Assembly: GCF_000768315.1 (NCBI RefSeq)
Contig: NZ_AQQX01000001.1
Coordinates: 744,001 to 808,000 of the forward strand
Reading direction: 5' to 3'
Source of the DNA: Pseudooceanicola atlanticus
Lineage (GTDB): Bacteria > Pseudomonadota > Alphaproteobacteria > Rhodobacterales > Rhodobacteraceae
Length of the DNA: 64,000 nt
Positions within the stretch are counted from its first letter, which is position 1. Each line of letters opens with the position of its first letter. The translations under genes were made by a program, and so were the position numbers. Below, one piece after another: positions 1 through 64,000 of the stretch. Under the pieces are notes generated by a model. It was not told where the DNA came from. It made no database searches and was given only the letters and a program-made list of their open reading frames with translations.

Positions 1-37
1 CAACGACGCCCTCAACCCCAAACTTTGGAGACGCTGA
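1..37 (+). CDS. C-terminal tail of an ABC transporter permease (partial)
   Basis: Only the last 11 codons are in the window, reading NDALNPKLWRR and then TGA at 35-37. The stop shares one base with the ATG of the next gene, as in a translationally coupled operon. Tails of this kind (ALDPRLR-like) are usual at the C-terminus of DppC/OppC inner-membrane permeases. The assignment rests on that tail and on the two peptide-type ATPase genes that follow. Confidence 0.5.
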   Translation, partial: NDALNPKLWRR

Positions 38-1029
38 TGGACCCCATCCTTTCTGTCCGTGACCTCTGCGTCGACGTGGGTACCGGGATCCAGGTCCACC
101 GGGTTCTTGACGGCGTGTCCCTCGACCTCTTTCCCGGCAAGACATTGGGCGTGGTCGGTGAATCCGGTTGCGGCAAGTCGATGACCGCGCTGGCCACGAT
201 GGGACTGCTGCCCGACCGGTTTTCGGTCGCGTCCGGCTCCATCCAACTGGCGGGCGAAGAGATGACGACGATCAAGCCCGCCCGGCTGCGGCAATTGCGC
301 GGCAACATGATCTCTATGATCTTCCAGGAGCTGATGACCTCGCTCAACCCGCTGCTGACGGTGGAACGCCAGATTGCCGAGGTGGTCGAACCGCACCAGC
401 ACAAGACCAAGGCCCGCGAGATCGCGCTGGAGATGCTGCGCGCTATCCCGATCCCGTCGCCGGAGGACCGTCTGGCCGCTTATCCCCATGAATTATTGGG
501 CAGAATGCGGCAGCGGGTGATGATCGCCATCGCTCTGGCCTGCCGCCCCAAGGTCATCATCGCGGACGAACCGACCACCGCGCTCGACGTGACGGTGCAG
601 GCTCAGATCTTCCGCCTGTTGCGAGACCTGCAGATGGATACAGAAACCGCGATCATGCTGATCACCCATGACCTTGGCGCGGTGGCAGAAATGGCGGACG
701 AGGTCGCGGTGTTCTGCGCCGGCAAGTCGATCGAAAGCGGCCCGGTGGGCGATATCCTCGACCGGCCGGCCCACCCCTATACCCGTGGCCTGATGTCCCG
801 CACCCCGCGGCTGAAACTGGGCGCGGCGGCGCGTCTGCCCGATGCCGGGTCGCTGGGCGAAATCCCCGGCATGGTGCCGCCGCTGGGCCGGTTCCCCAAG
901 GCCTGCCGCTTTGCGCCGCGCTGCGCGCTGGCGGATGAACGCTGCCGGTCCGAAGACCCGCCGCGGCTGCCCGTCGGCACCGCTCAAACCGCCCTTTGCT
1001 GGTACGCGAAAGAGGAGGCCCTGGCATGA
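37..1029 (+). CDS. Dipeptide/oligopeptide ABC transporter ATP-binding protein, DppD/OppD type, with degenerate signature motif
   Basis: Cytoplasmic ATPase that would power uptake of peptides or similar solutes, paired with the next gene. Walker A is GESGCGKS (about residue 41), Walker B is VIIADEPTT (about 173), and the H-loop is LITHDL. The C-terminus has four cysteines (ACRFAPRC, ERC, LCW), as in the peptide-importer subfamily, some members of which hold an iron-sulfur cluster there. The ABC signature, normally LSGGM, reads LLGRM (residues 153-157), losing the Ser and second Gly that contact ATP; it uses TTA, TTG and AGA codons, and TTA and AGA are unusual in this GC-rich setting. ATG 37 is preferred to the in-frame TTG at 25 because GGAG sits six bases before it. 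The family is clear, but activity is doubtful. Confidence 0.9.
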   Translation: MDPILSVRDLCVDVGTGIQVHRVLDGVSLDLFPGKTLGVVGESGCGKSMTALATMGLLPDRFSVASGSIQLAGEEMTTIKPARLRQLRGNMISMIFQELMTSLNPLLTVERQIAEVVEPHQHKTKAREIALEMLRAIPIPSPEDRLAAYPHELLGRMRQRVMIAIALACRPKVIIADEPTTALDVTVQAQIFRLLRDLQMDTETAIMLITHDLGAVAEMADEVAVFCAGKSIESGPVGDILDRPAHPYTRGLMSRTPRLKLGAAARLPDAGSLGEIPGMVPPLGRFPKACRFAPRCALADERCRSEDPPRLPVGTAQTALCWYAKEEALA

Positions 1030-1949
1030 GTCTCGTTGATGTTCAGGACCTCAAGGTCCATTTTCCGCTGGCCTCGGGCGACGTGGTCAAGGCCGTCGAT
1101 GGCGTGACCTTCCGAGTCGAGGCCGGGTCGAGCTTTGGGATCGTCGGCGAAAGCGGGTCGGGAAAATCGACGACCGCGCAGGCGCTCATGCGGTTGGTGG
1201 ACCCGGTCGCGGGGTCCATGTCTTTGGGCCCACACAGCCTGTCGGGGCTAGAGGGCGAACCGCTGCGCAAGGCACACAAGGACATCCAGACGGTGTTCCA
1301 GGATCCCTTCTCCTCGCTGAACCCGCGACTGCGGGCAGGGCGTGCGGTGCGGGAACCGCTGGACCTGATGGATTTCGGCACCAAGGCCGAGCGCGAGGCC
1401 CGCGTGGACGAGATGTTCGAAGCCGTGGGCCTGCATCCCGATGCCAAGCGGCTATTCCCGCACCAGTTCTCGGGCGGGCAACGACAGCGGCTGTGCATTG
1501 CGTGGGCCATGGTGACCGAACCGCGGCTTGTCGTCTGTGACGAACCCGTCCCTGCGCTCGACGTGGCGATCCAGGCGCAGATCCTGAACCTTTTGAAAGG
1601 GCTGCAGAAAACCAAGAACCTGACCTATATCTTCATCTCTCACGACCTCGCCGTGGTGCAGAATATCTGCACCCATGTCGCGGTGATGTACCTGGGCGAG
1701 TTCGTGGAAACCGGCCCGGTGGAAGAGATCTTTTCGGGCGCCCAGCATCCCTACACCTGGTCGCTGATGGCTGCGGCCCTGTCGCCGGATGATCGGGACC
1801 AGGGGCGCGAGAGGTTCACCGTGGAAGGAGAGCCGCCATCGCCCATCAACCCGCCGCCCGGATGCCGTTTCGCGGGGCGCTGTCCCTTCGCCCAGGACAA
1901 GTGCCGGACCGAGAGACCGGTTCTGTCCAAGGTAACGAACGGGCACTAG
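1026..1949 (+). CDS. Peptide ABC transporter ATP-binding protein, DppF/OppF type, truncated by an in-frame TAG
   Basis: Second ATPase of the importer; its ATG overlaps the previous stop (ATGA). Walker A is GESGSGKS, the signature is FSGGQ, Walker B is LVVCDEP, and the H-loop is FISHDL. The C-terminal cysteine motif begins normally (GCRFAGRC, DKC), but TAG at 1947-1949 ends the protein after NGH. The same frame then continues VACHFAGDLNPPIPELAAMA to TGA at 2010-2012, just before the terminator. That tail is the expected family ending and carries the fourth cysteine. Other oddities are IAWAM where IARAL is usual and VPALDV where VSALDV is usual. Because both ATPases are affected, decay of the operon is a reasonable inference; a base-call error is the alternative. 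Confidence 0.88.
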   Translation: MSLVDVQDLKVHFPLASGDVVKAVDGVTFRVEAGSSFGIVGESGSGKSTTAQALMRLVDPVAGSMSLGPHSLSGLEGEPLRKAHKDIQTVFQDPFSSLNPRLRAGRAVREPLDLMDFGTKAEREARVDEMFEAVGLHPDAKRLFPHQFSGGQRQRLCIAWAMVTEPRLVVCDEPVPALDVAIQAQILNLLKGLQKTKNLTYIFISHDLAVVQNICTHVAVMYLGEFVETGPVEEIFSGAQHPYTWSLMAAALSPDDRDQGRERFTVEGEPPSPINPPPGCRFAGRCPFAQDKCRTERPVLSKVTNGH

Positions 1950-2017
1950 GTGGCCTGCCACTTTGCCGGGGACCTGAACCCGCCGATCCCGGAGCTAGCC
2001 GCCATGGCCTGACGCTA

Positions 2018-2047
2018 AAAGGCCCGCCATTGGCGGGCCTTTGTTTT
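2018..2047 (+). terminator. Rho-independent terminator after the peptide transporter operon
   Basis: AAAGGCCCGCC and GGCGGGCCTTT form an 11-bp stem around a three-base loop, followed by TTGTTTTT. It starts six bases after the TGA at 2012, which supports 2012 rather than 1949 as the original end of the second ATPase gene. Confidence 0.88.
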
Positions 2048-2100
2048 TGGTGGGATCGCGTTAGCCTATTGATTTCAATGAGATTTCTGCGTTTTTATGC

Positions 2101-2850
2101 TCAGGCCACCAGCGTGTCATCGCCCTGCAGACGGCCGGTGGCGAGGGCGCGGCGGTGGTTGAACGTGCCGATCATCGTGGCCGCGAAAACGCTGAGTGCG
2201 ACGATGGCGACCATGATCGACAGGGTCACGCCGCCGATGCCGGTTTCGCCCATGTCGAACATGTTCAGGGACACGCTGGCCATGGCGATGAAATGCAGGC
2301 TGCAGACACCGGCGATGATGCCCGCGGCCTTGCCCAGAAGACCCTTGGAATCGGTGTCGACGCGGGTCAGCGCGAAGCTGAAACAGAGGATCGAGATCAC
2401 GATTCCTGCCGTCAGAACAAGGGGGTTATAGGTGGGCAGGCAGTTTTCGACCGCGGTCATCCCGGTGAGGTGCATGCCGGCCACGCCGAGGGCGGTGAAG
2501 GCGCCGAGGCCCATGCGTTCCAGGCGGTCGCGGAAAATCTCGCTCGCGGCGATGGGCAGGCCCACGAAAACGATGCCGACGAGGATGGAAATCGACGTCA
2601 ATTCAAGGTCATAGGTGAGGGCGGCGTCGGGGCGGTAGCCGATCATGGCGACGAAATGGGTGGTCCAGACACCGACCCCGGCGACAAGCGCGATCCAGGC
2701 GGCGCCGAACAGGCGCTGGCGGGTGGTCGCGGTGGCGCTGTTTCGCATCAGCAGCACGAGGGTCATGGCCATTACCGTACAGACGGCGGCGGCGGCCAGA
2801 ATGAAGTTGGCGCGGGTCTCCAGGACACCTTGAAGAAGCAATCCGATCAT
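2101..2850 (-). CDS. Standalone MHYT-domain integral membrane protein
   Basis: A 249-residue protein that is nearly all membrane. It has seven hydrophobic segments and three MHYT-type motifs at the membrane edge: WTTHFVAM, AGMHLTGM and SLHFIAM. The MHYT domain is a proposed sensor of oxygen, CO or NO through bound metal and is usually fused to GGDEF/EAL or kinase outputs. Here the chain ends about 20 residues after the last helix, so no output domain is present. Its promoter region carries an 11-bp tandem repeat (3068-3109). The Cache protein and polysaccharide genes nearby suggest a signalling partnership, but this is inference. Confidence 0.85.
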   Translation of the reverse strand: MIGLLLQGVLETRANFILAAAAVCTVMAMTLVLLMRNSATATTRQRLFGAAWIALVAGVGVWTTHFVAMIGYRPDAALTYDLELTSISILVGIVFVGLPIAASEIFRDRLERMGLGAFTALGVAGMHLTGMTAVENCLPTYNPLVLTAGIVISILCFSFALTRVDTDSKGLLGKAAGIIAGVCSLHFIAMASVSLNMFDMGETGIGGVTLSIMVAIVALSVFAATMIGTFNHRRALATGRLQGDDTLVA

Positions 2851-3067
2851 CGTGGTAAGTGCCTATTTTATTTGTTTTTTATCCTATGCGCGTCGGGGGA
2901 GACGCGCCGCTGCTCATTGATTGCTTCGTGCCTGAAATACCTGAAAATATCTACAGGGCCGCTAGGTCAATATATGCAGTATTTGCATTGTATGTTTCAT
3001 TTTTGCCGCGCTTGCACATTGCTTTGACGCAGCGCAGCGAGAGATCGGGTTAACGCCCCGAACGGGA

Positions 3068-3109
3068 CGTCGGTATCACGTCGGTATTGCGTCGGTATCC
3101 GGTCGGTGC
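3068..3109. repeat. 11-bp tandem repeat upstream of the MHYT gene
   Basis: CGTCGGTAT occurs at 3068, 3079 and 3090, with a weaker copy GGTCGGTGC at 3101, all exactly 11 bp apart (about one helical turn). It lies in the 358-bp gap 2851-3208, which holds no convincing gene; the rest of the gap is AT-rich sequence near the MHYT start and short GGGGCA repeats near 3185. Read toward the MHYT gene the unit is ATACCGACG. The same unit, period and orientation occur upstream of ychF at 45541-45582. Confidence 0.85.
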
Positions 3110-3208
3110 GGTCGCGCATCGCTGGCACGACCGTCACAGGGGCAACGGACAGGTCACGACAGGGGACGGACACGTCACGGCTGGGGCAGGGGCAGGGGCA
3201 GGCGCCTG

Positions 3209-4312
3209 TCAGTCGGGGATGCGCGATTGCAGGCGGCTGAGCGATTGCGACAGGAGGGAGCTTTCGCGGGAGGACGAGAATTCCTCCGGGTAGACGTCGT
3301 GATCTTCGGCCATGGCGCGGGAGGTTTCGGCGAGCCGCTCGAACGGGTCGAGGAAATGCCGCGCGAAGACCAGGGTGAAGACCAGCAGCAGGGCCATGAG
3401 GCTGACCAGGCTCATGAACAGGGTCATCGGCAGGGACCGTCCGTCGAAGACCATGACAGCGGCGGGCATCCGCACGATCAGCGACCAGTTCAGCGGCGGC
3501 ATCGAGTCAGTCCCGAAATTGGGCACGATGGCAAGGATTTCGCGATCGCCAGCAGGGCTTTCCGAGGGGATCACCTGGGTCCGGTTCAGTTGCAACCGGT
3601 CAATCGTCGTCTCGGCAAGCGGCGACGCGCCCTGACCAAGCCGTTGCACCAGGATGGTGCCTTCGCGGTTCAGGACGAAGGCATCGAGGCGCAATTCCTC
3701 GGCCGTGGATTTCAGATAGCCGTCCAGCCAGGGCATGCGGAGGTTGTAGGCGAAGACGCCGATGACCTCTCCGTCCTCGTTGGTAACGGGGGTCGAGAGG
3801 TTCAGCAGTTCTTCGATCTGGTAATTCGATCCGGGGCGCGGCTTCGAGGCACGGTAGACGTTGCCGATGGACCCGCCTTGCAGGCCCTCGCGGAACCAGC
3901 GGCGTTCGCCGACCTGGTCACCCTGGCGGGTGCCGTTGGACCCGACGACGATGGTGCCGCTGCGATTGGCGAAACCGGCCCAGGCGATCCGGCCCCCGGC
4001 GCCCAGCACCGCATCGGCAAATTCGCGCATGTCGTCGAGATTGCCGGAACCCGCGGCATTGGCCACGGCCTGAAGACTGTCCCATTCCCGTTCGATGGCG
4101 CGCGACATCGCAACCTCGAGCGCGAGGGCGCCGCGCAGGGCGTTTTCGGCCTGAACCTCGGCCTGGAACGTGCGGCCGTAGCGGGCCATGGGGCCGAGAA
4201 TGACCAGCACCGCGACAATCCCGAAAATCAGGGTGGCGCCGACAAAGGCGTTATGCAGCCGTGGCGGGCGCGGCAGCGTCGGGATGATGGTATTGGTGTC
4301 GCTCTGTGCCAT
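3209..4312 (-). CDS. Cache-domain membrane sensor protein without an output domain
   Basis: 367 residues: a short cytoplasmic N-terminus, a membrane helix (about 23-43), a periplasmic region of about 255 residues that looks like a double Cache sensor (e.g. ERRWFREGL, RPGSNYQIEELLNLSTPV), a second helix (about 301-322), and about 40 residues starting ARHFLDPFERL. That last part resembles the beginning of a HAMP linker. Chemoreceptors, kinases and diguanylate cyclases share this layout but continue into a signalling domain; here the chain stops. It is divergent from the GH8 gene at 4365, so it may sense a sugar or polymer, though the ligand is unknown. Confidence 0.75.
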   Translation of the reverse strand: MAQSDTNTIIPTLPRPPRLHNAFVGATLIFGIVAVLVILGPMARYGRTFQAEVQAENALRGALALEVAMSRAIEREWDSLQAVANAAGSGNLDDMREFADAVLGAGGRIAWAGFANRSGTIVVGSNGTRQGDQVGERRWFREGLQGGSIGNVYRASKPRPGSNYQIEELLNLSTPVTNEDGEVIGVFAYNLRMPWLDGYLKSTAEELRLDAFVLNREGTILVQRLGQGASPLAETTIDRLQLNRTQVIPSESPAGDREILAIVPNFGTDSMPPLNWSLIVRMPAAVMVFDGRSLPMTLFMSLVSLMALLLVFTLVFARHFLDPFERLAETSRAMAEDHDVYPEEFSSSRESSLLSQSLSRLQSRIPD

Positions 4313-4364
4313 TCTAGCCTAAGCCCTAACTTTGTCGTGTCTGCGAGTCACTTCTTGATCTGAG

Positions 4365-5420
4365 ATGGTTAACGCTATGCTAAGAAGATGGCCGAAAGAT
4401 GCAATTTTAGAAATGTTTGAGGGGAATTTGAGGCTTCCGCGACGTCAAGTTCTGGCCGGTTGCGGCGCTTTCCTGGCGACGGGTCTCAGCGCCGGCGACG
4501 CGCGGGGGTGGCAGGTCTGGAAGGATGCGTTTCTGCGGCCCGACGGGCGCGTGGTGGACGATCTTCAGGACGCCGCCAGCCATTCCGAGGGCCAGGGATA
4601 CGGCATGGTGCTGGCCCAGGCCGAAGGAGACCGGGCCGCTTTCGCGCGGATGGAGACCTGGGCCGCGCAGGTCCTGGCAGTGCGCGATGATGGCCTGATG
4701 TCCTGGCGCTGGCGGCCGGGGCAGGCGGCACCCGATCCGCAGACCGCCACCGATGGCGATCTGTTTCGGGCCTGGGCGCTGTGGCGCGCGGTGCATCAAT
4801 CGGGCTGGACCGAATTCGCGGGCCGGGGAGAGGCGATCGTGGCGGGGCTGGTGTCGCACTGCCTGGCGGTCGATCCGCGCACCGAGGACGAACCGTTGCT
4901 GACCCCCGCCGCCGACAGCCCTCGCGGCGCGCCGGGGGTGCTGTTCAACCCGTCCTACATCATGTCCCGGGCGCTGCGCGAACTGGGGCAGGCCCATGGC
5001 GCCCCCATGCTGATCCGCGCGGCGGATCACGGAGAGACGGTTCTGGCCGAACTCAGCGCGGAGGGGCTGGTGCCCGACTGGACGCTGGTGACGCCAGACG
5101 GGTTCCGCCCCTCGCCGCGGCATTCGGCGCTGCACGGGTACGATGCGGCGCGGGTCGCGCTGTACCTGATCTGGTCGGGGCGTGGCGACCATCCGGCCGT
5201 GGCACGCAGCGCGGTGCTTTACGATCAGGCCGGGCCGGTGCCGGTGGTGGCGACATCCGACGGCATTGTTCAGGAGGTCAGCGACTATGCGGGGTTCCGG
5301 GCCCTGCGGGCGCTGGTGCGCTGCATTCCCCTGCCCGGGGCGATGCCGAGCCAGCCCTATTACCCCGCCACCCTGGGCCGGTTGGCGGCAATTGCCCGAC
5401 GCGAAGGGGGCTGCGCCTGA
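4365..5420 (+). CDS. Glycoside hydrolase family 8 endoglucanase (BcsZ-like)
   Basis: Predicted periplasmic beta-glucanase associated with a cellulose-like polymer synthase. The GH8 acid motif SEGQGYGM (Glu about 75 from ATG 4365) and the downstream ATDGDLFRAWAL segment with conserved aspartates are both present. Before them is a twin-arginine-like export signal, LPRRQVLAGCGAFLATG. The start is uncertain: ATG 4365 and ATG 4413 are in frame, and TTG 4428 has GAGGGG just upstream; the signal peptide works with any of them. The family includes cellulases, lichenases and chitosanases, so beta-1,4 or mixed-linkage glucan are both possible. It begins a four-gene set with the adaptor, synthase and barrel genes. 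Confidence 0.85.
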   Translation: MVNAMLRRWPKDAILEMFEGNLRLPRRQVLAGCGAFLATGLSAGDARGWQVWKDAFLRPDGRVVDDLQDAASHSEGQGYGMVLAQAEGDRAAFARMETWAAQVLAVRDDGLMSWRWRPGQAAPDPQTATDGDLFRAWALWRAVHQSGWTEFAGRGEAIVAGLVSHCLAVDPRTEDEPLLTPAADSPRGAPGVLFNPSYIMSRALRELGQAHGAPMLIRAADHGETVLAELSAEGLVPDWTLVTPDGFRPSPRHSALHGYDAARVALYLIWSGRGDHPAVARSAVLYDQAGPVPVVATSDGIVQEVSDYAGFRALRALVRCIPLPGAMPSQPYYPATLGRLAAIARREGGCA

Positions 5421-5523
5421 CGGCAATTTTTTGCTGCTTTCCGCCAAGTTGCCTCAAGTTTGCCCTATACTATGGTTAATCACTTCCTTCGGATGTTTGT
5501 TGTCCCGTGAAGGAGACGTAGGT

Positions 5524-6693
5524 TTGCGGTATTTGCGCCTTTTGCTTGGAGCGGTCGTCATTGTTGGCGCGCTCTATCTTATTGTCGTGGAACAGATGGC
5601 CGGGGCCAGCAGCAACGCGGTCGTCAATGCGCCCGTGGTGACGCTGCGCAGCCCGATTGCCGGGCAGCTGGACCTGTCGCCGCTGGCCCTGGGCGCCGTA
5701 GTGACGCGGGACGAACCGCTGGCCGAGATCCGCGACAATCAGGCTGACCGGGTGCGGCTGAACGACCTGCTGATGGAACGCGACCTCGCCCTGGCGGAGT
5801 TGAACCGTCTGCGCACGGTGCGCGACCGGCGCAGCAACCATTTCGGCGAGGTCTCGGGTCTGGCACGGGCCTACCGCGAGGCGCGCTGGCGGGAACTGGC
5901 CGCGATGTCGGGGGAGGCAACGTCTGGCGAGGTGCCGGCCTTCGAAAGCGACAAGGTCGTGCCGAGCGAGGGCCTGGACCGGATCGAGGAGGCCGCGCAA
6001 CCGCTGCAGGTCGACCCGGAACCGCCGCGTCGCGGGGCGGGGTCGGCCCCGTCCGAGAGCCAGTCGGTACAGCAATTCCGCCGCGACGAGGTCGAAAAGG
6101 GCACCTACCTGGACGGGTCGGCGAACCCGGTCTGGTCCTACCAGATGCGGAGCCTCGAGGCGTCGCTGGCACTGGGCGTGTCGGATGCGGAGCTGAAGGA
6201 GGCCCTGGCGCGGGTTACGGCCTACGAGGCACGGATCGAACGGGAACGGGAGCGGGTGAACCTGCTGGCCGGGGCGAACGTGTCGACCCCCGTGCATGGC
6301 GTGCTGTGGGAACGGCTGGTGGCCGACGGGGTGGTGCTTCAGCGGGGCGATCCGATGCTGCGCATCGCCAATTGCGAAGCGGTCCTGGTGACGCTGTCGG
6401 TGACGGAAAACGTCTACAACACGCTACAGACCGGCGATGCGGCGACGTTCCGCTTCAACGGGTCGAGCCAGACGATGCAGGGCACGGTGGCGCGGCTGGC
6501 CGGGTCGGGCGCGGCGACGGTCTATCGCGAACTGGCCGTGGCGCCGTCGCAGAAGCACCTGGAACGCTACGACGTGACCCTGCTGGTGCCCGAGCTGCGG
6601 GACACGCCCGAAGAGGGCTGCCCGATCGGGCGCACCGGGCGCGTGTTCTTCGACGACCGGCCGCTGAACTTCCTGCGCGATCTGTGGAACTGA
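5524..6693 (+). CDS. HlyD-like membrane-fusion/adaptor protein of the polysaccharide cluster
   Basis: 389 residues with one N-terminal membrane helix (RYLRLLLGAVVIVGALYLIV), then a lipoyl-like half motif (VVTLRSPIAGQLDLSPLALG), a helical hairpin region with many charged residues, the second half motif (NVSTPVHGVLWERLVADGVV), and a beta-barrel region. This is the layout of periplasmic adaptor proteins. TTG 5524 is chosen because AAGGAG lies eight bases before it and the frame then starts at the membrane helix. It is followed four bases later by the GT2 synthase. BgsB of the mixed-linkage glucan system is also adaptor-like, which suggests a role in polymer export or synthase assembly. Confidence 0.78.
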   Translation: MRYLRLLLGAVVIVGALYLIVVEQMAGASSNAVVNAPVVTLRSPIAGQLDLSPLALGAVVTRDEPLAEIRDNQADRVRLNDLLMERDLALAELNRLRTVRDRRSNHFGEVSGLARAYREARWRELAAMSGEATSGEVPAFESDKVVPSEGLDRIEEAAQPLQVDPEPPRRGAGSAPSESQSVQQFRRDEVEKGTYLDGSANPVWSYQMRSLEASLALGVSDAELKEALARVTAYEARIERERERVNLLAGANVSTPVHGVLWERLVADGVVLQRGDPMLRIANCEAVLVTLSVTENVYNTLQTGDAATFRFNGSSQTMQGTVARLAGSGAATVYRELAVAPSQKHLERYDVTLLVPELRDTPEEGCPIGRTGRVFFDDRPLNFLRDLWN

Positions 6694-6697
6694 GCCC

Positions 6698-8683
6698 TTG
6701 CCGCCGTTGTACCTAAGCGAAGCGGGGTCGAGCGTCCTGCACCTGCTGCCGGTTCTGGGCGCGGCGCTGATCCTGCCCGGCCTGGTCAATCCGCGCAGCG
6801 GGGTGCAGAGGACGGCGCTGTTCGTCATCGCCATGGCACTGTCGCTGCGCTACCTGTGGTGGCGCGCGACGGAGACCATCGCGCCGCTGGGCCTGACCGT
6901 CGACTGGGCGGCGAGCTGGTCTCTCTTCGCGATGGAGTTCCTGGCGATGATCGGGTCCTTCAGCGCCTTCATCATCATGATGCGCTACCGCGACCGCGGA
7001 GAGGAGGCGACGCGCAATGCCGGGTGGTGGGGCAGCCGGGCAGAGCCGCATGTGGTGCTGATGATCGCCACCTACAACGAAGAGCTGGAGGTGCTGGAAC
7101 GCACGATCATCGGGGCCAAGGCGCTGCGCCACAAGAGCAAGGAGATCCTGGTTCTGGATGATGGCCGGCGCGACTGGTTGCAGGATTTCTGCGCCGCTCA
7201 GGGCGTGGGATACATGCGCCGGCCGGACAACCTGGATGCCAAGGCCGGCAATATCAACCACGCGCTGGCGCGGCTGTCGGAACGCACCGTGCCGCCCGAT
7301 TTCGTGGCCGTTCTGGATGCGGATTTCGTGCCGCACAGGGGGTTCATCTCGCGTTCGCTGGCGCTGTTTCACGACCCGTCGGTCGGTCTGGTGCAGACGC
7401 CGCAGCATTTCTTCAACGCCGACCCGATCCAGCACAACCTCGGGATCAGCGAAACCTACCCGGACGAGCAGCGCTTCTTCTTCGACCACATGCAGCCGTC
7501 GCGGGACGGCTGGGGGATCGCCTTCTGCTGCGGCACGTCCTCGGTCATCCGGTTCAGCGCGCTGAAGGATATCGGCGGCTTCCCCCGCGAAAGCGTGACC
7601 GAGGATTTCATGCTGACCCTGGCGCTTCAGAACGGGGGCTGGCGGACCGTCTACCTGAACGAGGCCCTGACCGAGGGGCTGGCCCCGGAAGGCCTGAAGG
7701 AATACGTGACCCAGCGGGCGCGCTGGTGTCTCGGCCTGATGCAGATCGCCCGGTCCAGCCTGGGCCCGCTGCGCCGCAACGGGCTGCGCCTGCGCGACCG
7801 GTGGAGCGTGCTGGATTCGGTCTTTTACTGGCTGACGACCTTTCCCTTCCGGCTGGCGGCGGTGATCTATCCGCTGCTCTACTGGTTCTTCAACATCACC
7901 GTGGTGGATGCGCGCCTGCCCGACGTGATCAGCTATTTCGGCACCTATTACCTGTGGACGCTGCTGGTGCTGAACCTGCTGTCGCGGGGCACCGTGGTGC
8001 CGCTGCTGAACGATGTGAGCCAGCTGATCGGCGCATGGCCGATCACCCGCGCGGCGGTCACGGGGCTGTTGTGGCCCAACGGCCACCCGTTCAGCGTGAC
8101 GGCAAAGGGCGGCGACCGCAGCAAGGTCGTGGTGCAATGGCGAATGATGCGGTTCTTCGGCAGCCTGCTGGCACTGACCCTGATAGGGCTCGTGCTGGGG
8201 CTGGTCTTCGACCGGTTCGCGTTCAACGATGCGGGCGACGGCAAATGGGTGATCCTGTTCTGGACCATCTACAACCTGTTCGTGCTGATCATCTGCAGCG
8301 TCGCCTGCGTGGAGCTGCCGCGCCGCGAACGCCACGTGGCCGACCGGCCCGAGAGGGTGAGCTTTGCCGCCGCGGGCAAGGACCGGCCGGTCTGGCTGGC
8401 CAGCCTGACCATGGACAGCGCCCGGCTGCGTGGCCATCGCTACGAGATCGGCACCGAGGGCGTGGTGACGCTGGACGAGGTCGGACCCGTCCGCGCCGAA
8501 GTGAAATCGCAGACCGAGGACGGCGTGCGCCTGGCGCTGCGCCCGGATCTGGACCAGCGCGAGGCGCTGATGCTGAGGCTGCATGCGACGGACAACACGC
8601 CGGGGATCGTCGCGGTGCGCCTGTCCGAAATGGTGTCGGATATCGCCCGGCGTTTTTCCTTCCATTCGGGGTCGGGGCATTGA
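6698..8683 (+). CDS. Cellulose-synthase-like family 2 glycosyltransferase (BcsA/BgsA-like)
   Basis: 661-residue inner-membrane processive beta-glycosyltransferase. Membrane helices flank a cytoplasmic GT2 domain with the expected motifs: DDG at 154-156, DAD at 207-209, TED at 301-303 and QRARW at 339-343. The C-terminal region after the last helices begins PRRERH and resembles a PilZ domain only weakly: I see no clean RxxxR plus (D/N)xSxxG pair, so c-di-GMP control is possible but not shown. The start is TTG 6698, four bases after the adaptor stop. No bcsB gene is nearby, so cellulose is not certain; a mixed-linkage glucan or curdlan-like polymer is equally plausible. Confidence 0.88.
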   Translation: MPPLYLSEAGSSVLHLLPVLGAALILPGLVNPRSGVQRTALFVIAMALSLRYLWWRATETIAPLGLTVDWAASWSLFAMEFLAMIGSFSAFIIMMRYRDRGEEATRNAGWWGSRAEPHVVLMIATYNEELEVLERTIIGAKALRHKSKEILVLDDGRRDWLQDFCAAQGVGYMRRPDNLDAKAGNINHALARLSERTVPPDFVAVLDADFVPHRGFISRSLALFHDPSVGLVQTPQHFFNADPIQHNLGISETYPDEQRFFFDHMQPSRDGWGIAFCCGTSSVIRFSALKDIGGFPRESVTEDFMLTLALQNGGWRTVYLNEALTEGLAPEGLKEYVTQRARWCLGLMQIARSSLGPLRRNGLRLRDRWSVLDSVFYWLTTFPFRLAAVIYPLLYWFFNITVVDARLPDVISYFGTYYLWTLLVLNLLSRGTVVPLLNDVSQLIGAWPITRAAVTGLLWPNGHPFSVTAKGGDRSKVVVQWRMMRFFGSLLALTLIGLVLGLVFDRFAFNDAGDGKWVILFWTIYNLFVLIICSVACVELPRRERHVADRPERVSFAAAGKDRPVWLASLTMDSARLRGHRYEIGTEGVVTLDEVGPVRAEVKSQTEDGVRLALRPDLDQREALMLRLHATDNTPGIVAVRLSEMVSDIARRFSFHSGSGH

Positions 8684-8734
8684 CCTCTGGCGCCGTGGCC
8701 CGATGCTGGGCCCATGACATCTAAGGAGCGTTCC

Positions 8735-9331
8735 ATGCCGATCCGATCCCGTGCGACCCTGCTGTCCGCCATGACGCTGGCCGGTGCCGTGGCCCTTGGC
8801 CCGGCGGGTGAGGCGCGCGCCGATGGCATGTTCGCCCAGCTGGACGTGGCACCGGGCGACGTCACCGCGGTGCTGAGCGCGCAGCGCGGGCGGCTGAGTT
8901 ATGGCACGGTCTACAGCGATTACGGCAACGGGGCGGACCTGAACTTCCAGCTGTCCTACGCCTTTGCCCTGGGGGACCCGAACGCGCCGGTGACGCTGCG
9001 TGTCGGGCCTGCGGTGCAATATGAGGGGCTGAAGACCTGGAAGGCCGGGGCGCGGATCGTGGCGGAACATTACCGGCCCACCGAGTTCGGCAACATCTTC
9101 CTGCTGGGGGAATATTCCACCATCGACAACGCCTATTTCGCGCTGGCCTCGGTCGGGTTGCGCGATGCGGGGCTGGCGGTCGAGCTGACCCACCAGGGCG
9201 ACGACGACGGGTTCCGCGAAACCGCCCTGGCCCTGTCGGTGCCGCTGGAAGGCACGGATGTGGCGCTGCGGGCGGGCTACAAGTTCCGCGCGAAGGAGGT
9301 CTTCGTCGGGGTCAGCTGGAATACGTTCTGA
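8735..9331 (+). CDS. Small secreted beta-barrel-like protein of the polysaccharide cluster (possible BcsS-like)
   Basis: 198 residues. A signal peptide (MPIRSRATLLSAMTLAGAVA, cleavage near ARA-DG) is followed by alternating polar and apolar strands and a C-terminal phenylalanine (VGVSWNTF), features of outer-membrane barrels. ATG 8735 has AAGGAG at 8723-8728, better than ATG 8714. Its position directly after the synthase suggests an outer-membrane part of the polymer machinery, similar in size and place to BcsS proteins, but the sequence match is not strong enough for a firm name. Confidence 0.6.
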   Translation: MPIRSRATLLSAMTLAGAVALGPAGEARADGMFAQLDVAPGDVTAVLSAQRGRLSYGTVYSDYGNGADLNFQLSYAFALGDPNAPVTLRVGPAVQYEGLKTWKAGARIVAEHYRPTEFGNIFLLGEYSTIDNAYFALASVGLRDAGLAVELTHQGDDDGFRETALALSVPLEGTDVALRAGYKFRAKEVFVGVSWNTF

Positions 9332-9343
9332 GCTGGGGGGCAG

Positions 9344-10096
9344 CTAGGTGCGAAAGCTGTCGCGGTAGTCCGACGGGGTCTGGCCGGTGATCTCGCGAAA
9401 CGCCGCGTTGAAGGCCGATAGCGAGGCATAGCCGGTGCCAAGCGCGATATCGGTGATGCTGCGATCCGGGTCGGCCAGCCATTCGATGGCGCGGATCACC
9501 CGCATCCGGCGCAGGTTGGCGCGCCAGGTCATGCCCGTCTCGGCCAGGATGTGACGGGCGAGGGTGCGCTGGGTCACGGCCAGGTCTTCGGCCAGGGCGG
9601 CGAAGGAGGGCTGGCTGTCCAGCTGCGCCTCCGTCCGGTCCAGCGCGCGGCGCACCAGGTCGGACCGCCCCGCCGGGCGCTGCGCCGGCGACGGGGTTTC
9701 GGCCAGCCGCCAGACGACCTTGCGAAGCGTGTCGAACAGTGCCTGTTCATGGGCGTCCGTGGGGCCGTCGGTGCAATGCCGCAGCTCCTCCAGCAGGGCG
9801 CGGGCGAGGGGGGACATGTCGAAGACCGACAGGTCGGCGGCGGGGGCCGGGCCATGGGTTGCATCGAAGAGCACCGAAAGTGCCGTGACCGGCCGGGGCA
9901 GCCAGAAGGTGATCGGCCGTGTCGCGGCGATCAGGGCGGCGCGGGCGGGCGGCAGGCTCCAGACCCGGCCGCCATCGTCGAGGCGCAGCACCCCGTCGCG
10001 GGCATAGAGCAGGTAATGCCGGTCGGGGCAGAAATCGATCGGCCCGCCCGCCGGGAAATCGCCGTGGACCACCTGGGCGGGCGGGGCCTGGGTCAT
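9344..10096 (-). CDS. AraC-family transcriptional regulator
   Basis: 250 residues with an N-terminal cupin-like sensing half (VVHGDFPAGGPIDF, HYLLYARDGVLRL) and a C-terminal pair of helix-turn-helix motifs (FAALAEDLAVTQRTLARHI; ITDIALGTGYASLSAFNAAF), ending with the family signature GQTPSDYR. ATG 10096 is the natural start: it overlaps the stop of the upstream MAPEG gene as ATGA, and the longer frame before it is out-of-frame MAPEG coding sequence. It may control the MAPEG gene with which it is coupled. The effector is unknown. Confidence 0.88.
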   Translation of the reverse strand: MTQAPPAQVVHGDFPAGGPIDFCPDRHYLLYARDGVLRLDDGGRVWSLPPARAALIAATRPITFWLPRPVTALSVLFDATHGPAPAADLSVFDMSPLARALLEELRHCTDGPTDAHEQALFDTLRKVVWRLAETPSPAQRPAGRSDLVRRALDRTEAQLDSQPSFAALAEDLAVTQRTLARHILAETGMTWRANLRRMRVIRAIEWLADPDRSITDIALGTGYASLSAFNAAFREITGQTPSDYRDSFRT

Positions 10097-10482
10097 GGCA
10101 GCGCGGCGGCCCAGCCGACAAGGGCGACGCCCAGCATCGCAACGAGCCAGATCAACGTGCGCACCTTGGGCACACCCTGCGCGTAGAGCGGCAGGTAGAT
10201 CGCCCGCGCGGCGAGGTAGATCCAGCCGCCCGCGATCACCCGCCAGTCGGCGACACCCTGGATCATGCAGGCCAGCAACAGCGCGGCGAAGAACGGGAAG
10301 GTTTCCAGGAAGTTGGTCTGGGCGCGTTGCAGCCGCCCGACGATGGGCGGCAGGTCGGGGGCCGGTTCGTCCCGCGCGCCGGCATTCCAGTCGGTGCCGC
10401 GGATGCGGGTTTCGACCATGATCGCGGCGATGATATGGGCCAGGCCCAGCAAGCAGGCGAGGACGAGGATCAGGGTGGTCAT
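10093..10482 (-). CDS. MAPEG family membrane protein
   Basis: 129 residues with four hydrophobic segments. The family pattern ETRIRGTDWNAGARD, then RLQRAQTNFLETFPFF and ARAIYLPLYAQGVPKVR, matches MAPEG proteins (glutathione- and eicosanoid-related membrane enzymes). Bacterial members like this one have no assigned substrate. It is translationally coupled to the AraC regulator downstream. Confidence 0.85.
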   Translation of the reverse strand: MTTLILVLACLLGLAHIIAAIMVETRIRGTDWNAGARDEPAPDLPPIVGRLQRAQTNFLETFPFFAALLLACMIQGVADWRVIAGGWIYLAARAIYLPLYAQGVPKVRTLIWLVAMLGVALVGWAAALP

Positions 10483-10540
10483 GGGCGCTCCTTACGCGTG
10501 GCGGGGTCATGGGGGAGTTTAGCCCCCCTCGGCGCCGGGT

Positions 10541-10840
10541 CTAGCCGTTGACGGTGGCGTCTTGCTGCGCGGTCAGGCGAAGCGATACGGGCGGGCCCGA
10601 CATCAGCGCGCGCAGGGCGCCGCCCATTTCCGCGAAAAGGTCGGATGCGAGGTAGGCGTCGAACCCCGCCTTGTCGGTCCAGCGGTGCAGGATCAGCACT
10701 CGGGTCGGGTCCTCGGCATCGGTGAGGGCACGGTAATCGAGGTTGCCGGCCATGGCGCGGGCAGCGGCGGCATCGCGTTGCAGGATCGCGGTGGCGGCGG
10801 CGGAATCGGTGACTGGGAAATCGACGAGGGCGACGTACAT
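10541..10840 (-). CDS. Small antibiotic-biosynthesis-monooxygenase (ABM) fold protein
   Basis: 99 residues, one ferredoxin-like ABM domain. A first strand (MYVALVDFPV), a helix (AAAARAMAGNLDYRAL), LILHRWTDKAGFDAYLAS and a C-terminal strand match the family of small dimeric quinol monooxygenases. The reaction cannot be told from sequence. It is divergent from hisC with a 201-bp space that should hold both promoters. ATG 10840 was chosen because the longer open frame upstream lies antisense to hisC. Confidence 0.72.
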   Translation of the reverse strand: MYVALVDFPVTDSAAATAILQRDAAAARAMAGNLDYRALTDAEDPTRVLILHRWTDKAGFDAYLASDLFAEMGGALRALMSGPPVSLRLTAQQDATVNG

Positions 10841-11041
10841 GGGCGGGGTCCTTTCGCGGGCGGCGGTTGTGCTGTCACCCTGTCCGCAAGGGGCTCTGTC
10901 TGTCCTGCGCCGGAGGGACAAAGACGCGCTGTTGCCGGACAAACGCAATAACCCGCGATCAAAGGCCGCGCGGGCAAAGGACGTCTGGCCTTGGCCCGCG
11001 GGTCTGGTTAGAACCGCGCGGTAACCTAGTTTGGAAGTACG

Positions 11042-12130
11042 ATGAGCGATCGGATCGAACCCCAGCCCCGGATCATGGAGATCAAGCTCTACAAGGGCGG
11101 CGCCTCCAAGATCGACGGGATCAACGACGTGGTGAAACTGTCGTCGAACGAAAACCCCTATGGCCCGGGGGAGGGCGCGCGCGAGGCCTATCTGCGCGCC
11201 GGTCACGATCTGCATCGCTATCCGCCCACCGACCATTCCGGCCTGCGCCAGGCGCTGGCGCAGGAATACGCGCTGGACCCGGACCGCATCATCTGTGGCG
11301 TCGGCTCGGACGAGATCCTGACCCTGCTGGCCCAGGCCTTTGCCGGGCCCGGCGACGAGGTGATCTACACCGAGCATGGCTTCACGCTCTACCCGATCAT
11401 CGCCAATATCGTGGGCGCGACCCCGGTCAAGGTGCAGGAACACGAACGGGTCGTCGATGTCGATGCGATCCTGGCGGCCTGCAACGACAAGACACGGCTG
11501 GTCTATGTTGCCAATCCCAACAACCCGACCGGCACGATGATCGGCGCCAACGAGGTCGCGCGCCTGGCCGACAGCCTGCCGCCGCAGGCGATCCTGGTGC
11601 TGGACGGCGCCTATGCGGAATATGTCGAGGGCTATGATGGCGGGGCCGCGCTGGTCGAGGCGCGGCAGAACGTGGTGATGACCCGGACCCTGTCCAAGAT
11701 CTACGGCCTGGGCGGTCTGCGCATCGGCTGGGGCTATGGCCCAGCGGCGATCGTGGACGTGCTGAACCGAGTGCGCCAGCCCTTCAACCTGTCCAACACC
11801 CAGCTGATGGTGGCCGAGGCCGCGGTGAAGGACACTGCCCACGTCATCAAGTCGCGCGAGAACAACACCCGCCTGCGCGCCTGGCTGGCCGAGGCGTTGG
11901 CGGAACATGGCGTGCCCTCGGACACGTCCTGCGCCAATTTCATCCTCGCCCGTTTCGGCAGCGAGGACGAGGCCGCCGCCTGCGACGCCTACCTGAAATC
12001 CCAGGGGCTGATCGTGCGGCTGGTGTCGGATTACGGGCTGGGCCGCTGCCTGCGGATCACCGTCGGCGACGAAAGCGCGTGCCGCCGCGTCGCCCATGCG
12101 ATCGGCCAGTTCAAGGGCGGTGCGCGATGA
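11042..12130 (+). CDS. hisC: Histidinol-phosphate aminotransferase
   Basis: 362-residue PLP-dependent fold-type I aminotransferase for the histidine pathway, converting imidazole-acetol phosphate to histidinol phosphate; enzymes of this group often also act on aromatic keto acids. Seen: SSNENPYGP near the N-terminus, the substrate/PLP segment [17 protein letters not shown], the Schiff-base lysine in [18 protein letters not shown], and the C-terminal arginine region GRCLRITVG. It overlaps the prephenate dehydrogenase gene by four bases (ATGA), which suggests that here the pair may serve tyrosine or phenylalanine synthesis as well as histidine. Confidence 0.93.
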
Positions 12131-13047
12131 GCCAGGTCTATGATCGCGTCGCCCTGATCGGCCTGGGCCTGATCGCGTCGTCCATGTACTGGGCGATGAA
12201 ACGCGCCGGGCTGGCAGGCGAAGTCACCGGCTATGCCCGGTCCGAGGCGACCCGGGACACGGCCCGCCGCATTGGTTTGTGCGACCGGGTGTGCGACAGC
12301 GTCACCGAGGCGGTGGAGGGCGCGGATCTTGTCGTGCTCTGCGTGCCGGTGGGGGCCATGGGGGCAGTTGCCGCGGAGATGGCCCCGGCGCTGAAACCGG
12401 GCGCGACCGTGTCGGATGTGGGATCGGTCAAGCGCGACGTGATCTCGACCGTGGCGCCGCATATCCCCGAGGGCGTGCATTTCATCCCCGCCCACCCGCT
12501 GGCCGGGACCGAGCATTCCGGCCCGGAATCCGGGTTTGCGGAACTGTTCGCCAACCGCTGGTTGCTGATCGTGCCGACCGAAGGATCGGACCCCGAGGCC
12601 GTCGCGCGGCTGCGCGCGCTTTGGGAAGGCATGGGCGCCAATGTCGAGGAAATGGACCCCGATCACCACGACCTGGTGCTGGCCGTCACCTCGCATACGC
12701 CGCACCTGATCGCCTACACGATGGTCGGCGTGGCCGATGACCTGCGGCGCGTCACCGACAGCGAGGTCATCAAGTATTCCGCCGCCGGGTTCCGGGATTT
12801 CACCCGGATCGCGGCCTCGGACCCGACGATGTGGCGCGACGTCTTCCTGACCAACAAGGACGCGACGCTGGAGATCCTCGGCCGGTTCACCGAAGAGCTG
12901 TTCGCCCTGCAACGGGCAATCCGCACCGGCGATGGCGACCTGCTGCACGATTACTTCACCCGCACCCGTGCCATCCGGCGCGGCATCATCGAGGCGGGTC
13001 AGGATACGGATGCCCCGGATTTCGGCCGGGTCAAGGGCACCCGGTGA
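12127..13047 (+). CDS. tyrC: Prephenate/arogenate dehydrogenase
   Basis: 306 residues, cytoplasmic, NAD(P)-dependent. The Rossmann motif is GLGLIASS near the N-terminus, followed by [31 protein letters not shown] and [15 protein letters not shown], all typical of TyrA/TyrC dehydrogenases with the catalytic His in the [10 protein letters not shown] region. There is no chorismate mutase domain. It is coupled to hisC upstream and to the extensin-like gene downstream (the GTG start overlaps its stop by four bases). Prephenate and arogenate specificity cannot be separated from sequence alone. Confidence 0.9.
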
Positions 13048-13862
13048 AGCGGGCGGGGCTGATCCTGCTGTGCCTGGCGCTGGCCGGGCCGTCGCTGGCC
13101 CGCCCGCCCGAGACCTCGCTTCGGCCCGTGGCGCGGGGGCAGGTGACCGGCAATGGCGTGGTCCTGGATGCCGAGGCGCTGACCCGTCCGCGCCCGCCCC
13201 GCACTGCCAGCCCCGAGACGCTGGGCGTGAAGCCCGAGGCCGAGCCGCGCAAGAAATTCCGCCTGTTCGGCGCGCTGCGCCCCAAGCAGCGGACCCGCGA
13301 GGTCGAAGAGACCGGGCGCGCCCGCGCGGCGCTGCGCCGCAAGGGGGCGGTCTGCGGTGACCTGGATATCCAGGGCGTGTCCATCGGACCCGTGGGCGGC
13401 CCTGGCGGCTGCGGCGTGTCGGATGCGGTGCGCATCTCCTCGGTCACGGGGGTCGGGTTGTCGACCCATGCGGTGATGGATTGCACCACGGCCAAGTCGT
13501 TGAAACGCTGGGTGGAAACCGGGATGAAGCCGGCCGTGAAGCGGCGTGGCGGCGGGGTGTCCGAGCTGCGGGTCGTGGCCCATTACGCCTGCCGCACGCG
13601 CAACAGCCAGAAGGGCGCGAAGCTGTCGGAACACGCCAAGGGACACGCGATCGACATTGCGGGGTTCACCTTGCGCGACGGGTCCGAGATCTCGGTCCTG
13701 ACGGGGTGGAACACGAAGAAGGATGGCGGCGTGCTGCGCCAGATGCACCGCTCGGCCTGCGGTCCGTTCGGTACGGTGCTGGGCCCGGATGCGAACCGGT
13801 TTCACCGGGATCACTTCCATTTCGACACCGCGCGGTATCGGTCCGGGTCTTATTGTCGGTAG
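13044..13862 (+). CDS. Extensin-like C-terminal domain protein, secreted
   Basis: 272 residues with an N-terminal signal peptide ([19 protein letters not shown]), a basic/proline-rich linker, and an extensin-like domain that has six or more cysteines and the metalloprotease-like pattern SEHAKGHAIDIAG followed by HRDHFHFD. This pattern resembles D,D-carboxypeptidases of the M15 type, so a cell-wall role is likely. The start is GTG 13044, overlapping the dehydrogenase stop. A terminator-like hairpin follows at 14008. Confidence 0.85.
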   Translation: MKRAGLILLCLALAGPSLARPPETSLRPVARGQVTGNGVVLDAEALTRPRPPRTASPETLGVKPEAEPRKKFRLFGALRPKQRTREVEETGRARAALRRKGAVCGDLDIQGVSIGPVGGPGGCGVSDAVRISSVTGVGLSTHAVMDCTTAKSLKRWVETGMKPAVKRRGGGVSELRVVAHYACRTRNSQKGAKLSEHAKGHAIDIAGFTLRDGSEISVLTGWNTKKDGGVLRQMHRSACGPFGTVLGPDANRFHRDHFHFDTARYRSGSYCR

Positions 13863-13976
13863 GGGGTGGGTCACGGCTTGCTGACGTAACCTGTATCGGT
13901 GACGTCGTGCTCTGGACCTTTGTTTGACCCCGCGCGAACCGGCGTAGTTTCCGCTAGACACGCCCGCCATATCTCA

Positions 13977-14002
13977 CCGCCCGGCGGCAACACCGGGCAG
14001 CG
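13977..14002. repeat. Short GC-rich repeat, copy 1, in a convergent intergenic region
   Basis: A 26-bp unit made of CCGCCCGGCGGCAA, two variable bases, and CCGGGCAGCG. It can fold as a CCCGG/CCGGG hairpin. A copy differing only in the two variable bases is at 19651-19676, and a shorter match (CCGCCCGGCGGCA) is at 24868. All three lie between convergent gene ends. Confidence 0.7.
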
Positions 14003-14007
14003 CCGAC

Positions 14008-14030
14008 CCGCCCCACAGGGCGGCGCTTTT
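14008..14030 (+). terminator. Probable terminator after the extensin-like gene
   Basis: CCGCCC and GGGCGG form a six-pair stem around CACA, followed by CGCTTTT. It is 146 bp after the stop codon, in the space before the convergent DUF2125 gene. Confidence 0.5.
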
Positions 14031-14129
14031 GCGCCCCCCTCGGGTCGGTCGCTGCCCTCAGTTCGGAGGGTCGCGCGTTGTGAAACAGAACGGGGCGGGG
14101 CGTTTGGAAAGGTCGTTCCGAACTCACCC

Positions 14130-15119
14130 TCACCGCAACCGGAATACCGGGGCGGGGCCGAGCGGGATGAAACCGATGAAGACCTGTCCGTTCTTCAGCT
14201 CGAGCGTGGCGTCGATGGAATTGGGGTTGCCCTTCATCCCCGCCAGCATGCCGAGCGCACGTTCCGTGGCGGTCGCTGCGTTTTCCGGGACTGCGCCGGA
14301 ATTGACGGCGACCCGCAGCATGTCGCGCCAGTTCTCGGCCTGGATGTTCACGGTGCCGGTGCCCAGCCCCTGGGCGTCGACCTCGATCTCGCCGGCCGCG
14401 CGGAACTCCATCACGCCCCAGATCGCGCGCATGTCCGACAGGTCGATGCGGGTGGGCTGGGGGCGCGCGACCTCCAGAGCAGAGATATCCCACGGCTTGT
14501 CGAAGCTGACCGTCGCATCGAGCGAGGCGACCTCGATCACCTCGGGCAGGGCCTCCTGCCCGGCGAGGCGTTGCAGCACCGGCGCGGGGGGCGACAGGTC
14601 GAACGCCTCGACCCCGTAGCGATAGGTGGTGTCGCCGGTGCGTTCCGCGGCCAGGCGCAATTCGCGCAGCGCCGCGTCCTGCGCCCCGGTGATGCGCAGG
14701 TGGTCGCCGTGCAGCACCGCGTTCTCCAGCTCCAGCGCGGTGTTGGGCCGCAGGCGGAGCGAGGCGCGCAGGTCTTCGCTTTGCACACCGAATTTCTCGT
14801 AGGGGGTCGATACCTGCATCTCTTGCGGGGCGACGGCGATGACATGGGTCGGGCGGTAGGACAGGGCCAGCACCTGGAAGAACGGCATATCCACGGCGAC
14901 GCCGGTCTGCGGATCGGCCAGGGTCAGCCCCTCCCAGCTGGCATCGAAGCGGTTGGGAAAGCCCTGTAGCGAGAAATCGGTATAATCGGCGACCCAGCCT
15001 TCGGCGCGGCGCGCCTCGAACCAGGCCTCGAAGCCTGATTTCGCGCCGGTTGCGCCCACGAACCAGTAGCCGGACCAGAGACCGGCGGCGATCAGGATCA
15101 CAATCAACAGACGTTTCAC
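14130..15119 (-). CDS. DUF2125 family protein
   Basis: 329 residues with an N-terminal membrane anchor (MKRLLIVILIAAGLWSGYWF) and then a mostly beta-structured periplasmic body. The early segment EGWVADYTDFSLQGFPNRF and the end LKNGQVFIGFIPLGPAPVF are typical of alphaproteobacterial DUF2125 proteins, whose function is unknown. It is convergent with the extensin-like gene and divergent from the ChaC-like gene. Confidence 0.85.
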   Translation of the reverse strand: MKRLLIVILIAAGLWSGYWFVGATGAKSGFEAWFEARRAEGWVADYTDFSLQGFPNRFDASWEGLTLADPQTGVAVDMPFFQVLALSYRPTHVIAVAPQEMQVSTPYEKFGVQSEDLRASLRLRPNTALELENAVLHGDHLRITGAQDAALRELRLAAERTGDTTYRYGVEAFDLSPPAPVLQRLAGQEALPEVIEVASLDATVSFDKPWDISALEVARPQPTRIDLSDMRAIWGVMEFRAAGEIEVDAQGLGTGTVNIQAENWRDMLRVAVNSGAVPENAATATERALGMLAGMKGNPNSIDATLELKNGQVFIGFIPLGPAPVFRLR

Positions 15120-15184
15120 AACCGCCCCTTTTTTCTTGGCGCATCAGGGTGTTTATAGGGCGTTGCGACAGGAGGACCAGCAAA

Positions 15185-15727
15185 ATGGCAACGTGGGTAT
15201 TCGGCTACGGCTCTTTGATCTGGAACCCGGAATTCGACCCGGCGGATCGGTGCATCGCGACGCTGAAGGGCTATCACCGGTCGTTCTGCATGTCCTCGAT
15301 CCACCATCGCGGCAGCGTCGAGGTGCCGGGCCTTGTGCTGGCACTGGACGCCGCACCGCAGGCTGAGTGCCGCGGCGTGGCGCTGCAGATCCCCGATGCG
15401 GGCGAGGCGGCGATCCTGGAACGGCTGCGCGAACGCGAGCTTGTCTCCTCGGCCTATGTGGAACAGACCGTGACGCTGGCTCTGGATGACGGGCGCGAGG
15501 TGCAGGCGCTGGCCTACGTGATCGACCCCGACCACGTGCAATATTGCGCGCACCTCACACTGGAGGACCAGGCCCGGATCATCGCGGGCGCCACCGGGGG
15601 CAAGGGGCCGAACCGTGACTACCTGTGGCAGACCGCCGATCACCTGGCGCAACTGGGCATCGCCGATGACGAGTTGACGCAATTGTCCTCACTGGTCAGG
15701 GAGATTGTGGATAATCGCTTGGCTTAA
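15185..15727 (+). CDS. ChaC-like gamma-glutamylcyclotransferase
   Basis: 180 residues, cytoplasmic, expected to cleave glutathione to 5-oxoproline and Cys-Gly. The family glycine loop VFGYGSLIWNPEF sits at the N-terminus, and LRERELVSSAYVEQTV holds the likely catalytic glutamate. ATG 15185 follows AGGAGG at 15171-15176; the longer frame upstream overlaps the divergent DUF2125 start region and has no family match. Confidence 0.87.
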   Translation: MATWVFGYGSLIWNPEFDPADRCIATLKGYHRSFCMSSIHHRGSVEVPGLVLALDAAPQAECRGVALQIPDAGEAAILERLRERELVSSAYVEQTVTLALDDGREVQALAYVIDPDHVQYCAHLTLEDQARIIAGATGGKGPNRDYLWQTADHLAQLGIADDELTQLSSLVREIVDNRLA

Positions 15728-15780
15728 AAGGTTAAAGCGCCTAGTTTGAGGGCAGTAGAACAGTGTCGGGAGCTGTCCAT

Positions 15781-16992
15781 ATGGACCAGCCGGACCGCGA
15801 GGCCGAGCCGCAATTTTCGCAACCCGTCCGCCAGATCATCCTGATGCTGATCGCATTGGGGCTGGCGGTGACCGCGGGGTTTTTCGCCGCGCCATCGGTG
15901 TTGCCGATCTTCGAGGCCAACCCCTATCTGAACGGTCTGATCGCCTTCGTCTTCGTGGTGGGCGTGCTGGCCTGTTTCTGGCAGGTCGCACAGCTGGTCG
16001 CCTCTGTCCGCTGGATCGAGGCCTTCACCAACGGCACGCTCGAGGAAGAGGGACGCCGGGCGCCGCAATTGCTGGCGCCGCTGGCCACGCTGCTGCGGTC
16101 GCGCAACAAGCGGATGCACCTGTCGTCATCGTCGACCTCGTCGATCCTCGATTCCGTCGCGACCCGCGTGGAAGAAGCGCGGGAGATGACCCGCTACCTG
16201 GTCAACCTGCTGATTTTCCTTGGCCTTCTGGGCACGTTCTACGGTCTGGCCACGACCGTTCCGGCGGTGGTAGACACGATCCGCAGCCTCGCCCCCCAGG
16301 AAGGGGAGCAGAGCCTGGATGTCTTCAACCGCCTGATGAAGGGGCTGGAAAGCCAGCTGGGCGGCATGGGCGTGGCCTTCGGATCGTCGCTGCTGGGCCT
16401 GACCGGGTCGCTGATCGTCGGCCTGCTGGAGCTGTTCGCGGGCCATGGCCAGAACCGGTTCTACCGCGAGCTCGAGGAATGGCTGTCCACGATCACCCGC
16501 GTCGGCCTGTCCTCGGTCGAGGGCGAGGGCGGCACCGATACGCAGGTCTTGTCGGCGGTTGTCGATACGATGAACGAACAGATCGAGGCGCTGCAGAATA
16601 TCTTCACCCAGTCCGATTACAGCCGCGCGCTGGTCGACGAAAAGATCGGCCACCTGGCCGACAGTGTCGAACGGCTGACCCACCGGCTGGGCGAACAGGG
16701 GCCGCTGCATGACACGCTGCTGCGCGTCGCGCAGGGGCAGGAGGCGCTGATCCACGAGATGCAGCGCTCTGGCGGGTCGGCGGAAGGCATGGACCCCGAA
16801 AGCCGGATGCGCCTGCGGTCCATCGACGTGCAGATGCTGCGTATCCTCGAAGAAATTTCGGCCGGGCGGCAGGAAACCATGGCCGAGCTGCGCACCGATA
16901 TCGCGGCGCTCAGCCGGGTGATCTCGGGCGCGCAGCGGGGCGGGCGCCCGACCTCGGCCAATCCGCGCAACTCCCAGGAGCAGGAGGGCTGA
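15781..16992 (+). CDS. MotA/TolQ/ExbB-like proton-channel motor subunit
   Basis: About 403 residues with two N-terminal helices (about 14-36 and 48-70), a cytoplasmic segment, and two conserved channel helices containing LLIFLGLLGTFYGLATTVPA and GMGVAFGSSLLGLTGSLIVG. These match the third and fourth helices of MotA/ExbB/TolQ stators. A cytoplasmic tail of about 170 residues follows and is predicted to be helical. ATG 15781 (GGGAG about eight bases upstream) is preferred to GTG 15763. The MotB-like partner starts four bases after the stop. The function is unknown; it would convert ion flow into rotation or force. Confidence 0.82.
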   Translation: MDQPDREAEPQFSQPVRQIILMLIALGLAVTAGFFAAPSVLPIFEANPYLNGLIAFVFVVGVLACFWQVAQLVASVRWIEAFTNGTLEEEGRRAPQLLAPLATLLRSRNKRMHLSSSSTSSILDSVATRVEEAREMTRYLVNLLIFLGLLGTFYGLATTVPAVVDTIRSLAPQEGEQSLDVFNRLMKGLESQLGGMGVAFGSSLLGLTGSLIVGLLELFAGHGQNRFYRELEEWLSTITRVGLSSVEGEGGTDTQVLSAVVDTMNEQIEALQNIFTQSDYSRALVDEKIGHLADSVERLTHRLGEQGPLHDTLLRVAQGQEALIHEMQRSGGSAEGMDPESRMRLRSIDVQMLRILEEISAGRQETMAELRTDIAALSRVISGAQRGGRPTSANPRNSQEQEG

Positions 16993-16995
16993 TCC

Positions 16996-19545
16996 ATGGC
17001 CCTGTCACGCAGATCCGGCAACCGTTTCCAGGGCTCCATCTGGCCCGGCTACGTGGACGCGGTGACGGGGCTGCTGATGGTCCTGACCTTCGTGCTGACG
17101 ATCTTCATGGTGGTGCAGTTCGTCCTGCGCGAGACGATCACCGGGCAGGAAAGCGAGCTGGATCAGCTGTCGTCCGAAGTGGCGGCGCTGTCGCAGGCGC
17201 TTGGCCTGGCGCGCGACCGCAACACGCAGCTTGAGACGCAGCTGGGCACCGCCAACCGCACCCTGGCGGAGGCCGAGGCGGAAATCGACGAGCAATCGGC
17301 GCTGATCGCCTCGCTGACCCAGGCGCGCGCCGATCAGGACGTCGCGCTCGAGGCCGCCCGCGCCCGGATCACCAGTTTCGAATCCCAGGTCGCATCGCTG
17401 CTGTCCCAGCGGGACGCGGCGCGCGGGACCGTTTCCGAGTTGCAGGCGGAGCGCGAGGAATTGCTGTCGGACCAGGAGGCGCTGCAACTGGCGTTGAGCC
17501 AGGCGCGGGACGAAATCGACGCCTCGGCCGAGGAAGCCCGGCTGGCCGCCGCCCGCCGCGAGGCGCTTGAGGCGATGATTGCCGACCTGGAACAACAGGC
17601 GGCCGAGAACGCGGATACGCGCGGCGCGCTGGCCGGCCGGGTCGACGACCTGGAAACCGAGCTGAGCGAAGAGGAACAGGCCCGCATCGCGGAGGCCGCC
17701 GCGGCAGAGGCCCTGCGCGAGCGCCTGAAGAACGCAGAGACAGAGCTGACCGCCATGACCATGGCGTTGGAGGCCGAACGCAAGCGGGCCGAGGACACGC
17801 TGACCATGCTGGCCGCGGCGCAGGAGGCTTCGGACGATCTGGATGCGCGGCTGGCGGCGGCGCTGCTGAACCTCGATGAAACCGAAGCGGCGCTGGACCA
17901 GCGCACCGCCGATCTGGACCAGACCCGCGACCGCCTGGCCGAGGTCGAGGAGGGGCGTCAGGTCACCTTCGGGCAGCTCTCGCGGCTGGAACAGGAACTG
18001 GCCGCGGCGCTGAACGATGTCGAGGATCGCGACGCGCGGCTGGCGGAATTGTCGGCGCGGCTGGGGGTGCTGGAACGTGCGCTGGCGACAGCGGAAAGCG
18101 ACCGCGACGCGCTGCAGACGCAGCTGGCCGACGAGACCGGGGCGCTGAACGATCAACTGGCCCAGGAACGCCTGGCCCGGCAAGCCGCCGAGGATCGCGC
18201 GACCCGTGCGCAGGACCTGGCCAGCGCCACCCGGGAGGAACTGGAGGCCGAGATCGCCACCCTGCGCGCACAGGCCGCCGAGGACCAGCAGGCCCTGCAA
18301 TCGGAGCTCGACCTGGCGCGCGCCCGGCTGGGCGAACAGGTGTCTGAGCTGGACGCGGTAGAACTGCGGATCGTCGCGCTGGAATCCGCGCTGGCCCGGG
18401 CCAATTCGGAAACCGAGGGGCTGCGCGACAGGCTGGCCGGGGCGCTGGAAAGCCAGGACCAGGCCGAGGCGCTGCGCCAGGACAAGGCGTCGCTGGAACA
18501 GGCGCTGGACGCGGCGCAGGCCGATGTCGAAACCGCCTCGAACCAGATCGGCACGCTGGAACAGCGCATCGCCACGCTGGAGGCGCTGGTCGAACGCACC
18601 ACGGCTGACCGCGATGCCGCCGCCGCCCGGTCCGAGGAAGAGATCGCCAGCCTGCGCCAACGCCTGGCCGAGGCCGTGGCCGCCGAAAAGGCCGCCCAGG
18701 CCCAGATCGCCGACCGGGACGAGGTGCGCCGTCAGCTGGCCGCAGCACTTGCCGCGAAACTCGCCGCCGAACAGGAGCTGGAAGAGACCCTGACCGAGGC
18801 CGAACAGCGCGCCGCCCTGCTGCGCCAGGCCCGGCAGGAGCTGGACGAGGAACAGGCCGCCTCGAGCGAAAGCGCCCGCCGCACCGCCCTGCTAAACCAG
18901 CAGGTGGCGCAGATGCGTACGCAGCTGGCCAGCCTTCAGGCGCTCCTGGACGATTACAAGGATCGCGATGCGGCCAACCAGGTGCAGATCCAGTCGCTGG
19001 GGTCCGACCTGAACGCCGCGCTGGCCCAGAAAGCCGCCGAGGAACGCCGCCGGCGGGAGCTGGAAGAGGCGGAACGCAAGCGGCTCGAGAAGTACAAGTC
19101 CGAGTTCTTCGGCCAGCTTCGCGACGTCTTTGCCGGGCAGGAAGGCGTGCAGATCGTGGGCGACCGCTTCGTCTTCTCCTCCGAGGTGCTGTTCGCGCCG
19201 GGCAAGGCCAACCTTTCGGAAGGCGGACGTCGTCAGATCGCCGGGATCGCGCAAACGCTGCGGTCGCTGGCCGACGAGATCCCCGACAATATCGACTGGG
19301 TGCTGCGCGTCGACGGCCACACCGACAACGTGCCGCTGTCGGGTGCGGCGGAGTTCGCGGATAACTGGGAACTCAGCCAGGCCCGCGCCCTGTCGGTCGT
19401 GCGTTACATGGAAGATTTCCTGGGCTTCCCGCCGGAACGCCTGTCGGCCAACGGGTTCGGGCAATACCAGCCGATCGCCGAGGGCGATTCCTCCGAGGCC
19501 CGCGCCCGCAACCGCCGGATCGAGCTGAAGTTTACGGAGCGGTGA
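16996..19545 (+). CDS. MotB/OmpA-like peptidoglycan-binding motor subunit with very long coiled coil
   Basis: 849 residues. One N-terminal helix begins GYVDAVTGLLMVLTFVL, with an aspartate at residue 21 where MotB has its proton-carrying Asp. Residues of about 52-690 are an almost unbroken Ala/Glu/Leu/Arg-rich heptad coiled coil. The C-terminal OmpA domain (about 710-849) has RVDGHTDNVPLSG and the closing SEARARNRRIELKF, which bind peptidoglycan. With the upstream channel subunit this forms a 5:2-type motor pair. A straight coil of this length would be far longer than the periplasm is wide, so it must fold back, or span or organise the envelope in an unusual way. Confidence 0.85.
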   Translation: MALSRRSGNRFQGSIWPGYVDAVTGLLMVLTFVLTIFMVVQFVLRETITGQESELDQLSSEVAALSQALGLARDRNTQLETQLGTANRTLAEAEAEIDEQSALIASLTQARADQDVALEAARARITSFESQVASLLSQRDAARGTVSELQAEREELLSDQEALQLALSQARDEIDASAEEARLAAARREALEAMIADLEQQAAENADTRGALAGRVDDLETELSEEEQARIAEAAAAEALRERLKNAETELTAMTMALEAERKRAEDTLTMLAAAQEASDDLDARLAAALLNLDETEAALDQRTADLDQTRDRLAEVEEGRQVTFGQLSRLEQELAAALNDVEDRDARLAELSARLGVLERALATAESDRDALQTQLADETGALNDQLAQERLARQAAEDRATRAQDLASATREELEAEIATLRAQAAEDQQALQSELDLARARLGEQVSELDAVELRIVALESALARANSETEGLRDRLAGALESQDQAEALRQDKASLEQALDAAQADVETASNQIGTLEQRIATLEALVERTTADRDAAAARSEEEIASLRQRLAEAVAAEKAAQAQIADRDEVRRQLAAALAAKLAAEQELEETLTEAEQRAALLRQARQELDEEQAASSESARRTALLNQQVAQMRTQLASLQALLDDYKDRDAANQVQIQSLGSDLNAALAQKAAEERRRRELEEAERKRLEKYKSEFFGQLRDVFAGQEGVQIVGDRFVFSSEVLFAPGKANLSEGGRRQIAGIAQTLRSLADEIPDNIDWVLRVDGHTDNVPLSGAAEFADNWELSQARALSVVRYMEDFLGFPPERLSANGFGQYQPIAEGDSSEARARNRRIELKFTER

Positions 19546-19650
19546 GGGGCCGTTCGTCGGGCCGCGACTGGCCTTTGGGTGCAAGAGACGCGTCCTGCAC
19601 GCTTGGAGGCGACGCCACCCTCTAACTGACAAGACCCATGATCTGTTGTC

Positions 19651-19676
19651 CCGCCCGGCGGCAAGGCCGGGCAGCG
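19651..19676. repeat. Short GC-rich repeat, copy 2, in a convergent intergenic region
   Basis: CCGCCCGGCGGCAA, then GG, then CCGGGCAGCG; 24 of 26 bases are identical to 13977-14002. It lies between the end of the MotB-like gene and the end of the convergent M23 peptidase gene. Confidence 0.7.
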
Positions 19677-19720
19677 AGGGTGTCAGGGCGTGACCAAGTC
19701 CCCCGTGTGTCAGCCGTGGA

Positions 19721-20709
19721 TCACTCCACCATCAGCGGCACCGTCTTGGTGGAGATCACCTCTCCGCGCCGCTCCAGCTTGACCGTGCCGGTATAGGCGC
19801 CGGGGGTTAGCGGGTCCGACAGGCGGCGGCCCGCGGCACGGAAGAACTGCGCCTTATTGCCCTTGATCAGCTGGCGGGTGTCGAAGATGCGCCCCTGCGG
19901 ACCGTCGATCGTCAGCTCCATCACGTCGGCCTGGCGACCGCCGAAAGCATAGCCCCAGACCACGATGGCGGGCGCTGTGGCCGCGATGCGGGCACTGTGG
20001 GCGGTGCCGGCCTTGATGTCGTCATAGGCGGGCACGGCAGTGGCGAACCCGGCAGAGAGGATACCCCCGGCCTGGTAGGCGATGTCGCCGAACCACATCG
20101 TATCGCCGCCCGGCGCGCCACACGTATCGGGCGCCTGCCCGGGCAGGAACGGGTCCACGACCTCGCCATCCTTGCGGACGGAGATATGCAGATGCGGGAA
20201 CTGGCTGCGGCCCGAAATGCCGACCTGGCCCAGCACCTGCCCGGCCTCGACCCGGTCGCCCTTGGCCACGGTGACGGAGCCCTGCTTCATGTGGCAATAC
20301 TGGGTCTGCCAGCCATTGCCGTGATCCAGCACCATGCCGTTGCCGCAATCGCGCCCGTCGATCCGGGTGTCTTCCTCGCGCGTGTAGAGCCGGTCGATCA
20401 TGCCGTCGCGCAGGCCCCGGACCACGCCGGGCGCGGCGGCGTAGACATCGACGCCGGCCTCCATCGCGGCCAGCGAGGGCAGGGCGAAATCGGTGCCCTT
20501 GTGGCCATCATAGCTGAGCGCGGCACAGGTGAAATCGCGGTATTCGGGGCCAGGATCGGTGTCGACGTAGTTCTGGATGAAACAGGTGTCCCCCAGCGTG
20601 CAATCGATGGGCTGCTGAAGGGCAGGGGCGTCGTCCTGCCCCTGCGCGGCAGGGGCGAGGGCAAGCAAAAGGGCGGGGAAAATCCCCGCCCTTATCGGTG
20701 CCTTGAACA

Positions 20710-20713
<4 letters not shown>
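19721..20713 (-). CDS. Secreted M23 family metallopeptidase
   Basis: 330 residues with a signal peptide (MMFKAPIRAGIFPALLLALA, cleavage near AQG-QD). The M23 zinc site is visible as SYDGHKGTDFAL (His and Asp) and PHLHISV (HxH), with GNGMVLDHGNGWQTQYCHM between them. Such enzymes cut peptidoglycan cross-links, or bind peptidoglycan if inactive; here all metal ligands are present. Several cysteines suggest disulfides. Its start overlaps the clpA stop (ATGA), so it is probably co-transcribed with clpA. Confidence 0.87.
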
Positions 20714-23040
<2,327 letters not shown>

Positions 23041-23211
23041 TCGCATGCTCCTTTTCGATCTGGGTTGGAGCGCGGGGGTATCGGCCCCGGCATCAACCAT
23101 GGCCTCATAGTATTAAAGTTTGGTCGATATTGGCCGTTCTTCAAGGGTTTTCTTCGGCGTTCTCATCACATTTATCTGCTTGACGTCATTTGGGCCTGTC
23201 TTTGCAGCGAT

Positions 23212-23976
23212 TCAGAAGTTGTCTTTTCTGCGCCGAACCTCGGCAAAGACCTCTGCCGCGGGGGCGCCTTCAAGGCCCACGGCCTTTGCGACGGCATCGG
23301 TATGGGCCCGCAGGAAGGGGTTCGTGGCCAGTTCCTCGGCCAGCGAGACCGGCACGGTCGGCTCTCCGGCATCGCGCTGTGCCTGCACCTTTTCGGCCCG
23401 CGCCTTGAGGTCGGGATTGTCCGGTTCGATCGACAGGGCGAATTTCATGTTCGCCAGCGTATATTCGTGGCCCGAATAGATCATCGTCTCGGGGGGCAGG
23501 GCCGCCAGCTTGCTGAGCGTCTCGTGCATCATCTCCATCGTGCCCTCGAAGACACGGCCGCATCCCCAGGACATCAGGCTGTCGGCGGTAAAGATCACCC
23601 CGGCCTTTGGGAAGTGGAACGCCATATGCCCCAGCGTATGGCCGGGAACGTCCAGCGGCACGGTATAGCCTTCGCCCTCACCGCCGTTCATGCCCTCGGT
23701 CAGTGCCATGTCGAGCGGCGGCAGCTTGGCCTCTTCGGCTTTGGGGCCCATGACCTTGAGGCCGGGAAAGGCCTCTTTCAGCGCGGCGGTGCCCTCGGTG
23801 TGGTCGCCGTGGTGATGGGTGATCATCAGCACGCCCGGTTCCCAGCCCCGCTCCTGCGCGGCGGCGATGATCGGGGCGGCGTCGGGCGCGTCGATGATGC
23901 AGATCCCGTCGGGGCCTTTCACGAGGTAGGCGTAATTATCGGACCGGCAGGGGATCGTGACGATGTCCAGGGGCAT
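23212..23976 (-). CDS. gloB: Hydroxyacylglutathione hydrolase (glyoxalase II)
   Basis: 254 residues, metallo-beta-lactamase fold, hydrolysing S-lactoylglutathione to lactate and glutathione in methylglyoxal detoxification. The metal motif is [10 protein letters not shown]; further ligands are in [25 protein letters not shown] and [15 protein letters not shown], and the C-terminal glutathione-binding part (NPFLRAH) is complete. ATG 23976 has GGAGG upstream. It is divergent from the methyltransferase-like gene. Confidence 0.93.
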
Positions 23977-24037
23977 GGCAATTGGCCTCCTCGTTGTTAT
24001 GGTGCCCCCATGGAAACCCAGACAGGGGCGACTTGCA

Positions 24038-24793
24038 ATGCACCTGGACGTACAGGACCTGCGCAATTTCTATTACCGCTCGACCCTGGGCCGTGCGGCG
24101 CAGACCCATGTCCGGCGCGAAGTGCTGCGGCTGTGGCCCGAGGCACAGGGCCAGACCGTGGCCGGTTTCGGCTTTGCGGTGCCGCTGCTGCGGCCCTACC
24201 TGCCGGATGCGAAGCGGGTGATCGGGCTGATGCCCGGCCCCCAGGGCGTGATGCCCTGGCCCGCGGGGATGCCCAATATATCGGTGCTCTGCGAGGAAAC
24301 GCAATGGCCGCTGGAAACCGGCCATGTCGACAAGCTGATCCTGCTGCACGGGCTCGAGACCTCCGAGAACCCCTCGGACCTGCTGGAGGAATGTTTCCGC
24401 GTGCTGGGGCCGGGGGGCAAGGCGCTCTTCATCGTGCCGCATCGCTCGGGGCTCTGGTCCCGGTCCGACAAGACGCCCTTCGGTTATGGCCGTCCCTACA
24501 GCCAGGGCCAGCTGGAGGCACAGCTGAAGCGCCATTCCTTCCTGCCCGAACGCCATGCCGCCACGCTTTACCAGCCGCCCTCGCATCGACGGTTCTGGCG
24601 CAAGACCGGCGCCTTCTGGGAGAAGATGGGCGGCCGGTTCTCGATGGTGCTGACCGGTGGGGTGCTGATCGTGGAGGCGTCGAAACGGGTCTACATGCCG
24701 TCCGGCCCGGGCGAGCGGGTGGCGCGGCCCTCGGGGCTGAAGGTGCTGGAGGGACTGACCTCGCCCAAGCCGGAGCCGGCGCGGAAGGTTTGA
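24038..24793 (+). CDS. SAM-dependent methyltransferase-like protein
   Basis: 251 residues. The segments [35 protein letters not shown] (in the place of the SAM-binding glycine loop), [28 protein letters not shown] and [14 protein letters not shown] match a conserved alphaproteobacterial methyltransferase-type protein often beside gloB. The glycine loop is atypical, so activity is uncertain. ATG 24038 is favoured over an in-frame ATG at 23999 because the fold begins there. Confidence 0.75.
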
Positions 24794-24867
24794 CGGGGGG
24801 AGGCTAAAAGGGGGCCTCTGCGTCCGCCTTCGATCATGGTCCTGGCGACCACCAATGCCCCCAGGTG

Positions 24868-24880
24868 CCGCCCGGCGGCA
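24868..24880. repeat. Partial third copy of the GC-rich convergent-region repeat
   Basis: CCGCCCGGCGGCA, 13 bases identical to the left part of the repeats at 13977 and 19651, again between convergent gene ends (24793 and 25024). The right half is not conserved. Confidence 0.45.
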
Positions 24881-24950
24881 CGCCGCTGTCCGCATCGCTT
24901 CGGTTGGTGGTGGCGCTCAGTTGAAAGCGTTTCCGGGCCCCCAAAAGCAA

Positions 24951-24976
24951 CCGCCCCGGGACAAAGCCCGGGGCGG
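24951..24976 (-). terminator. Strong hairpin, probable terminator of the RTX-like gene
   Basis: CCGCCCCGGG and CCCGGGGCGG form a perfect 10-bp stem around ACAAAG. On the minus strand it is followed by TTGCTTTTGG. It is about 50 bp past the stop of the RTX-like gene and may also stop rightward transcription. Confidence 0.6.
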
Positions 24977-25023
24977 ATGGCATTCGAAACGGGCACCCTC
25001 GGGACAAGCCCGGGGCCGAAGCG

Positions 25024-26799
25024 TCACACCACGGCAACCGGCGGCGGGTCCGCGCTCAGCTGCAGTACTGTGTCGGTGTCGAAGCTGGTCAGCCCGGTCA
25101 GGCGGATCGTGCGGATGAGGTCCGGCTGGGTCGCATCCGTGCCGTGCTTCATGGTGATCGCCAGGTCCACGGCCTCTTCGCCGTCGACCTTTGTGGCGGT
25201 CATGTCGCTCAGGCTGTAGCCGGTTGCGGCCTCGGGCAGTTCCAGGACCAATATGTCCTCGTCCGGGTCGAAATCGGTGATCGTGCCGACCATGTCCGAA
25301 CCGGGGAAGGCGGTGGCGAGGATATCGGCCTCCGCGTCCGACCCGGCAGCGGCGGGGCCGTCCTGGTAGTCGATCTGGGGTGTGAACAACTGGTTCGAGA
25401 TCGTAAAGGTATCCGCCCCGGCGCCGCCGGTCGCGGTCATGTCGATCATGTCCTCGGACCCGGTTTCATAAAGGTCGATCGCCCCCTGCAACGCGTCCGC
25501 GTGGACCTTGCGGTCGAAGGTCAGGGCGTCGTCGCCCGATCCGCCATCCATCTCGCCATGGCCATAGGCGGTGATCGTGTCCTTGCCGGCCTGGCCCGAC
25601 ATCTCGCCGCGGCCCGAGATCACGTCGTCGCCGATCCCGCCTTCGCCGGTGCCCTCCAGCCCGACGCTCAGCACGTCGTCGCCGGAGCCGCCGTAGACAT
25701 CGACCGATGTCGTGGCGTCAAAAAGCGCGTAGCCCTGGGCCTCCAGGTCCACGTGGTCGGGCAGGTTCACCGGCGGAACGCCCCGGTCGGGGAAATTGCG
25801 GATGAAGTCCACGTCGCCCCCGTCCAGCGTATCATCGCCCTGGCCGCCATAGGCCGCACCGTCGCTGTCGCCGTCCTCGCGGTTCAGGTAGGTGTCGTCC
25901 CCCGACCCGCCGTAGATCTTGGCATCCTGGAAGCCGATAAAGCTGTCCGCGCCTTCACCACCGTAGGAGGTCGATTTGTTGAAGCTATGGAAGGTGTCGG
26001 AATCCACGCCGCCATAGGCGGTCCCGCTGTCGCCGACGACAAAGCTGTCCTGGCCGGAATCGCCGCGCCCGACGCCCTCGTGCCGAATGTAGAAACTGTC
26101 ATCGCCCTGCTGGCCGCGGGCAAACCCGTCGCCCCAGACGCGCAGGGAATCGTCGCCCGATCCGCCCAGGCCCGTGCCGCGGCTGCTGACGCTGATCGTG
26201 TCGTCGCCCTCTTCGCCGAAGGCCTTGCCATCGCCGTAGACACGGAAGAAATCGTCGCCGGAGCCGCCGAAGCCGCGCCCATCCTGGTAGAGCGTCGTGC
26301 TGTCATTGCCCGCGTCGCCAAAGCCGCGGGCGTTTTCGTAGACGGTGAGGCTGTCGTCACCCGCCCCGCCATAGCCATCGGCCTGGCCCCAGAGCGTCAT
26401 CGCATCATCGCCCACCCCGCCGGAGCCTAGCGAATTGGCTTCGGCCCAGACACTGTCGTCACCGGAATTGCCGAAGGCCTTGGCCCCGGCACCTTCGGCG
26501 CGCACATGGTCGTCGCCGATCCCGCCCTCGACCCGGGTGCCGGCATAGGCGGTCAGCAGGTCGTCGCCGCTTTCACCGTAGACGATCCCGCGCTCGGACT
26601 TGGAAATGACGTCGTCACCGCCCTGCGCTTCGAAAAAGAGCGGGTTCGGGCCGAGGTTGTAGACATCGACGCCATCCGTGGCCTGCGGGCCGGTCGGTTC
26701 CGGCTGCGGCTCCTGCGGTGTCGGTTCATCATCGGCATCTGATGTGCCAGCTGTCGACGCGATGATCGCGCCGACCAGAAAAAGGAATAGAAACCCCAT
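25024..26799 (-). CDS. RTX-like calcium-binding repeat protein with a 17-residue repeat
   Basis: 591 residues, acidic. A hydrophobic N-terminus (MGFLFLFLVGAIIASTAGTS) looks like a signal or anchor. Residues of about 75-330 hold at least a dozen units starting GGxGDD at a spacing of 17 residues (e.g. GGSGDDFFRVYGDGKAF, GEEGDDTISVSSRGTGL, GGSGDDSLRVWGDGFAR), with a further cluster near 370-430. Classical RTX repeats are nine residues, so this is a variant with one calcium-type turn per 17 residues. The C-terminal 130 residues (ITDFDPDEDILVLELPE) resemble the end region of secreted RTX proteins. No type I secretion genes are nearby, and no enzymatic domain is seen. Confidence 0.82.
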   Translation of the reverse strand: MGFLFLFLVGAIIASTAGTSDADDEPTPQEPQPEPTGPQATDGVDVYNLGPNPLFFEAQGGDDVISKSERGIVYGESGDDLLTAYAGTRVEGGIGDDHVRAEGAGAKAFGNSGDDSVWAEANSLGSGGVGDDAMTLWGQADGYGGAGDDSLTVYENARGFGDAGNDSTTLYQDGRGFGGSGDDFFRVYGDGKAFGEEGDDTISVSSRGTGLGGSGDDSLRVWGDGFARGQQGDDSFYIRHEGVGRGDSGQDSFVVGDSGTAYGGVDSDTFHSFNKSTSYGGEGADSFIGFQDAKIYGGSGDDTYLNREDGDSDGAAYGGQGDDTLDGGDVDFIRNFPDRGVPPVNLPDHVDLEAQGYALFDATTSVDVYGGSGDDVLSVGLEGTGEGGIGDDVISGRGEMSGQAGKDTITAYGHGEMDGGSGDDALTFDRKVHADALQGAIDLYETGSEDMIDMTATGGAGADTFTISNQLFTPQIDYQDGPAAAGSDAEADILATAFPGSDMVGTITDFDPDEDILVLELPEAATGYSLSDMTATKVDGEEAVDLAITMKHGTDATQPDLIRTIRLTGLTSFDTDTVLQLSADPPPVAVV

Positions 26800-27556
26800 G
26801 TCAGCCCCCAGACCGAACGATGTTGAAATGAACCAGAGGCGCGGAAATAGAAAAGGTCGGGCCTTGGTCTGGGGAGGATATTAACCTTTCCCGTACATTC
26901 AGCAAGTTGCAAGTTTGTATATAAGGCCCCGGAAACGCATTGTTTCTTGTCTCACGTGCGACGGGGTTTTCGTCGTATCTGAAGGTGCAAGAATTAACGA
27001 TGGCGTTGAAATGCTGGGCGTTTCGGCTGGTCCAATCGGCGCCGATGCGACACTTGCCCCTGTCGTTTGCCGCAATGGTGTCACCCAAACCGCCCGCAAA
27101 ATGACCTGTTGCGGCATCTTCCTGTCATCCCGACGGCGGAAACACGAGGGGTTCAAGGGCCTGCGACGTCCTGACCTTTCCTCCCGGGGTGCCATTGGCA
27201 AGTTGCGCCGCACATGAATCAATACCGGACCTCCGATCTAAGGCAGCGGAAATGTGGCATTTCCCGCGGCGCCGGGCAGAATCAGTGACCGCCCGACCGG
27301 GGCTCTGCTGAAGAAAGTGACACTTAATGCCGCAGGTGTGCCGGCGGGCCTGAATGATGTTTGCGGTAACCGTCCGGCCCGGTCCGCGACGGGGTGAATG
27401 ACGCCGCGAGAGGCCGGGCGCTTTGAAAGGTAACGGAATCGCAATCCTTTTTCGGGTCCCGGGGTCCCGGATGCACGCATATCGCGGATTGCGGAGGACC
27501 ATCCGATCCCGGAACAGCCCGAAAAACAGGCGTTTTCAAAGGCTCTCCATAGCGGG
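26800..27556. other. Gene-free stretch upstream of the ATP synthase operon
   Basis: I see no convincing gene here. The short open frames on both strands lack ribosome sites and family resemblance. The part next to the RTX-like gene should contain its promoter; the rest has no repeat or RNA gene I can recognise. Confidence 0.55.
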
Positions 27557-27585
27557 TTGATAGGGGGGAAGGCCTCTGCTACACC
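27557..27585 (+). promoter_or_regulatory. Possible promoter of the ATP synthase operon
   Basis: TTGATA (27557-27562), a 17-base spacer and TACACC (27580-27585) resemble a housekeeping promoter about 100 bp before atpH. The -10 is imperfect, so this is a candidate only. Confidence 0.35.
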
Positions 27586-27682
27586 CACGCCGATTTTACC
27601 GCTTTGGCCTTGGCCGAGGCATAACGCCCCCTGCCTGCGCCACACTCGCGCGTAAAGGGGCCAAGACATCGGAAGGGTGGAC

Positions 27683-28242
27683 GTGTCCGAACCAGCTTCG
27701 ATTTCATCCGGCATCGCCGCGCGCTATGCCAAAGCGATTTTCGAAATTGCCCGCGAAAACAATGATCTCGCCTCGCTGGAATCCGGCGTCGATGACCTGG
27801 GCACTGCCCTGGCCGACAGCGCGGACCTGCGGGATCTGACGACTTCCCCGGTCTATTCGCGCGAAGCGCAGGGCAAGGCGATCGCGGCCGTGGCCGACAA
27901 GATGGGCCTGCCGCAGGTCCTGAAGAACAGCCTCGGCCTGATGGCGCAAAAGCGCCGCCTGTTCGTTCTGCCCCAGCTGGTCGCCCAGCTGCGCGAGCAG
28001 ATCGCAGAGCACAAAGGCGAAGTGACCGCGCAGGTGACCAGCGCCAAGGCCCTGACCAAGACCCAGGAAACCAAACTTGCCAAGGTTCTGTCGACCCAGG
28101 TCGGCAAGGACGTGAAACTGAATACTGCCGTCGATGAAAGCCTCATCGGTGGTCTCGTCGTGAAAGTGGGCTCGAAGATGATCGACACGTCGGTCAAATC
28201 CAAGCTCGCATCCCTCCAGAATGCTATGAAAGAGGTCGGATA

Positions 28243-28243
<1 letters not shown>
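27683..28243 (+). CDS. atpH: ATP synthase F1 delta subunit
   Basis: 186 residues. It forms the peripheral stalk cap that joins the F1 head to subunit b. Typical features are [15 protein letters not shown] at the N-terminus and [22 protein letters not shown] near the end. GTG 27683 (GGAAGGG six bases upstream, protein beginning MSEPASI) is preferred over GTG 27677. The stop overlaps the atpA start as TAATG. Confidence 0.94.
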
Positions 28244-29781
<1,538 letters not shown>

Positions 29782-29793
29782 GGAGATCGCGAT

Positions 29794-30678
29794 ATGCCTT
29801 CTCTTAAGGACCTAAAGATCAGAATCGAGTCGATCAAATCGACTCGTAAGATCACCAAGGCCATGCAGATGGTGGCCGCCGCAAAACTGCGGCGGGCCCA
29901 GGATGCGGCCGAAAATGCGCGCCCGTACGCGGAACGGTTCAACGCCGTTCTGGGTCAGCTCGCAGCGTCTGTCGGCGGGTCCGACAGCGCGCCCAAGCTG
30001 CTGCGCGGCACGGGCAAGGATGATGTGCAGCTCCTGGTCGTCATGACGGCGGAACGGGGTCTGTGCGGTGGCTTCAACACCAATATCGTGAAGCTCGCCA
30101 AACAGAAGATCGCGGAGCTCAAGGCCTCCGGCAAGACGGTCAAGATCCTGACCGTCGGCAAGAAGGGCCGCGAGCAGCTGAAACGGGAATATGCCGATCT
30201 CTTCGTCGGCCACGTGGACCTGACCGAGGTCAAGCGCATTGGCTACGGCAATGCGCAGGACATCGCCAAGGACCTGCTGGGCAAGTTCGAGGACGAGGAA
30301 TTCGACGTCTGCACGATCTTCTACTCGGAGTTCGTGAACGTCGTCAGCCAGGTGCCGACGGCCCAGCAGATCATCCCGGCCACCTTCGAGGCCGCGGAAG
30401 ACGGGGCCGAGGCCGATGGTGGCGTGCAGTACGATTACGAGCCGGACGAGGAAACCATCCTCGCCGACCTGCTGCCCCGTGGTGTCGCAACGCAGATCTT
30501 TGCGGCCCTGCTGGAAAACGCAGCCTCGGAACAGGGCGCGCGGATGTCCGCAATGGACAACGCGACCCGGAACGCGGGCGAAATGATCGACAAGCTGACG
30601 ATCGAGTACAACCGCTCGCGTCAGGCCGTCATCACCAACGAACTGATCGAAATTATCTCGGGCGCGGAAGCGCTTTAA
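29794..30678 (+). CDS. atpG: ATP synthase F1 gamma subunit
   Basis: 294 residues; the rotating central shaft. N-terminal helix [30 protein letters not shown] region, then [16 protein letters not shown], and the C-terminal helix [20 protein letters not shown] are family hallmarks. AAGGAG lies before the ATG. A short acidic insert ([12 protein letters not shown], around residues 200-212) is typical of the alphaproteobacterial form. Confidence 0.97.
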
Positions 30679-32121
<1,443 letters not shown>

Positions 32122-32133
32122 GGGTCTGACATC

Positions 32134-32553
32134 ATGGCAGATACCCTCACCTTCAGCCTTGTTTCGCCGGAACGGAGCCTCGCCTCCGGGTCTGCGAAAG
32201 AGGTGCAGATCCCGGGCGCCGATGGTGACCTGACGGCGATGGCAGGCCATGCCCCGCTGATCACCACTCTGCGCCCCGGGCTGCTGCATGTGTCCGGTCC
32301 GGACGGGGACGACGATTACGTCGTCACCGGCGGCTTCGCCGAGATCTCGGCCGAAGGCGTCACCGTCCTGGTGGAACGTGCGCTGCACCAGAAGGAGATG
32401 ACGCAAGACATCTTCAACGATTGGGTCAAGGAAGCAAAGGAAGCCCACCAGGCGGCTTCCGGCGACGCCGCCGACAGCGCGGCCAAGCTGCTGGCCGACA
32501 TGGTTGCCGTGGGTGGCCATATCGGTCTGGATTCGTCCCAGGCGAACCTCTGA
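32134..32553 (+). CDS. atpC: ATP synthase F1 epsilon subunit
   Basis: 139 residues; part of the rotor base and a regulator of ATP hydrolysis. The N-terminal beta-sandwich is clear ([57 protein letters not shown]). The C-terminal helical part is present but shortened and Ala-rich, common in this group. It ends the operon; a terminator follows 22 bases later. Confidence 0.96.
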
Positions 32554-32575
32554 TCCGATCCGCATGACGGATTTG

Positions 32576-32611
32576 AAAGGCCCCGGACCCGCTCCGGGGC
32601 CTTTTCTTTTT
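32576..32611 (+). terminator. Rho-independent terminator of the ATP synthase operon
   Basis: AAAGGCCCCGGA and TCCGGGGCCTTT form a perfect 12-bp stem around CCCGC, followed by TCTTTTTG. Confidence 0.93.
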
Positions 32612-32787
32612 GAACCGTTGCCAAGCGGCGCGCCTGCGGCGCACGCGATGCCTTGCGATCATCCGGGGGATGATCGCGGGGGCGCCTAGCGGTGCGGTCC
32701 GGGCCGTGTGGGAACCCTGGCTGCCTAGCGCAGCGGTCAGGGCCGGTTCCCCTGTCCCACGCGGCGCAATCGCGCTATCCATGCCCT

Positions 32788-33129
32788 ATGATGAACGCCG
32801 ACGATCTGCGCGCCTTCCTGACGGGCCAAGACCTATACGCCTTCGACCCCGCCACCGGCGACCGGGTCGCACAGGTGGCCTATGACCCGGACGGCACCTG
32901 CCGCCTGCGCTTTGCCGATGGCCGGGCGGAGGGCGGGGTCTACGGGGTCGACGGCGACACCTACTGGACCCGCTACGACGCGTTCCGGGGCGGGGCGGTC
33001 AATGCCTTCCGGCTGGAAACGCTTGCCTCCGGTATCGCACAGGCCTGGCACGTGGATGGTACCCGCGCCTTCATCCAGACAGCACAGGACAGCCTGCCGT
33101 CCGACCTGATCCCGGGCCCTGCCGACTGA
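32788..33129 (+). CDS. Hypothetical protein
   Basis: 113 residues with no recognised domain. It looks globular and soluble, with a repeated beta pattern (VAQVAYDPDGTCRLRF, GGVYGVDGDTYWTRYDAF) and a C-terminal segment rich in short polar residues. Two adjacent ATGs (32788, 32791) are possible starts; neither has a strong ribosome site, but GC-rich third positions support coding. It is isolated between the atp terminator and the convergent TRAP operon. Confidence 0.6.
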   Translation: MMNADDLRAFLTGQDLYAFDPATGDRVAQVAYDPDGTCRLRFADGRAEGGVYGVDGDTYWTRYDAFRGGAVNAFRLETLASGIAQAWHVDGTRAFIQTAQDSLPSDLIPGPAD

Positions 33130-33219
33130 TCCGGGCCTCATCGACCGGCCTAAACGCAAGACGCGCGGCCCGTTGCCGGACCGCGCGCCTGTCTACGCGT
33201 ATTGGATGGCTCTAGCCGA

Positions 33220-34254
33220 TCATTCGATGGTCACGCCCATGGTCTCGCCGATGGTGGCGTTCCAGGTGGTCACGCACTCCGCGCCACAGCGCTCGGCGAA
33301 GGCCGGCAGGATCGCGGTCTGCACGCTTTCGGCCACCAGCGCCTCGTCGGCTTCGGTCAGGGGGACCAGCGTCATGCCGGCCGGGTCGCCATGGGGGCAG
33401 GGGCCGGAGGTGTTGCAGGCCAGGCCCGTCTCGGTTTCCGTCGCAGCCAGGTCGAAGATCGAGCCTTCAAGTTCAAGCAGCCCCTCGGTCAGGTAGTCCT
33501 GCACCGACGCGTCCAGGCCGTTCCACCAGTCCAGGTTGGCCAGCTGTGCGGCGAGGCCGAAATTGACCGGCATCGGAGAGATGAACTTCGCGCTCTCGCT
33601 CCACTTCGCCTTGTAGCCCGACAGCGCGCCGGTGATGGCGCAATCGACCACGCCGCTGGCCAGCGAGGATTGCACCTCGGCGAAGGCCATCGACACGGGC
33701 GAACCGCCGAGGCTGCTGACAAAGGCCTGCTGCGACGCCCCCGAGGCGCGCACCTTGCGACCGGCGAGATCTGCGATGGCGGTGAATTCGTCGCGGCAAT
33801 AGATCACCTGCGCCTGGTAGGTGCCGAAGCCCAGAAGCTTGATGTTGTGCTCGGTCTCGAGGAAGTCGGCATAGGCCTCGCGCCAGGCGCCGGTGACCTC
33901 GGCCAGTTCCTCGACGCTGCCCAGAAGGCCCACGAGGTCGGCGGATTCGTTCATCGGCACTTCGCCGGAATTGTAGGCCAGCACCGTGGTGGCCATCTGC
34001 AGCGTGCCGTTGCTGACCAGGCGGAAGATCTCGCCGCCCTTGAAGCCCAGTTCAGTGAAGGGTTTCACGTTGACCGTGATCTTGCCGTCGGTCTCGGCGG
34101 GGACCGTTTCGGTCCAGAAGGGCAGTTCCTTGTCGATGTACATCGACAGGCTGCCGATGGAGCCGACGACGTTGAATTCCGTCTCGGGCATGTCCTGCGC
34201 AAGCGCGGGCACGGCCATGGCGGCGGTGAGGGCAAGGGGCAGTAAGGACTTCAT
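33220..34254 (-). CDS. TRAP transporter solute-binding protein, DctP type (set 1)
   Basis: 344 residues with a signal peptide (MKSLLPLALTAAMAVPALA). Family landmarks are KGGEIFRLVSNGTLQMATT, YCRDEFTAIADLAGRKVRASGA and SMAFAEVQSSLASGVVDCAI; the arginine in GRKVRASG normally binds the substrate carboxylate. It is last in the leftward dctQ-dctM-dctP order. Two C-terminal cysteine pairs (ACNTSGPC, RCGAEC) probably form disulfides. A carboxylate substrate is expected from the family; its identity is unknown. Confidence 0.9.
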   Translation of the reverse strand: MKSLLPLALTAAMAVPALAQDMPETEFNVVGSIGSLSMYIDKELPFWTETVPAETDGKITVNVKPFTELGFKGGEIFRLVSNGTLQMATTVLAYNSGEVPMNESADLVGLLGSVEELAEVTGAWREAYADFLETEHNIKLLGFGTYQAQVIYCRDEFTAIADLAGRKVRASGASQQAFVSSLGGSPVSMAFAEVQSSLASGVVDCAITGALSGYKAKWSESAKFISPMPVNFGLAAQLANLDWWNGLDASVQDYLTEGLLELEGSIFDLAATETETGLACNTSGPCPHGDPAGMTLVPLTEADEALVAESVQTAILPAFAERCGAECVTTWNATIGETMGVTIE

Positions 34255-34281
34255 GGATAATCTCCCTGGTTGGTTGCGGCG

Positions 34282-35589
34282 TTATCCGCCGGTCTTCGGA
34301 TTGACGATGGTGGGCAACCACAGCGCCAGCTGCGGAAACGAGATGAGCAGGGCGATCATGATCAGCATCGCGATCAGGAACGGCGCCGCGCCCTTGAAAA
34401 GATCGGTGAAGGCGCCGCCGCCCTTGCGGACGGCCTGCACCACGTAAAGGTTCATGCCCACGGGCGGGGTGATCAGTGCGGCTTCGATCAGGATGACGAA
34501 GACGACGCCCCACCAGACCGGCGAATAGCCCAGGCTGACCACGACGGGGGCGATGATCGGGGTGGTGGCGATCATCATGCTGAGGGTTTCCATGAAACAG
34601 CCCAGCACGAGGTAGAAGCAGATGATCGCCAGCAACATGCCCAGCGGGCTGAAGCCCAGCCCCAGCACCGCGTCGGAAATCGCCTGGACCAGGCCGATGG
34701 AGACCATGACGAAGTTCAAGAAGGACGCGGCGATCACGATCAGCATGATCATGCAGGTGGTGCGCGCGGTGCCCTCGAAGGCTTCCAGCAGCACGGGCAG
34801 GGTCAGCTTGCGGTTCAGCGCCACCAGCCCGATGGTCGCCACCAGCCCCAGGGCCGAGGCCTCGGTCGGGGTGGCAAGGCCGGCATAGATCGACCCGACC
34901 ACGATGGCGAAGAGCCCGATGGGCGGCACCAGGTGCGGCAGCCCGCGCAGCCGTTCGCCCCACAGGCCCCGGCGTTCGATCTTGTGCCCGCCCCAATCGC
35001 GCCGCCACAGGACCAGCGCCAGGATGATGCCGGAAAACAGCCCCGCCAGCATCAGCCCGGGCAGGAACCCCGCCGCGTAGAGATCGGTGACAGAGGTATC
35101 GGTCAGCACCGCGTAGATGATCATGTTGATCGACGGCGGGATCAGGATGCCCAGCGTGCCCCCCGCGGCGATGGAGCCGAGGAAGAGCGGCCGGTTATAG
35201 CCCCCCTTGTCCATCTGCGGGATCGCCACCGTACCGATGGTCGCCGCCGTCGCCAGTGACGAACCGGAGGTCGCCGCAAACACGGCCGAGGACGCCACGT
35301 TGGTGTGCATCAGCCGCCCCGGCAGCCGCGCGAACCACGGTGTCAGCGCATCGAACAGCCGCCCCGACACGCCCGACCGGTGCATCAGCTCGCCCATCAT
35401 GATGAACATCGGTGCGGCGACGAGGATGAAATCCTCCGACGAATTCCACGCCAGCTCACCCGCCGCCCCGGTCATCGGGAAGAAGGCGTAGTTCTCGGAC
35501 AGGATATAGCCGGTCAGCGCCAGCACCGCCGCGACCGGCAGGCTCAGCGCGATCATGCCCAGCAGCAGGAGGAGCGCGGTCGAAATCAT
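34282..35589 (-). CDS. TRAP transporter large permease, DctM type (set 1)
   Basis: 435 residues, about twelve membrane helices; it performs sodium-coupled transport with the small permease. The typical GSSLATAATIGTVAIPQM, GTLGILIPPSINMIIYA and YAGLATPTEASALG motifs are seen. ATG 35589 overlaps the dctQ stop by four bases. The longer reading frame to 35817 is an antisense-type extension within dctQ. Confidence 0.92.
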   Translation of the reverse strand: MISTALLLLLGMIALSLPVAAVLALTGYILSENYAFFPMTGAAGELAWNSSEDFILVAAPMFIMMGELMHRSGVSGRLFDALTPWFARLPGRLMHTNVASSAVFAATSGSSLATAATIGTVAIPQMDKGGYNRPLFLGSIAAGGTLGILIPPSINMIIYAVLTDTSVTDLYAAGFLPGLMLAGLFSGIILALVLWRRDWGGHKIERRGLWGERLRGLPHLVPPIGLFAIVVGSIYAGLATPTEASALGLVATIGLVALNRKLTLPVLLEAFEGTARTTCMIMLIVIAASFLNFVMVSIGLVQAISDAVLGLGFSPLGMLLAIICFYLVLGCFMETLSMMIATTPIIAPVVVSLGYSPVWWGVVFVILIEAALITPPVGMNLYVVQAVRKGGGAFTDLFKGAAPFLIAMLIMIALLISFPQLALWLPTIVNPKTGG

Positions 35590-36161
35590 CGGCCCCCCTC
35601 CGCCGCGTGCACGGCATCGGTGATCTCGGCGTCGATATCGGCGCTGCCGACGATGGCATGGAACCCGTCGCGATCCCCGCGCACCAGCCGCAGCACGGCC
35701 CGGATCGGCGCCAGCACCGCGACGAAGGCGAACCAGAACAGCCCGATCCACCACAGGCCCTGCGGGATCACCATCGGGATCCGCAGAAGCGAAATCGACC
35801 GCGCCCCCATGTCCCAACTCTGTGCCAGGGTCTTCCAGGCGTACCAGGCCAGCGCCGCGGCCACGACGGCCAGCACGCAGGCGGCCAGCAGGTCACAGGC
35901 CGCGCGCAGGGCAAAGGGCAGGCGGGCGACCAGGAAATCGACCCGGATATGCGCCTTGGTCGTGACCGTGTGCGCCATGCCCAGCCCGATACAGGCGGCA
36001 AGGCCAAAGCCCGAGATTTCAAAGCTTTCCACCGCGCTGCGGTTGAAGAAATAGCGCGACAGCACGTCGATCGTGATCGGCACGGCGCATCCGAACAGGA
36101 CCACCGCGCCGGCAATCCAGGCCAGCCATTGGGATATGCGGTTCACCAGGGGATCGGTCAT
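35586..36161 (-). CDS. TRAP transporter small permease, DctQ type (set 1)
   Basis: 191 residues with four membrane helices (WLAWIAGAVVLFGCAVPI, then SGFGLAACIGLGMAHTV and two more) and the family motif KAHIRVDFLVARLP. ATG 36161 was chosen over an upstream codon because the fold starts at MTDPLVNRIS. It opens the set-1 transporter operon. Confidence 0.88.
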   Translation of the reverse strand: MTDPLVNRISQWLAWIAGAVVLFGCAVPITIDVLSRYFFNRSAVESFEISGFGLAACIGLGMAHTVTTKAHIRVDFLVARLPFALRAACDLLAACVLAVVAAALAWYAWKTLAQSWDMGARSISLLRIPMVIPQGLWWIGLFWFAFVAVLAPIRAVLRLVRGDRDGFHAIVGSADIDAEITDAVHAAEGGR

Positions 36162-36623
36162 GCGGCGCCTCCGTTGCGGAAACCGGAGCATGCCGCGTGG
36201 CCCCTGTCCATCCTTGTCTTGAGCGCCTCGGTGCGGAAGGGGCGGAGAGGTGAATTGGATTGCATGTGCCGGTGCAGGACGTTGGCAATCGCGCGCCCCC
36301 TGCGCGTGAGGCGCTGTTTGCCTTGCTGGCCGATGATCCCATGTCCCGTGCGGCGGTCACACCGTGCATCGCCGATCGGCCCCGTCGCGTGGTCGGCACG
36401 CCGAATTGGTCTGCCCCACTTTTGCTGGGACGGGCCGCGACTTCGCGCGCCCGTCGGGCCGGTCGCGGCCCTCAGCACTGGTGCGCGGCAGAGTGCAACC
36501 AATCCTGCCAAGAGGATGGACGACCCTTTTGCGTCGGCGGTCCTCGGCGCGTCATGGCGCATCGCCAGGGCCGCAGGGATGTCCCCCGTCGCAGCGGTCC
36601 CGCTCCGGTCCATCCCTGCCGCC
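36162..36623 (-). other. Gene-free space between hyuB and the set-1 TRAP genes
   Basis: No credible gene on either strand. It probably holds the leader and perhaps a promoter of the dctQ-dctM-dctP operon, since genes on both sides run leftward. No clear terminator or operator was found. Confidence 0.5.
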
Positions 36624-38252
36624 TCAGACATAGCCATCCGCCTCATCCTCGGCCCGGGCCTCCGGGTCGCGCTCGGACGGGGCGCCGTGACCGCCGCCGC
36701 CGGGGGTCTCCATCCGCACGATATCGCCCGCCTGCAGGGGATGTCCGACCGTCTTGGCGCTCAGCTGTGCGGTCTCGCCGTCGCGGGTCACGCTCAGGGA
36801 CCCGCCGCGCCCCTCGGCGCCGCCATCCAGCCCGTAAGGCCGCGTGTCGAACACGTCGAAGGCCGAGTTCAGCAAGCCGCTTTCGGCCAGGAACTCCCAT
36901 TCCCGCACGATGCCCAGCCCGCCGCGCATCCGGCCCGCCCCGCCAGACCCCGAGATCAGCCCGTAGCGCGTGAACCGCAGCGGGAACAGCGCCTCGATCA
37001 TCTCGACGGGGGTGTTCTGGCCATTGTGGAACCCCGCGGCCAGGCCGTTGGCGCCGTCCTTTTCGGGATGCGCGCCCCAGCCGCCCAGCTCGGCGTCGAA
37101 ATAGACCTGGCGGCGGCCATCGGCGTGGCGGATGTTCACCGCGTGGTTGAAGGTCGTGCCGTAATAGCTGGCGGGGATGCGGTCGGGGATGACCCCGGCA
37201 AAGGCGCGCAGCACGGCGGTCGCGGTCTTGTGGCCTGGCAGCATCCGCATCGCCACCGGCGCGGGGAAGCTGGCATTGACCAGCGATCCCTCCGGCGCGG
37301 TCACGGTGATCGGGCGATAGCAGCCGGCATTGACCGTCGCGGTCACCCCACACGCGGCGATGACGGCGTAATAGACGGCCGAGGTCGTGGTCGCCATGGT
37401 CGCGTTGATCGGCCCGCGGGCCTGCGGCGCGGTGCCGGTGAAGTCGATGGCGATCTCGCTGCCCTCGATGGTCAGCGTCACCGCGATGCGCAGCGGCTCT
37501 CCGCCCGACACCTCGGCATCGGTGAAATCTTCGGCCGTCCAGCTGCCGTCGGGCAGCGCCTCGATCGCGCTGCGCATCTCGTGTTCAGCATGGTCCAGCA
37601 GGGCGGCGCCGATTTCTTCCAGGGTGTCGGTGCCATAGCGGTCGGCCAGCCGCAGCATCGCCCGCGCGCCGACATCCAGTGCCGCGATCTGGGACAGGAA
37701 ATCGCCGCGGAAAGTTTCGGGTTCGCGCACGTTCTGAAGGATGGTGGCGAACAGGTCCTCCTGCATCTCGCCGCCCTTCACGATGCGCACCGGGGGCAGG
37801 CGCAGCCCCTCCTGGAAGACCTCGACCGCGCTGGCCGTATAGCCCCCCGCCGCCCCGCCGCCGACATCGACATGGTGGATCAGCACGCAGGTGATGGCGA
37901 TCCGGCGGCCGTTCTCGAAGACCGGCTTGAAGGCGATGAAATCTGGCAGGTGCTGGCCGCCGCAATAGGGGTCGTTGGTCACGATCACGTCGCCCTCGGC
38001 CCAGTCCTTCAGCGGGATGTGATTGGCGATCACGTGGCGCAGGCACAGCTCCATCGAGTTCAGGTGCACCGGCATCCGCGCCGCCTGCGCCACGTTGCGG
38101 CCCTCTGCGTCGAAGACGGCGGTCGAGTAATCCAGCAGCTCGCGCACGGTGGTCGAACGCGAGGTGCGCCAGACCGTCACCGACATTTCTTCGGCGACCG
38201 ACACCAGCGCGGCCGAGACGATTTCCAGCAGGACGGGATCGGGGCGGCTCAT
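36624..38252 (-). CDS. hyuB: Hydantoinase B / oxoprolinase family protein
   Basis: 542 residues. Family features are the N-terminal PVLLEIVSAALVSVAEEM, TNDPYCGGQHLPDF, HHVDVGGGAAGGY, DFTGTAPQARGPINAT and the glycine-rich end TPGGGGHG. With the A subunit it forms an ATP-dependent enzyme that opens cyclic amides (hydantoins, 5-oxoproline) or carboxylates related compounds. Its start overlaps the hyuA stop (ATGA). The position between two TRAP transporters suggests they import its substrate. Confidence 0.92.
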   Translation of the reverse strand: MSRPDPVLLEIVSAALVSVAEEMSVTVWRTSRSTTVRELLDYSTAVFDAEGRNVAQAARMPVHLNSMELCLRHVIANHIPLKDWAEGDVIVTNDPYCGGQHLPDFIAFKPVFENGRRIAITCVLIHHVDVGGGAAGGYTASAVEVFQEGLRLPPVRIVKGGEMQEDLFATILQNVREPETFRGDFLSQIAALDVGARAMLRLADRYGTDTLEEIGAALLDHAEHEMRSAIEALPDGSWTAEDFTDAEVSGGEPLRIAVTLTIEGSEIAIDFTGTAPQARGPINATMATTTSAVYYAVIAACGVTATVNAGCYRPITVTAPEGSLVNASFPAPVAMRMLPGHKTATAVLRAFAGVIPDRIPASYYGTTFNHAVNIRHADGRRQVYFDAELGGWGAHPEKDGANGLAAGFHNGQNTPVEMIEALFPLRFTRYGLISGSGGAGRMRGGLGIVREWEFLAESGLLNSAFDVFDTRPYGLDGGAEGRGGSLSVTRDGETAQLSAKTVGHPLQAGDIVRMETPGGGGHGAPSERDPEARAEDEADGYV

Positions 38253-40315
38253 GTCTCTTTCCTCGCGGTCATGTCACCGGACGGGGTCATGGTCATCGAC
38301 CAGCCCGCCGGCAGCAGCATGGTGGTGTATTCCTGTTCGATGATCGCCGGGCCGTCGATCCGGGCCCCGGGGGCCAGCGACAGCTGGCGATGCACCGGCG
38401 TGTCCGTCCAGGCGCCGTTGACGTGGACGGGGCGGGTATGGTCGACAGCCGCCTCGCTTGGGGCGTAATCGTCGGTGGGCAGGTCATCCTCGCCCAGCAC
38501 ACCGATGGCGGTCAGGCGCAGTGTCACCAGCTCCACCGCCTCTTTCGGATCGTCGAAGGAAAACCGCTGGCGATGCTCGTCCTCGAACCGGGCGCGCAAC
38601 TGCACCAACCCGTCCGCGTCCAGGCCGCCCTCGGGCAGCGGCACCGTCAGCTCGAAGGCCTGGCCGGCATAGCGCAGATCGCCGGTCAGGATCAGGCGGC
38701 GCCGGTCGGCGGCCATGCCATCCTCGTCCAGCAGCGCCTGGCCCTTCTCGCGCAGCTCTGCCGCGATGGCCTCGAGCGCGGGCAGGCTGTCGGGGACCAG
38801 CGGCAGGATCTCGGTCCGCGACAGGTCGTGCTGAATGTCCGAGAACAGGATCCCATGCGCCGAAAAGGTCGACGGATCGCGCGGAAAGATCACCCGCGTG
38901 ATCCCCAGCTCCTCTGCCACCTCGACCGCGTGCAGACCGCCCGCGCCGCCAAAGCTCATCAGCGCGAAATCCCGCGGGTCCAGGCCCTTGGCGAACAGAG
39001 AGAACTTGATCGACGCGGCCAGCTTCGCGTTCACCACCGCCAGGATGCCCGAGGCCGCGTGATCCGCGCTCAGCCCCAGCGGCGCCTCGATCCGGTCATG
39101 CAGCGCGGCGCGGGCCCCGTCCAGGTCCAGCGCGAACCGCCCGCCCAGGAAGGTCGCCGGGTCCAGCCGTCCGAGGATCAGGTTCACATCCGTCACCGTG
39201 GGTTCGGTGCCGCCGCGTCCATAGCAGACGGGGCCGGGCACGGCACCCGCGCTGCGCGGGCCCACCTGCAAGCGGCCCGACGGATCGACAAAGGCGACGC
39301 TGCCGCCGCCCGCGCCGATCGTGTGCATTTCGACCATGGGCACGCGCACGGGCAGGCCGTCGATCTCGCCCTGGGTGACGACCGACCGGACCCCGTCCGA
39401 AACCACCGCCACGTCATAGCTCGTCCCGCCCATGTCGACGCCCACCACGTCCGGCGTGTCCAGCCGCCGCGCCAGTTTCTGCGCCGCCAGCACCCCGCCC
39501 GACGGGCCGGACAGCAACAGCTTGACCGGCGCCTGCACCGCCGCCTCAAGGCTGATCGCGCCGCCATTGGACTGGATCAGGTAGAGCGGCGCGGTGATGT
39601 CCGCCTCGGCCATCCGGGTGCGCAGCGCGGCGACATAGCGGGCGATGACCGGCACCAGCAGGGCGTTCAGCACCGTGGTCGCGGTGCGTTCGAATTCGCG
39701 GATCTCGGGCGAGACCTCGTGGCTGCACGACACCGCCAGGTCCGGGCAGCGCTCCAGCAAACGGTCGCGGATCGCGATTTCCTGTTCGGGGTTTGCAAAG
39801 GCGTTCAGCAGGCAGATCGCCACCGCCTCCGCGCCCGAGGCCGCAACCTGGTCGATGACCGCATCCAGTGCCGCCGCGTCGATCTCGCGGATGACCTCGC
39901 CGCCCGCGCCGATGCGGCCCGGCGCGCCAAAGCGGTGGCGGCGCGGGATCAGCACCGACCGTTCCGGCGCCTTCAGCGCGTAGATGTCGGTGCGGGCATG
40001 GCGGCCGATCTCCAGCACATCCTCGAACCCTTCGGTGGTGATCAGCGCGCCGGGGGGCAGGTCGCGGGTCAGCACCGCGTTGGTGGCGATGGTCGTGCCA
40101 TGCAGGATCAGCGCGATATCCTCGGTGCCAAAGCCGAACCGCTCGCCCGCCTGAGTGATCGCGTCGGTCAGGCCGCGCGCCGGGTTGTCCGGCGTGGTCG
40201 GCGATTTCAGGCTATGTGCCCGGCCCGTCGCGGCATCGCGGAATTCGAGGTCCGTGAAGGTCCCGCCGATATCGACGGCGATGGTGATCCGGGGTCTGGG
40301 CATCAGGGCAGGCAT
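38249..40315 (-). CDS. hyuA: Hydantoinase A / oxoprolinase family protein
   Basis: 688 residues with an actin-like ATPase fold. The N-terminal phosphate loop is AVDIGGTFTDLEF, followed by HGTTIATNAVL; LLSGPSGGVLAA, VGVDMGGTSYDVAVV and ARLDTPD-type segments are in the middle, and PLVPDSL marks the C-terminal part. ATG 40315 or ATG 40303 may be the start. An AT-rich space upstream holds an inverted repeat that could be a LysR-family operator. Substrate (hydantoin, oxoproline, N-methylhydantoin, or a ketone in related carboxylases) cannot be told. Confidence 0.92.
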   Translation of the reverse strand: MPALMPRPRITIAVDIGGTFTDLEFRDAATGRAHSLKSPTTPDNPARGLTDAITQAGERFGFGTEDIALILHGTTIATNAVLTRDLPPGALITTEGFEDVLEIGRHARTDIYALKAPERSVLIPRRHRFGAPGRIGAGGEVIREIDAAALDAVIDQVAASGAEAVAICLLNAFANPEQEIAIRDRLLERCPDLAVSCSHEVSPEIREFERTATTVLNALLVPVIARYVAALRTRMAEADITAPLYLIQSNGGAISLEAAVQAPVKLLLSGPSGGVLAAQKLARRLDTPDVVGVDMGGTSYDVAVVSDGVRSVVTQGEIDGLPVRVPMVEMHTIGAGGGSVAFVDPSGRLQVGPRSAGAVPGPVCYGRGGTEPTVTDVNLILGRLDPATFLGGRFALDLDGARAALHDRIEAPLGLSADHAASGILAVVNAKLAASIKFSLFAKGLDPRDFALMSFGGAGGLHAVEVAEELGITRVIFPRDPSTFSAHGILFSDIQHDLSRTEILPLVPDSLPALEAIAAELREKGQALLDEDGMAADRRRLILTGDLRYAGQAFELTVPLPEGGLDADGLVQLRARFEDEHRQRFSFDDPKEAVELVTLRLTAIGVLGEDDLPTDDYAPSEAAVDHTRPVHVNGAWTDTPVHRQLSLAPGARIDGPAIIEQEYTTMLLPAGWSMTMTPSGDMTARKET

Positions 40316-40400
40316 CCGCTTTTGATCTGGCGCTTGGTGCGTCTGGCCAAAGCGTTGCCGTGGAAAATTATTAAATCAAACTCAGAATTTTTTGCGTTTG

Positions 40401-40419
40401 CGATAAGGAAATTTTATCG
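40401..40419. promoter_or_regulatory. Inverted repeat upstream of hyuA, candidate LysR-type operator
   Basis: CGATAA and TTATCG are separated by seven bases. It contains the T-N11-A pattern of LysR-family sites and lies 86 bp before hyuA, overlapping the lysR stop codon (TAA at 40416-40414). The AT content is far above the surroundings. Confidence 0.4.
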
Positions 40420-41313
40420 GCTGTGCGCATGGGCCTGCGCGACCTCCAGTGCCATCTGCCCGGCACTTTCCACCACGTGGCTTTTCGGATCGCCCAGGTA
40501 AGAGGCCGTGAATTGCAGCGGCGCGGGCAGCCAGCCGGGATCGAAGACCCGCAAAAGCCCCCTCTTTTCAAGGTCATGACCCAGGGCGCGGGGCAGGGGC
40601 GCGACGCCCAGCCCGGCCTCGACCATGCGGAAACAGGCCGACAGCGAAGACGAAGTGAAGACCTGCACTTGTGTCCCGACCCGGTCGAACAATTCGCGTT
40701 TCAGCTCTCTGTGCGGGCGGGTGTTGCGGGCATAGGTGATCACCGGTCGCGTGGCGATCAGGGCCGCATCGCCGCCCGGAGGGCTTATTGTTTCAGCAGC
40801 CACGTACCAGGCCAGGTCGAATCCCGGCAGCATCACGTTGGTCACCGACGCCTCCGAGATCGGGCCCAGCAGGATCGCCAGGTCGATCTCGCGGTCCAGC
40901 AGCCCGGCCCGCAGGTTGGTCGAGACATCGACATTGACCTCGATCTCGACCTTGGAGAACCGCTGGTGCAGGGCCGCGACGAAATCCGGCAGCCAGGATT
41001 GCGCAACGGTTTCCGCCACGCCCAGCCGCAACTGCCGCTCGATCCCCTCGGGGGCGATGATATGGGCGGTGACCTGTTCCGACAGCGTCTCGAACTGCTC
41101 CGCGTAGCGCACCAGCATGTCGCCCCGCTTGGTCAGCACGAGCCCCGCGCCCTTGCGGTCGAACAGCTCGACCCCGAGCGCGGTTTCCAGCGCTTTGATC
41201 CGGGCCGAGACGGCGGGCTGGGTGACATTCAGGCTCTGCGCCGCCCGCCGCACCCCGCCCAGCCGGACGACTTCGAGAAAACTGCGGAGCTGTTCGATAT
41301 TGAGGCGGGTCAA
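40414..41313 (-). CDS. LysR-family transcriptional regulator
   Basis: 299 residues. The N-terminal winged HTH (LRSFLEVVRLGGVRRAAQSLNVTQPAVSARIKALE, split by the usual turn) is followed by a periplasmic-binding-like effector domain with EIDLAILLGP. TTG 41313 is the likely start; no ATG precedes the HTH in frame. It lies between the set-2 TRAP genes and hyuA, all leftward, and probably regulates one or both. The effector is unknown. Confidence 0.9.
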   Translation of the reverse strand: MTRLNIEQLRSFLEVVRLGGVRRAAQSLNVTQPAVSARIKALETALGVELFDRKGAGLVLTKRGDMLVRYAEQFETLSEQVTAHIIAPEGIERQLRLGVAETVAQSWLPDFVAALHQRFSKVEIEVNVDVSTNLRAGLLDREIDLAILLGPISEASVTNVMLPGFDLAWYVAAETISPPGGDAALIATRPVITYARNTRPHRELKRELFDRVGTQVQVFTSSSLSACFRMVEAGLGVAPLPRALGHDLEKRGLLRVFDPGWLPAPLQFTASYLGDPKSHVVESAGQMALEVAQAHAHSR

Positions 41314-41543
41314 GGGCTGGGTCTCGCGTTGCGTGCCCGGACCTTAGCAGCGCCGGGCGCGGGGCCAAGCGCAGAACTTGGATGGGCCAGCCGCCGCTCC
41401 TCACCAAGGGCCGCGCCCTCCCGGGGGGAGGATCGGGCGCGGCCCGGGCTTTCAGCCCGTGCCAAGGATCGTGTTGATAACCTCGGTGGCCGCCACGTCC
41501 CCACAAAAGCAGAAGAGGAGGCCTAAGCCCCCTCTCCAATCCG

Positions 41544-42857
41544 TCACCCGTCCATCATCAGGCTTGGCAGCCAGAGCGACAGGCCCTGGTTGTAGATCAG
41601 CAGCCACATGATGAAGAACTCGCAGACCAGGAACCAGCCGACCCCCTTGAAGATCGTCGATAACGGCACCGCGTCCCCGACCACGTTCTTCACGATATAG
41701 ACGTTCAGCCCCACCGGTGGCGTCAGCAACCCGATCTCGATCATCTTCACCACGATCACGCCGATCCAGATCAGGTTCACGTTCATCGCGTCGAAGGCCG
41801 GCAGGAAGACCGGCAGGGTCAGCAGCATGATCCCCAGCGGGTCCAGGAACATGCCTAGGATCAGGTAGATCACCGCCAGCGCGATCACCAGCTGGATTTC
41901 TCCCAGGTCGTAGCTCGCCACCAGGTTGGCGATGTAGGAGGGCACCCCCGCCATCGCCAGGAACCGTGTCAGCAGCACCGCCCCGATCGCCAGGAAGAAC
42001 AGTGACGACGTTGTCCTGAGCGCATCCATGACCGAGCTCTTCAGCACGTCCCACGATGCCCGTCCCTGCGCCCAGCCGATCACGATGGCAAAGAGCGCGC
42101 CAAGCGCTCCGGCCTCGGTCGGGGTGGCGACGCCGGCATAGATCGACCCGACGACGCCCAGCACCAGCAGCGGCAGCGGCCAGATGTCCCGCAGTACCCG
42201 GATCCGGTCCGCCCAGGTCACGGTCATCTGCACCTTGGGCGCCAGCTCAGGCCAGACGATGCAGCGGCCCACGATCATGATCGTGTAGGCCCCCGCCGTC
42301 AGCAGGCCGGGGATCAGCCCGGCGATCAGCAGCCGCCCCACCGATTGTTCGGTGAAGAAGCCGTAGATCACGAAGGCGATCGAGGGCGGGATCAGCGCCC
42401 CCAGCGTCCCCGAGGCCGCAACCGTCCCGGTGGCCAGCGACTTGTCATAGCCGAAGCGCAGCATCTCCGGGATCGCCAGCCGCCCCACGGCCGCCGAGGT
42501 TGCCACCGACGATCCGGATGCCGCGGCGAACCCCGCGGCGGTGAAATTCGTGGCCACCGCCAGCCCGCCCGGCAAGGCGTTCAGCCAGACCCGCGCCGCA
42601 GCGTATAGCGACGAGGTCAGCCCCGTCTTGTAGGCAATCGCCCCCATCAGCAGGAACATCGGGATCGCCGACAATTCCCAGGACGAGGTGAACTCGTGCG
42701 GCAGCGACCCCACCATGGCAAAGGCCGCGCGTTCGTTGCGCACGATGATGATCCCGACGAACGAGACCGACCCGAGCGCGAAGGCAATCGGCACCCGTGC
42801 CGCCAGCAGCACCAGGATGGCGCCTATGCCCATGAAACCAATCGTTAGTGAATCCAT
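41544..42857 (-). CDS. TRAP transporter large permease, DctM type (set 2)
   Basis: 437 residues with about twelve helices. It shows the family motifs ASGSSVATSAAVGRLAIPEM, GTLGALIPPSIAFVIYG and YAGVATPTEAGALGA. It is only moderately similar to the set-1 protein, so the two are not a recent duplication. Its start is 83 bases after the dctQ stop. A 230-bp gap separates it from lysR. Confidence 0.92.
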   Translation of the reverse strand: MDSLTIGFMGIGAILVLLAARVPIAFALGSVSFVGIIIVRNERAAFAMVGSLPHEFTSSWELSAIPMFLLMGAIAYKTGLTSSLYAAARVWLNALPGGLAVATNFTAAGFAAASGSSVATSAAVGRLAIPEMLRFGYDKSLATGTVAASGTLGALIPPSIAFVIYGFFTEQSVGRLLIAGLIPGLLTAGAYTIMIVGRCIVWPELAPKVQMTVTWADRIRVLRDIWPLPLLVLGVVGSIYAGVATPTEAGALGALFAIVIGWAQGRASWDVLKSSVMDALRTTSSLFFLAIGAVLLTRFLAMAGVPSYIANLVASYDLGEIQLVIALAVIYLILGMFLDPLGIMLLTLPVFLPAFDAMNVNLIWIGVIVVKMIEIGLLTPPVGLNVYIVKNVVGDAVPLSTIFKGVGWFLVCEFFIMWLLIYNQGLSLWLPSLMMDG

Positions 42858-42940
42858 CTGTCAGCTTCCCTGTTGCGCCGCTGCTCCGGTCCCTCTCTCG
42901 GGGCCGCCGGGCAGGGCGTCATTGTCTGAATAAGGGGGGC

Positions 42941-43567
42941 TCAGTCGGCAGAGCCGCCGCCCCGCCCGACACCGATATTGCCGTCATCGCCCCTGTTGGC
43001 CGTGGCCTTCTCGGCTTCGGCCAGCGCCGCCTCGACCGAGGAATGCAGCGACCGGTCCGGCACGATCCTGTCCCCGCGCAGGGCAAAGACCAGGTTGTCC
43101 AGCGCGTAGATCGCCAGGTAGACGGCGGCCAGGAACGTCCCCAGCGGGAAGAACCAGCGCGCGCCCCAGACGGGGATGTCGAAGGTGGCGGTTTCCCAGA
43201 CCTCGCCGATCTCGGTCTGGTGCAGGGCTTCCTCGAACCCCTGAACGCAGAGGATCGCGGCGTAGATGCCGCCGATCGTGCAGCCGAACAGCTTGAACCA
43301 GGCCAGCTTGCGCGGGGCCAGGTGCTGGGTGAACAGCTCGACCTCCAGGTGCTCGTGATCGCGTGTCACGGCCCCCAGCGGCAGCCAGACCAGGGCAACC
43401 ATGTAATAGGCGGACACGATCTCCAGCGTGCCGGTGATGGGTTTGTGGAAGATGTATTTCATGGCCACGTCCAGAGAAATCTGAAGCATCATCAACACGA
43501 TGACGGCGCCGCCGACCAAGGCGACCAGGCCGGAAACACGGCTTGCGACGGATTCGATCGCACGCAT
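42941..43567 (-). CDS. TRAP transporter small permease, DctQ type (set 2)
   Basis: 208 residues with four membrane helices and a charged C-terminal tail of about 40 residues (DRSLHSSVEAALAEAEKA, then a glycine-rich end) that is longer than usual. Motifs AMKYIFHKPITGTLEIVS and RDHEHLEVELFTQHL fit the family. It lies 63 bp after dctP of the same set. Confidence 0.88.
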   Translation of the reverse strand: MRAIESVASRVSGLVALVGGAVIVLMMLQISLDVAMKYIFHKPITGTLEIVSAYYMVALVWLPLGAVTRDHEHLEVELFTQHLAPRKLAWFKLFGCTIGGIYAAILCVQGFEEALHQTEIGEVWETATFDIPVWGARWFFPLGTFLAAVYLAIYALDNLVFALRGDRIVPDRSLHSSVEAALAEAEKATANRGDDGNIGVGRGGGSAD

Positions 43568-43630
43568 ATCGGTGTTCCTTGGATATTTGAGAGGGAAGGG
43601 GGCCGGACCCGATGGCCCGGCCCCGGCAAC

Positions 43631-44731
43631 TCACAGCTTGGAGAAGATCTCGGCTTCCAGGGCGTCGCGATAGGCGTCCTTGTCCTGGCCGACCTCGGCC
43701 ACGATCTCGGTCCACTTCTCGACCAGGCCCATGAAGGTCATGACGATCTCCTCGGCATTCTCGATGCCGTCTTCCTGGCCCTGGGCGATGGTGTCGGCGA
43801 CCGCGTTGGCCTGCACCTCGTCCCAGGCGGCGACAAAGGCGTCATCCGCCGGGGCCACCGTGCCGCCGTTCTCGCGCAGCCAGTCCATGCCGGCCTCGCC
43901 ATCGGCGACATAGGCCCACATGATATCTGCCACGTTCTGGGACATCTCGCTCATGAAGATGTCACGCTGTTCCTGGGTCAGGTCCTCCCAGCTGTCGGCG
44001 TTCATGGCAAAGTTCATGGTGCCGAAATACGACCCAAGCGATGTGGTCCAGGCGGCCTTGGCGAAATCCTTCAGGTTGTAGGTGTTCAGCCAGGCGGTCG
44101 ACCCCGCGGCACAGCTGATCTGGCCCCGCTGCATCGCCTCGTACATCTCGGCGGTGGTGATCGACACCGGCGCCGCGCCGATGGCCTGCATGCCGCGGCC
44201 CACCGACGATGTCGCACGGATCTTCACGCCCTGGATGTCGTCCAGCCCGTCGATCGGGTCCTTGCAGATCACGTGGTAGGACCCGGTGGCCGACCAGCTC
44301 AGGCCCACGACATTGTTCTTCTCGCGTTCCTTCACGCAATCGGGGCAATGCAGCAGCTGCATCTCGTTCATCGCGGCGGCCATGACCTTGGGGTCTTCGC
44401 CCACAACGATCATGCCCGACAGCATCGACGACACGGGCAGGGATGCCTTGACGTAGATGTCGACGACGCTGGCACTGTCGAGGATCGAATTGCCCACGTT
44501 GTTCAGCAATTCCTTCGGCCCGCCCATGGCGCCGCCGGGGAATTTCTCGAAGGTCAGCTCGCCATTGGTGCGCTCGGTGATGCGCTCCATCGTCGGCAGG
44601 GTGCCGTTCACATAGGTCGTATGCGTGGGCGAGGTATAGCTGCCATAGGTCAGCTCGCGCGCCATCCCGGCACTGGCAGCCAAAGCGATACCGGCTGCCG
44701 CCGCGGCGACAGGTGCAAAACGAAAGTTCAT
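43631..44731 (-). CDS. TRAP transporter solute-binding protein, DctP type (set 2)
   Basis: 366 residues with a signal peptide (MNFRFAPVAAAAAGIALAAS). It shows KFPGGAMGGPKELLNNVGN, CKDPIDGLDDIQGVKIRAT and TTAEMYEAMQRGQISCAAGS, the last being the family substrate-site region. It opens the set-2 operon (dctP-dctQ-dctM), the reverse gene order of set 1. The upstream region carries a palindrome at 44837. Confidence 0.9.
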   Translation of the reverse strand: MNFRFAPVAAAAAGIALAASAGMARELTYGSYTSPTHTTYVNGTLPTMERITERTNGELTFEKFPGGAMGGPKELLNNVGNSILDSASVVDIYVKASLPVSSMLSGMIVVGEDPKVMAAAMNEMQLLHCPDCVKEREKNNVVGLSWSATGSYHVICKDPIDGLDDIQGVKIRATSSVGRGMQAIGAAPVSITTAEMYEAMQRGQISCAAGSTAWLNTYNLKDFAKAAWTTSLGSYFGTMNFAMNADSWEDLTQEQRDIFMSEMSQNVADIMWAYVADGEAGMDWLRENGGTVAPADDAFVAAWDEVQANAVADTIAQGQEDGIENAEEIVMTFMGLVEKWTEIVAEVGQDKDAYRDALEAEIFSKL

Positions 44732-44836
44732 CTGGTTCTCCTCCCTTGAACTCCGGACCGCCCGTCATGGTTGTTTTCACGGGCGGCTATGTCAGGCCGT
44801 TTGAAACCGGCTCTTGTCCCCTGAGGCTACTTATTG

Positions 44837-44846
44837 ACCGGCCGGT
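44837..44846. promoter_or_regulatory. Palindrome ACCGGCCGGT, candidate TetR-type operator upstream of set-2 dctP
   Basis: The perfect 10-bp palindrome sits in TTGACCGGCCGGTAA, similar to many TetR-family operators. It lies in the 331-bp space 44732-45062 between the divergent dctP and lectin-like genes, which otherwise shows no gene. No TetR gene is present in the window. Confidence 0.35.
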
Positions 44847-45062
44847 AAGCAAGAATTTCATGTGCTGCGGGCGCGCGGCACCGGGCGTTGCACACCGGGA
44901 CTCCGGATGACGTAAGGTAAATAAGTGAGGATCGTCAGGGTCTTGCCGGGCATACCGGAGAGTATGAAATTGTGCCGGCCGACCGGATATTTCCCATTTC
45001 TTCGTCCCATTGTTGCCGGATTTCTGGGTCACACAGGGTCGGCAAGACCAAGGAAGACTCCA

Positions 45063-45410
45063 ATGCAGAAGCTCAACAACAACTCGATTGGCGTGGCACA
45101 GGGCGAATCCGTGCTGTTTTCCGACTGTGAAAGTGGCGGTGAGATGTGGACGGGCGAAGGCAGCCGCGAAAGCCGCCAGCGTATCATCTTCAAGGAACGG
45201 TTCCGGGGGCAGCCCGTCGTTCATTGTTCGATGACGATGTGGGACGTGGACAACAGCGCCAATGTGCGCGCCGATGTCACCGCGCAATGCATCGACGGAA
45301 ACGGCTTCGACATCGTGTTCCGTACATGGGGCGATACCCGCATCGCGCGGGCCCGGATCGGATGGATGGCCATCGGTGAGGTCGCGGAACGCGACGACTG
45401 GGACGTCTGA
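45063..45410 (+). CDS. H-type lectin domain protein
   Basis: 115 residues. The pattern RIIFKERFRGQPVVHCSMTM, then NVRADVTAQCIDGNGFDIVF and WGDTRIARARIGWMAIGE matches the H-type (discoidin I/snail agglutinin) lectin domain, whose members bind N-acetylgalactosamine as trimers. No signal peptide is seen, so it may be cytoplasmic or exported by another route. ATG 45063 has AAGGAAG seven bases upstream; the in-frame extension to 44925 has no family match. Confidence 0.78.
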   Translation: MQKLNNNSIGVAQGESVLFSDCESGGEMWTGEGSRESRQRIIFKERFRGQPVVHCSMTMWDVDNSANVRADVTAQCIDGNGFDIVFRTWGDTRIARARIGWMAIGEVAERDDWDV

Positions 45411-45540
45411 CGCCACGGCCTGCGCCGCGGCGCGGGCGCTCGACCCCGGGCAGGCCGCTGCGCCTGACCTGACCGGACCGTTTGGCCCGGCTTTTTCCCT
45501 GTAACCAGATCTTTCGGCGCCGCCCCGATGCTGCGCTGCA

Positions 45541-45582
45541 GTACCGACGTGATACCGACGTCATACCGACGCGATACCGATG
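45541..45582. repeat. 11-bp tandem repeat upstream of ychF
   Basis: GTACCGACG at 45541 is followed by ATACCGACG at 45552 and 45563 and ATACCGATG at 45574, all 11 bp apart. The unit reads toward ychF, which starts 125 bp later. It is the same unit and orientation (relative to the downstream gene) as the array at 3068-3109. Confidence 0.85.
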
Positions 45583-45706
45583 GGGGTGTCCTGGCACCTC
45601 TCCCTGCGGCTTTCACGCCCGTTCCGCCCTTGTTTTGCACCGCTCTCTTGCTTCGCCGGACCCCGCGGCGTAGACAGCGCCAAACGTGCGAAATCAGGGG
45701 GATCCG

Positions 45707-46804
45707 ATGGGGTTCAAGATGGGGATCGTGGGGCTGCCGAATGTCGGTAAATCCACTCTTTTCAATGCATTGACGAAGACCGCCGCGGCGCAAGCGGCGA
45801 ATTTTCCCTTCTGCACGATCGAACCCAATGTCGGTGAGGTCGCGGTCCCCGATGCCCGCCTGGACACCCTCGCCAAGATCGCCCAATCCAAGGAGATCAT
45901 CCCCACGCGGATGACCTTTGTCGACATTGCTGGCCTAGTGAAGGGCGCGTCCAAGGGTGAAGGCCTCGGGAACCAATTTCTTGCGAATATTCGGGAGGTT
46001 GACGCCATCGCGCACGTGCTGCGCTGCTTCGAGGATGGCGACGTCACCCATGTCGAAGGCCGCGTCGACCCCGTCGCCGACGCCCAGACCATCGAGACCG
46101 AATTGATGCTGGCCGACCTCGAGTCGATCGAGAAGCGCCGCGCCAACCTGGTGCGCAAACTCAAGGGCAGCGACAAGGAAGCCCAGCAGCAGGATCGGCT
46201 TCTCGCCGCGGCGCAGGAAGTCCTGGAGGACGGCCGCCCCGCCCGCGTCGTCGAGGTGGATGCAGAAGACGCCAAGGCATGGAAAATGCTGCAACTTCTG
46301 ACGACGAAACCGGTGCTCTACGTCTGCAACGTGTCCGAGGAAGAGGCCGGGGAGGGCAACGAACACTCCGCCGCCGTCGCCGCCATGGCCGCCGAGCAGG
46401 GCAATTCCCACGTGATCATCTCTGCCCGGATCGAGGAAGAGATCAGCCAGCTCGACGCTGAAGAGGCCGAGATGTTCCTGGGCGAGATGGGCCTGGAAGA
46501 ACCGGGCCTCGACCGCCTGATCCGCGCGGGCTATGAACTGCTCCACCTTGAGACCTATTTCACCGTTGGCCCGAAAGAGGCGCGGGCCTGGACGATCAAG
46601 TCCGGCACCGCTGCTCCGCAGGCTGCGGGCGTGATCCATGGGGATTTCGAGAAGGGCTTTATCCGCGCGGAAACAGTGGCTTACGACGATTTTGTCGAAT
46701 GCAACGGCGAGGCCGGGGCGCGCGACAAGGGCAAGCTGCGGGCGGAAGGCAAAAGCTATATCGTGAAGGACGGCGACGTCCTGCACTTCCTTTTCAACGG
46801 GTGA
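45707..46804 (+). CDS. ychF: Ribosome-binding ATPase YchF (OLA1 family)
   Basis: 365 residues, cytoplasmic. An Obg-family P-loop protein that prefers ATP and binds ribosomes. [18 protein letters not shown] is the P-loop, [20 protein letters not shown] the G3 region, and CNVSEEE replaces the NKxD guanine motif, which is the hallmark of YchF. A coiled-coil insert and a C-terminal TGS domain ([20 protein letters not shown]) follow. ATG 45707 follows an AGGGGG ribosome site. Confidence 0.96.
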
Positions 46805-46816
46805 TCCGGGGGCGGC

Positions 46817-47551
46817 TCAGGCCGCGTAGCCGAGCAGCCGTTCCATGATCTGCAAACCGTAATTGCGGCCGGCCAGGTTGATCTGGAACCCTTCCCGCAG
46901 CGCCTCTCGATCGGGGTCCGCCATCGCCTGCAGCTTCTTTTCGCTGCGATGCGACGAGCGGTGGACCTCATCCCCTTGAAAATGAGGGATTTCCACGTCC
47001 TCGGGGACGGCAAAGGCGGCGCGGAACGCTGCCTCGTCGGACAGCAAGTCCTCCATCCGCCGGACCGGGGTTTCCATGCCAAGCGCCACGAGGTTGTAGC
47101 TTAGGACATGGTTTATTGCGTAATAATAACAGGCGTTTGGCAGGCTCACCGGCGCGCCGATCCGGGCCAGTTCGGCCAGCGATGCCTTCAGCACATGCTG
47201 GAAATGCCCGGGATTGCCGCTGAGCACCCCGTTGGAGATCCAGGCAAAGCAGCTTTCGATCTGCGCGACCGGTTCGCGGACAAGCAACCAGTAGTCGCCC
47301 CCCGCTGCCTGGCAGACCGGTTTCAGGTCCTGTGGTGGAAACAAGGTATGCACAGCGACAGTGCGGTTTCCAGCCGCGTCGGAGGCGGCCATGCTGTCGA
47401 TGAATTCGTTAACGGATTGGCTGCCTTGGCCCAGTGGGCATTTCTTCACGAAATGCTGGGAGCCATGGCTGACCTCGTAGCCCGGTATCTCGGACAAAAT
47501 CTCGGAAATAGAGTGGGTTGCCGAGAAGCCGATGGATTCCGCCACGATCAT
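46817..47551 (-). CDS. Sulfotransferase-like P-loop protein
   Basis: 244 residues. The start, ESIGFSATHSISEIL, occupies the place of the PAPS 5'-phosphate loop, and LLVREPVAQIESCFAWISN resembles the 3'-phosphate motif (R and S spaced as in sulfotransferases). The overall length and helix pattern fit small bacterial sulfotransferases that modify lipids or polysaccharides, but the first loop is degenerate. It ends 13 bp from the ychF stop (convergent). Confidence 0.55.
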   Translation of the reverse strand: MIVAESIGFSATHSISEILSEIPGYEVSHGSQHFVKKCPLGQGSQSVNEFIDSMAASDAAGNRTVAVHTLFPPQDLKPVCQAAGGDYWLLVREPVAQIESCFAWISNGVLSGNPGHFQHVLKASLAELARIGAPVSLPNACYYYAINHVLSYNLVALGMETPVRRMEDLLSDEAAFRAAFAVPEDVEIPHFQGDEVHRSSHRSEKKLQAMADPDREALREGFQINLAGRNYGLQIMERLLGYAA

Positions 47552-47710
47552 GAATGTCTCCTGCCAAACGTTTGGACCACCCTAGAACGAGAAAACCGGC
47601 AGGAAAAGAATAGTCCCAAATTAACTTTTAGCCTTTGTCTCTTTGACATAAGGACGCTTGAACCTACGGTAGAATCATAGGGCTTGGCCCTGCGCGATTA
47701 GGACACTCAC

Positions 47711-48349
47711 ATGCCTTTCCAGGATCAGCGGTCTTTGCGCACCAGGTTGCGCGATGACCTTAGCCACGTGCACGAACGGTTGGACAGCCGGCTGTCGCTT
47801 GCCGACCTGACGACAGGCCAGGGGTTGCGGCGTTTCCTGTTTGCACAATCGTTCGGGTTCAGGCAGGTGATGGCCCGCCTGGACGATCAGGATCCGCCGG
47901 CGACCGCGCCGCTGCTGTCCCGGATCGCCGAGGCGCTGGATGCCGATCTGGCCACGCTGGACGCGCCCGATGCGCGGGACGTGGCGGGGCAGGAAGACCG
48001 GCCCGAGGCGGACGAGCCGCCGCTGTCGGGTCTGGCCATCGACTACATGGTTCTTGGATCGGGCCTTGGCACCACCGTCCTGCGACGCAGCTGGGCCGAG
48101 GGCACCGACGATGACGTTCGGGCCGCAGGGCAGTATTTTACCCTGCCGCGCCCGCCGCAGCCCTGGCGTGACCTTGTCATGCACCTGGGCGATCTACCGG
48201 CCAGCGGCGACCGGGCCGACCGTATCACTGGGGATGCGGAACAGATTTTCGAGTTCTTTGCGACCGGGTGGGACCGGTCCGGGGACATCAGGGTGCGGAC
48301 AGCCTCCGCACCGAAAGGAGACGCCACGCGTGACCCCACCAACCCCTGA
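47711..48349 (+). CDS. bphO: Biliverdin-producing heme oxygenase for the phytochrome
   Basis: 212 residues. The helical heme oxygenase start, LRTRLRDDLSHVHERLDSRL, holds the proximal histidine region, and LGSGLGTTVLRRSW is the distal glycine helix. The product biliverdin is the chromophore of the bacteriophytochrome encoded next, whose GTG start lies inside the last 20 bases of this gene. Tight overlap argues that enzyme and photoreceptor are made together. Confidence 0.88.
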   Translation: MPFQDQRSLRTRLRDDLSHVHERLDSRLSLADLTTGQGLRRFLFAQSFGFRQVMARLDDQDPPATAPLLSRIAEALDADLATLDAPDARDVAGQEDRPEADEPPLSGLAIDYMVLGSGLGTTVLRRSWAEGTDDDVRAAGQYFTLPRPPQPWRDLVMHLGDLPASGDRADRITGDAEQIFEFFATGWDRSGDIRVRTASAPKGDATRDPTNP

Positions 48350-50912
48350 ACGGGCCTTCGACGCGGATCAGGTCGACCTGACCAATTGCGAGCGGGAACC
48401 GATCCACATCCTCGGGACAATTCAGACCTACGGCTATCTTCTGGCCCTGTCGCCGGATTGGATCGTTGCGCATGCATCCGACAACATTGCGGACCTGCTG
48501 GGCCAGACGGCACAGGAGATCAACGGCGTGCCCGTGGCCGACCTGCTGCCCGAGGCCTCCATTCGCAAGATGCGGGCCAAGATGCAGGGCCTGCTGCATG
48601 AGGATGCGACCGTCCGGATCATTGATTTCGACCTGTTCGAGGACGGCCGTCGTTTTGATGCCGCCATCCACCAATCGGGCCGGTCCTTCGTTCTGGAGGT
48701 CGAACAGAAGGCCGATCTGAGCCCCGACCGCGACGATCTGGGCGCGGTGCAGGCGCTGGTTCACCGAATCTCGACCCGCGGCTCCATGCAGGAGATGTTG
48801 GATCAGGCCGCGCAGGGTATCCGCATGATCAGCGGGTTCGATCGCGTGATGGTCTACAAGTTCGCCGCCGATGACAGCGGTGAGGTCGTGGCCGAGGCAA
48901 AAGAGAGGTCGCTGGAAAGCTACCGGGGCCTGCGGTTCCCGGCCTCCGACATCCCGAAACAGGCCCGCGCGCTCTACACCCGCAACCTGCTGCGCCTGAT
49001 CGCCGATGTGAACGCGCCGGTTTCGGCCGTGACCCCGGCCGTGAACCCGGAGGGGGAGCCGCTGGACCTGTCGCTCGCCGCGACCCGGGCCGTGTCGCCC
49101 ATCCATCTGGAATACCTGCGGAACATGGGGGTTCAGGCCTCCATGTCCGTGTCGATCCTGCGGCGGGGCAAGCTGTGGGGCCTGCTGGCCTGCCACAACC
49201 GCACACCGCATTACATCGACTTCGAGAAACGCACCGCGATCGAGCTGTTCGGCCAGCTGTTCGCCTATGAGCTGGCGCAATGGGAAAGCGAGGCCGAAAC
49301 AGTCGAGCTTCAGCGCGCTCAAGGGCTGCATGACCGGGTGATTTCCCGCATGGCGGACGGGGAGGGGCTGTTGGAGTTCTTCTCCGATTTTGCCGAAGAC
49401 GTGTCCGAAAGCATTGCTCATGACGGCATCGCGATCTTCAGCGGTGGCGCGTACAAGGCCTATGGCTCTGCCCCCACGAAGGAGGAGTTCCTGGGCCTTG
49501 CGCGGTTCCTGAACACCGCGCCGCTGTCGCGGGTCTATTCCACGAACGAGATTTCTCGGGTCTACCCGATGGGCGAAAGCTTTTCGGACCGGGCCTGCGG
49601 GATGCTGGCCCTGCCGATTTCGCGCACGCCGCGCGACTATATCGTGCTGTTCCGCAAGGAACTGATGCAGCAGGTGACCTGGGCGGGCAATCCCGACAAG
49701 CCCGTCGAGGCCGGTGGCCCGAACGGCCAGCGCCTGACCCCGCGCAAATCCTTCGAGGCCTGGCAGCAGACCGTGACCGGCTGTTCCGCCCCCTGGACGG
49801 ATGCGGAGGTCCGGATGGCTGATGCGCTGCGCGTTACCCTGCTGGAGGTGGTCCTCAAGATCACCGACAAGGCCAACGCGGACAACAAGCGCGCCCATGA
49901 CCAGCAGGAGCTGCTGATCGCGGAGCTGAATCACCGCGTGCGCAATATCCTGAACCTGATCCGCGGGCTGGTGTCGCAAAGCCGCGTGGATGATGACAGC
50001 GTCGAAACCTATATCGCCAGTCTCGATGGACGCATCCAGTCGCTGGCCCGCGCCCATGATCAGCTGACACGCCAGGATTGGTCCGCCGTCAGCCTGCGCG
50101 AACTGGTCGAGGTCGAGATCCGCGCCTTCCTGGCCGATAATCCCGACCGGGTCGAGATTTCGGGCACGACGCCTCTGCTGTCGCCTGCGGCGTATTCGGG
50201 CATGGCGCTGGTCTTCCACGAACTGGTCACCAACTCGGTCAAGTACGGTGCGCTCAGCACGGAGTCGGGCCGTGTTGCGGTGCAGTTGATGCGGGCCAAT
50301 GATGGCGCTCTGCGGATCCTGTGGTCCGAACGCGGCGGCCCGCCGGTGCGCGCGCCCAAGCGGCGCGGTTTCGGGTCGGCCATCATCGAACGCACTGTCC
50401 CGCACGAGCTTCAGGGCACGGCGCGGGTCGATTACAACATCGCCGGCCTAGTGGCGGAGTTCTCGATCCCCGAACGTCATGTGGGCGGGGATGCCGAGGG
50501 CACATCGCCCCTGACCGAGGTCGACAATGCGATGGCCCTGCCCGATCACCCGCTGGAGGGGCACGGGCTGGTGGTCGAGGACACGATGATCATCGCCCTC
50601 GACGCGACCGACATGATGAAGGAGCTGGGCTGTGACGATGTCAGCGTCGCCGCCACGAATGCCGAGGCGCTCTCCTTCCTCGAAGACGGCACCGATGTCA
50701 CTGTCGCACTTGTCGACGTCAACCTCGGCCAGGAGACCTCGGTCGCCGTGGCGGAACGTCTTGCGGCCCTGGGCATCCCCTACCTGCTGGCCACCGGCTA
50801 TGGCGAAACCGGCGCGATGCGGCAGACCTTCCCGGATGTGAAGGTGGTGCAGAAGCCCTATTCCACCGACAGCCTGCGCGTCGCCTTTGCCGAGGTGATC
50901 GCGTCGGAATAA
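48330..50912 (+). CDS. bphP: Bacteriophytochrome: PAS-GAF-PHY with HWE-type histidine kinase and C-terminal receiver
   Basis: 860 residues, a red/far-red light sensor. Cys20 (VDLTNCEREPIHILG) is the biliverdin attachment site; the GAF domain has PASDIPKQARALY and LLACHNRTPHY; the PHY tongue has PRKSFEAW. The kinase is of the HWE/HisKA2 group: ELNHRVRNILNLI (phospho-His), VFHELVTNSVKYGA, LWSERGGPPV and GFGSAIIERTV. The receiver at the end has VALVDVNLG with the phospho-Asp. GTG 48330 is chosen for AAAGGAG nine bases upstream. No partner regulator is adjacent, so the output is unknown. Confidence 0.95.
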   Translation: MTPPTPERAFDADQVDLTNCEREPIHILGTIQTYGYLLALSPDWIVAHASDNIADLLGQTAQEINGVPVADLLPEASIRKMRAKMQGLLHEDATVRIIDFDLFEDGRRFDAAIHQSGRSFVLEVEQKADLSPDRDDLGAVQALVHRISTRGSMQEMLDQAAQGIRMISGFDRVMVYKFAADDSGEVVAEAKERSLESYRGLRFPASDIPKQARALYTRNLLRLIADVNAPVSAVTPAVNPEGEPLDLSLAATRAVSPIHLEYLRNMGVQASMSVSILRRGKLWGLLACHNRTPHYIDFEKRTAIELFGQLFAYELAQWESEAETVELQRAQGLHDRVISRMADGEGLLEFFSDFAEDVSESIAHDGIAIFSGGAYKAYGSAPTKEEFLGLARFLNTAPLSRVYSTNEISRVYPMGESFSDRACGMLALPISRTPRDYIVLFRKELMQQVTWAGNPDKPVEAGGPNGQRLTPRKSFEAWQQTVTGCSAPWTDAEVRMADALRVTLLEVVLKITDKANADNKRAHDQQELLIAELNHRVRNILNLIRGLVSQSRVDDDSVETYIASLDGRIQSLARAHDQLTRQDWSAVSLRELVEVEIRAFLADNPDRVEISGTTPLLSPAAYSGMALVFHELVTNSVKYGALSTESGRVAVQLMRANDGALRILWSERGGPPVRAPKRRGFGSAIIERTVPHELQGTARVDYNIAGLVAEFSIPERHVGGDAEGTSPLTEVDNAMALPDHPLEGHGLVVEDTMIIALDATDMMKELGCDDVSVAATNAEALSFLEDGTDVTVALVDVNLGQETSVAVAERLAALGIPYLLATGYGETGAMRQTFPDVKVVQKPYSTDSLRVAFAEVIASE

Positions 50913-51114
50913 GCCATCGCCCGCGCGCAGGCCGGCCCTTTGCCCATGAGCTGGGGCCCGCGCGGCTCTTGCTGGGGTGGTCGTGACCGGCGGCCACCTG
51001 TCGCCGGTCCGTGTTTCGGGCCCGCGAACCTTCTGCATTGCATCCTGTTGGATTTTCCCGAAACCCGGCAAAATCCCCTTGTTCCGCTGTCGTACACTGG
51101 TTACACGGGTCGAC

Positions 51115-51157
51115 GGAGACGTGGCCGAGTGGTCGAAGGCGCTCCCCTGCTAAGGGA
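51115..51157 (+). tRNA. 5' part of a tRNA-Ser(GCU) gene, interrupted by the prophage
   Basis: Acceptor strand GGAGACG, D arm GCC-GAGTGGTCGAA-GGC, anticodon strand CTCCC, loop CTGCTAA with anticodon GCT at 51149-51151, and then GGGA. From 51158 the sequence no longer fits (T instead of G in the stem, and no variable arm or T arm follows). The 3' half is not seen anywhere in the window. Confidence 0.88.
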
Positions 51158-51167
51158 TTATCCCTTA
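51151..51167. other. Left attachment junction (attL) inverted repeat
   Basis: TAAGGGA, TTA, TCCCTTA: a perfect 7-bp inverted repeat. The left arm is the anticodon-loop end and stem of the tRNA; the right arm is prophage DNA, and the TTA centre is the integrase stop codon on the other strand. This fits a tyrosine-recombinase core next to the crossover. Confidence 0.65.
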
Positions 51168-52186
51168 TCTCCCTTCCTCTTGATTTCCTTGCGTTTCTGC
51201 CCGGTCTGCCCGGTGGGCTTTGTCATTTTTTTGCCAATCAGGCCCGCTGCGGCCTTACCTTTTCCATCCGGATGCACGTAGGTTTCCTGCACCAGCCGCA
51301 CGCTCTTCCAGCGACCGGCTTCCGCGATGTCGTTGGCCGTCCACCCCATGTCATTCAGAAGTGTCGCCAAGCTGTGCCGGCCCGCCTGGTGCGGCGGTAT
51401 GTAGGGGATTTCGGCCAGGCGGCATGTCGTCTGCCATGGGCCATAAACCGAATGTCGGCTCTTGTATCCGAAGACCTTGCCGTTCCTAGCCGCCAGGCGG
51501 ATCAGCTCGGTTCGCAGCTCGGCCGAGAAATCCGCATGATACCGTTCGCCGTTCTTTGTCCGGCCGAGGTCTGCCCGGCAGTTGATGTGGTCGATCCGCT
51601 CGGGGGACAGGGCGACGGCCTCGCCAAGCCGGGCGCCGGTTTCGAACATGAACCAGGCCAGGGCGGCCAGTCGCGGGTTGCGCTCGCTGGCAATCGATCG
51701 AAAGGCCGTCAGCCAGTCCAGCGTGGCTGCCTGTCGGGGTGATTTGTCGACGGGGAACTGTTTGACGCGGATCGCGCTGCATAGGCCCTGGTCGGCCGCG
51801 TGGTTGATGATGGCCCTCGCGGGCGTGATGGCCTGGCGGTTTCGTGTTGCGTTCGAGGCTTTGGGGTAGATCGCTTTTGCGGCGTCCCGGATTTCCTTCC
51901 CGGTGATTTCCCGCAAAGGACGGCCGCGAAAGTGCTGCAGTAAAGGTGCGACGAACCTGCCGTCATGGCCATCTTCCAGATAGGACAGGGCGGCATCCTC
52001 GAATACGGCGACGGACGCTTCACCATAGACTGAGGCATTCCAGGCCCGCGCTTCGATCTGTGCCCTCAGTTCCTCCGCTCTTTGGCGGTCGCGAGTGCCA
52101 AGGCTTTTTCGTATGCGCTGACCGGCGACGGTTCCAATCGCATACCAGTTGTCGGAGCCTTTGACCTTGTCGAGTTTGAGCGGCAT
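51158..52186 (-). CDS. int: Tyrosine-type phage integrase
   Basis: 342 residues. After an N-terminal arm and core-binding region come the catalytic residues: Arg in FETGARLGEA, the lysine region RTKNGE, HQAGRHS (His-x-x-Arg), a His/Trp position in AGRWKS, and Tyr in QETYVHP. The basic tail (QKRKEIKRKGDK) ends at a TAA immediately next to the tRNA fragment, so the gene runs exactly to the attachment junction. It is the last gene of the leftward early operon. Confidence 0.95.
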   Translation of the reverse strand: MPLKLDKVKGSDNWYAIGTVAGQRIRKSLGTRDRQRAEELRAQIEARAWNASVYGEASVAVFEDAALSYLEDGHDGRFVAPLLQHFRGRPLREITGKEIRDAAKAIYPKASNATRNRQAITPARAIINHAADQGLCSAIRVKQFPVDKSPRQAATLDWLTAFRSIASERNPRLAALAWFMFETGARLGEAVALSPERIDHINCRADLGRTKNGERYHADFSAELRTELIRLAARNGKVFGYKSRHSVYGPWQTTCRLAEIPYIPPHQAGRHSLATLLNDMGWTANDIAEAGRWKSVRLVQETYVHPDGKGKAAAGLIGKKMTKPTGQTGQKRKEIKRKGDKG

Positions 52187-52365
52187 CGGGCGTTCCTCAG
52201 CTTGGCGATGTGTTCCGGGTAGAAAGCATAAGCGCGGCCGCGTTGCTCATAAAAGGGATTCGACTTCAGAAGGTCAGACAGAGCGCGCGGTGACATGCCG
52301 AGAACGCGCGCGGCATTGTCGATCCCGATGATCGGTTCGATGGCCCAATCTGGCAGCGCGCCCAT
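52066..52365 (-). CDS. Small HTH protein upstream of the integrase, possible excisionase or regulator
   Basis: 99 residues. The segment IGIDNAARVLGMSPRALSDLLKSNPFYEQRGRAYAFYPEHIAKLR resembles, in two parts, a helix-turn-helix with a wing as in excisionases. Its last 40 codons overlap the integrase start in another frame, but the ending EKALALATAKERR looks like that of related small phage proteins, so the overlap may be real. Confidence 0.6.
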   Translation of the reverse strand: MGALPDWAIEPIIGIDNAARVLGMSPRALSDLLKSNPFYEQRGRAYAFYPEHIAKLRNARCRSNSTRSKAPTTGMRLEPSPVSAYEKALALATAKERRN

Positions 52366-52368
52366 CCG

Positions 52369-52605
52369 TCAGCCCTCCACTTGTGGTTTTTCGCCGGATG
52401 TTCCGACTGACTTGGAGTCGCCCTGCTCCAAGTCCTCCAGCGCGGCCACGGTCGGTTCATAGATCGCGGCATATGCGCCGCCGTCCCGGTCCCGTAGTCC
52501 GCGATAGAGCGCAATTCGGCTGGGCAGGAGTTCCAGCGGGAACGTCTCGGACCAGGTGTGCAGGGTCAGTCGCACGGTGGAACCTGTGAGCGTGGCGGTG
52601 GTCAT
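52369..52605 (-). CDS. Hypothetical phage protein
   Basis: 78 residues, no recognised domain; first strand TATLTGSTVRLTLHTWS then an alpha-beta body. It overlaps the upstream methylase-like gene by four bases and is three bases from the next, typical of a co-translated early phage gene. Confidence 0.6.
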   Translation of the reverse strand: MTTATLTGSTVRLTLHTWSETFPLELLPSRIALYRGLRDRDGGAYAAIYEPTVAALEDLEQGDSKSVGTSGEKPQVEG

Positions 52606-53258
52606 GCCGCCGCCTCCTGCGTTGCTGCTCGGCCCCACTGGTCTGCCATCGCGGCTGCGAGGCCGGGGAAAAATCGGCTGCGGATTCGGGCTCGCTCCGG
52701 TCCAGGGCTGGCGCGATGGATTTCCGGCCGGGCGGTCGTGCCGTCCAGCGATCCGGTCGGCACAAGCGGGGGCAGGCGGCGCAGCCAGAAGCACGTCCGC
52801 TTCTTGACGTTGTCCGGGCCGGATGAGTCCGTGCCGAATTGCCAAGGTTGGACGCTCTGGGCGTGCGGCTCGAAATTCGTAATCCGTTCCTTGGCGTGAC
52901 GATGCATGACGGGGTTCTCGACCGCGATGCACGGGATCGGCGCGTTCCAGCAGGCTGAGAACAGAGCGGCACCTTCGTCCAGCTCGGCCCACATGTCCGA
53001 CAGGTCCCGCCCTGGAGGCGGCACGTGCAACCACCGGACGCCGCTGTTAGTCAGCCTGGTGCAGGGGGGATGCATGACGGTCATCAGGTCCCAGCCATCC
53101 TGCAGAAGGTCGCGAACATCGGCGCGGATATGGCGGTTGGACCCATCGTCGGACGCCTCCAGGTCGCAGGACCATGCGTCGTATCCGAGCGCCAGGAAGG
53201 CATTGCGGACGATGCCGCTGCGCTCGCAACCGATCAGAACGCGGGCTGTCTTTTTCAT
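52602..53258 (-). CDS. Phage DNA methylase-like protein
   Basis: 218 residues. RVLIGCERSGIVRNAFLALGYDAWSCDLEA is a Rossmann-like SAM-type start when read in its two parts, and MHPPCTRLTNSGVRWL lies where DNA cytosine methylases have the PPC catalytic motif. IAVENPVMH matches the ENV-type motif. Target-recognition sequence is short, so it may be a minimal or inactive form. It could protect phage DNA from restriction or mark it for another purpose. Confidence 0.6.
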   Translation of the reverse strand: MKKTARVLIGCERSGIVRNAFLALGYDAWSCDLEASDDGSNRHIRADVRDLLQDGWDLMTVMHPPCTRLTNSGVRWLHVPPPGRDLSDMWAELDEGAALFSACWNAPIPCIAVENPVMHRHAKERITNFEPHAQSVQPWQFGTDSSGPDNVKKRTCFWLRRLPPLVPTGSLDGTTARPEIHRASPGPERARIRSRFFPGLAAAMADQWGRAATQEAAA

Positions 53259-53432
53259 GGGCCGTCCTTCCGTTGAAATCTGGTCCCGGCCGAGGCGCTG
53301 CCGCCTCGATCCCCCTTGCCCTCGCTGCCATGCTTGGGGGCGCTATTGCGCCGGTTGATGAAATAGGGGGACGCCACTGGCGCCGGGGTGGGGCTCAGCT
53401 CATGCCGAGCAGTTGTTGTAGTCGAATGGCTT

Positions 53433-53783
53433 TCATCCAGGCCCTCGCCTGACGACAGTTCCGTCGATGCGCTTCTTGAGCGCCGAGCCGCGGCTTCCAG
53501 GCAGCGGATTTCTGGTTTTGAACGCGCCCTCGTGCTTCGCTTTCACCCGCTTTGCCTTCGCGATGGCGGGCATGTCGCTCTCAGCCGTTTTCCTGGAATG
53601 GCACCGCTTGTGTGCTGGACGCAGGTTGTCGTCGCTGTCGTCGCGCGAGATTTCCAAGGGGATGACGTGGTCGGCATCCCATGCTTCCTTCGTCCCATCG
53701 ATTGGCTGACCGCAGATGTGGCAGATACCGTTTGCTGCTGCGAAGATGCGCGCGCGGCGGGTGGTGGACATGCTGCGTTTCAT
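53433..53783 (-). CDS. HNH endonuclease
   Basis: 116 residues. CHICGQPI, DADHVIPLEISRDDSDDNL and HKRCHSRKT give the two zinc-binding cysteine pairs and the HNH active site. HNH proteins of this size in phages cut DNA during packaging or recombination or act as homing nucleases; here it sits among recombination genes. The 174-bp space before the methylase-like gene (53259-53432) has no gene I can support. Confidence 0.85.
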   Translation of the reverse strand: MKRSMSTTRRARIFAAANGICHICGQPIDGTKEAWDADHVIPLEISRDDSDDNLRPAHKRCHSRKTAESDMPAIAKAKRVKAKHEGAFKTRNPLPGSRGSALKKRIDGTVVRRGPG

Positions 53784-54196
53784 TCGATTACAGCTCCACC
53801 GTTCTCGGCCGCGATGTCACGTACAGCCGTGTAGACTTGGCGAGCTTCATCAACCGTTCGGATTTGGGCGGTGTGATATCGCGTCGTCATGCCAAGTCGG
53901 CTCTCAATCGCGCGGTAGACCTCCCCTCGCTCCATATCTCCAGACTGCCAGATCGGATCCAGAACGCGGTGGATGTGCTGGCGCGCGGCCTTCAGCTCAG
54001 GTGTTGGGATACACCCTAGAGGGTTGGTGCGGTTCTTTGTCTTGTGGTGACACCCGACCCAGTTCCCACATGCGTCACACCGCCAGAAGGGCAGTTTCGC
54101 CAGGTCGGATCGATGCGGATAAACCTCTGCTCCATTCGTCAGCCGGGCGGCGACCTCAAGACCGCACCCGCAGCAATGTATTGCCTTTGTGGTCAT
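53780..54196 (-). CDS. Zinc-finger phage protein, DUF3268-like
   Basis: 138 residues. CCGCGLEVAARL, a VYPHRSDL segment and FWRCDACGNWVGCH give a two-part zinc ribbon, followed by a helical half. This resembles the DUF3268 zinc-finger phage family of unknown function. It overlaps both neighbours by four bases. Confidence 0.65.
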   Translation of the reverse strand: MTTKAIHCCGCGLEVAARLTNGAEVYPHRSDLAKLPFWRCDACGNWVGCHHKTKNRTNPLGCIPTPELKAARQHIHRVLDPIWQSGDMERGEVYRAIESRLGMTTRYHTAQIRTVDEARQVYTAVRDIAAENGGAVIE

Positions 54197-54648
54197 GCGA
54201 ATTCCTCCTCATACTTGAGGGCTTCCGGATCGGTCAGCCTGACACCCAGGCCAGCCCAATGGCGCTGCATTTCATCCATGAACGCAGTCATCTGCTTGAC
54301 CGTCATGAGGCGCGTCACGGGCAGATCGAAGGCCTGAACCGCGGCCAGCTTTTCCTCATAAGGCAGGTGCTTCATCGTCCGGTCATAGGACTGGCGGAAC
54401 GCCTCGTTTTCTGACCGGAGGATCGGCACGCCGAAGTGCAGCTTGCAGAAGGCACGGACTTCCTCATGGGTCTGATCGCCCAACTGGCGCGACACGTCGG
54501 TGTACCAGCGTTGTGCCAGGCGATTCTGAGCCGGACGGCGGCTGACACCTTGCGTAACCGTGAGCGTCAACGGGAACTTTGTCCGGGCCGACAGGAACGT
54601 CGCCAGCTTTCCGATGTCGTCTGGATCACGGATCACGCGTGTCGCCAT
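54193..54648 (-). CDS. NinB-like phage recombination protein
   Basis: 151 residues. RRPAQNRLAQRWYTDVSRQL, THEEVRAFCKLHFGVPIL and the C-terminal LMTVKQMTAFMDEMQRHWA with GVRLTDPE resemble NinB, a lambda-family protein that can replace RecFOR functions in phage recombination. It sits near the Rad52-like gene, which supports the assignment. Confidence 0.6.
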   Translation of the reverse strand: MATRVIRDPDDIGKLATFLSARTKFPLTLTVTQGVSRRPAQNRLAQRWYTDVSRQLGDQTHEEVRAFCKLHFGVPILRSENEAFRQSYDRTMKHLPYEEKLAAVQAFDLPVTRLMTVKQMTAFMDEMQRHWAGLGVRLTDPEALKYEEEFA

Positions 54649-54649
54649 T

Positions 54650-54832
54650 TCACGCCACCCCGCTCATGTTCCAGCTGTCCAGCCAAATCCCCCGGACATG
54701 CTCGAACGGCAGGCCGGCCTCTTCGGCCAAGTCGCTGACGATCGCGTGGTAGTCAGGGCCGCACATCGGGTCAGCTCCTTCGGCTCGGCGCTCGATTTCA
54801 GCGAGAAGGTCGGCGTCGGAAAGAGCTGGCAT
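54650..54832 (-). CDS. Hypothetical small phage protein
   Basis: 60 residues, acidic, helical (SDADLLAEIERRAEGADP). No domain is recognised. Its ATG shares one base with the upstream stop (TGATG), so it is translationally coupled. Confidence 0.55.
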   Translation of the reverse strand: MPALSDADLLAEIERRAEGADPMCGPDYHAIVSDLAEEAGLPFEHVRGIWLDSWNMSGVA

Positions 54833-55527
54833 CAGTATGCCTCCTTCTCCTGCCAGACCCGCAGCCCGTCAGCCTGTTGGGTCTCGCGATGGTTCCGGCG
54901 CGCCCACTCTTCGAGGAAGGCGGCGATGTCGTCGGGTCGGTTCTTGTAGAGCCAGGCAAGGAGGTCACGGTGGCTGGTGATCTCGAACTTCGTGACCGTC
55001 CGGAGGCCCTTCGGCTTGTCTTTGCCAGCCTTGGCCGCAGCCTTCTGTGACACCTCGGCTTCCGCCTGGGCTCGAGCGGCCTCGCGCTGGCTTTCGATAT
55101 CGCCTGCACGGGCTTCACGGGCCTTGGCCTCTGCTTCCCGACGCTTGGCCTCGGCCTCTTCACGGGCCTTCCGTTCCGCCTCGGCTTTTTCGGCTGCAAG
55201 CTTGCGTTTGAACGGATCGACGAGAGCGACAAGGCTCTTCTTGATCCGCTCGATGTCATCTTCCGTCGGCTTCCAGCGGGCGATCTCCGCCTTCCACGCG
55301 TCATGGAGCGGGGCAGTCGATGATTTCTTGGCGCTGGCGAGGGCAGTTCCGGCCTTACGGATGTCGGCAATCAGCGCATCCACGGCTTTCATCTGACCTT
55401 CGTTCTCGACCGGCTCGCCATCCAGCCAGTTTTCAGCTTCTGCGATGGCATCCGAGAAGGGGGCCAAAGCCTCGTCTATCGGGTCTGGCGGGCGATTGTG
55501 CCCGACAGCAGGGTTCGATCCATCCAT
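54832..55527 (-). CDS. Coiled-coil phage protein
   Basis: 231 residues. An N-terminal GHNRPPDPIDEAL segment is typical of alphaproteobacterial phage early proteins. Residues of about 105-165 are a charged coiled coil (KAEAERKAREEAEAKRREA), and the C-terminal part is globular (FEITSHRDLLAWLYKN). It may assist the recombination proteins beside it; the function is not known. Confidence 0.65.
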   Translation of the reverse strand: MDGSNPAVGHNRPPDPIDEALAPFSDAIAEAENWLDGEPVENEGQMKAVDALIADIRKAGTALASAKKSSTAPLHDAWKAEIARWKPTEDDIERIKKSLVALVDPFKRKLAAEKAEAERKAREEAEAKRREAEAKAREARAGDIESQREAARAQAEAEVSQKAAAKAGKDKPKGLRTVTKFEITSHRDLLAWLYKNRPDDIAAFLEEWARRNHRETQQADGLRVWQEKEAY

Positions 55528-55530
55528 GGC

Positions 55531-55758
55531 TCAGGTCTCCTGCTCTTCGGAGGTCTCGGGCTGGTAGATGCCTGTGGTCGCCTTGCAGGCGAAGGCGGGC
55601 TCATCGACATCGACCTCGACCACAGTGACGATCTTCTCGACACCGTCAGGGCCAAGGACCGTCACGCGGTCGCCAGGCGCGACAGGCTCTTCGAGTTCAT
55701 GCCGGTAGGTGTATGCGCGACCGGAGCCGTCGGATTTGAAGCTGCAGGTGATAAACAT
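55531..55758 (-). CDS. Hypothetical small phage protein
   Basis: 75 residues, mostly beta strands (RVTVLGPDGVEKIVTVVEVD), no recognised domain. Start ATG 55758. It lies between the coiled-coil and Rad52-like genes with short spacers. Confidence 0.6.
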   Translation of the reverse strand: MFITCSFKSDGSGRAYTYRHELEEPVAPGDRVTVLGPDGVEKIVTVVEVDVDEPAFACKATTGIYQPETSEEQET

Positions 55759-55769
55759 GAGGCGTCCTT

Positions 55770-56567
55770 TCAGAACGGGATCTCGTCGTCGCCGAGATCG
55801 TGGTTGCGAGTCTGGGTGAGCTTGGCCTTCAGGCGATCTTTCTCGGCTGAGAGGCGGTCGTATTCGGCTTTCGACGCGCCCTTGATTTTCAGAATGGTTT
55901 CGCCGGCTTCCCGCCAAAGCTCGGTCAGCGTGTCGATACCGCGCGCCTCCTGAAGCTTGCCGATGACGTTGTCGGTCTCCGACTTGGCATTGAACTCGGG
56001 CACCTGGTTGTCAGGCTGCTGCTGGGTCCGTTTGTCGGCGCTATCTGCGTCAGGCGTGGGCTCATCGGCGTGAAGGTCGCCCTTGTGCCAGAGGTCGAGA
56101 GCGGCACCGAAACGCATCGCGGCATTCCGCAGCGCGTCGCCGATCACCTCCTTGATTGCGTCGCCACCCTTTTTGCCGTCGGGGTGGCCGTAACCAAGGC
56201 GGGTCTGATCGCAGACGGTCAGCTTGATCCACATGCCCCCGTTCTCATCCAGGAGCGGAGTGCCGTTATCCGAGAAGGCCACGGGCTCCCAGTTCCAGTT
56301 GGGATCGCAATCGAGAAGGCGGTCGGTCAGGGCGGCATGGCCGACGTAATCCAGGTGCTGGACCTGCGGATGATGCCACTGGCCGCACTGCTGGCAGCGG
56401 ATGCCCTTCTTGAAATCCGCTCTGACTTCCTCGGTCTGCTTCCTGGTGGGTTTCGGAAGCTTCGAGATATGATGGGCGGCGAACGGCTGACGAAGAAGGT
56501 CCAGGCCGGTCGGCTTGGGCTGCACTTCTGCTGCGCCGTCGGTTTTGACTTTCTGCTGGGTGGTCAT
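55770..56567 (-). CDS. Rad52-like single-strand annealing protein
   Basis: 265 residues. The core has LTDRLLDCDPNWNWEPV, MWIKLTVCDQTRLGYGH and GGDAIKEVIGDALRNAAMRFG, which resemble the Rad52/Sak fold used by phages for strand annealing. A small CQQCGQWHH zinc-type motif lies before the core, unusual for the family. The acidic end HDLGDDEIPF resembles tails that bind single-strand-binding proteins. ATG 56567 is the start; the longer frame belongs to the neighbouring gene's antisense reading. Confidence 0.6.
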   Translation of the reverse strand: MTTQQKVKTDGAAEVQPKPTGLDLLRQPFAAHHISKLPKPTRKQTEEVRADFKKGIRCQQCGQWHHPQVQHLDYVGHAALTDRLLDCDPNWNWEPVAFSDNGTPLLDENGGMWIKLTVCDQTRLGYGHPDGKKGGDAIKEVIGDALRNAAMRFGAALDLWHKGDLHADEPTPDADSADKRTQQQPDNQVPEFNAKSETDNVIGKLQEARGIDTLTELWREAGETILKIKGASKAEYDRLSAEKDRLKAKLTQTRNHDLGDDEIPF

Positions 56568-56947
56568 GCGGCGTCCTCCGAGTTCGTGGTTTCGTCCCGG
56601 TCGAGAATTGCGTCGATCTGGTCCATGGCGTCGAAGAGGCCTGCGGCAGGCCGGATATCGTCCATCACGCAATCTTTGCGGCGAAGCTCCCAGGCGTCGT
56701 CGAGGCCATCCGGCCAGAACAGGAAACCGCGGTATTCGTAGACAGGGCGATTGGACGTCTCGACGAGCTGCGCCTGCATCGCGCGGTTGAAAGCCTTGGC
56801 GGTGGCAGTGGCGACGTGGGGCGGACAACCGAGGTCGACCCGTCTGGCGGGGTTTCCCGCTTCGAATGACAGGAGCTCCGCGTGATAACGGGTGTGCGCC
56901 CGCGTCGCGCCGTACAAGCTGGCGATGAAATGGGCATTGCCGGTCAT
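56564..56947 (-). CDS. Hypothetical phage protein
   Basis: 127 residues, no domain recognised; segments RYHAELLSFEAGNP and LFWPDGLDDAWELRRKDCV stand out. It overlaps the Rad52-like gene by four bases. Start ATG 56947. Confidence 0.6.
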   Translation of the reverse strand: MTGNAHFIASLYGATRAHTRYHAELLSFEAGNPARRVDLGCPPHVATATAKAFNRAMQAQLVETSNRPVYEYRGFLFWPDGLDDAWELRRKDCVMDDIRPAAGLFDAMDQIDAILDRDETTNSEDAA

Positions 56948-56949
56948 GG

Positions 56950-57285
56950 TCAAGCGCTCCAAGCGATGATCGCGAGGCCAATCAGGCTGATGACAGCACA
57001 GACGGCCATGAACGCACTGGGGCGGTCGAACCAGTAGGCCTTGGCAGGCTTCGGCGGGATCTCCGCGATAGGTTTGCTGGAAGGGGTGTATCCCGGCATC
57101 TTCGTTCCTTCGCGGCAGGCCTTGACGGCGTTGCGGATGCGGAGGTCGCGGCGGCTCTTGATGAGCCAGTCGCCGACTTCTCCGGTGATCGGGGCGGACA
57201 GGGGCAGGGAGGAGGAGAGCCCCTGTCCGACGGACCCACCCAGGGAGGAGGAGCGGGCAGGGTTCCGTGAGTGTTCGGGGGTCAT
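56950..57285 (-). CDS. Small phage membrane protein
   Basis: 111 residues. A basic region (DWLIKSRRDLRIRNAVKA) is followed by a proline-rich linker and one C-terminal membrane helix (AFMAVCAVISLIGLAIIAW). It overlaps the next gene upstream by four bases. The function is unknown. Confidence 0.6.
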   Translation of the reverse strand: MTPEHSRNPARSSSLGGSVGQGLSSSLPLSAPITGEVGDWLIKSRRDLRIRNAVKACREGTKMPGYTPSSKPIAEIPPKPAKAYWFDRPSAFMAVCAVISLIGLAIIAWSA

Positions 57286-57683
57286 GCCGCCACCCGCTGA
57301 AACTGGTCGACGCGCTCAAGGCTGAGCGGAAGCCGGGGGCGAAGAATGCGGCGAGCCAGCGCCTCAGCGTTGTCGTGGGACGTGCCGAATGGCGTGACCA
57401 GGTAGCGGGAAAGAAGATAGCCGTGCACGGCCTTGTCGGCCCAGGCTGCGGTGGACATGCGCCAGACGATACCGTCGGTGCGGTCGCCTTCCCACACGCT
57501 CGTCGGGTTGCTCCGGTGGAACATGGCGCGCTGAAGGGTGTCGATTTCGAAAGCAACTTCTTCAGCCCGCTCAACATGGCCCTTCTGAGCGTGGGACCGG
57601 ACAATGACAGCGCGTTCGGAGATCTCGCGGCTGAGGTTCCAGCCTTGGTCGATCTTGCTGAGGGCTTCGTTCAAGGTGAGCAT
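57282..57683 (-). CDS. First gene of the leftward early operon, hypothetical
   Basis: 133 residues. ATG 57683 with GGAGAG just upstream is chosen over the codon at 57767, which would place the start before the promoter's -10 region. It is helical at the N-terminus (LTLNEALSKIDQGWNLSREI), with no recognised domain. It is the first gene after the leftward operator region, so it is a candidate for immediate-early expression. Confidence 0.6.
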   Translation of the reverse strand: MLTLNEALSKIDQGWNLSREISERAVIVRSHAQKGHVERAEEVAFEIDTLQRAMFHRSNPTSVWEGDRTDGIVWRMSTAAWADKAVHGYLLSRYLVTPFGTSHDNAEALARRILRPRLPLSLERVDQFQRVAA

Positions 57684-57744
57684 GTGCTTCTCTCCATCGG
57701 TTTCCGCGATCTGCCGGGTGGCGTCTTCGGCGGGTGATGGGTAT

Positions 57745-57813
57745 AGCATAATAGGACAATTGGCCAAACGTCAAGCAAGAAAAAGGACAAATGGCCAAAC
57801 TTAATTGGCCAAT
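57745..57813 (-). promoter_or_regulatory. Leftward early promoter with three operator-like sites
   Basis: On the minus strand TTGACG (57774-57769) is followed, at 17-18 bases, by TTATGC/TATGCT near 57750-57745. Operator GGACAATTGGCCAAAC (57754-57769) fills the spacer; GGACAAATGGCCAAAC (57785-57800) lies upstream, and the palindrome ATTGGCCAAT is at 57804-57813. The same 13-base cores recur at the rightward promoter near 59790. Confidence 0.7.
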
Positions 57814-57900
57814 CCCGAATCGCTGTGCTACAGTTCCGGTGTCAGCGCGGTGCTGGCGGACATGAAAAAGCCCGGCGCAGGGCCGGGCGGGAGAGGGTGG

Positions 57901-58062
57901 ATGAGGTTGATAATTCTGGCAGCGGCGTTGGTCGCTCTACCTATGACCTTCTTCTTTGTTATAGAGGGCTGGCTGTCACCGGCCCAAGTTTACCTTTTTG
58001 GTATCCTGCAGGGGGCTGCGATCAGTCGTTCGCTGTTTTCTCGTCGGTCGGCTTGGTGTTAA
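57901..58062 (+). CDS. Possible small membrane protein
   Basis: 53 residues with one or two hydrophobic stretches (LIILAAALVALPMTFFFVIEG). ATG 57901 follows GAGAGG. It is convergent with and overlaps the end of the gene at 58022 by about 40 bases, so it could be a minor or non-coding frame. Confidence 0.4.
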   Translation: MRLIILAAALVALPMTFFFVIEGWLSPAQVYLFGILQGAAISRSLFSRRSAWC

Positions 58063-58840
58063 TTTGACCGTCCGCACCCGGACCTTCGATCAACTTGACT
58101 TCCGAGTTCTGGTTGGTAATCGCCAAGGCTACAGGGCCTGCAATCATTGCCAGGGTCAGGACATCAGACGTCAATCCCAGTGCGAACGCACCGCCCTTCA
58201 TTGAAGATGCAACCCATGCTCTGAACTTTTCCAGAAATTCGGCTTGCTCGCCGTCTACGTTTTCAAACTCGTCTCGCAGATCCGCGAAAATTCCCTTCAA
58301 TCGACGGCGAATCTGATCATCTGAAGCGCCTTCGCGTTCATGCATGATGCGGAGCAATGCAGACAGTTTCAGGGCGACGACGGCCTTCTGCATCTCGGGA
58401 AGTGTAGAAGCCCTAACGGCTTCCAGCATGGTTTCGGTAGTTCCTATGAATTCTTGTCGGTCAAATTTCTGTGTCGTAGCTATCCGGCTTGTCGCGACTG
58501 TGTTTCCGACTAGGCGAAGGGTTCCAATCACGTTCTTGGCCTGAGAGGCCGCCACGAACTCTTTGACGGCATTTTGCGCAAGTCCCTTCAGCGCTAATCC
58601 TTGAAAGTGGCGGACACTGCTAAGCATGTCACGAACATTCTGCTCGGGCAGGCCAGGCAGGTGAGCAATCTCCTCAATGGCGTCATCGAACAAATGGATG
58701 ATCGCGATCCGAGCCTCATCCGAGTCGACTTCTGGGAATGCCGCGGCAAGACCCTGCACAAGGTTGCCTTTGGGATCTGATTCAGCGATCGCGGCGTACA
58801 CGTCTGCCAAACGAAAACAGGTATTCTCCGCAAAATCCAT
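58022..58840 (-). CDS. Uncharacterised membrane-anchored protein in the immunity region
   Basis: 272 residues, no recognised family. It is mostly helical, with one clear membrane helix near the C-terminus (ALGLTSDVLTLAMIAGPVAL) and a short acidic tail. The sequence is lower in GC than its neighbours. It is next to the repressor and read in the same direction, a place where phages often carry lysogeny-expressed genes such as superinfection exclusion or defence proteins. That role is inference only. Confidence 0.65.
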   Translation of the reverse strand: MDFAENTCFRLADVYAAIAESDPKGNLVQGLAAAFPEVDSDEARIAIIHLFDDAIEEIAHLPGLPEQNVRDMLSSVRHFQGLALKGLAQNAVKEFVAASQAKNVIGTLRLVGNTVATSRIATTQKFDRQEFIGTTETMLEAVRASTLPEMQKAVVALKLSALLRIMHEREGASDDQIRRRLKGIFADLRDEFENVDGEQAEFLEKFRAWVASSMKGGAFALGLTSDVLTLAMIAGPVALAITNQNSEVKLIEGPGADGQINTKPTDEKTAND

Positions 58841-58841
58841 A

Positions 58842-59060
58842 TCACCCCCTCAACGCAGCCGCCATCAGCCTTGCCAGTCTGGCCTCGATCGGCGCCGTCC
58901 TGCTGTCGTTTGCGCTGGCGAGCAAGTCGTCGGCCACCTCGGCTCTGCCAGCCTCTGTCTCAACGAGGCCCCGGATGATATCCGCCACCATGCGGGCGGA
59001 AGCGGAGCGGGTGTCGGCCAGCTCGCGTTCCAAGGCAAGGATGCGTTGTTCCGGGGTCAT
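58842..59060 (-). CDS. Hypothetical small protein next to the repressor
   Basis: 72 residues, helical (EQRILALERELADTRSASAR). It overlaps the repressor stop by four bases and is read after it, so it is probably part of the lysogenic transcript. Confidence 0.6.
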   Translation of the reverse strand: MTPEQRILALERELADTRSASARMVADIIRGLVETEAGRAEVADDLLASANDSRTAPIEARLARLMAAALRG

Positions 59061-59746
59061 ACCTTGCGCCCATACCAGAGCACCTTCCCGACTGGCTCGA
59101 TGTCATCGACAGCAGCGTCGAGAGGCGGATATAGTTCCCGGTTATCCGAGATGATCATGACATGGCCCCGCTTCACCGACCTTCCCACGCGCTTTACGTG
59201 TAGGGCGTCGTTGAAGCGCAGCACGAACAGGCCGTCAAAGCTGAGGTTCGTCTTGCTCGCGTCGAGCAGGACGATGTCGTCGTCCAGGAGCGTCGGTTCC
59301 ATGCTCTCGCCCTTCACGCTGATGATGGCGAGGTTGCCGGGACTGCTGCTGGTCAGGCGTTTTAGATAGGCGGGTGGGAAGGCGAGGGAGTAGACCTCAG
59401 TCTCTTGGTCTATTACCGCGCCGTATCCCGCGCTGGCGGATAGGTCGTACACTGGCACAAGGTCGATTTCGGTCTGGACGGGTTCCCCTGGTTCGACGCG
59501 CTGGAAAGCGGGGGTGTCCTCATTGAGGCTTGGGGCTGCGATCTGCGCTTCGTATTGCGATTCGACTACCGTCTCGATCACATTGCGAATTCTCTCAGCA
59601 TTTTCAGCCGATGTGCTTGAGCTGTCGCGACGCTTCAGCTTGTTCAGCACATCGTAACTCACGCCAGAGCGTCGGGAGAACTCTGCGACGGACATTCCCG
59701 TAGCGCCTAGGTAGTCAAGGAACTGGTCTCTGATGTTTTTGGCCAT
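59057..59746 (-). CDS. CI-like phage repressor with S24 self-cleaving domain
   Basis: 229 residues. The N-terminal HTH (GMSVAEFSRRSGVSYDVLNKL) binds DNA. The C-terminal LexA/CI domain has the Ala-Gly cleavage site in SASAGYGAV, the catalytic Ser in VKGESMEPTL and the Lys in LHVKRVG. Loss of repression after RecA activation is expected. ATG 59746 is chosen because the frame before it runs through the operator region. There is no strong ribosome site. Confidence 0.9.
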   Translation of the reverse strand: MAKNIRDQFLDYLGATGMSVAEFSRRSGVSYDVLNKLKRRDSSSTSAENAERIRNVIETVVESQYEAQIAAPSLNEDTPAFQRVEPGEPVQTEIDLVPVYDLSASAGYGAVIDQETEVYSLAFPPAYLKRLTSSSPGNLAIISVKGESMEPTLLDDDIVLLDASKTNLSFDGLFVLRFNDALHVKRVGRSVKRGHVMIISDNRELYPPLDAAVDDIEPVGKVLWYGRKV

Positions 59747-59782
59747 GTGGCCACTAAATGCAGTAGCGCAGGCCAATTCTAC

Positions 59783-59824
59783 TGGCCATTTGTCCTTGAC
59801 AGATTCTGGACAATTGGCCATTTA
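59783..59824 (+). promoter_or_regulatory. Rightward promoter with two inverted operators
   Basis: TGGCCATTTGTCC (59783-59795) and GGACAATTGGCCA (59808-59820) face each other around TTGACA (59796-59801), which serves as a -35 with a -10 near 59819-59824 (CATTTA/ATTTAT). The second operator covers the spacer. The cores are identical to those at the leftward promoter, as expected for one repressor controlling both. Confidence 0.72.
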
Positions 59825-59831
59825 TTGAGCC

Positions 59832-60035
59832 ATGACCGAGCAACTCATCAAAGACGTCGAAGAATACTGCGACGCCGCGCGTATCAGCCCGGCCACTCTG
59901 GCGGTGCGCGTGCTGAACAACAGTCGGTACTTCGACCGGCTTCGGAAGAAACTCGAGCGAGAAGAGGATGCCGAGGAACGGCTCCGCCGGTACATGGCAG
60001 ACAACCCTCCTCCGGATCGAGAGGTGGCAGCTTGA
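59832..60035 (+). CDS. Small Cro-like DNA-binding protein
   Basis: 67 residues. ARISPATLAVRVLNNSRYFDRLRKKLE looks like a compact HTH followed by a basic helix. It is the first gene after the rightward promoter, the place of cro. The identity is inferred from position and size. Confidence 0.55.
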   Translation: MTEQLIKDVEEYCDAARISPATLAVRVLNNSRYFDRLRKKLEREEDAEERLRRYMADNPPPDREVAA

Positions 60036-60217
60036 GCGGTACACCTGAACCAGCGGCGACGGCCACAGAAGTCTCCGACGATAATCGTTCTGAATTCTGG
60101 GACGTGCTGGACCGTTTCGCCGCCCAGGCCGAGGAAATCGAGATCCGTCACAAAGTCGGAAGCCTCGAAATCACACGGATCATTCGGCTTTCGCCGATCC
60201 GCATCCCAGCCGCCTGA
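60032..60217 (+). CDS. Hypothetical small phage protein
   Basis: 61 residues from TTG 60032, which overlaps the previous stop (TTGA). It has an acidic helical first half and a basic end (KVGSLEITRIIRLSPIRIP). No domain recognised. Confidence 0.55.
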   Translation: MSGTPEPAATATEVSDDNRSEFWDVLDRFAAQAEEIEIRHKVGSLEITRIIRLSPIRIPAA

Positions 60218-60308
60218 ACGGCCTGAATATGCATCGCTCACTGACATACCGGCGAGAATGAGCGCCCCTTTTCCCGCCGCCAAGCGAAACCGACAGAGGA
60301 TTTTTCAC

Positions 60309-60767
60309 ATGAGGCCAACGAAGGCAGGAACAATCCAGAGCGCCGTTGCGGCCACCTATCGGGCAGCGGGTGGTGTCGAAGAAGCCGCAGAGCTTCTCGG
60401 CATCGCTCTCTCGACGGCAAGCTATGGCACTGAGGTCAACGATCACCGCCCAGGTGGGTTGGGGGTCAACTACCTCGACCGCCTTGGCCGCATTGATCCC
60501 GCCTATGCCCGCGCCATCGCCGAGCATTTCGCGGCGCTGGCCGGGGGCGCATTCACCGCGCACGACCAAGCCCCGGCGCAGTCCGTTTCGCAGCACGTGT
60601 CGGCCATCGTCAAAGAGCACTCCGAGGCCGTCATTGCGCTGAACTCCGGTGCATGCCCGCATCAGACGCGGCGCGAACTCATCGAGGCCCGCGACGCCTG
60701 TTCCGATGCAATCCGGGACCTCGACCACCGCGCCGGTATTCTGCCGGTAACCCGGACGGTGTCGTAA
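60309..60767 (+). CDS. Phage regulatory-type HTH protein
   Basis: 152 residues. AAGGVEEAAELLGIALSTASYG looks like an HTH, followed by a helical region (AYARAIAEHFAALAGG) and a C-terminal ACPHQTRRELIEARDACSDA helix. This resembles phage regulatory proteins of the CII class or related ones. It precedes the four-HTH fusion gene by two bases. Confidence 0.55.
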   Translation: MRPTKAGTIQSAVAATYRAAGGVEEAAELLGIALSTASYGTEVNDHRPGGLGVNYLDRLGRIDPAYARAIAEHFAALAGGAFTAHDQAPAQSVSQHVSAIVKEHSEAVIALNSGACPHQTRRELIEARDACSDAIRDLDHRAGILPVTRTVS

Positions 60768-60769
60768 CC

Positions 60770-62473
60770 ATGCCTGACGCTGTCTCCTCATCCGACCAAG
60801 CCTTGATCGATGCCTTTCTGGCAAAGAACCAGGTGACCAAGGTTCCAGCCGGGACCACTTCGCAAGCGCCGTATGTCTGGAACGGAAGAACGCTCGAATC
60901 CACCGGCCCAAGCTGGCGGGAGGCGAACCGTCGCAAGAGCCGCAAGAGCGGTACAACGCCAGAGGTTGCGGCCCGCCGCATCAAGGTTTCTGACCTGATC
61001 CACGATGGCAAGACGGCCCAGGAAGCGGCGGATGCCCTCGGGGTCAGCCTCCAAGTCATCTACAAGGATTGCTCCGTCCTCGGTCTGGGCGTGAAGCAGC
61101 AACAGAAGACGAGAAGGCGGGCTGCACCGAAGCCGAAGCCCGCATTGACGGCCCAGACTGCGCCCAAGGCCATCGCCGCGAAGTCCCGGCACGACCCTCG
61201 CGTCGAAAAGAACCGGGCGGCAATCCGGGACGCCTTCGACGGCAAGAAAACGGCAGCGCAGATTGGGCGGGAAACCGGCATCCATATCCGGACGGTGAAA
61301 AGTCACCTGTCGGCACTCGGCCTGACGCCACCCTCACCCTACAAGCGCGAACTGAAAGAGGCGATTGAGCGCCGATCTCAACTGCCGGCTCTGGTCGCAT
61401 CCGGCATGACCAATCCTCAGCTGGCCGAGAAGTTCGGTGTCAGCACCTCGGCCATCAGCGCGGATTGCAAGCGCCTCGGCCTTTCGCCGAACCGGACGCA
61501 GCGCCGGGATGCTGGCGGCAATGAGGGGCGACGGGCTCAGATCCCCCGCCTGATCGAGGAAGGCCTGACTGGCCCCCAAATCGCGCAGCGCCTCGGTTGC
61601 AGCCGCGCGACCATTTACAAGGACTGCACTGAACTCGGCATTTCGATCCCGCGGAGGGGCCGAGCAGCTGGTCGGGTTGATCACATCGCAGAAGAGAAGG
61701 CCCGGAAGGCGGAGCGTAAGCGTGCAGAAGTTCGTGACCGGCGGCGGTTCAAGACGACACCGGTGCCAACCGGCCAGGCCTCGCGGCTGGCGCCTCAGGA
61801 TCTTCACGAAACCATGTTCCCGCATTCGCGCCGGGACCCGTTGGACGGAAGCCAGACCGTCCTGAAGGACGGGGCGAATTCATCGAAAATCGGTGGCGGC
61901 GTTTTGAAGGGGCGTTTGAAGGGGGCCAAGATCCTCACCCTGACGCTGGAGGAGCGGGCGACCTGCCCGAGATCCTGCCTGGTTTACCGGGAGTGCTACG
62001 GCAACGGCATGCAATATGCGCATCGGTTTGCCCATGGCCCGGGCTTGATGCGCAAGCTGGCAGAAGAACTGAAGGATGCTTGCCGGGTCAACGAAATGGT
62101 CCTGGTACGGCTGCATATCCTCGGGGATTTCTGGTCGGTGGAATACGTCGAATTCTGGCGGAGCATGCTGGCCGAACTGCCGAACCTTAATGCTTTCGGC
62201 TTTACCGCGCGCCCCTCGGGCACACCGATCGGTGATGCGATCAACGCCCTTCGGTCTGATTGTCCCGACCGCTTCATGATCCGCACGAGCGGGCGATCCG
62301 GCGAATGGGGCAGCTTCACGATCGACTTCCCGACCGAGAAGAAGCGCATCGGGGATGCCATCGTCTGCCCTGAGCAAACGGCATCCATGAACGGCGATGA
62401 CGACGGGCGCCACTGCGGCAACTGCGGCTTTTGCTGGGCCAGCCGTGGCCCGGTCGCGTTCGTGGAGCATTGA
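60770..62473 (+). CDS. Four-HTH protein fused to a gp88-like cysteine-rich domain
   Basis: 567 residues. Four HTH units recur at about 72-106, 149-185, 204-238 and 257-291, each with a G-x-T-x(2)-(Q/E)-(I/A)-A/G pattern and ending in (D/K)-x-C/L-x(2)-LG(L/I). A basic linker leads to a C-terminal domain (about 330-567) with LTLEERATCPRSC, ECYGNGMQYAHR, HILGDFWS and RPSGTPIG. Cysteines at 399, 403 and 409 and at 533, 549, 552 and 555 suggest a metal or iron-sulfur site, as in gp88-type phage proteins. This fusion is not a standard architecture; the function is unknown. Confidence 0.75.
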   Translation: MPDAVSSSDQALIDAFLAKNQVTKVPAGTTSQAPYVWNGRTLESTGPSWREANRRKSRKSGTTPEVAARRIKVSDLIHDGKTAQEAADALGVSLQVIYKDCSVLGLGVKQQQKTRRRAAPKPKPALTAQTAPKAIAAKSRHDPRVEKNRAAIRDAFDGKKTAAQIGRETGIHIRTVKSHLSALGLTPPSPYKRELKEAIERRSQLPALVASGMTNPQLAEKFGVSTSAISADCKRLGLSPNRTQRRDAGGNEGRRAQIPRLIEEGLTGPQIAQRLGCSRATIYKDCTELGISIPRRGRAAGRVDHIAEEKARKAERKRAEVRDRRRFKTTPVPTGQASRLAPQDLHETMFPHSRRDPLDGSQTVLKDGANSSKIGGGVLKGRLKGAKILTLTLEERATCPRSCLVYRECYGNGMQYAHRFAHGPGLMRKLAEELKDACRVNEMVLVRLHILGDFWSVEYVEFWRSMLAELPNLNAFGFTARPSGTPIGDAINALRSDCPDRFMIRTSGRSGEWGSFTIDFPTEKKRIGDAIVCPEQTASMNGDDDGRHCGNCGFCWASRGPVAFVEH

Positions 62474-62475
62474 AC

Positions 62476-62709
62476 ATGGCCGCGTCACCCAAGCTCGATC
62501 AAATCGCCACTCTCTCCGCTGGTGAGGTCGAAGGCTGGTGGAGCGTTCTCGGCAAATACCGAGCCGAACTTCCCGGCGAGCGGGCGGCGCTCCTGGCGCG
62601 GGGCAAGGCTCTTGGCATCAACCCGGCTGGCTCGAAGGGCTGTGCATTCGGCGCACGGAGGAGCCGGAGGAAAGTGCGTGGGCAGGATTCAGAAGGACAT
62701 GCACGATGA
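62476..62709 (+). CDS. Hypothetical small phage protein
   Basis: 77 residues. SPKLDQIATLSAGEVEGWWSVL then a basic C-terminus rich in Arg (FGARRSRRKVRGQ). Its stop overlaps the ParB-like start by four bases. Confidence 0.55.
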   Translation: MAASPKLDQIATLSAGEVEGWWSVLGKYRAELPGERAALLARGKALGINPAGSKGCAFGARRSRRKVRGQDSEGHAR

Positions 62710-63683
62710 TCGAACTGGCGAAAATTCGAACTGACGGCGGGACGCAGTCGCGCGCCCAAATCCATGAGGAGACCGTGGCTGAGTACGCGGAGGCCATGGC
62801 TGATCCGGACACGGTTTTCCCGCCTTGCATCGTCTACTACGACGGCAAGAGCTATTGGCTGGCCGATGGCTTTCATCGGGTCGCGGCATGGGCCCGCGTC
62901 GGGCGCACGGAAGTGCCGGCAGAGGTCCGTCAGGGAGACCGGCGTCGGGCGATGCTGCACTCCGCTGCTGCCAACAAGGCCCACGGTCTTCGGCGGTCGC
63001 GCGAGGATAGGCGGCGGGCAATCATGATGATGCTGGAGGATGAGGAATGGGGGCGGTGGTCCGACAGGGAAATAGCCCGGCACGTTGGCGCTTCACCCAC
63101 GACGGTTTCTAAGTACCGATCGGAATCCGTCACTGTCCAATTGGACAGTGAGCCGCGCACCTACACCACCAAGCACGGCACCGAGGCCACCATGAACACG
63201 GCCAAGATCGGCAAGCCTGCAGAGGCGGTGCGCCCCCCCGCGGAGAGCGCCCCCGTGCCTGAACCCCAGCCGGATCATCAACCGACCGGAGCCGAACCGG
63301 AGCCGAAATCCGAAGATCCGCAACCGAAAGCCCCCGATACGCTACCTGACCCCCACGCCAAGGAACGCAAAGAGCTTTCGAAACTGTCGCGCGAGGGACT
63401 TGAGGACGAGGTCATCGGCCTACGGGCGGACCTGCAGGACGAGAAGGCCAAGCGCAAGGCGGCGCAGTCCGAGGTGAAAGAACTGAAAGCCCAACTCAAA
63501 GCCTTCGATGACCTCGAGGGCGGCCGGGCCCTTGGCAACGCTCGACGCGCACTGCGCGAGTCCGAAGGGCGATCGAAGGAGCATCAAGCCAACGCCGCCC
63601 GCCTGCAACGCCAAGTCAACGCGCAGAAAACCGAAATCGACAGGCTCAGAAAGCAGCTTGAGGGGCAGGAGATACCCCTTTGA
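62706..63683 (+). CDS. ParB-like phage protein with long C-terminal coiled coil
   Basis: 325 residues. An N-terminal ParB/sulfiredoxin-fold domain (IVYYDGKSYWLADGFHRVAAW) is followed by an HTH (SDREIARHVGASPTTVSKYR), a Pro-rich linker (about 170-215) and a charged coiled coil (about 220-320). It could bind and condense phage DNA or act as a CTP-dependent or nuclease-type ParB relative. A 22-bp palindrome lies in its own reading frame just after the HTH. ATG 62706 overlaps the previous gene. Confidence 0.8.
   Translation: MIELAKIRTDGGTQSRAQIHEETVAEYAEAMADPDTVFPPCIVYYDGKSYWLADGFHRVAAWARVGRTEVPAEVRQGDRRRAMLHSAAANKAHGLRRSREDRRRAIMMMLEDEEWGRWSDREIARHVGASPTTVSKYRSESVTVQLDSEPRTYTTKHGTEATMNTAKIGKPAEAVRPPAESAPVPEPQPDHQPTGAEPEPKSEDPQPKAPDTLPDPHAKERKELSKLSREGLEDEVIGLRADLQDEKAKRKAAQSEVKELKAQLKAFDDLEGGRALGNARRALRESEGRSKEHQANAARLQRQVNAQKTEIDRLRKQLEGQEIPL
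63130..63151. repeat. 22-bp perfect palindrome inside the ParB-like gene
   Basis: TCACTGTCCAA is followed directly by its reverse complement TTGGACAGTGA. It encodes part of the segment after the HTH (VTVQLDSE). Its size and symmetry resemble parS-type or operator sites. Confidence 0.7.
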
Positions 63684-63946
63684 GCATCCTCGACCGCATA
63701 CGCGCCAACGGAGGCGAGGTCGTCCGAGATCAATGGCGGATCAGGCTCCGGCGCGGCCGTCTCACCGATGCGGCGATCAAGTGGATTGGAGAGCGCAGGG
63801 ACGAGCTCATGCGCGAGGTCTGGCCATCATATGACGACTGGCTGGAGCGAGCTGCGATCAGGGAATTCGACGGAGGCCAGGCCCGCCATGAAGCGGAAAC
63901 TGCAGCCTATGAGGAAATCATGAAGCGGGAGGCCGCCAAATGCTGA
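63680..63946 (+). CDS. Hypothetical phage protein
   Basis: 88 residues from TTG 63680, overlapping the previous stop (TTGA). Basic first half (VVRDQWRIRLRRGRLTDAAIKWI) and helical acidic end. No domain recognised. Such small genes often precede helicases in alphaproteobacterial phages. Confidence 0.6.
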   Translation: MSILDRIRANGGEVVRDQWRIRLRRGRLTDAAIKWIGERRDELMREVWPSYDDWLERAAIREFDGGQARHEAETAAYEEIMKREAAKC

Positions 63947-64000
63947 ACTTCAAGGAACCCAAAGAGATCAACTTGCGCCCCTACCAGGCAGACGCGATCG
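63940..64000 (+). CDS. Start of a DEAD/DEAH-type helicase (partial)
   Basis: Only 20 codons are in view: MLNFKEPKEINLRPYQADAI. The LRPYQADAI segment is the Q-motif region of phage superfamily 2 helicases (type I/III restriction-like). The ATG overlaps the previous stop by seven bases. The call is a strong hint rather than proof, since the Walker motifs lie beyond the window. Confidence 0.5.
   Translation, partial: MLNFKEPKEINLRPYQADAI

Follow-up and report, generated by a model that had tools for sequence, protein, structure and literature searches.

A gene of a phage-like early region in Pseudooceanicola atlanticus joins four helix-turn-helix units to a GP88-like domain with seven invariant cysteines: a possible DNA-directed metal-cluster enzyme

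The gene described here lies near the right end of a 64,000-nucleotide stretch of Pseudooceanicola atlanticus DNA (contig NZ_AQQX01000001.1, positions 744,001 to 808,000; hereafter the window) and encodes a protein of 567 residues in a frame without internal stops. Following a short N-terminal motif, the protein contains four helix-turn-helix (HTH) units and a C-terminal domain related to the Pfam family GP88 (Table 1). To the left of the gene are an S24 repressor, a Cro-sized gene and a CII-like gene, and on its right a small ORF separates it from a ParB-like gene, which matches PHROG 1033 at E 3.3e-17 and Pfam ParB_N at 16.4 bits, under the cut-off of 26.3. The nearby ParB-like and helicase genes reported in the original prediction were both located, and from a reading of the translations Toprim-type primase and terminase genes appear to lie to the right of the helicase. 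Taken together, the region resembles the early and replication module of temperate phages. We also looked for iterons or an operator array close to the gene; a repeat search of positions 59700-64000 returned no iteron-like array, only short repeats in two copies and a single imperfect inverted pair. Elsewhere in the window, two small ORFs (58022-58840 and 58842-59060, minus strand) directly follow the CI-like repressor on the same strand, a usual site of lysogenic conversion or superinfection-exclusion genes, and the leftward ORFs at 54193-56981 (minus strand) look by eye like a recombination cassette (NinB-like, single-strand annealing-like).

Table 1. Features of the HTH-GP88 gene and its neighbours, in window coordinates.
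Feature	Position	Strand	Evidence
Divergent CI-like repressor with Peptidase_S24 domain	59057..59821	-	Pfam
CII-like gene, upstream; weak matches to PHROG 163 and PHROG 101 (E 5e-5 and 1.5e-4)	60258..60767	+	
CDS: N-terminal motif, four HTH units, GP88-like C-terminal domain	60770..62473	+	frame, Pfam, PHROG, phage homologue
N-terminal motif of ~40 residues (LID...VT..P.G.TS...WNG)	60770..60889	+	read by eye from sequences
HTH unit 1, residues ~65-110	60962..61099	+	Pfam, unit profile
HTH unit 2, residues ~144-189	61199..61336	+	Pfam, unit profile
HTH unit 3, residues ~197-243	61358..61498	+	Pfam, unit profile
HTH unit 4, residues ~250-296	61517..61657	+	Pfam, unit profile
GP88-like C-terminal domain, residues 301-567, modelled beta/alpha barrel-like fold	61670..62470	+	alignment, Pfam, AlphaFold2
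Cys cluster 1, C399-x3-C403-x5-C409-Y, after first barrel strand of model	61964..61996	+	
Cys cluster 2, C533 ... C549-x2-C552-x2-C555	62366..62434	+	
C-terminal His567	62468..62470	+	alignment column
ParB-like gene, second gene downstream (PHROG 1033)	62706..63683	+	
SF2 (ResIII/DEAD) helicase gene, first 61 bases; continues past window	63940..64000	+	profile match

Both halves of the protein are recognized by profile searches. In Pfam, HTH_23 scores 64.4 bits (cut-off 24.6) and HTH_11 scores 60.2 bits, and further HTH families also exceed their cut-offs. A profile of the HTH unit finds four copies in the window protein and three in a homologue from Ruegeria phage 45A6; as the profile was built from these two proteins, its hits in them arise partly by construction, and its E-values refer to a small sequence set. 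The GP88 model (PF17338; cut-off 24.4 bits) falls short with 21.8 bits when the whole protein is scanned and narrowly passes with 25.0 bits when the C-domain is scanned by itself. PHROG 2554 matches the protein at E 1.5e-84 with its best stretch at residues 253-567, and in the genome search profile positions 4-252 fall on the HTH part. The tandem HTH units fused to a GP88-like cysteine domain that had been read from the sequence are therefore borne out, and the seven cysteines occupy exactly the residues originally given for them (399/403/409 and 533/549/552/555). A known defence protein was considered as well, and in the window protein PADLOC yields just two HTH-sized matches (mad1 and WYL).

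The original prediction had named a joining of two separate genes by error as one case against it, and we find that a sequencing or assembly error of this kind is hardly credible. The fusion is not an error because phage 45A6 encodes the same architecture: its protein (ANH49055.1) is 42.6% identical over 99% of the window protein, with the same order of parts, namely the N-terminal motif, tandem HTH units and a GP88-like domain containing all seven cysteines, although it carries three HTH units rather than four. PHROG 2554 likewise covers both the HTH part and the C-domain, and the frame is uninterrupted in the assembly, where a whole-genome search finds a single intact copy of the gene. In 45A6 the next gene (L011:6550-7605) is not ParB-like but encodes an FtsK_gamma domain fused to a GapR-like DNA-binding domain.

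The GP88-like domain is widespread in phages and rare in host genomes. Six records of a phage collection match the window protein, 45A6 at full length and the other five (RcZahn, Lucius in two records, CRP-361 and CRP-114) along its C-terminal part, and a scan of viral contigs with a six-sequence alignment as query gave at least 575 relatives among the 600 stretches listed, of which 80 loci were kept. No plasmid relatives were detected by tblastn at E<=1e-5. With the window's own genome included in each count, 4 of 394 host genomes of the same family match the family alignment, and 4 of 385 genomes of the class match PHROG 2554. A scan of genome contigs found two relatives (L001 and L002), both on Paracoccaceae/Rhodobacteraceae MAG contigs; by eye, each has a RecT-like gene upstream and, downstream, one that resembles the DNA polymerase sliding clamp, and both belong to the clamp cluster of neighbourhoods. 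Loci from the several searches gave 101 domain rows on 100 frames, which were reduced to 79 non-redundant rows by excluding profile matches ending before 250 or starting after 70 and identical domains, the pieces of a broken copy at L008/L010 being among the rows excluded; the DUF7227 locus L006 stands outside this set. This GP88-like copy at L008/L010 is interrupted by stop codons and appears in separate pieces only. The Pfam GP88 model matches all members of a 71-row alignment at E<=1 (71/71, best 4.9e-13), the window's C-domain marginally so; this alignment contains the window and 70 of 71 references, with L040 omitted and L002 set to its ATG. Among literature titles and the opening parts of abstracts, no paper describing the function of the GP88 family was found. 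The gene is a real, intact and conserved fusion and a member of a named, uncharacterised family, and to call it an undescribed system, as was first proposed, is too strong, since the domain has a Pfam entry and its HTH-fused form is already present in PHROG 2554 and 45A6.

All seven cysteines (C399, C403, C409, C533, C549, C552 and C555) are identical in 79/79 rows, as are K373, E395, R419, H449, G452, D453, Y459, W463 and S507. The column of H567 is also identical in every one of the 79 rows, and in 72 of them the frame ends with this histidine. The spacing of the first cluster is C-x3-C-x5-C in 78/79 rows and C-x2-C-x5-C in the remaining one.

The structure prediction originally suggested for the fusion was run on the C-domain with AlphaFold2, using the 71-row alignment. 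The model (mean pLDDT 91.9, pTM 0.88) alternates strands and helices, and confidently predicts a beta/alpha barrel-like fold. In it, cluster 1 comes after the first barrel strand (residues 87-91 of the domain), an R-L-H-x-x-G-D motif ends and trails the second strand, C533 follows the strand at 230-232 of the domain, and F564 and H567 are positioned at the last strand. Thirteen of the 24 invariant residues fall at C-terminal strand ends in the model, where ~5 are expected (hypergeometric p 4e-4, for windows covering 60/267 positions that were chosen after the model was seen), and three of the 24 fall at N-terminal strand ends. As judged from secondary structure rather than distances, the invariant residues would lie largely on the active-site side of the barrel. 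A separate model of DUF7227 (PF23872), made from 57 rows (57 of 80 loci; pLDDT 93.1), shows the same order of strands and cysteines. The two families also resemble each other at the profile level (hhalign probability 94%, E 1e-7, with 18% identity in the alignment), and DUF7227 presents C-x3-C-x6-C, R-H-x-x-x-G-D and C...C-x2-C-x2-C...F..H in the same order as the GP88-like domain, the modelled member being a lone domain of 242 residues.

The models were then compared to known and predicted structures. A search of the PDB for a solved fold returned nothing below E 1e-3 for either the GP88-like or the DUF7227 model; the weak matches are mostly general TIM barrels of unrelated function, with no radical-SAM name among the 50 listed per model. 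Sequence searches for solved relatives gave a best E of 1.8 for the GP88-like domain in one search and none at E<=10 in another, none for a DUF5131 protein and a best E of 0.59 for DUF7227. In the BFVD the top ranks are mostly GP88, DUF7227 or nameless entries (best E 2.7e-18), with one Gp37/Gp68-like entry at E 4.5e-5. Eight entries named radical SAM, organic radical activating enzyme, QueE or MoaA occur at BFVD ranks 25-50 (E 0.045-0.38), each of these matches being insignificant by itself.

Radical-SAM enzymes have a partial beta/alpha barrel in which a Cys triad follows strand 1, and their canonical motif is CX3CX2C. This motif is not present in the 79 rows, and Radical_SAM (PF04055) is absent from the 15 families to which the 71 members show matches at E<=1. 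A link to radical SAM runs only through the Pfam GP88 model, DUF5131 and TIGR04471 ('radical SAM mobile pair protein A'). The GP88 model is over its cut-off on two DUF5131 proteins (L016, 32.6 bits; L017, 30.1 bits), and of its matches in 5/398 genomes of the phylum, four lie inside a DUF5131 protein (L016-L019). L016 and L017 in turn match TIGR04471 at E 3e-27 and 3e-26, with scores of 92-95 bits that are under the equivalog cut-off of 355. As two of the DUF5131 proteins matched are over the GP88 cut-off, Pfam GP88 and DUF5131 probably belong together in one grouping, and the chain of profiles from GP88 to TIGR04471 suggests a possible distant tie. DUF5131 (Gp37/Gp68) proteins resemble the GP88-like domain in having a Cys triad followed by a Tyr, but L016 and L017 differ from it by eye in their C-x6-C-x2-C spacing and in having no second Cys cluster. 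Direct comparisons gave no significant link: the GP88-like family profile has no DUF5131 hits at E<=1, and hhalign of the family stays short of significance against both DUF5131 (E 0.076) and a set of 13 host radical-SAM proteins (E 0.16). Because these comparisons fail and both the canonical motif and the Radical_SAM profile are absent, we describe the C-domain as radical-SAM-like and not as a member of that superfamily.

These features are consistent with a DNA-directed metal-cluster enzyme (Fe-S, radical-SAM-like) of the phage GP88 group that is encoded in an early operon, which is the reading we tentatively favour, while regarding it as somewhat short of probable. Cluster 1, with its three ligands, would most likely bind a [4Fe-4S] cluster that leaves a site open, the arrangement known from radical-SAM enzymes, and cluster 2, with four cysteines and perhaps His567, may hold a Zn site or an auxiliary cluster. 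Its four HTH units would bring the enzyme to particular DNA sites, and it would act early, in one gene run with the ParB-like and helicase genes. Since the HTH units would target DNA, the most likely substrate would be DNA itself or a product of the replication complex. The single intact gene, its architecture, the invariant residues, the size of the family and the recurrent HTH and ParB-like partners are observed, and the barrel comes from the model; Fe-S content, the use of SAM, DNA as the substrate and the reaction are inferred.

How often the domain is joined to DNA-binding units bears on this reading. An HTH was counted as supported when the unit profile (domain E<0.001) or a Pfam HTH family (E<0.001) matched ahead of the domain, which is the case in 11/79 rows: eight by the unit profile (window, L011, L026, L055, L022, L090, L103 and L043) and a further three by Pfam (L098, L036 and L035). 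Weaker HTH signs in L061, L014, L038 and L039 were not counted as supported. Fewer than 40 residues precede the domain in 45/79 rows and at least 40 in 34/79, lengths that depend on uncertain start codons, as extensions were read from the frame. The HTHs vary in type. Outside the close clade described below there are GcrA-like HTHs in L098 (29.9 bits, over the cut-off) and L090 (24.1, below it), a Sigma70_r4-like HTH in L055 (25.7 bits, at the cut-off), a LexA-like HTH in L036 (21.0 bits, below) and a Myb-like one in L035 (20.9, below); L022, L026 and L103 carry HTH units. Pfam at E<=0.05 finds nothing in L039 or L043, the latter of which matches the unit profile (E 4e-4). Ten of 31 N-terminal extensions were scanned singly against Pfam, and L102 and L103, both among the 34 rows with at least 40 residues, were covered by the unit profile only; when the 31 were pooled with that of the window, no HTH family was present in more than 4/32 at E<=0.01.

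The number of units also varies among close relatives. In a tree of 32 domain rows, the window protein, 45A6 and 11 others form a clade of 13 (support 100/99) with four units in the window protein, three in 45A6, and one in L026, L022 and L103. No unit was found in the remaining eight, three of which (L001, L002 and L079), with under 25 residues before the domain, fall outside the HTH unit search. The N-terminal motif, read by eye, is common to the window protein and 45A6, and is partly present in L022, which has one unit, and in L023, L025, L027 and L102, in which none was found. As some members without units share this motif, gain or loss of HTH units within the protein seems to have occurred; in the 32-row tree the branching inside the clade is too open to put such events in order.

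This distribution weighs on the possibility that the protein is a DNA-binding regulator of transcription or replication, whose array binds operators or an origin in the early region and whose Fe-S or Zn clusters serve redox or metal sensing, or stability, without catalysis. Its position after the CI-like repressor, Cro-sized and CII-like genes and before the ParB-like and helicase genes is what such a regulator would show, and the four units match regulator-type HTH families, yet we consider this account to be on the unlikely side. A supported HTH is restricted to 11/79 relatives, and the 45/79 with fewer than 40 residues before the domain have too little room for one, as would be expected of an enzyme core more than of a regulator; the invariant polar K, E, R, H, D and S residues that the model places at barrel strand ends suggest catalysis, and the repeats in 59700-64000 amount to short two-copy ones with no iteron-like array. 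Of the two proposals originally made for the protein, a DNA-targeted metalloenzyme is better supported than a redox-sensing regulator.

The same counts imply that DNA need not be the substrate of a GP88-type enzyme, as an HTH is supported in 11/79 relatives and has no room in 45/79. A metalloenzyme acting on a nucleotide, RNA or protein, in which the HTH array only holds the enzyme at the replication complex or autoregulates, would agree with relatives without room for an HTH being the majority. It would also agree with the neighbours seen in representatives of recurrent neighbourhood clusters, which include sliding clamp (DnaN), DUF932, MT-A70 and SNF2 helicase genes. We nevertheless judge it fairly unlikely, as the HTH fusion recurs with different HTH types.

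ParB-like neighbours were examined by searching 50 of 75 chosen records and comparing positions by hand. ParB_N was matched at E<=0.01 in 11/50 records (13 matches), and in 7/50 a match lies ~0.65-0.95 kb upstream of the domain on the same strand, with a chance expectation from the 2.2 Mb of record lengths of ~0.6/13 matches within 1 kb. All seven upstream matches are below the Pfam cut-off, and they are not independent events because their loci all fall in a single BLAST cluster of the upstream gene, which spans 10 loci and includes a DUF6551-like member (22.1 bits, cut-off 26.8). The window's own ParB-like gene is downstream of the domain, not upstream.

The DNA-targeted metalloenzyme of the original prediction stays putative, and it has gained two kinds of support: invariant cysteines and polar residues that in the model are largely on one face, and HTH and ParB-like partners that recur. 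A more specific form of it, in which a sequence-addressed, non-canonical (CX3CX5C) radical enzyme with two clusters makes an HTH-guided change to a base or sugar at phage or host DNA sites, is speculative and fairly unlikely. For a domain of unknown function, the analysis nonetheless offers a testable claim, that of an Fe-S enzyme working at DNA, which is underlain by seven invariant cysteines, a barrel-like model and repeated DNA-binding partners. The close clade, whose members carry 0, 1, 3 or 4 HTH units, is a natural series for the contribution of the HTH array. If the radical-enzyme proposal were true, GP88, DUF7227 and DUF5131 would form one large unrecognised radical-SAM branch of mobile elements.
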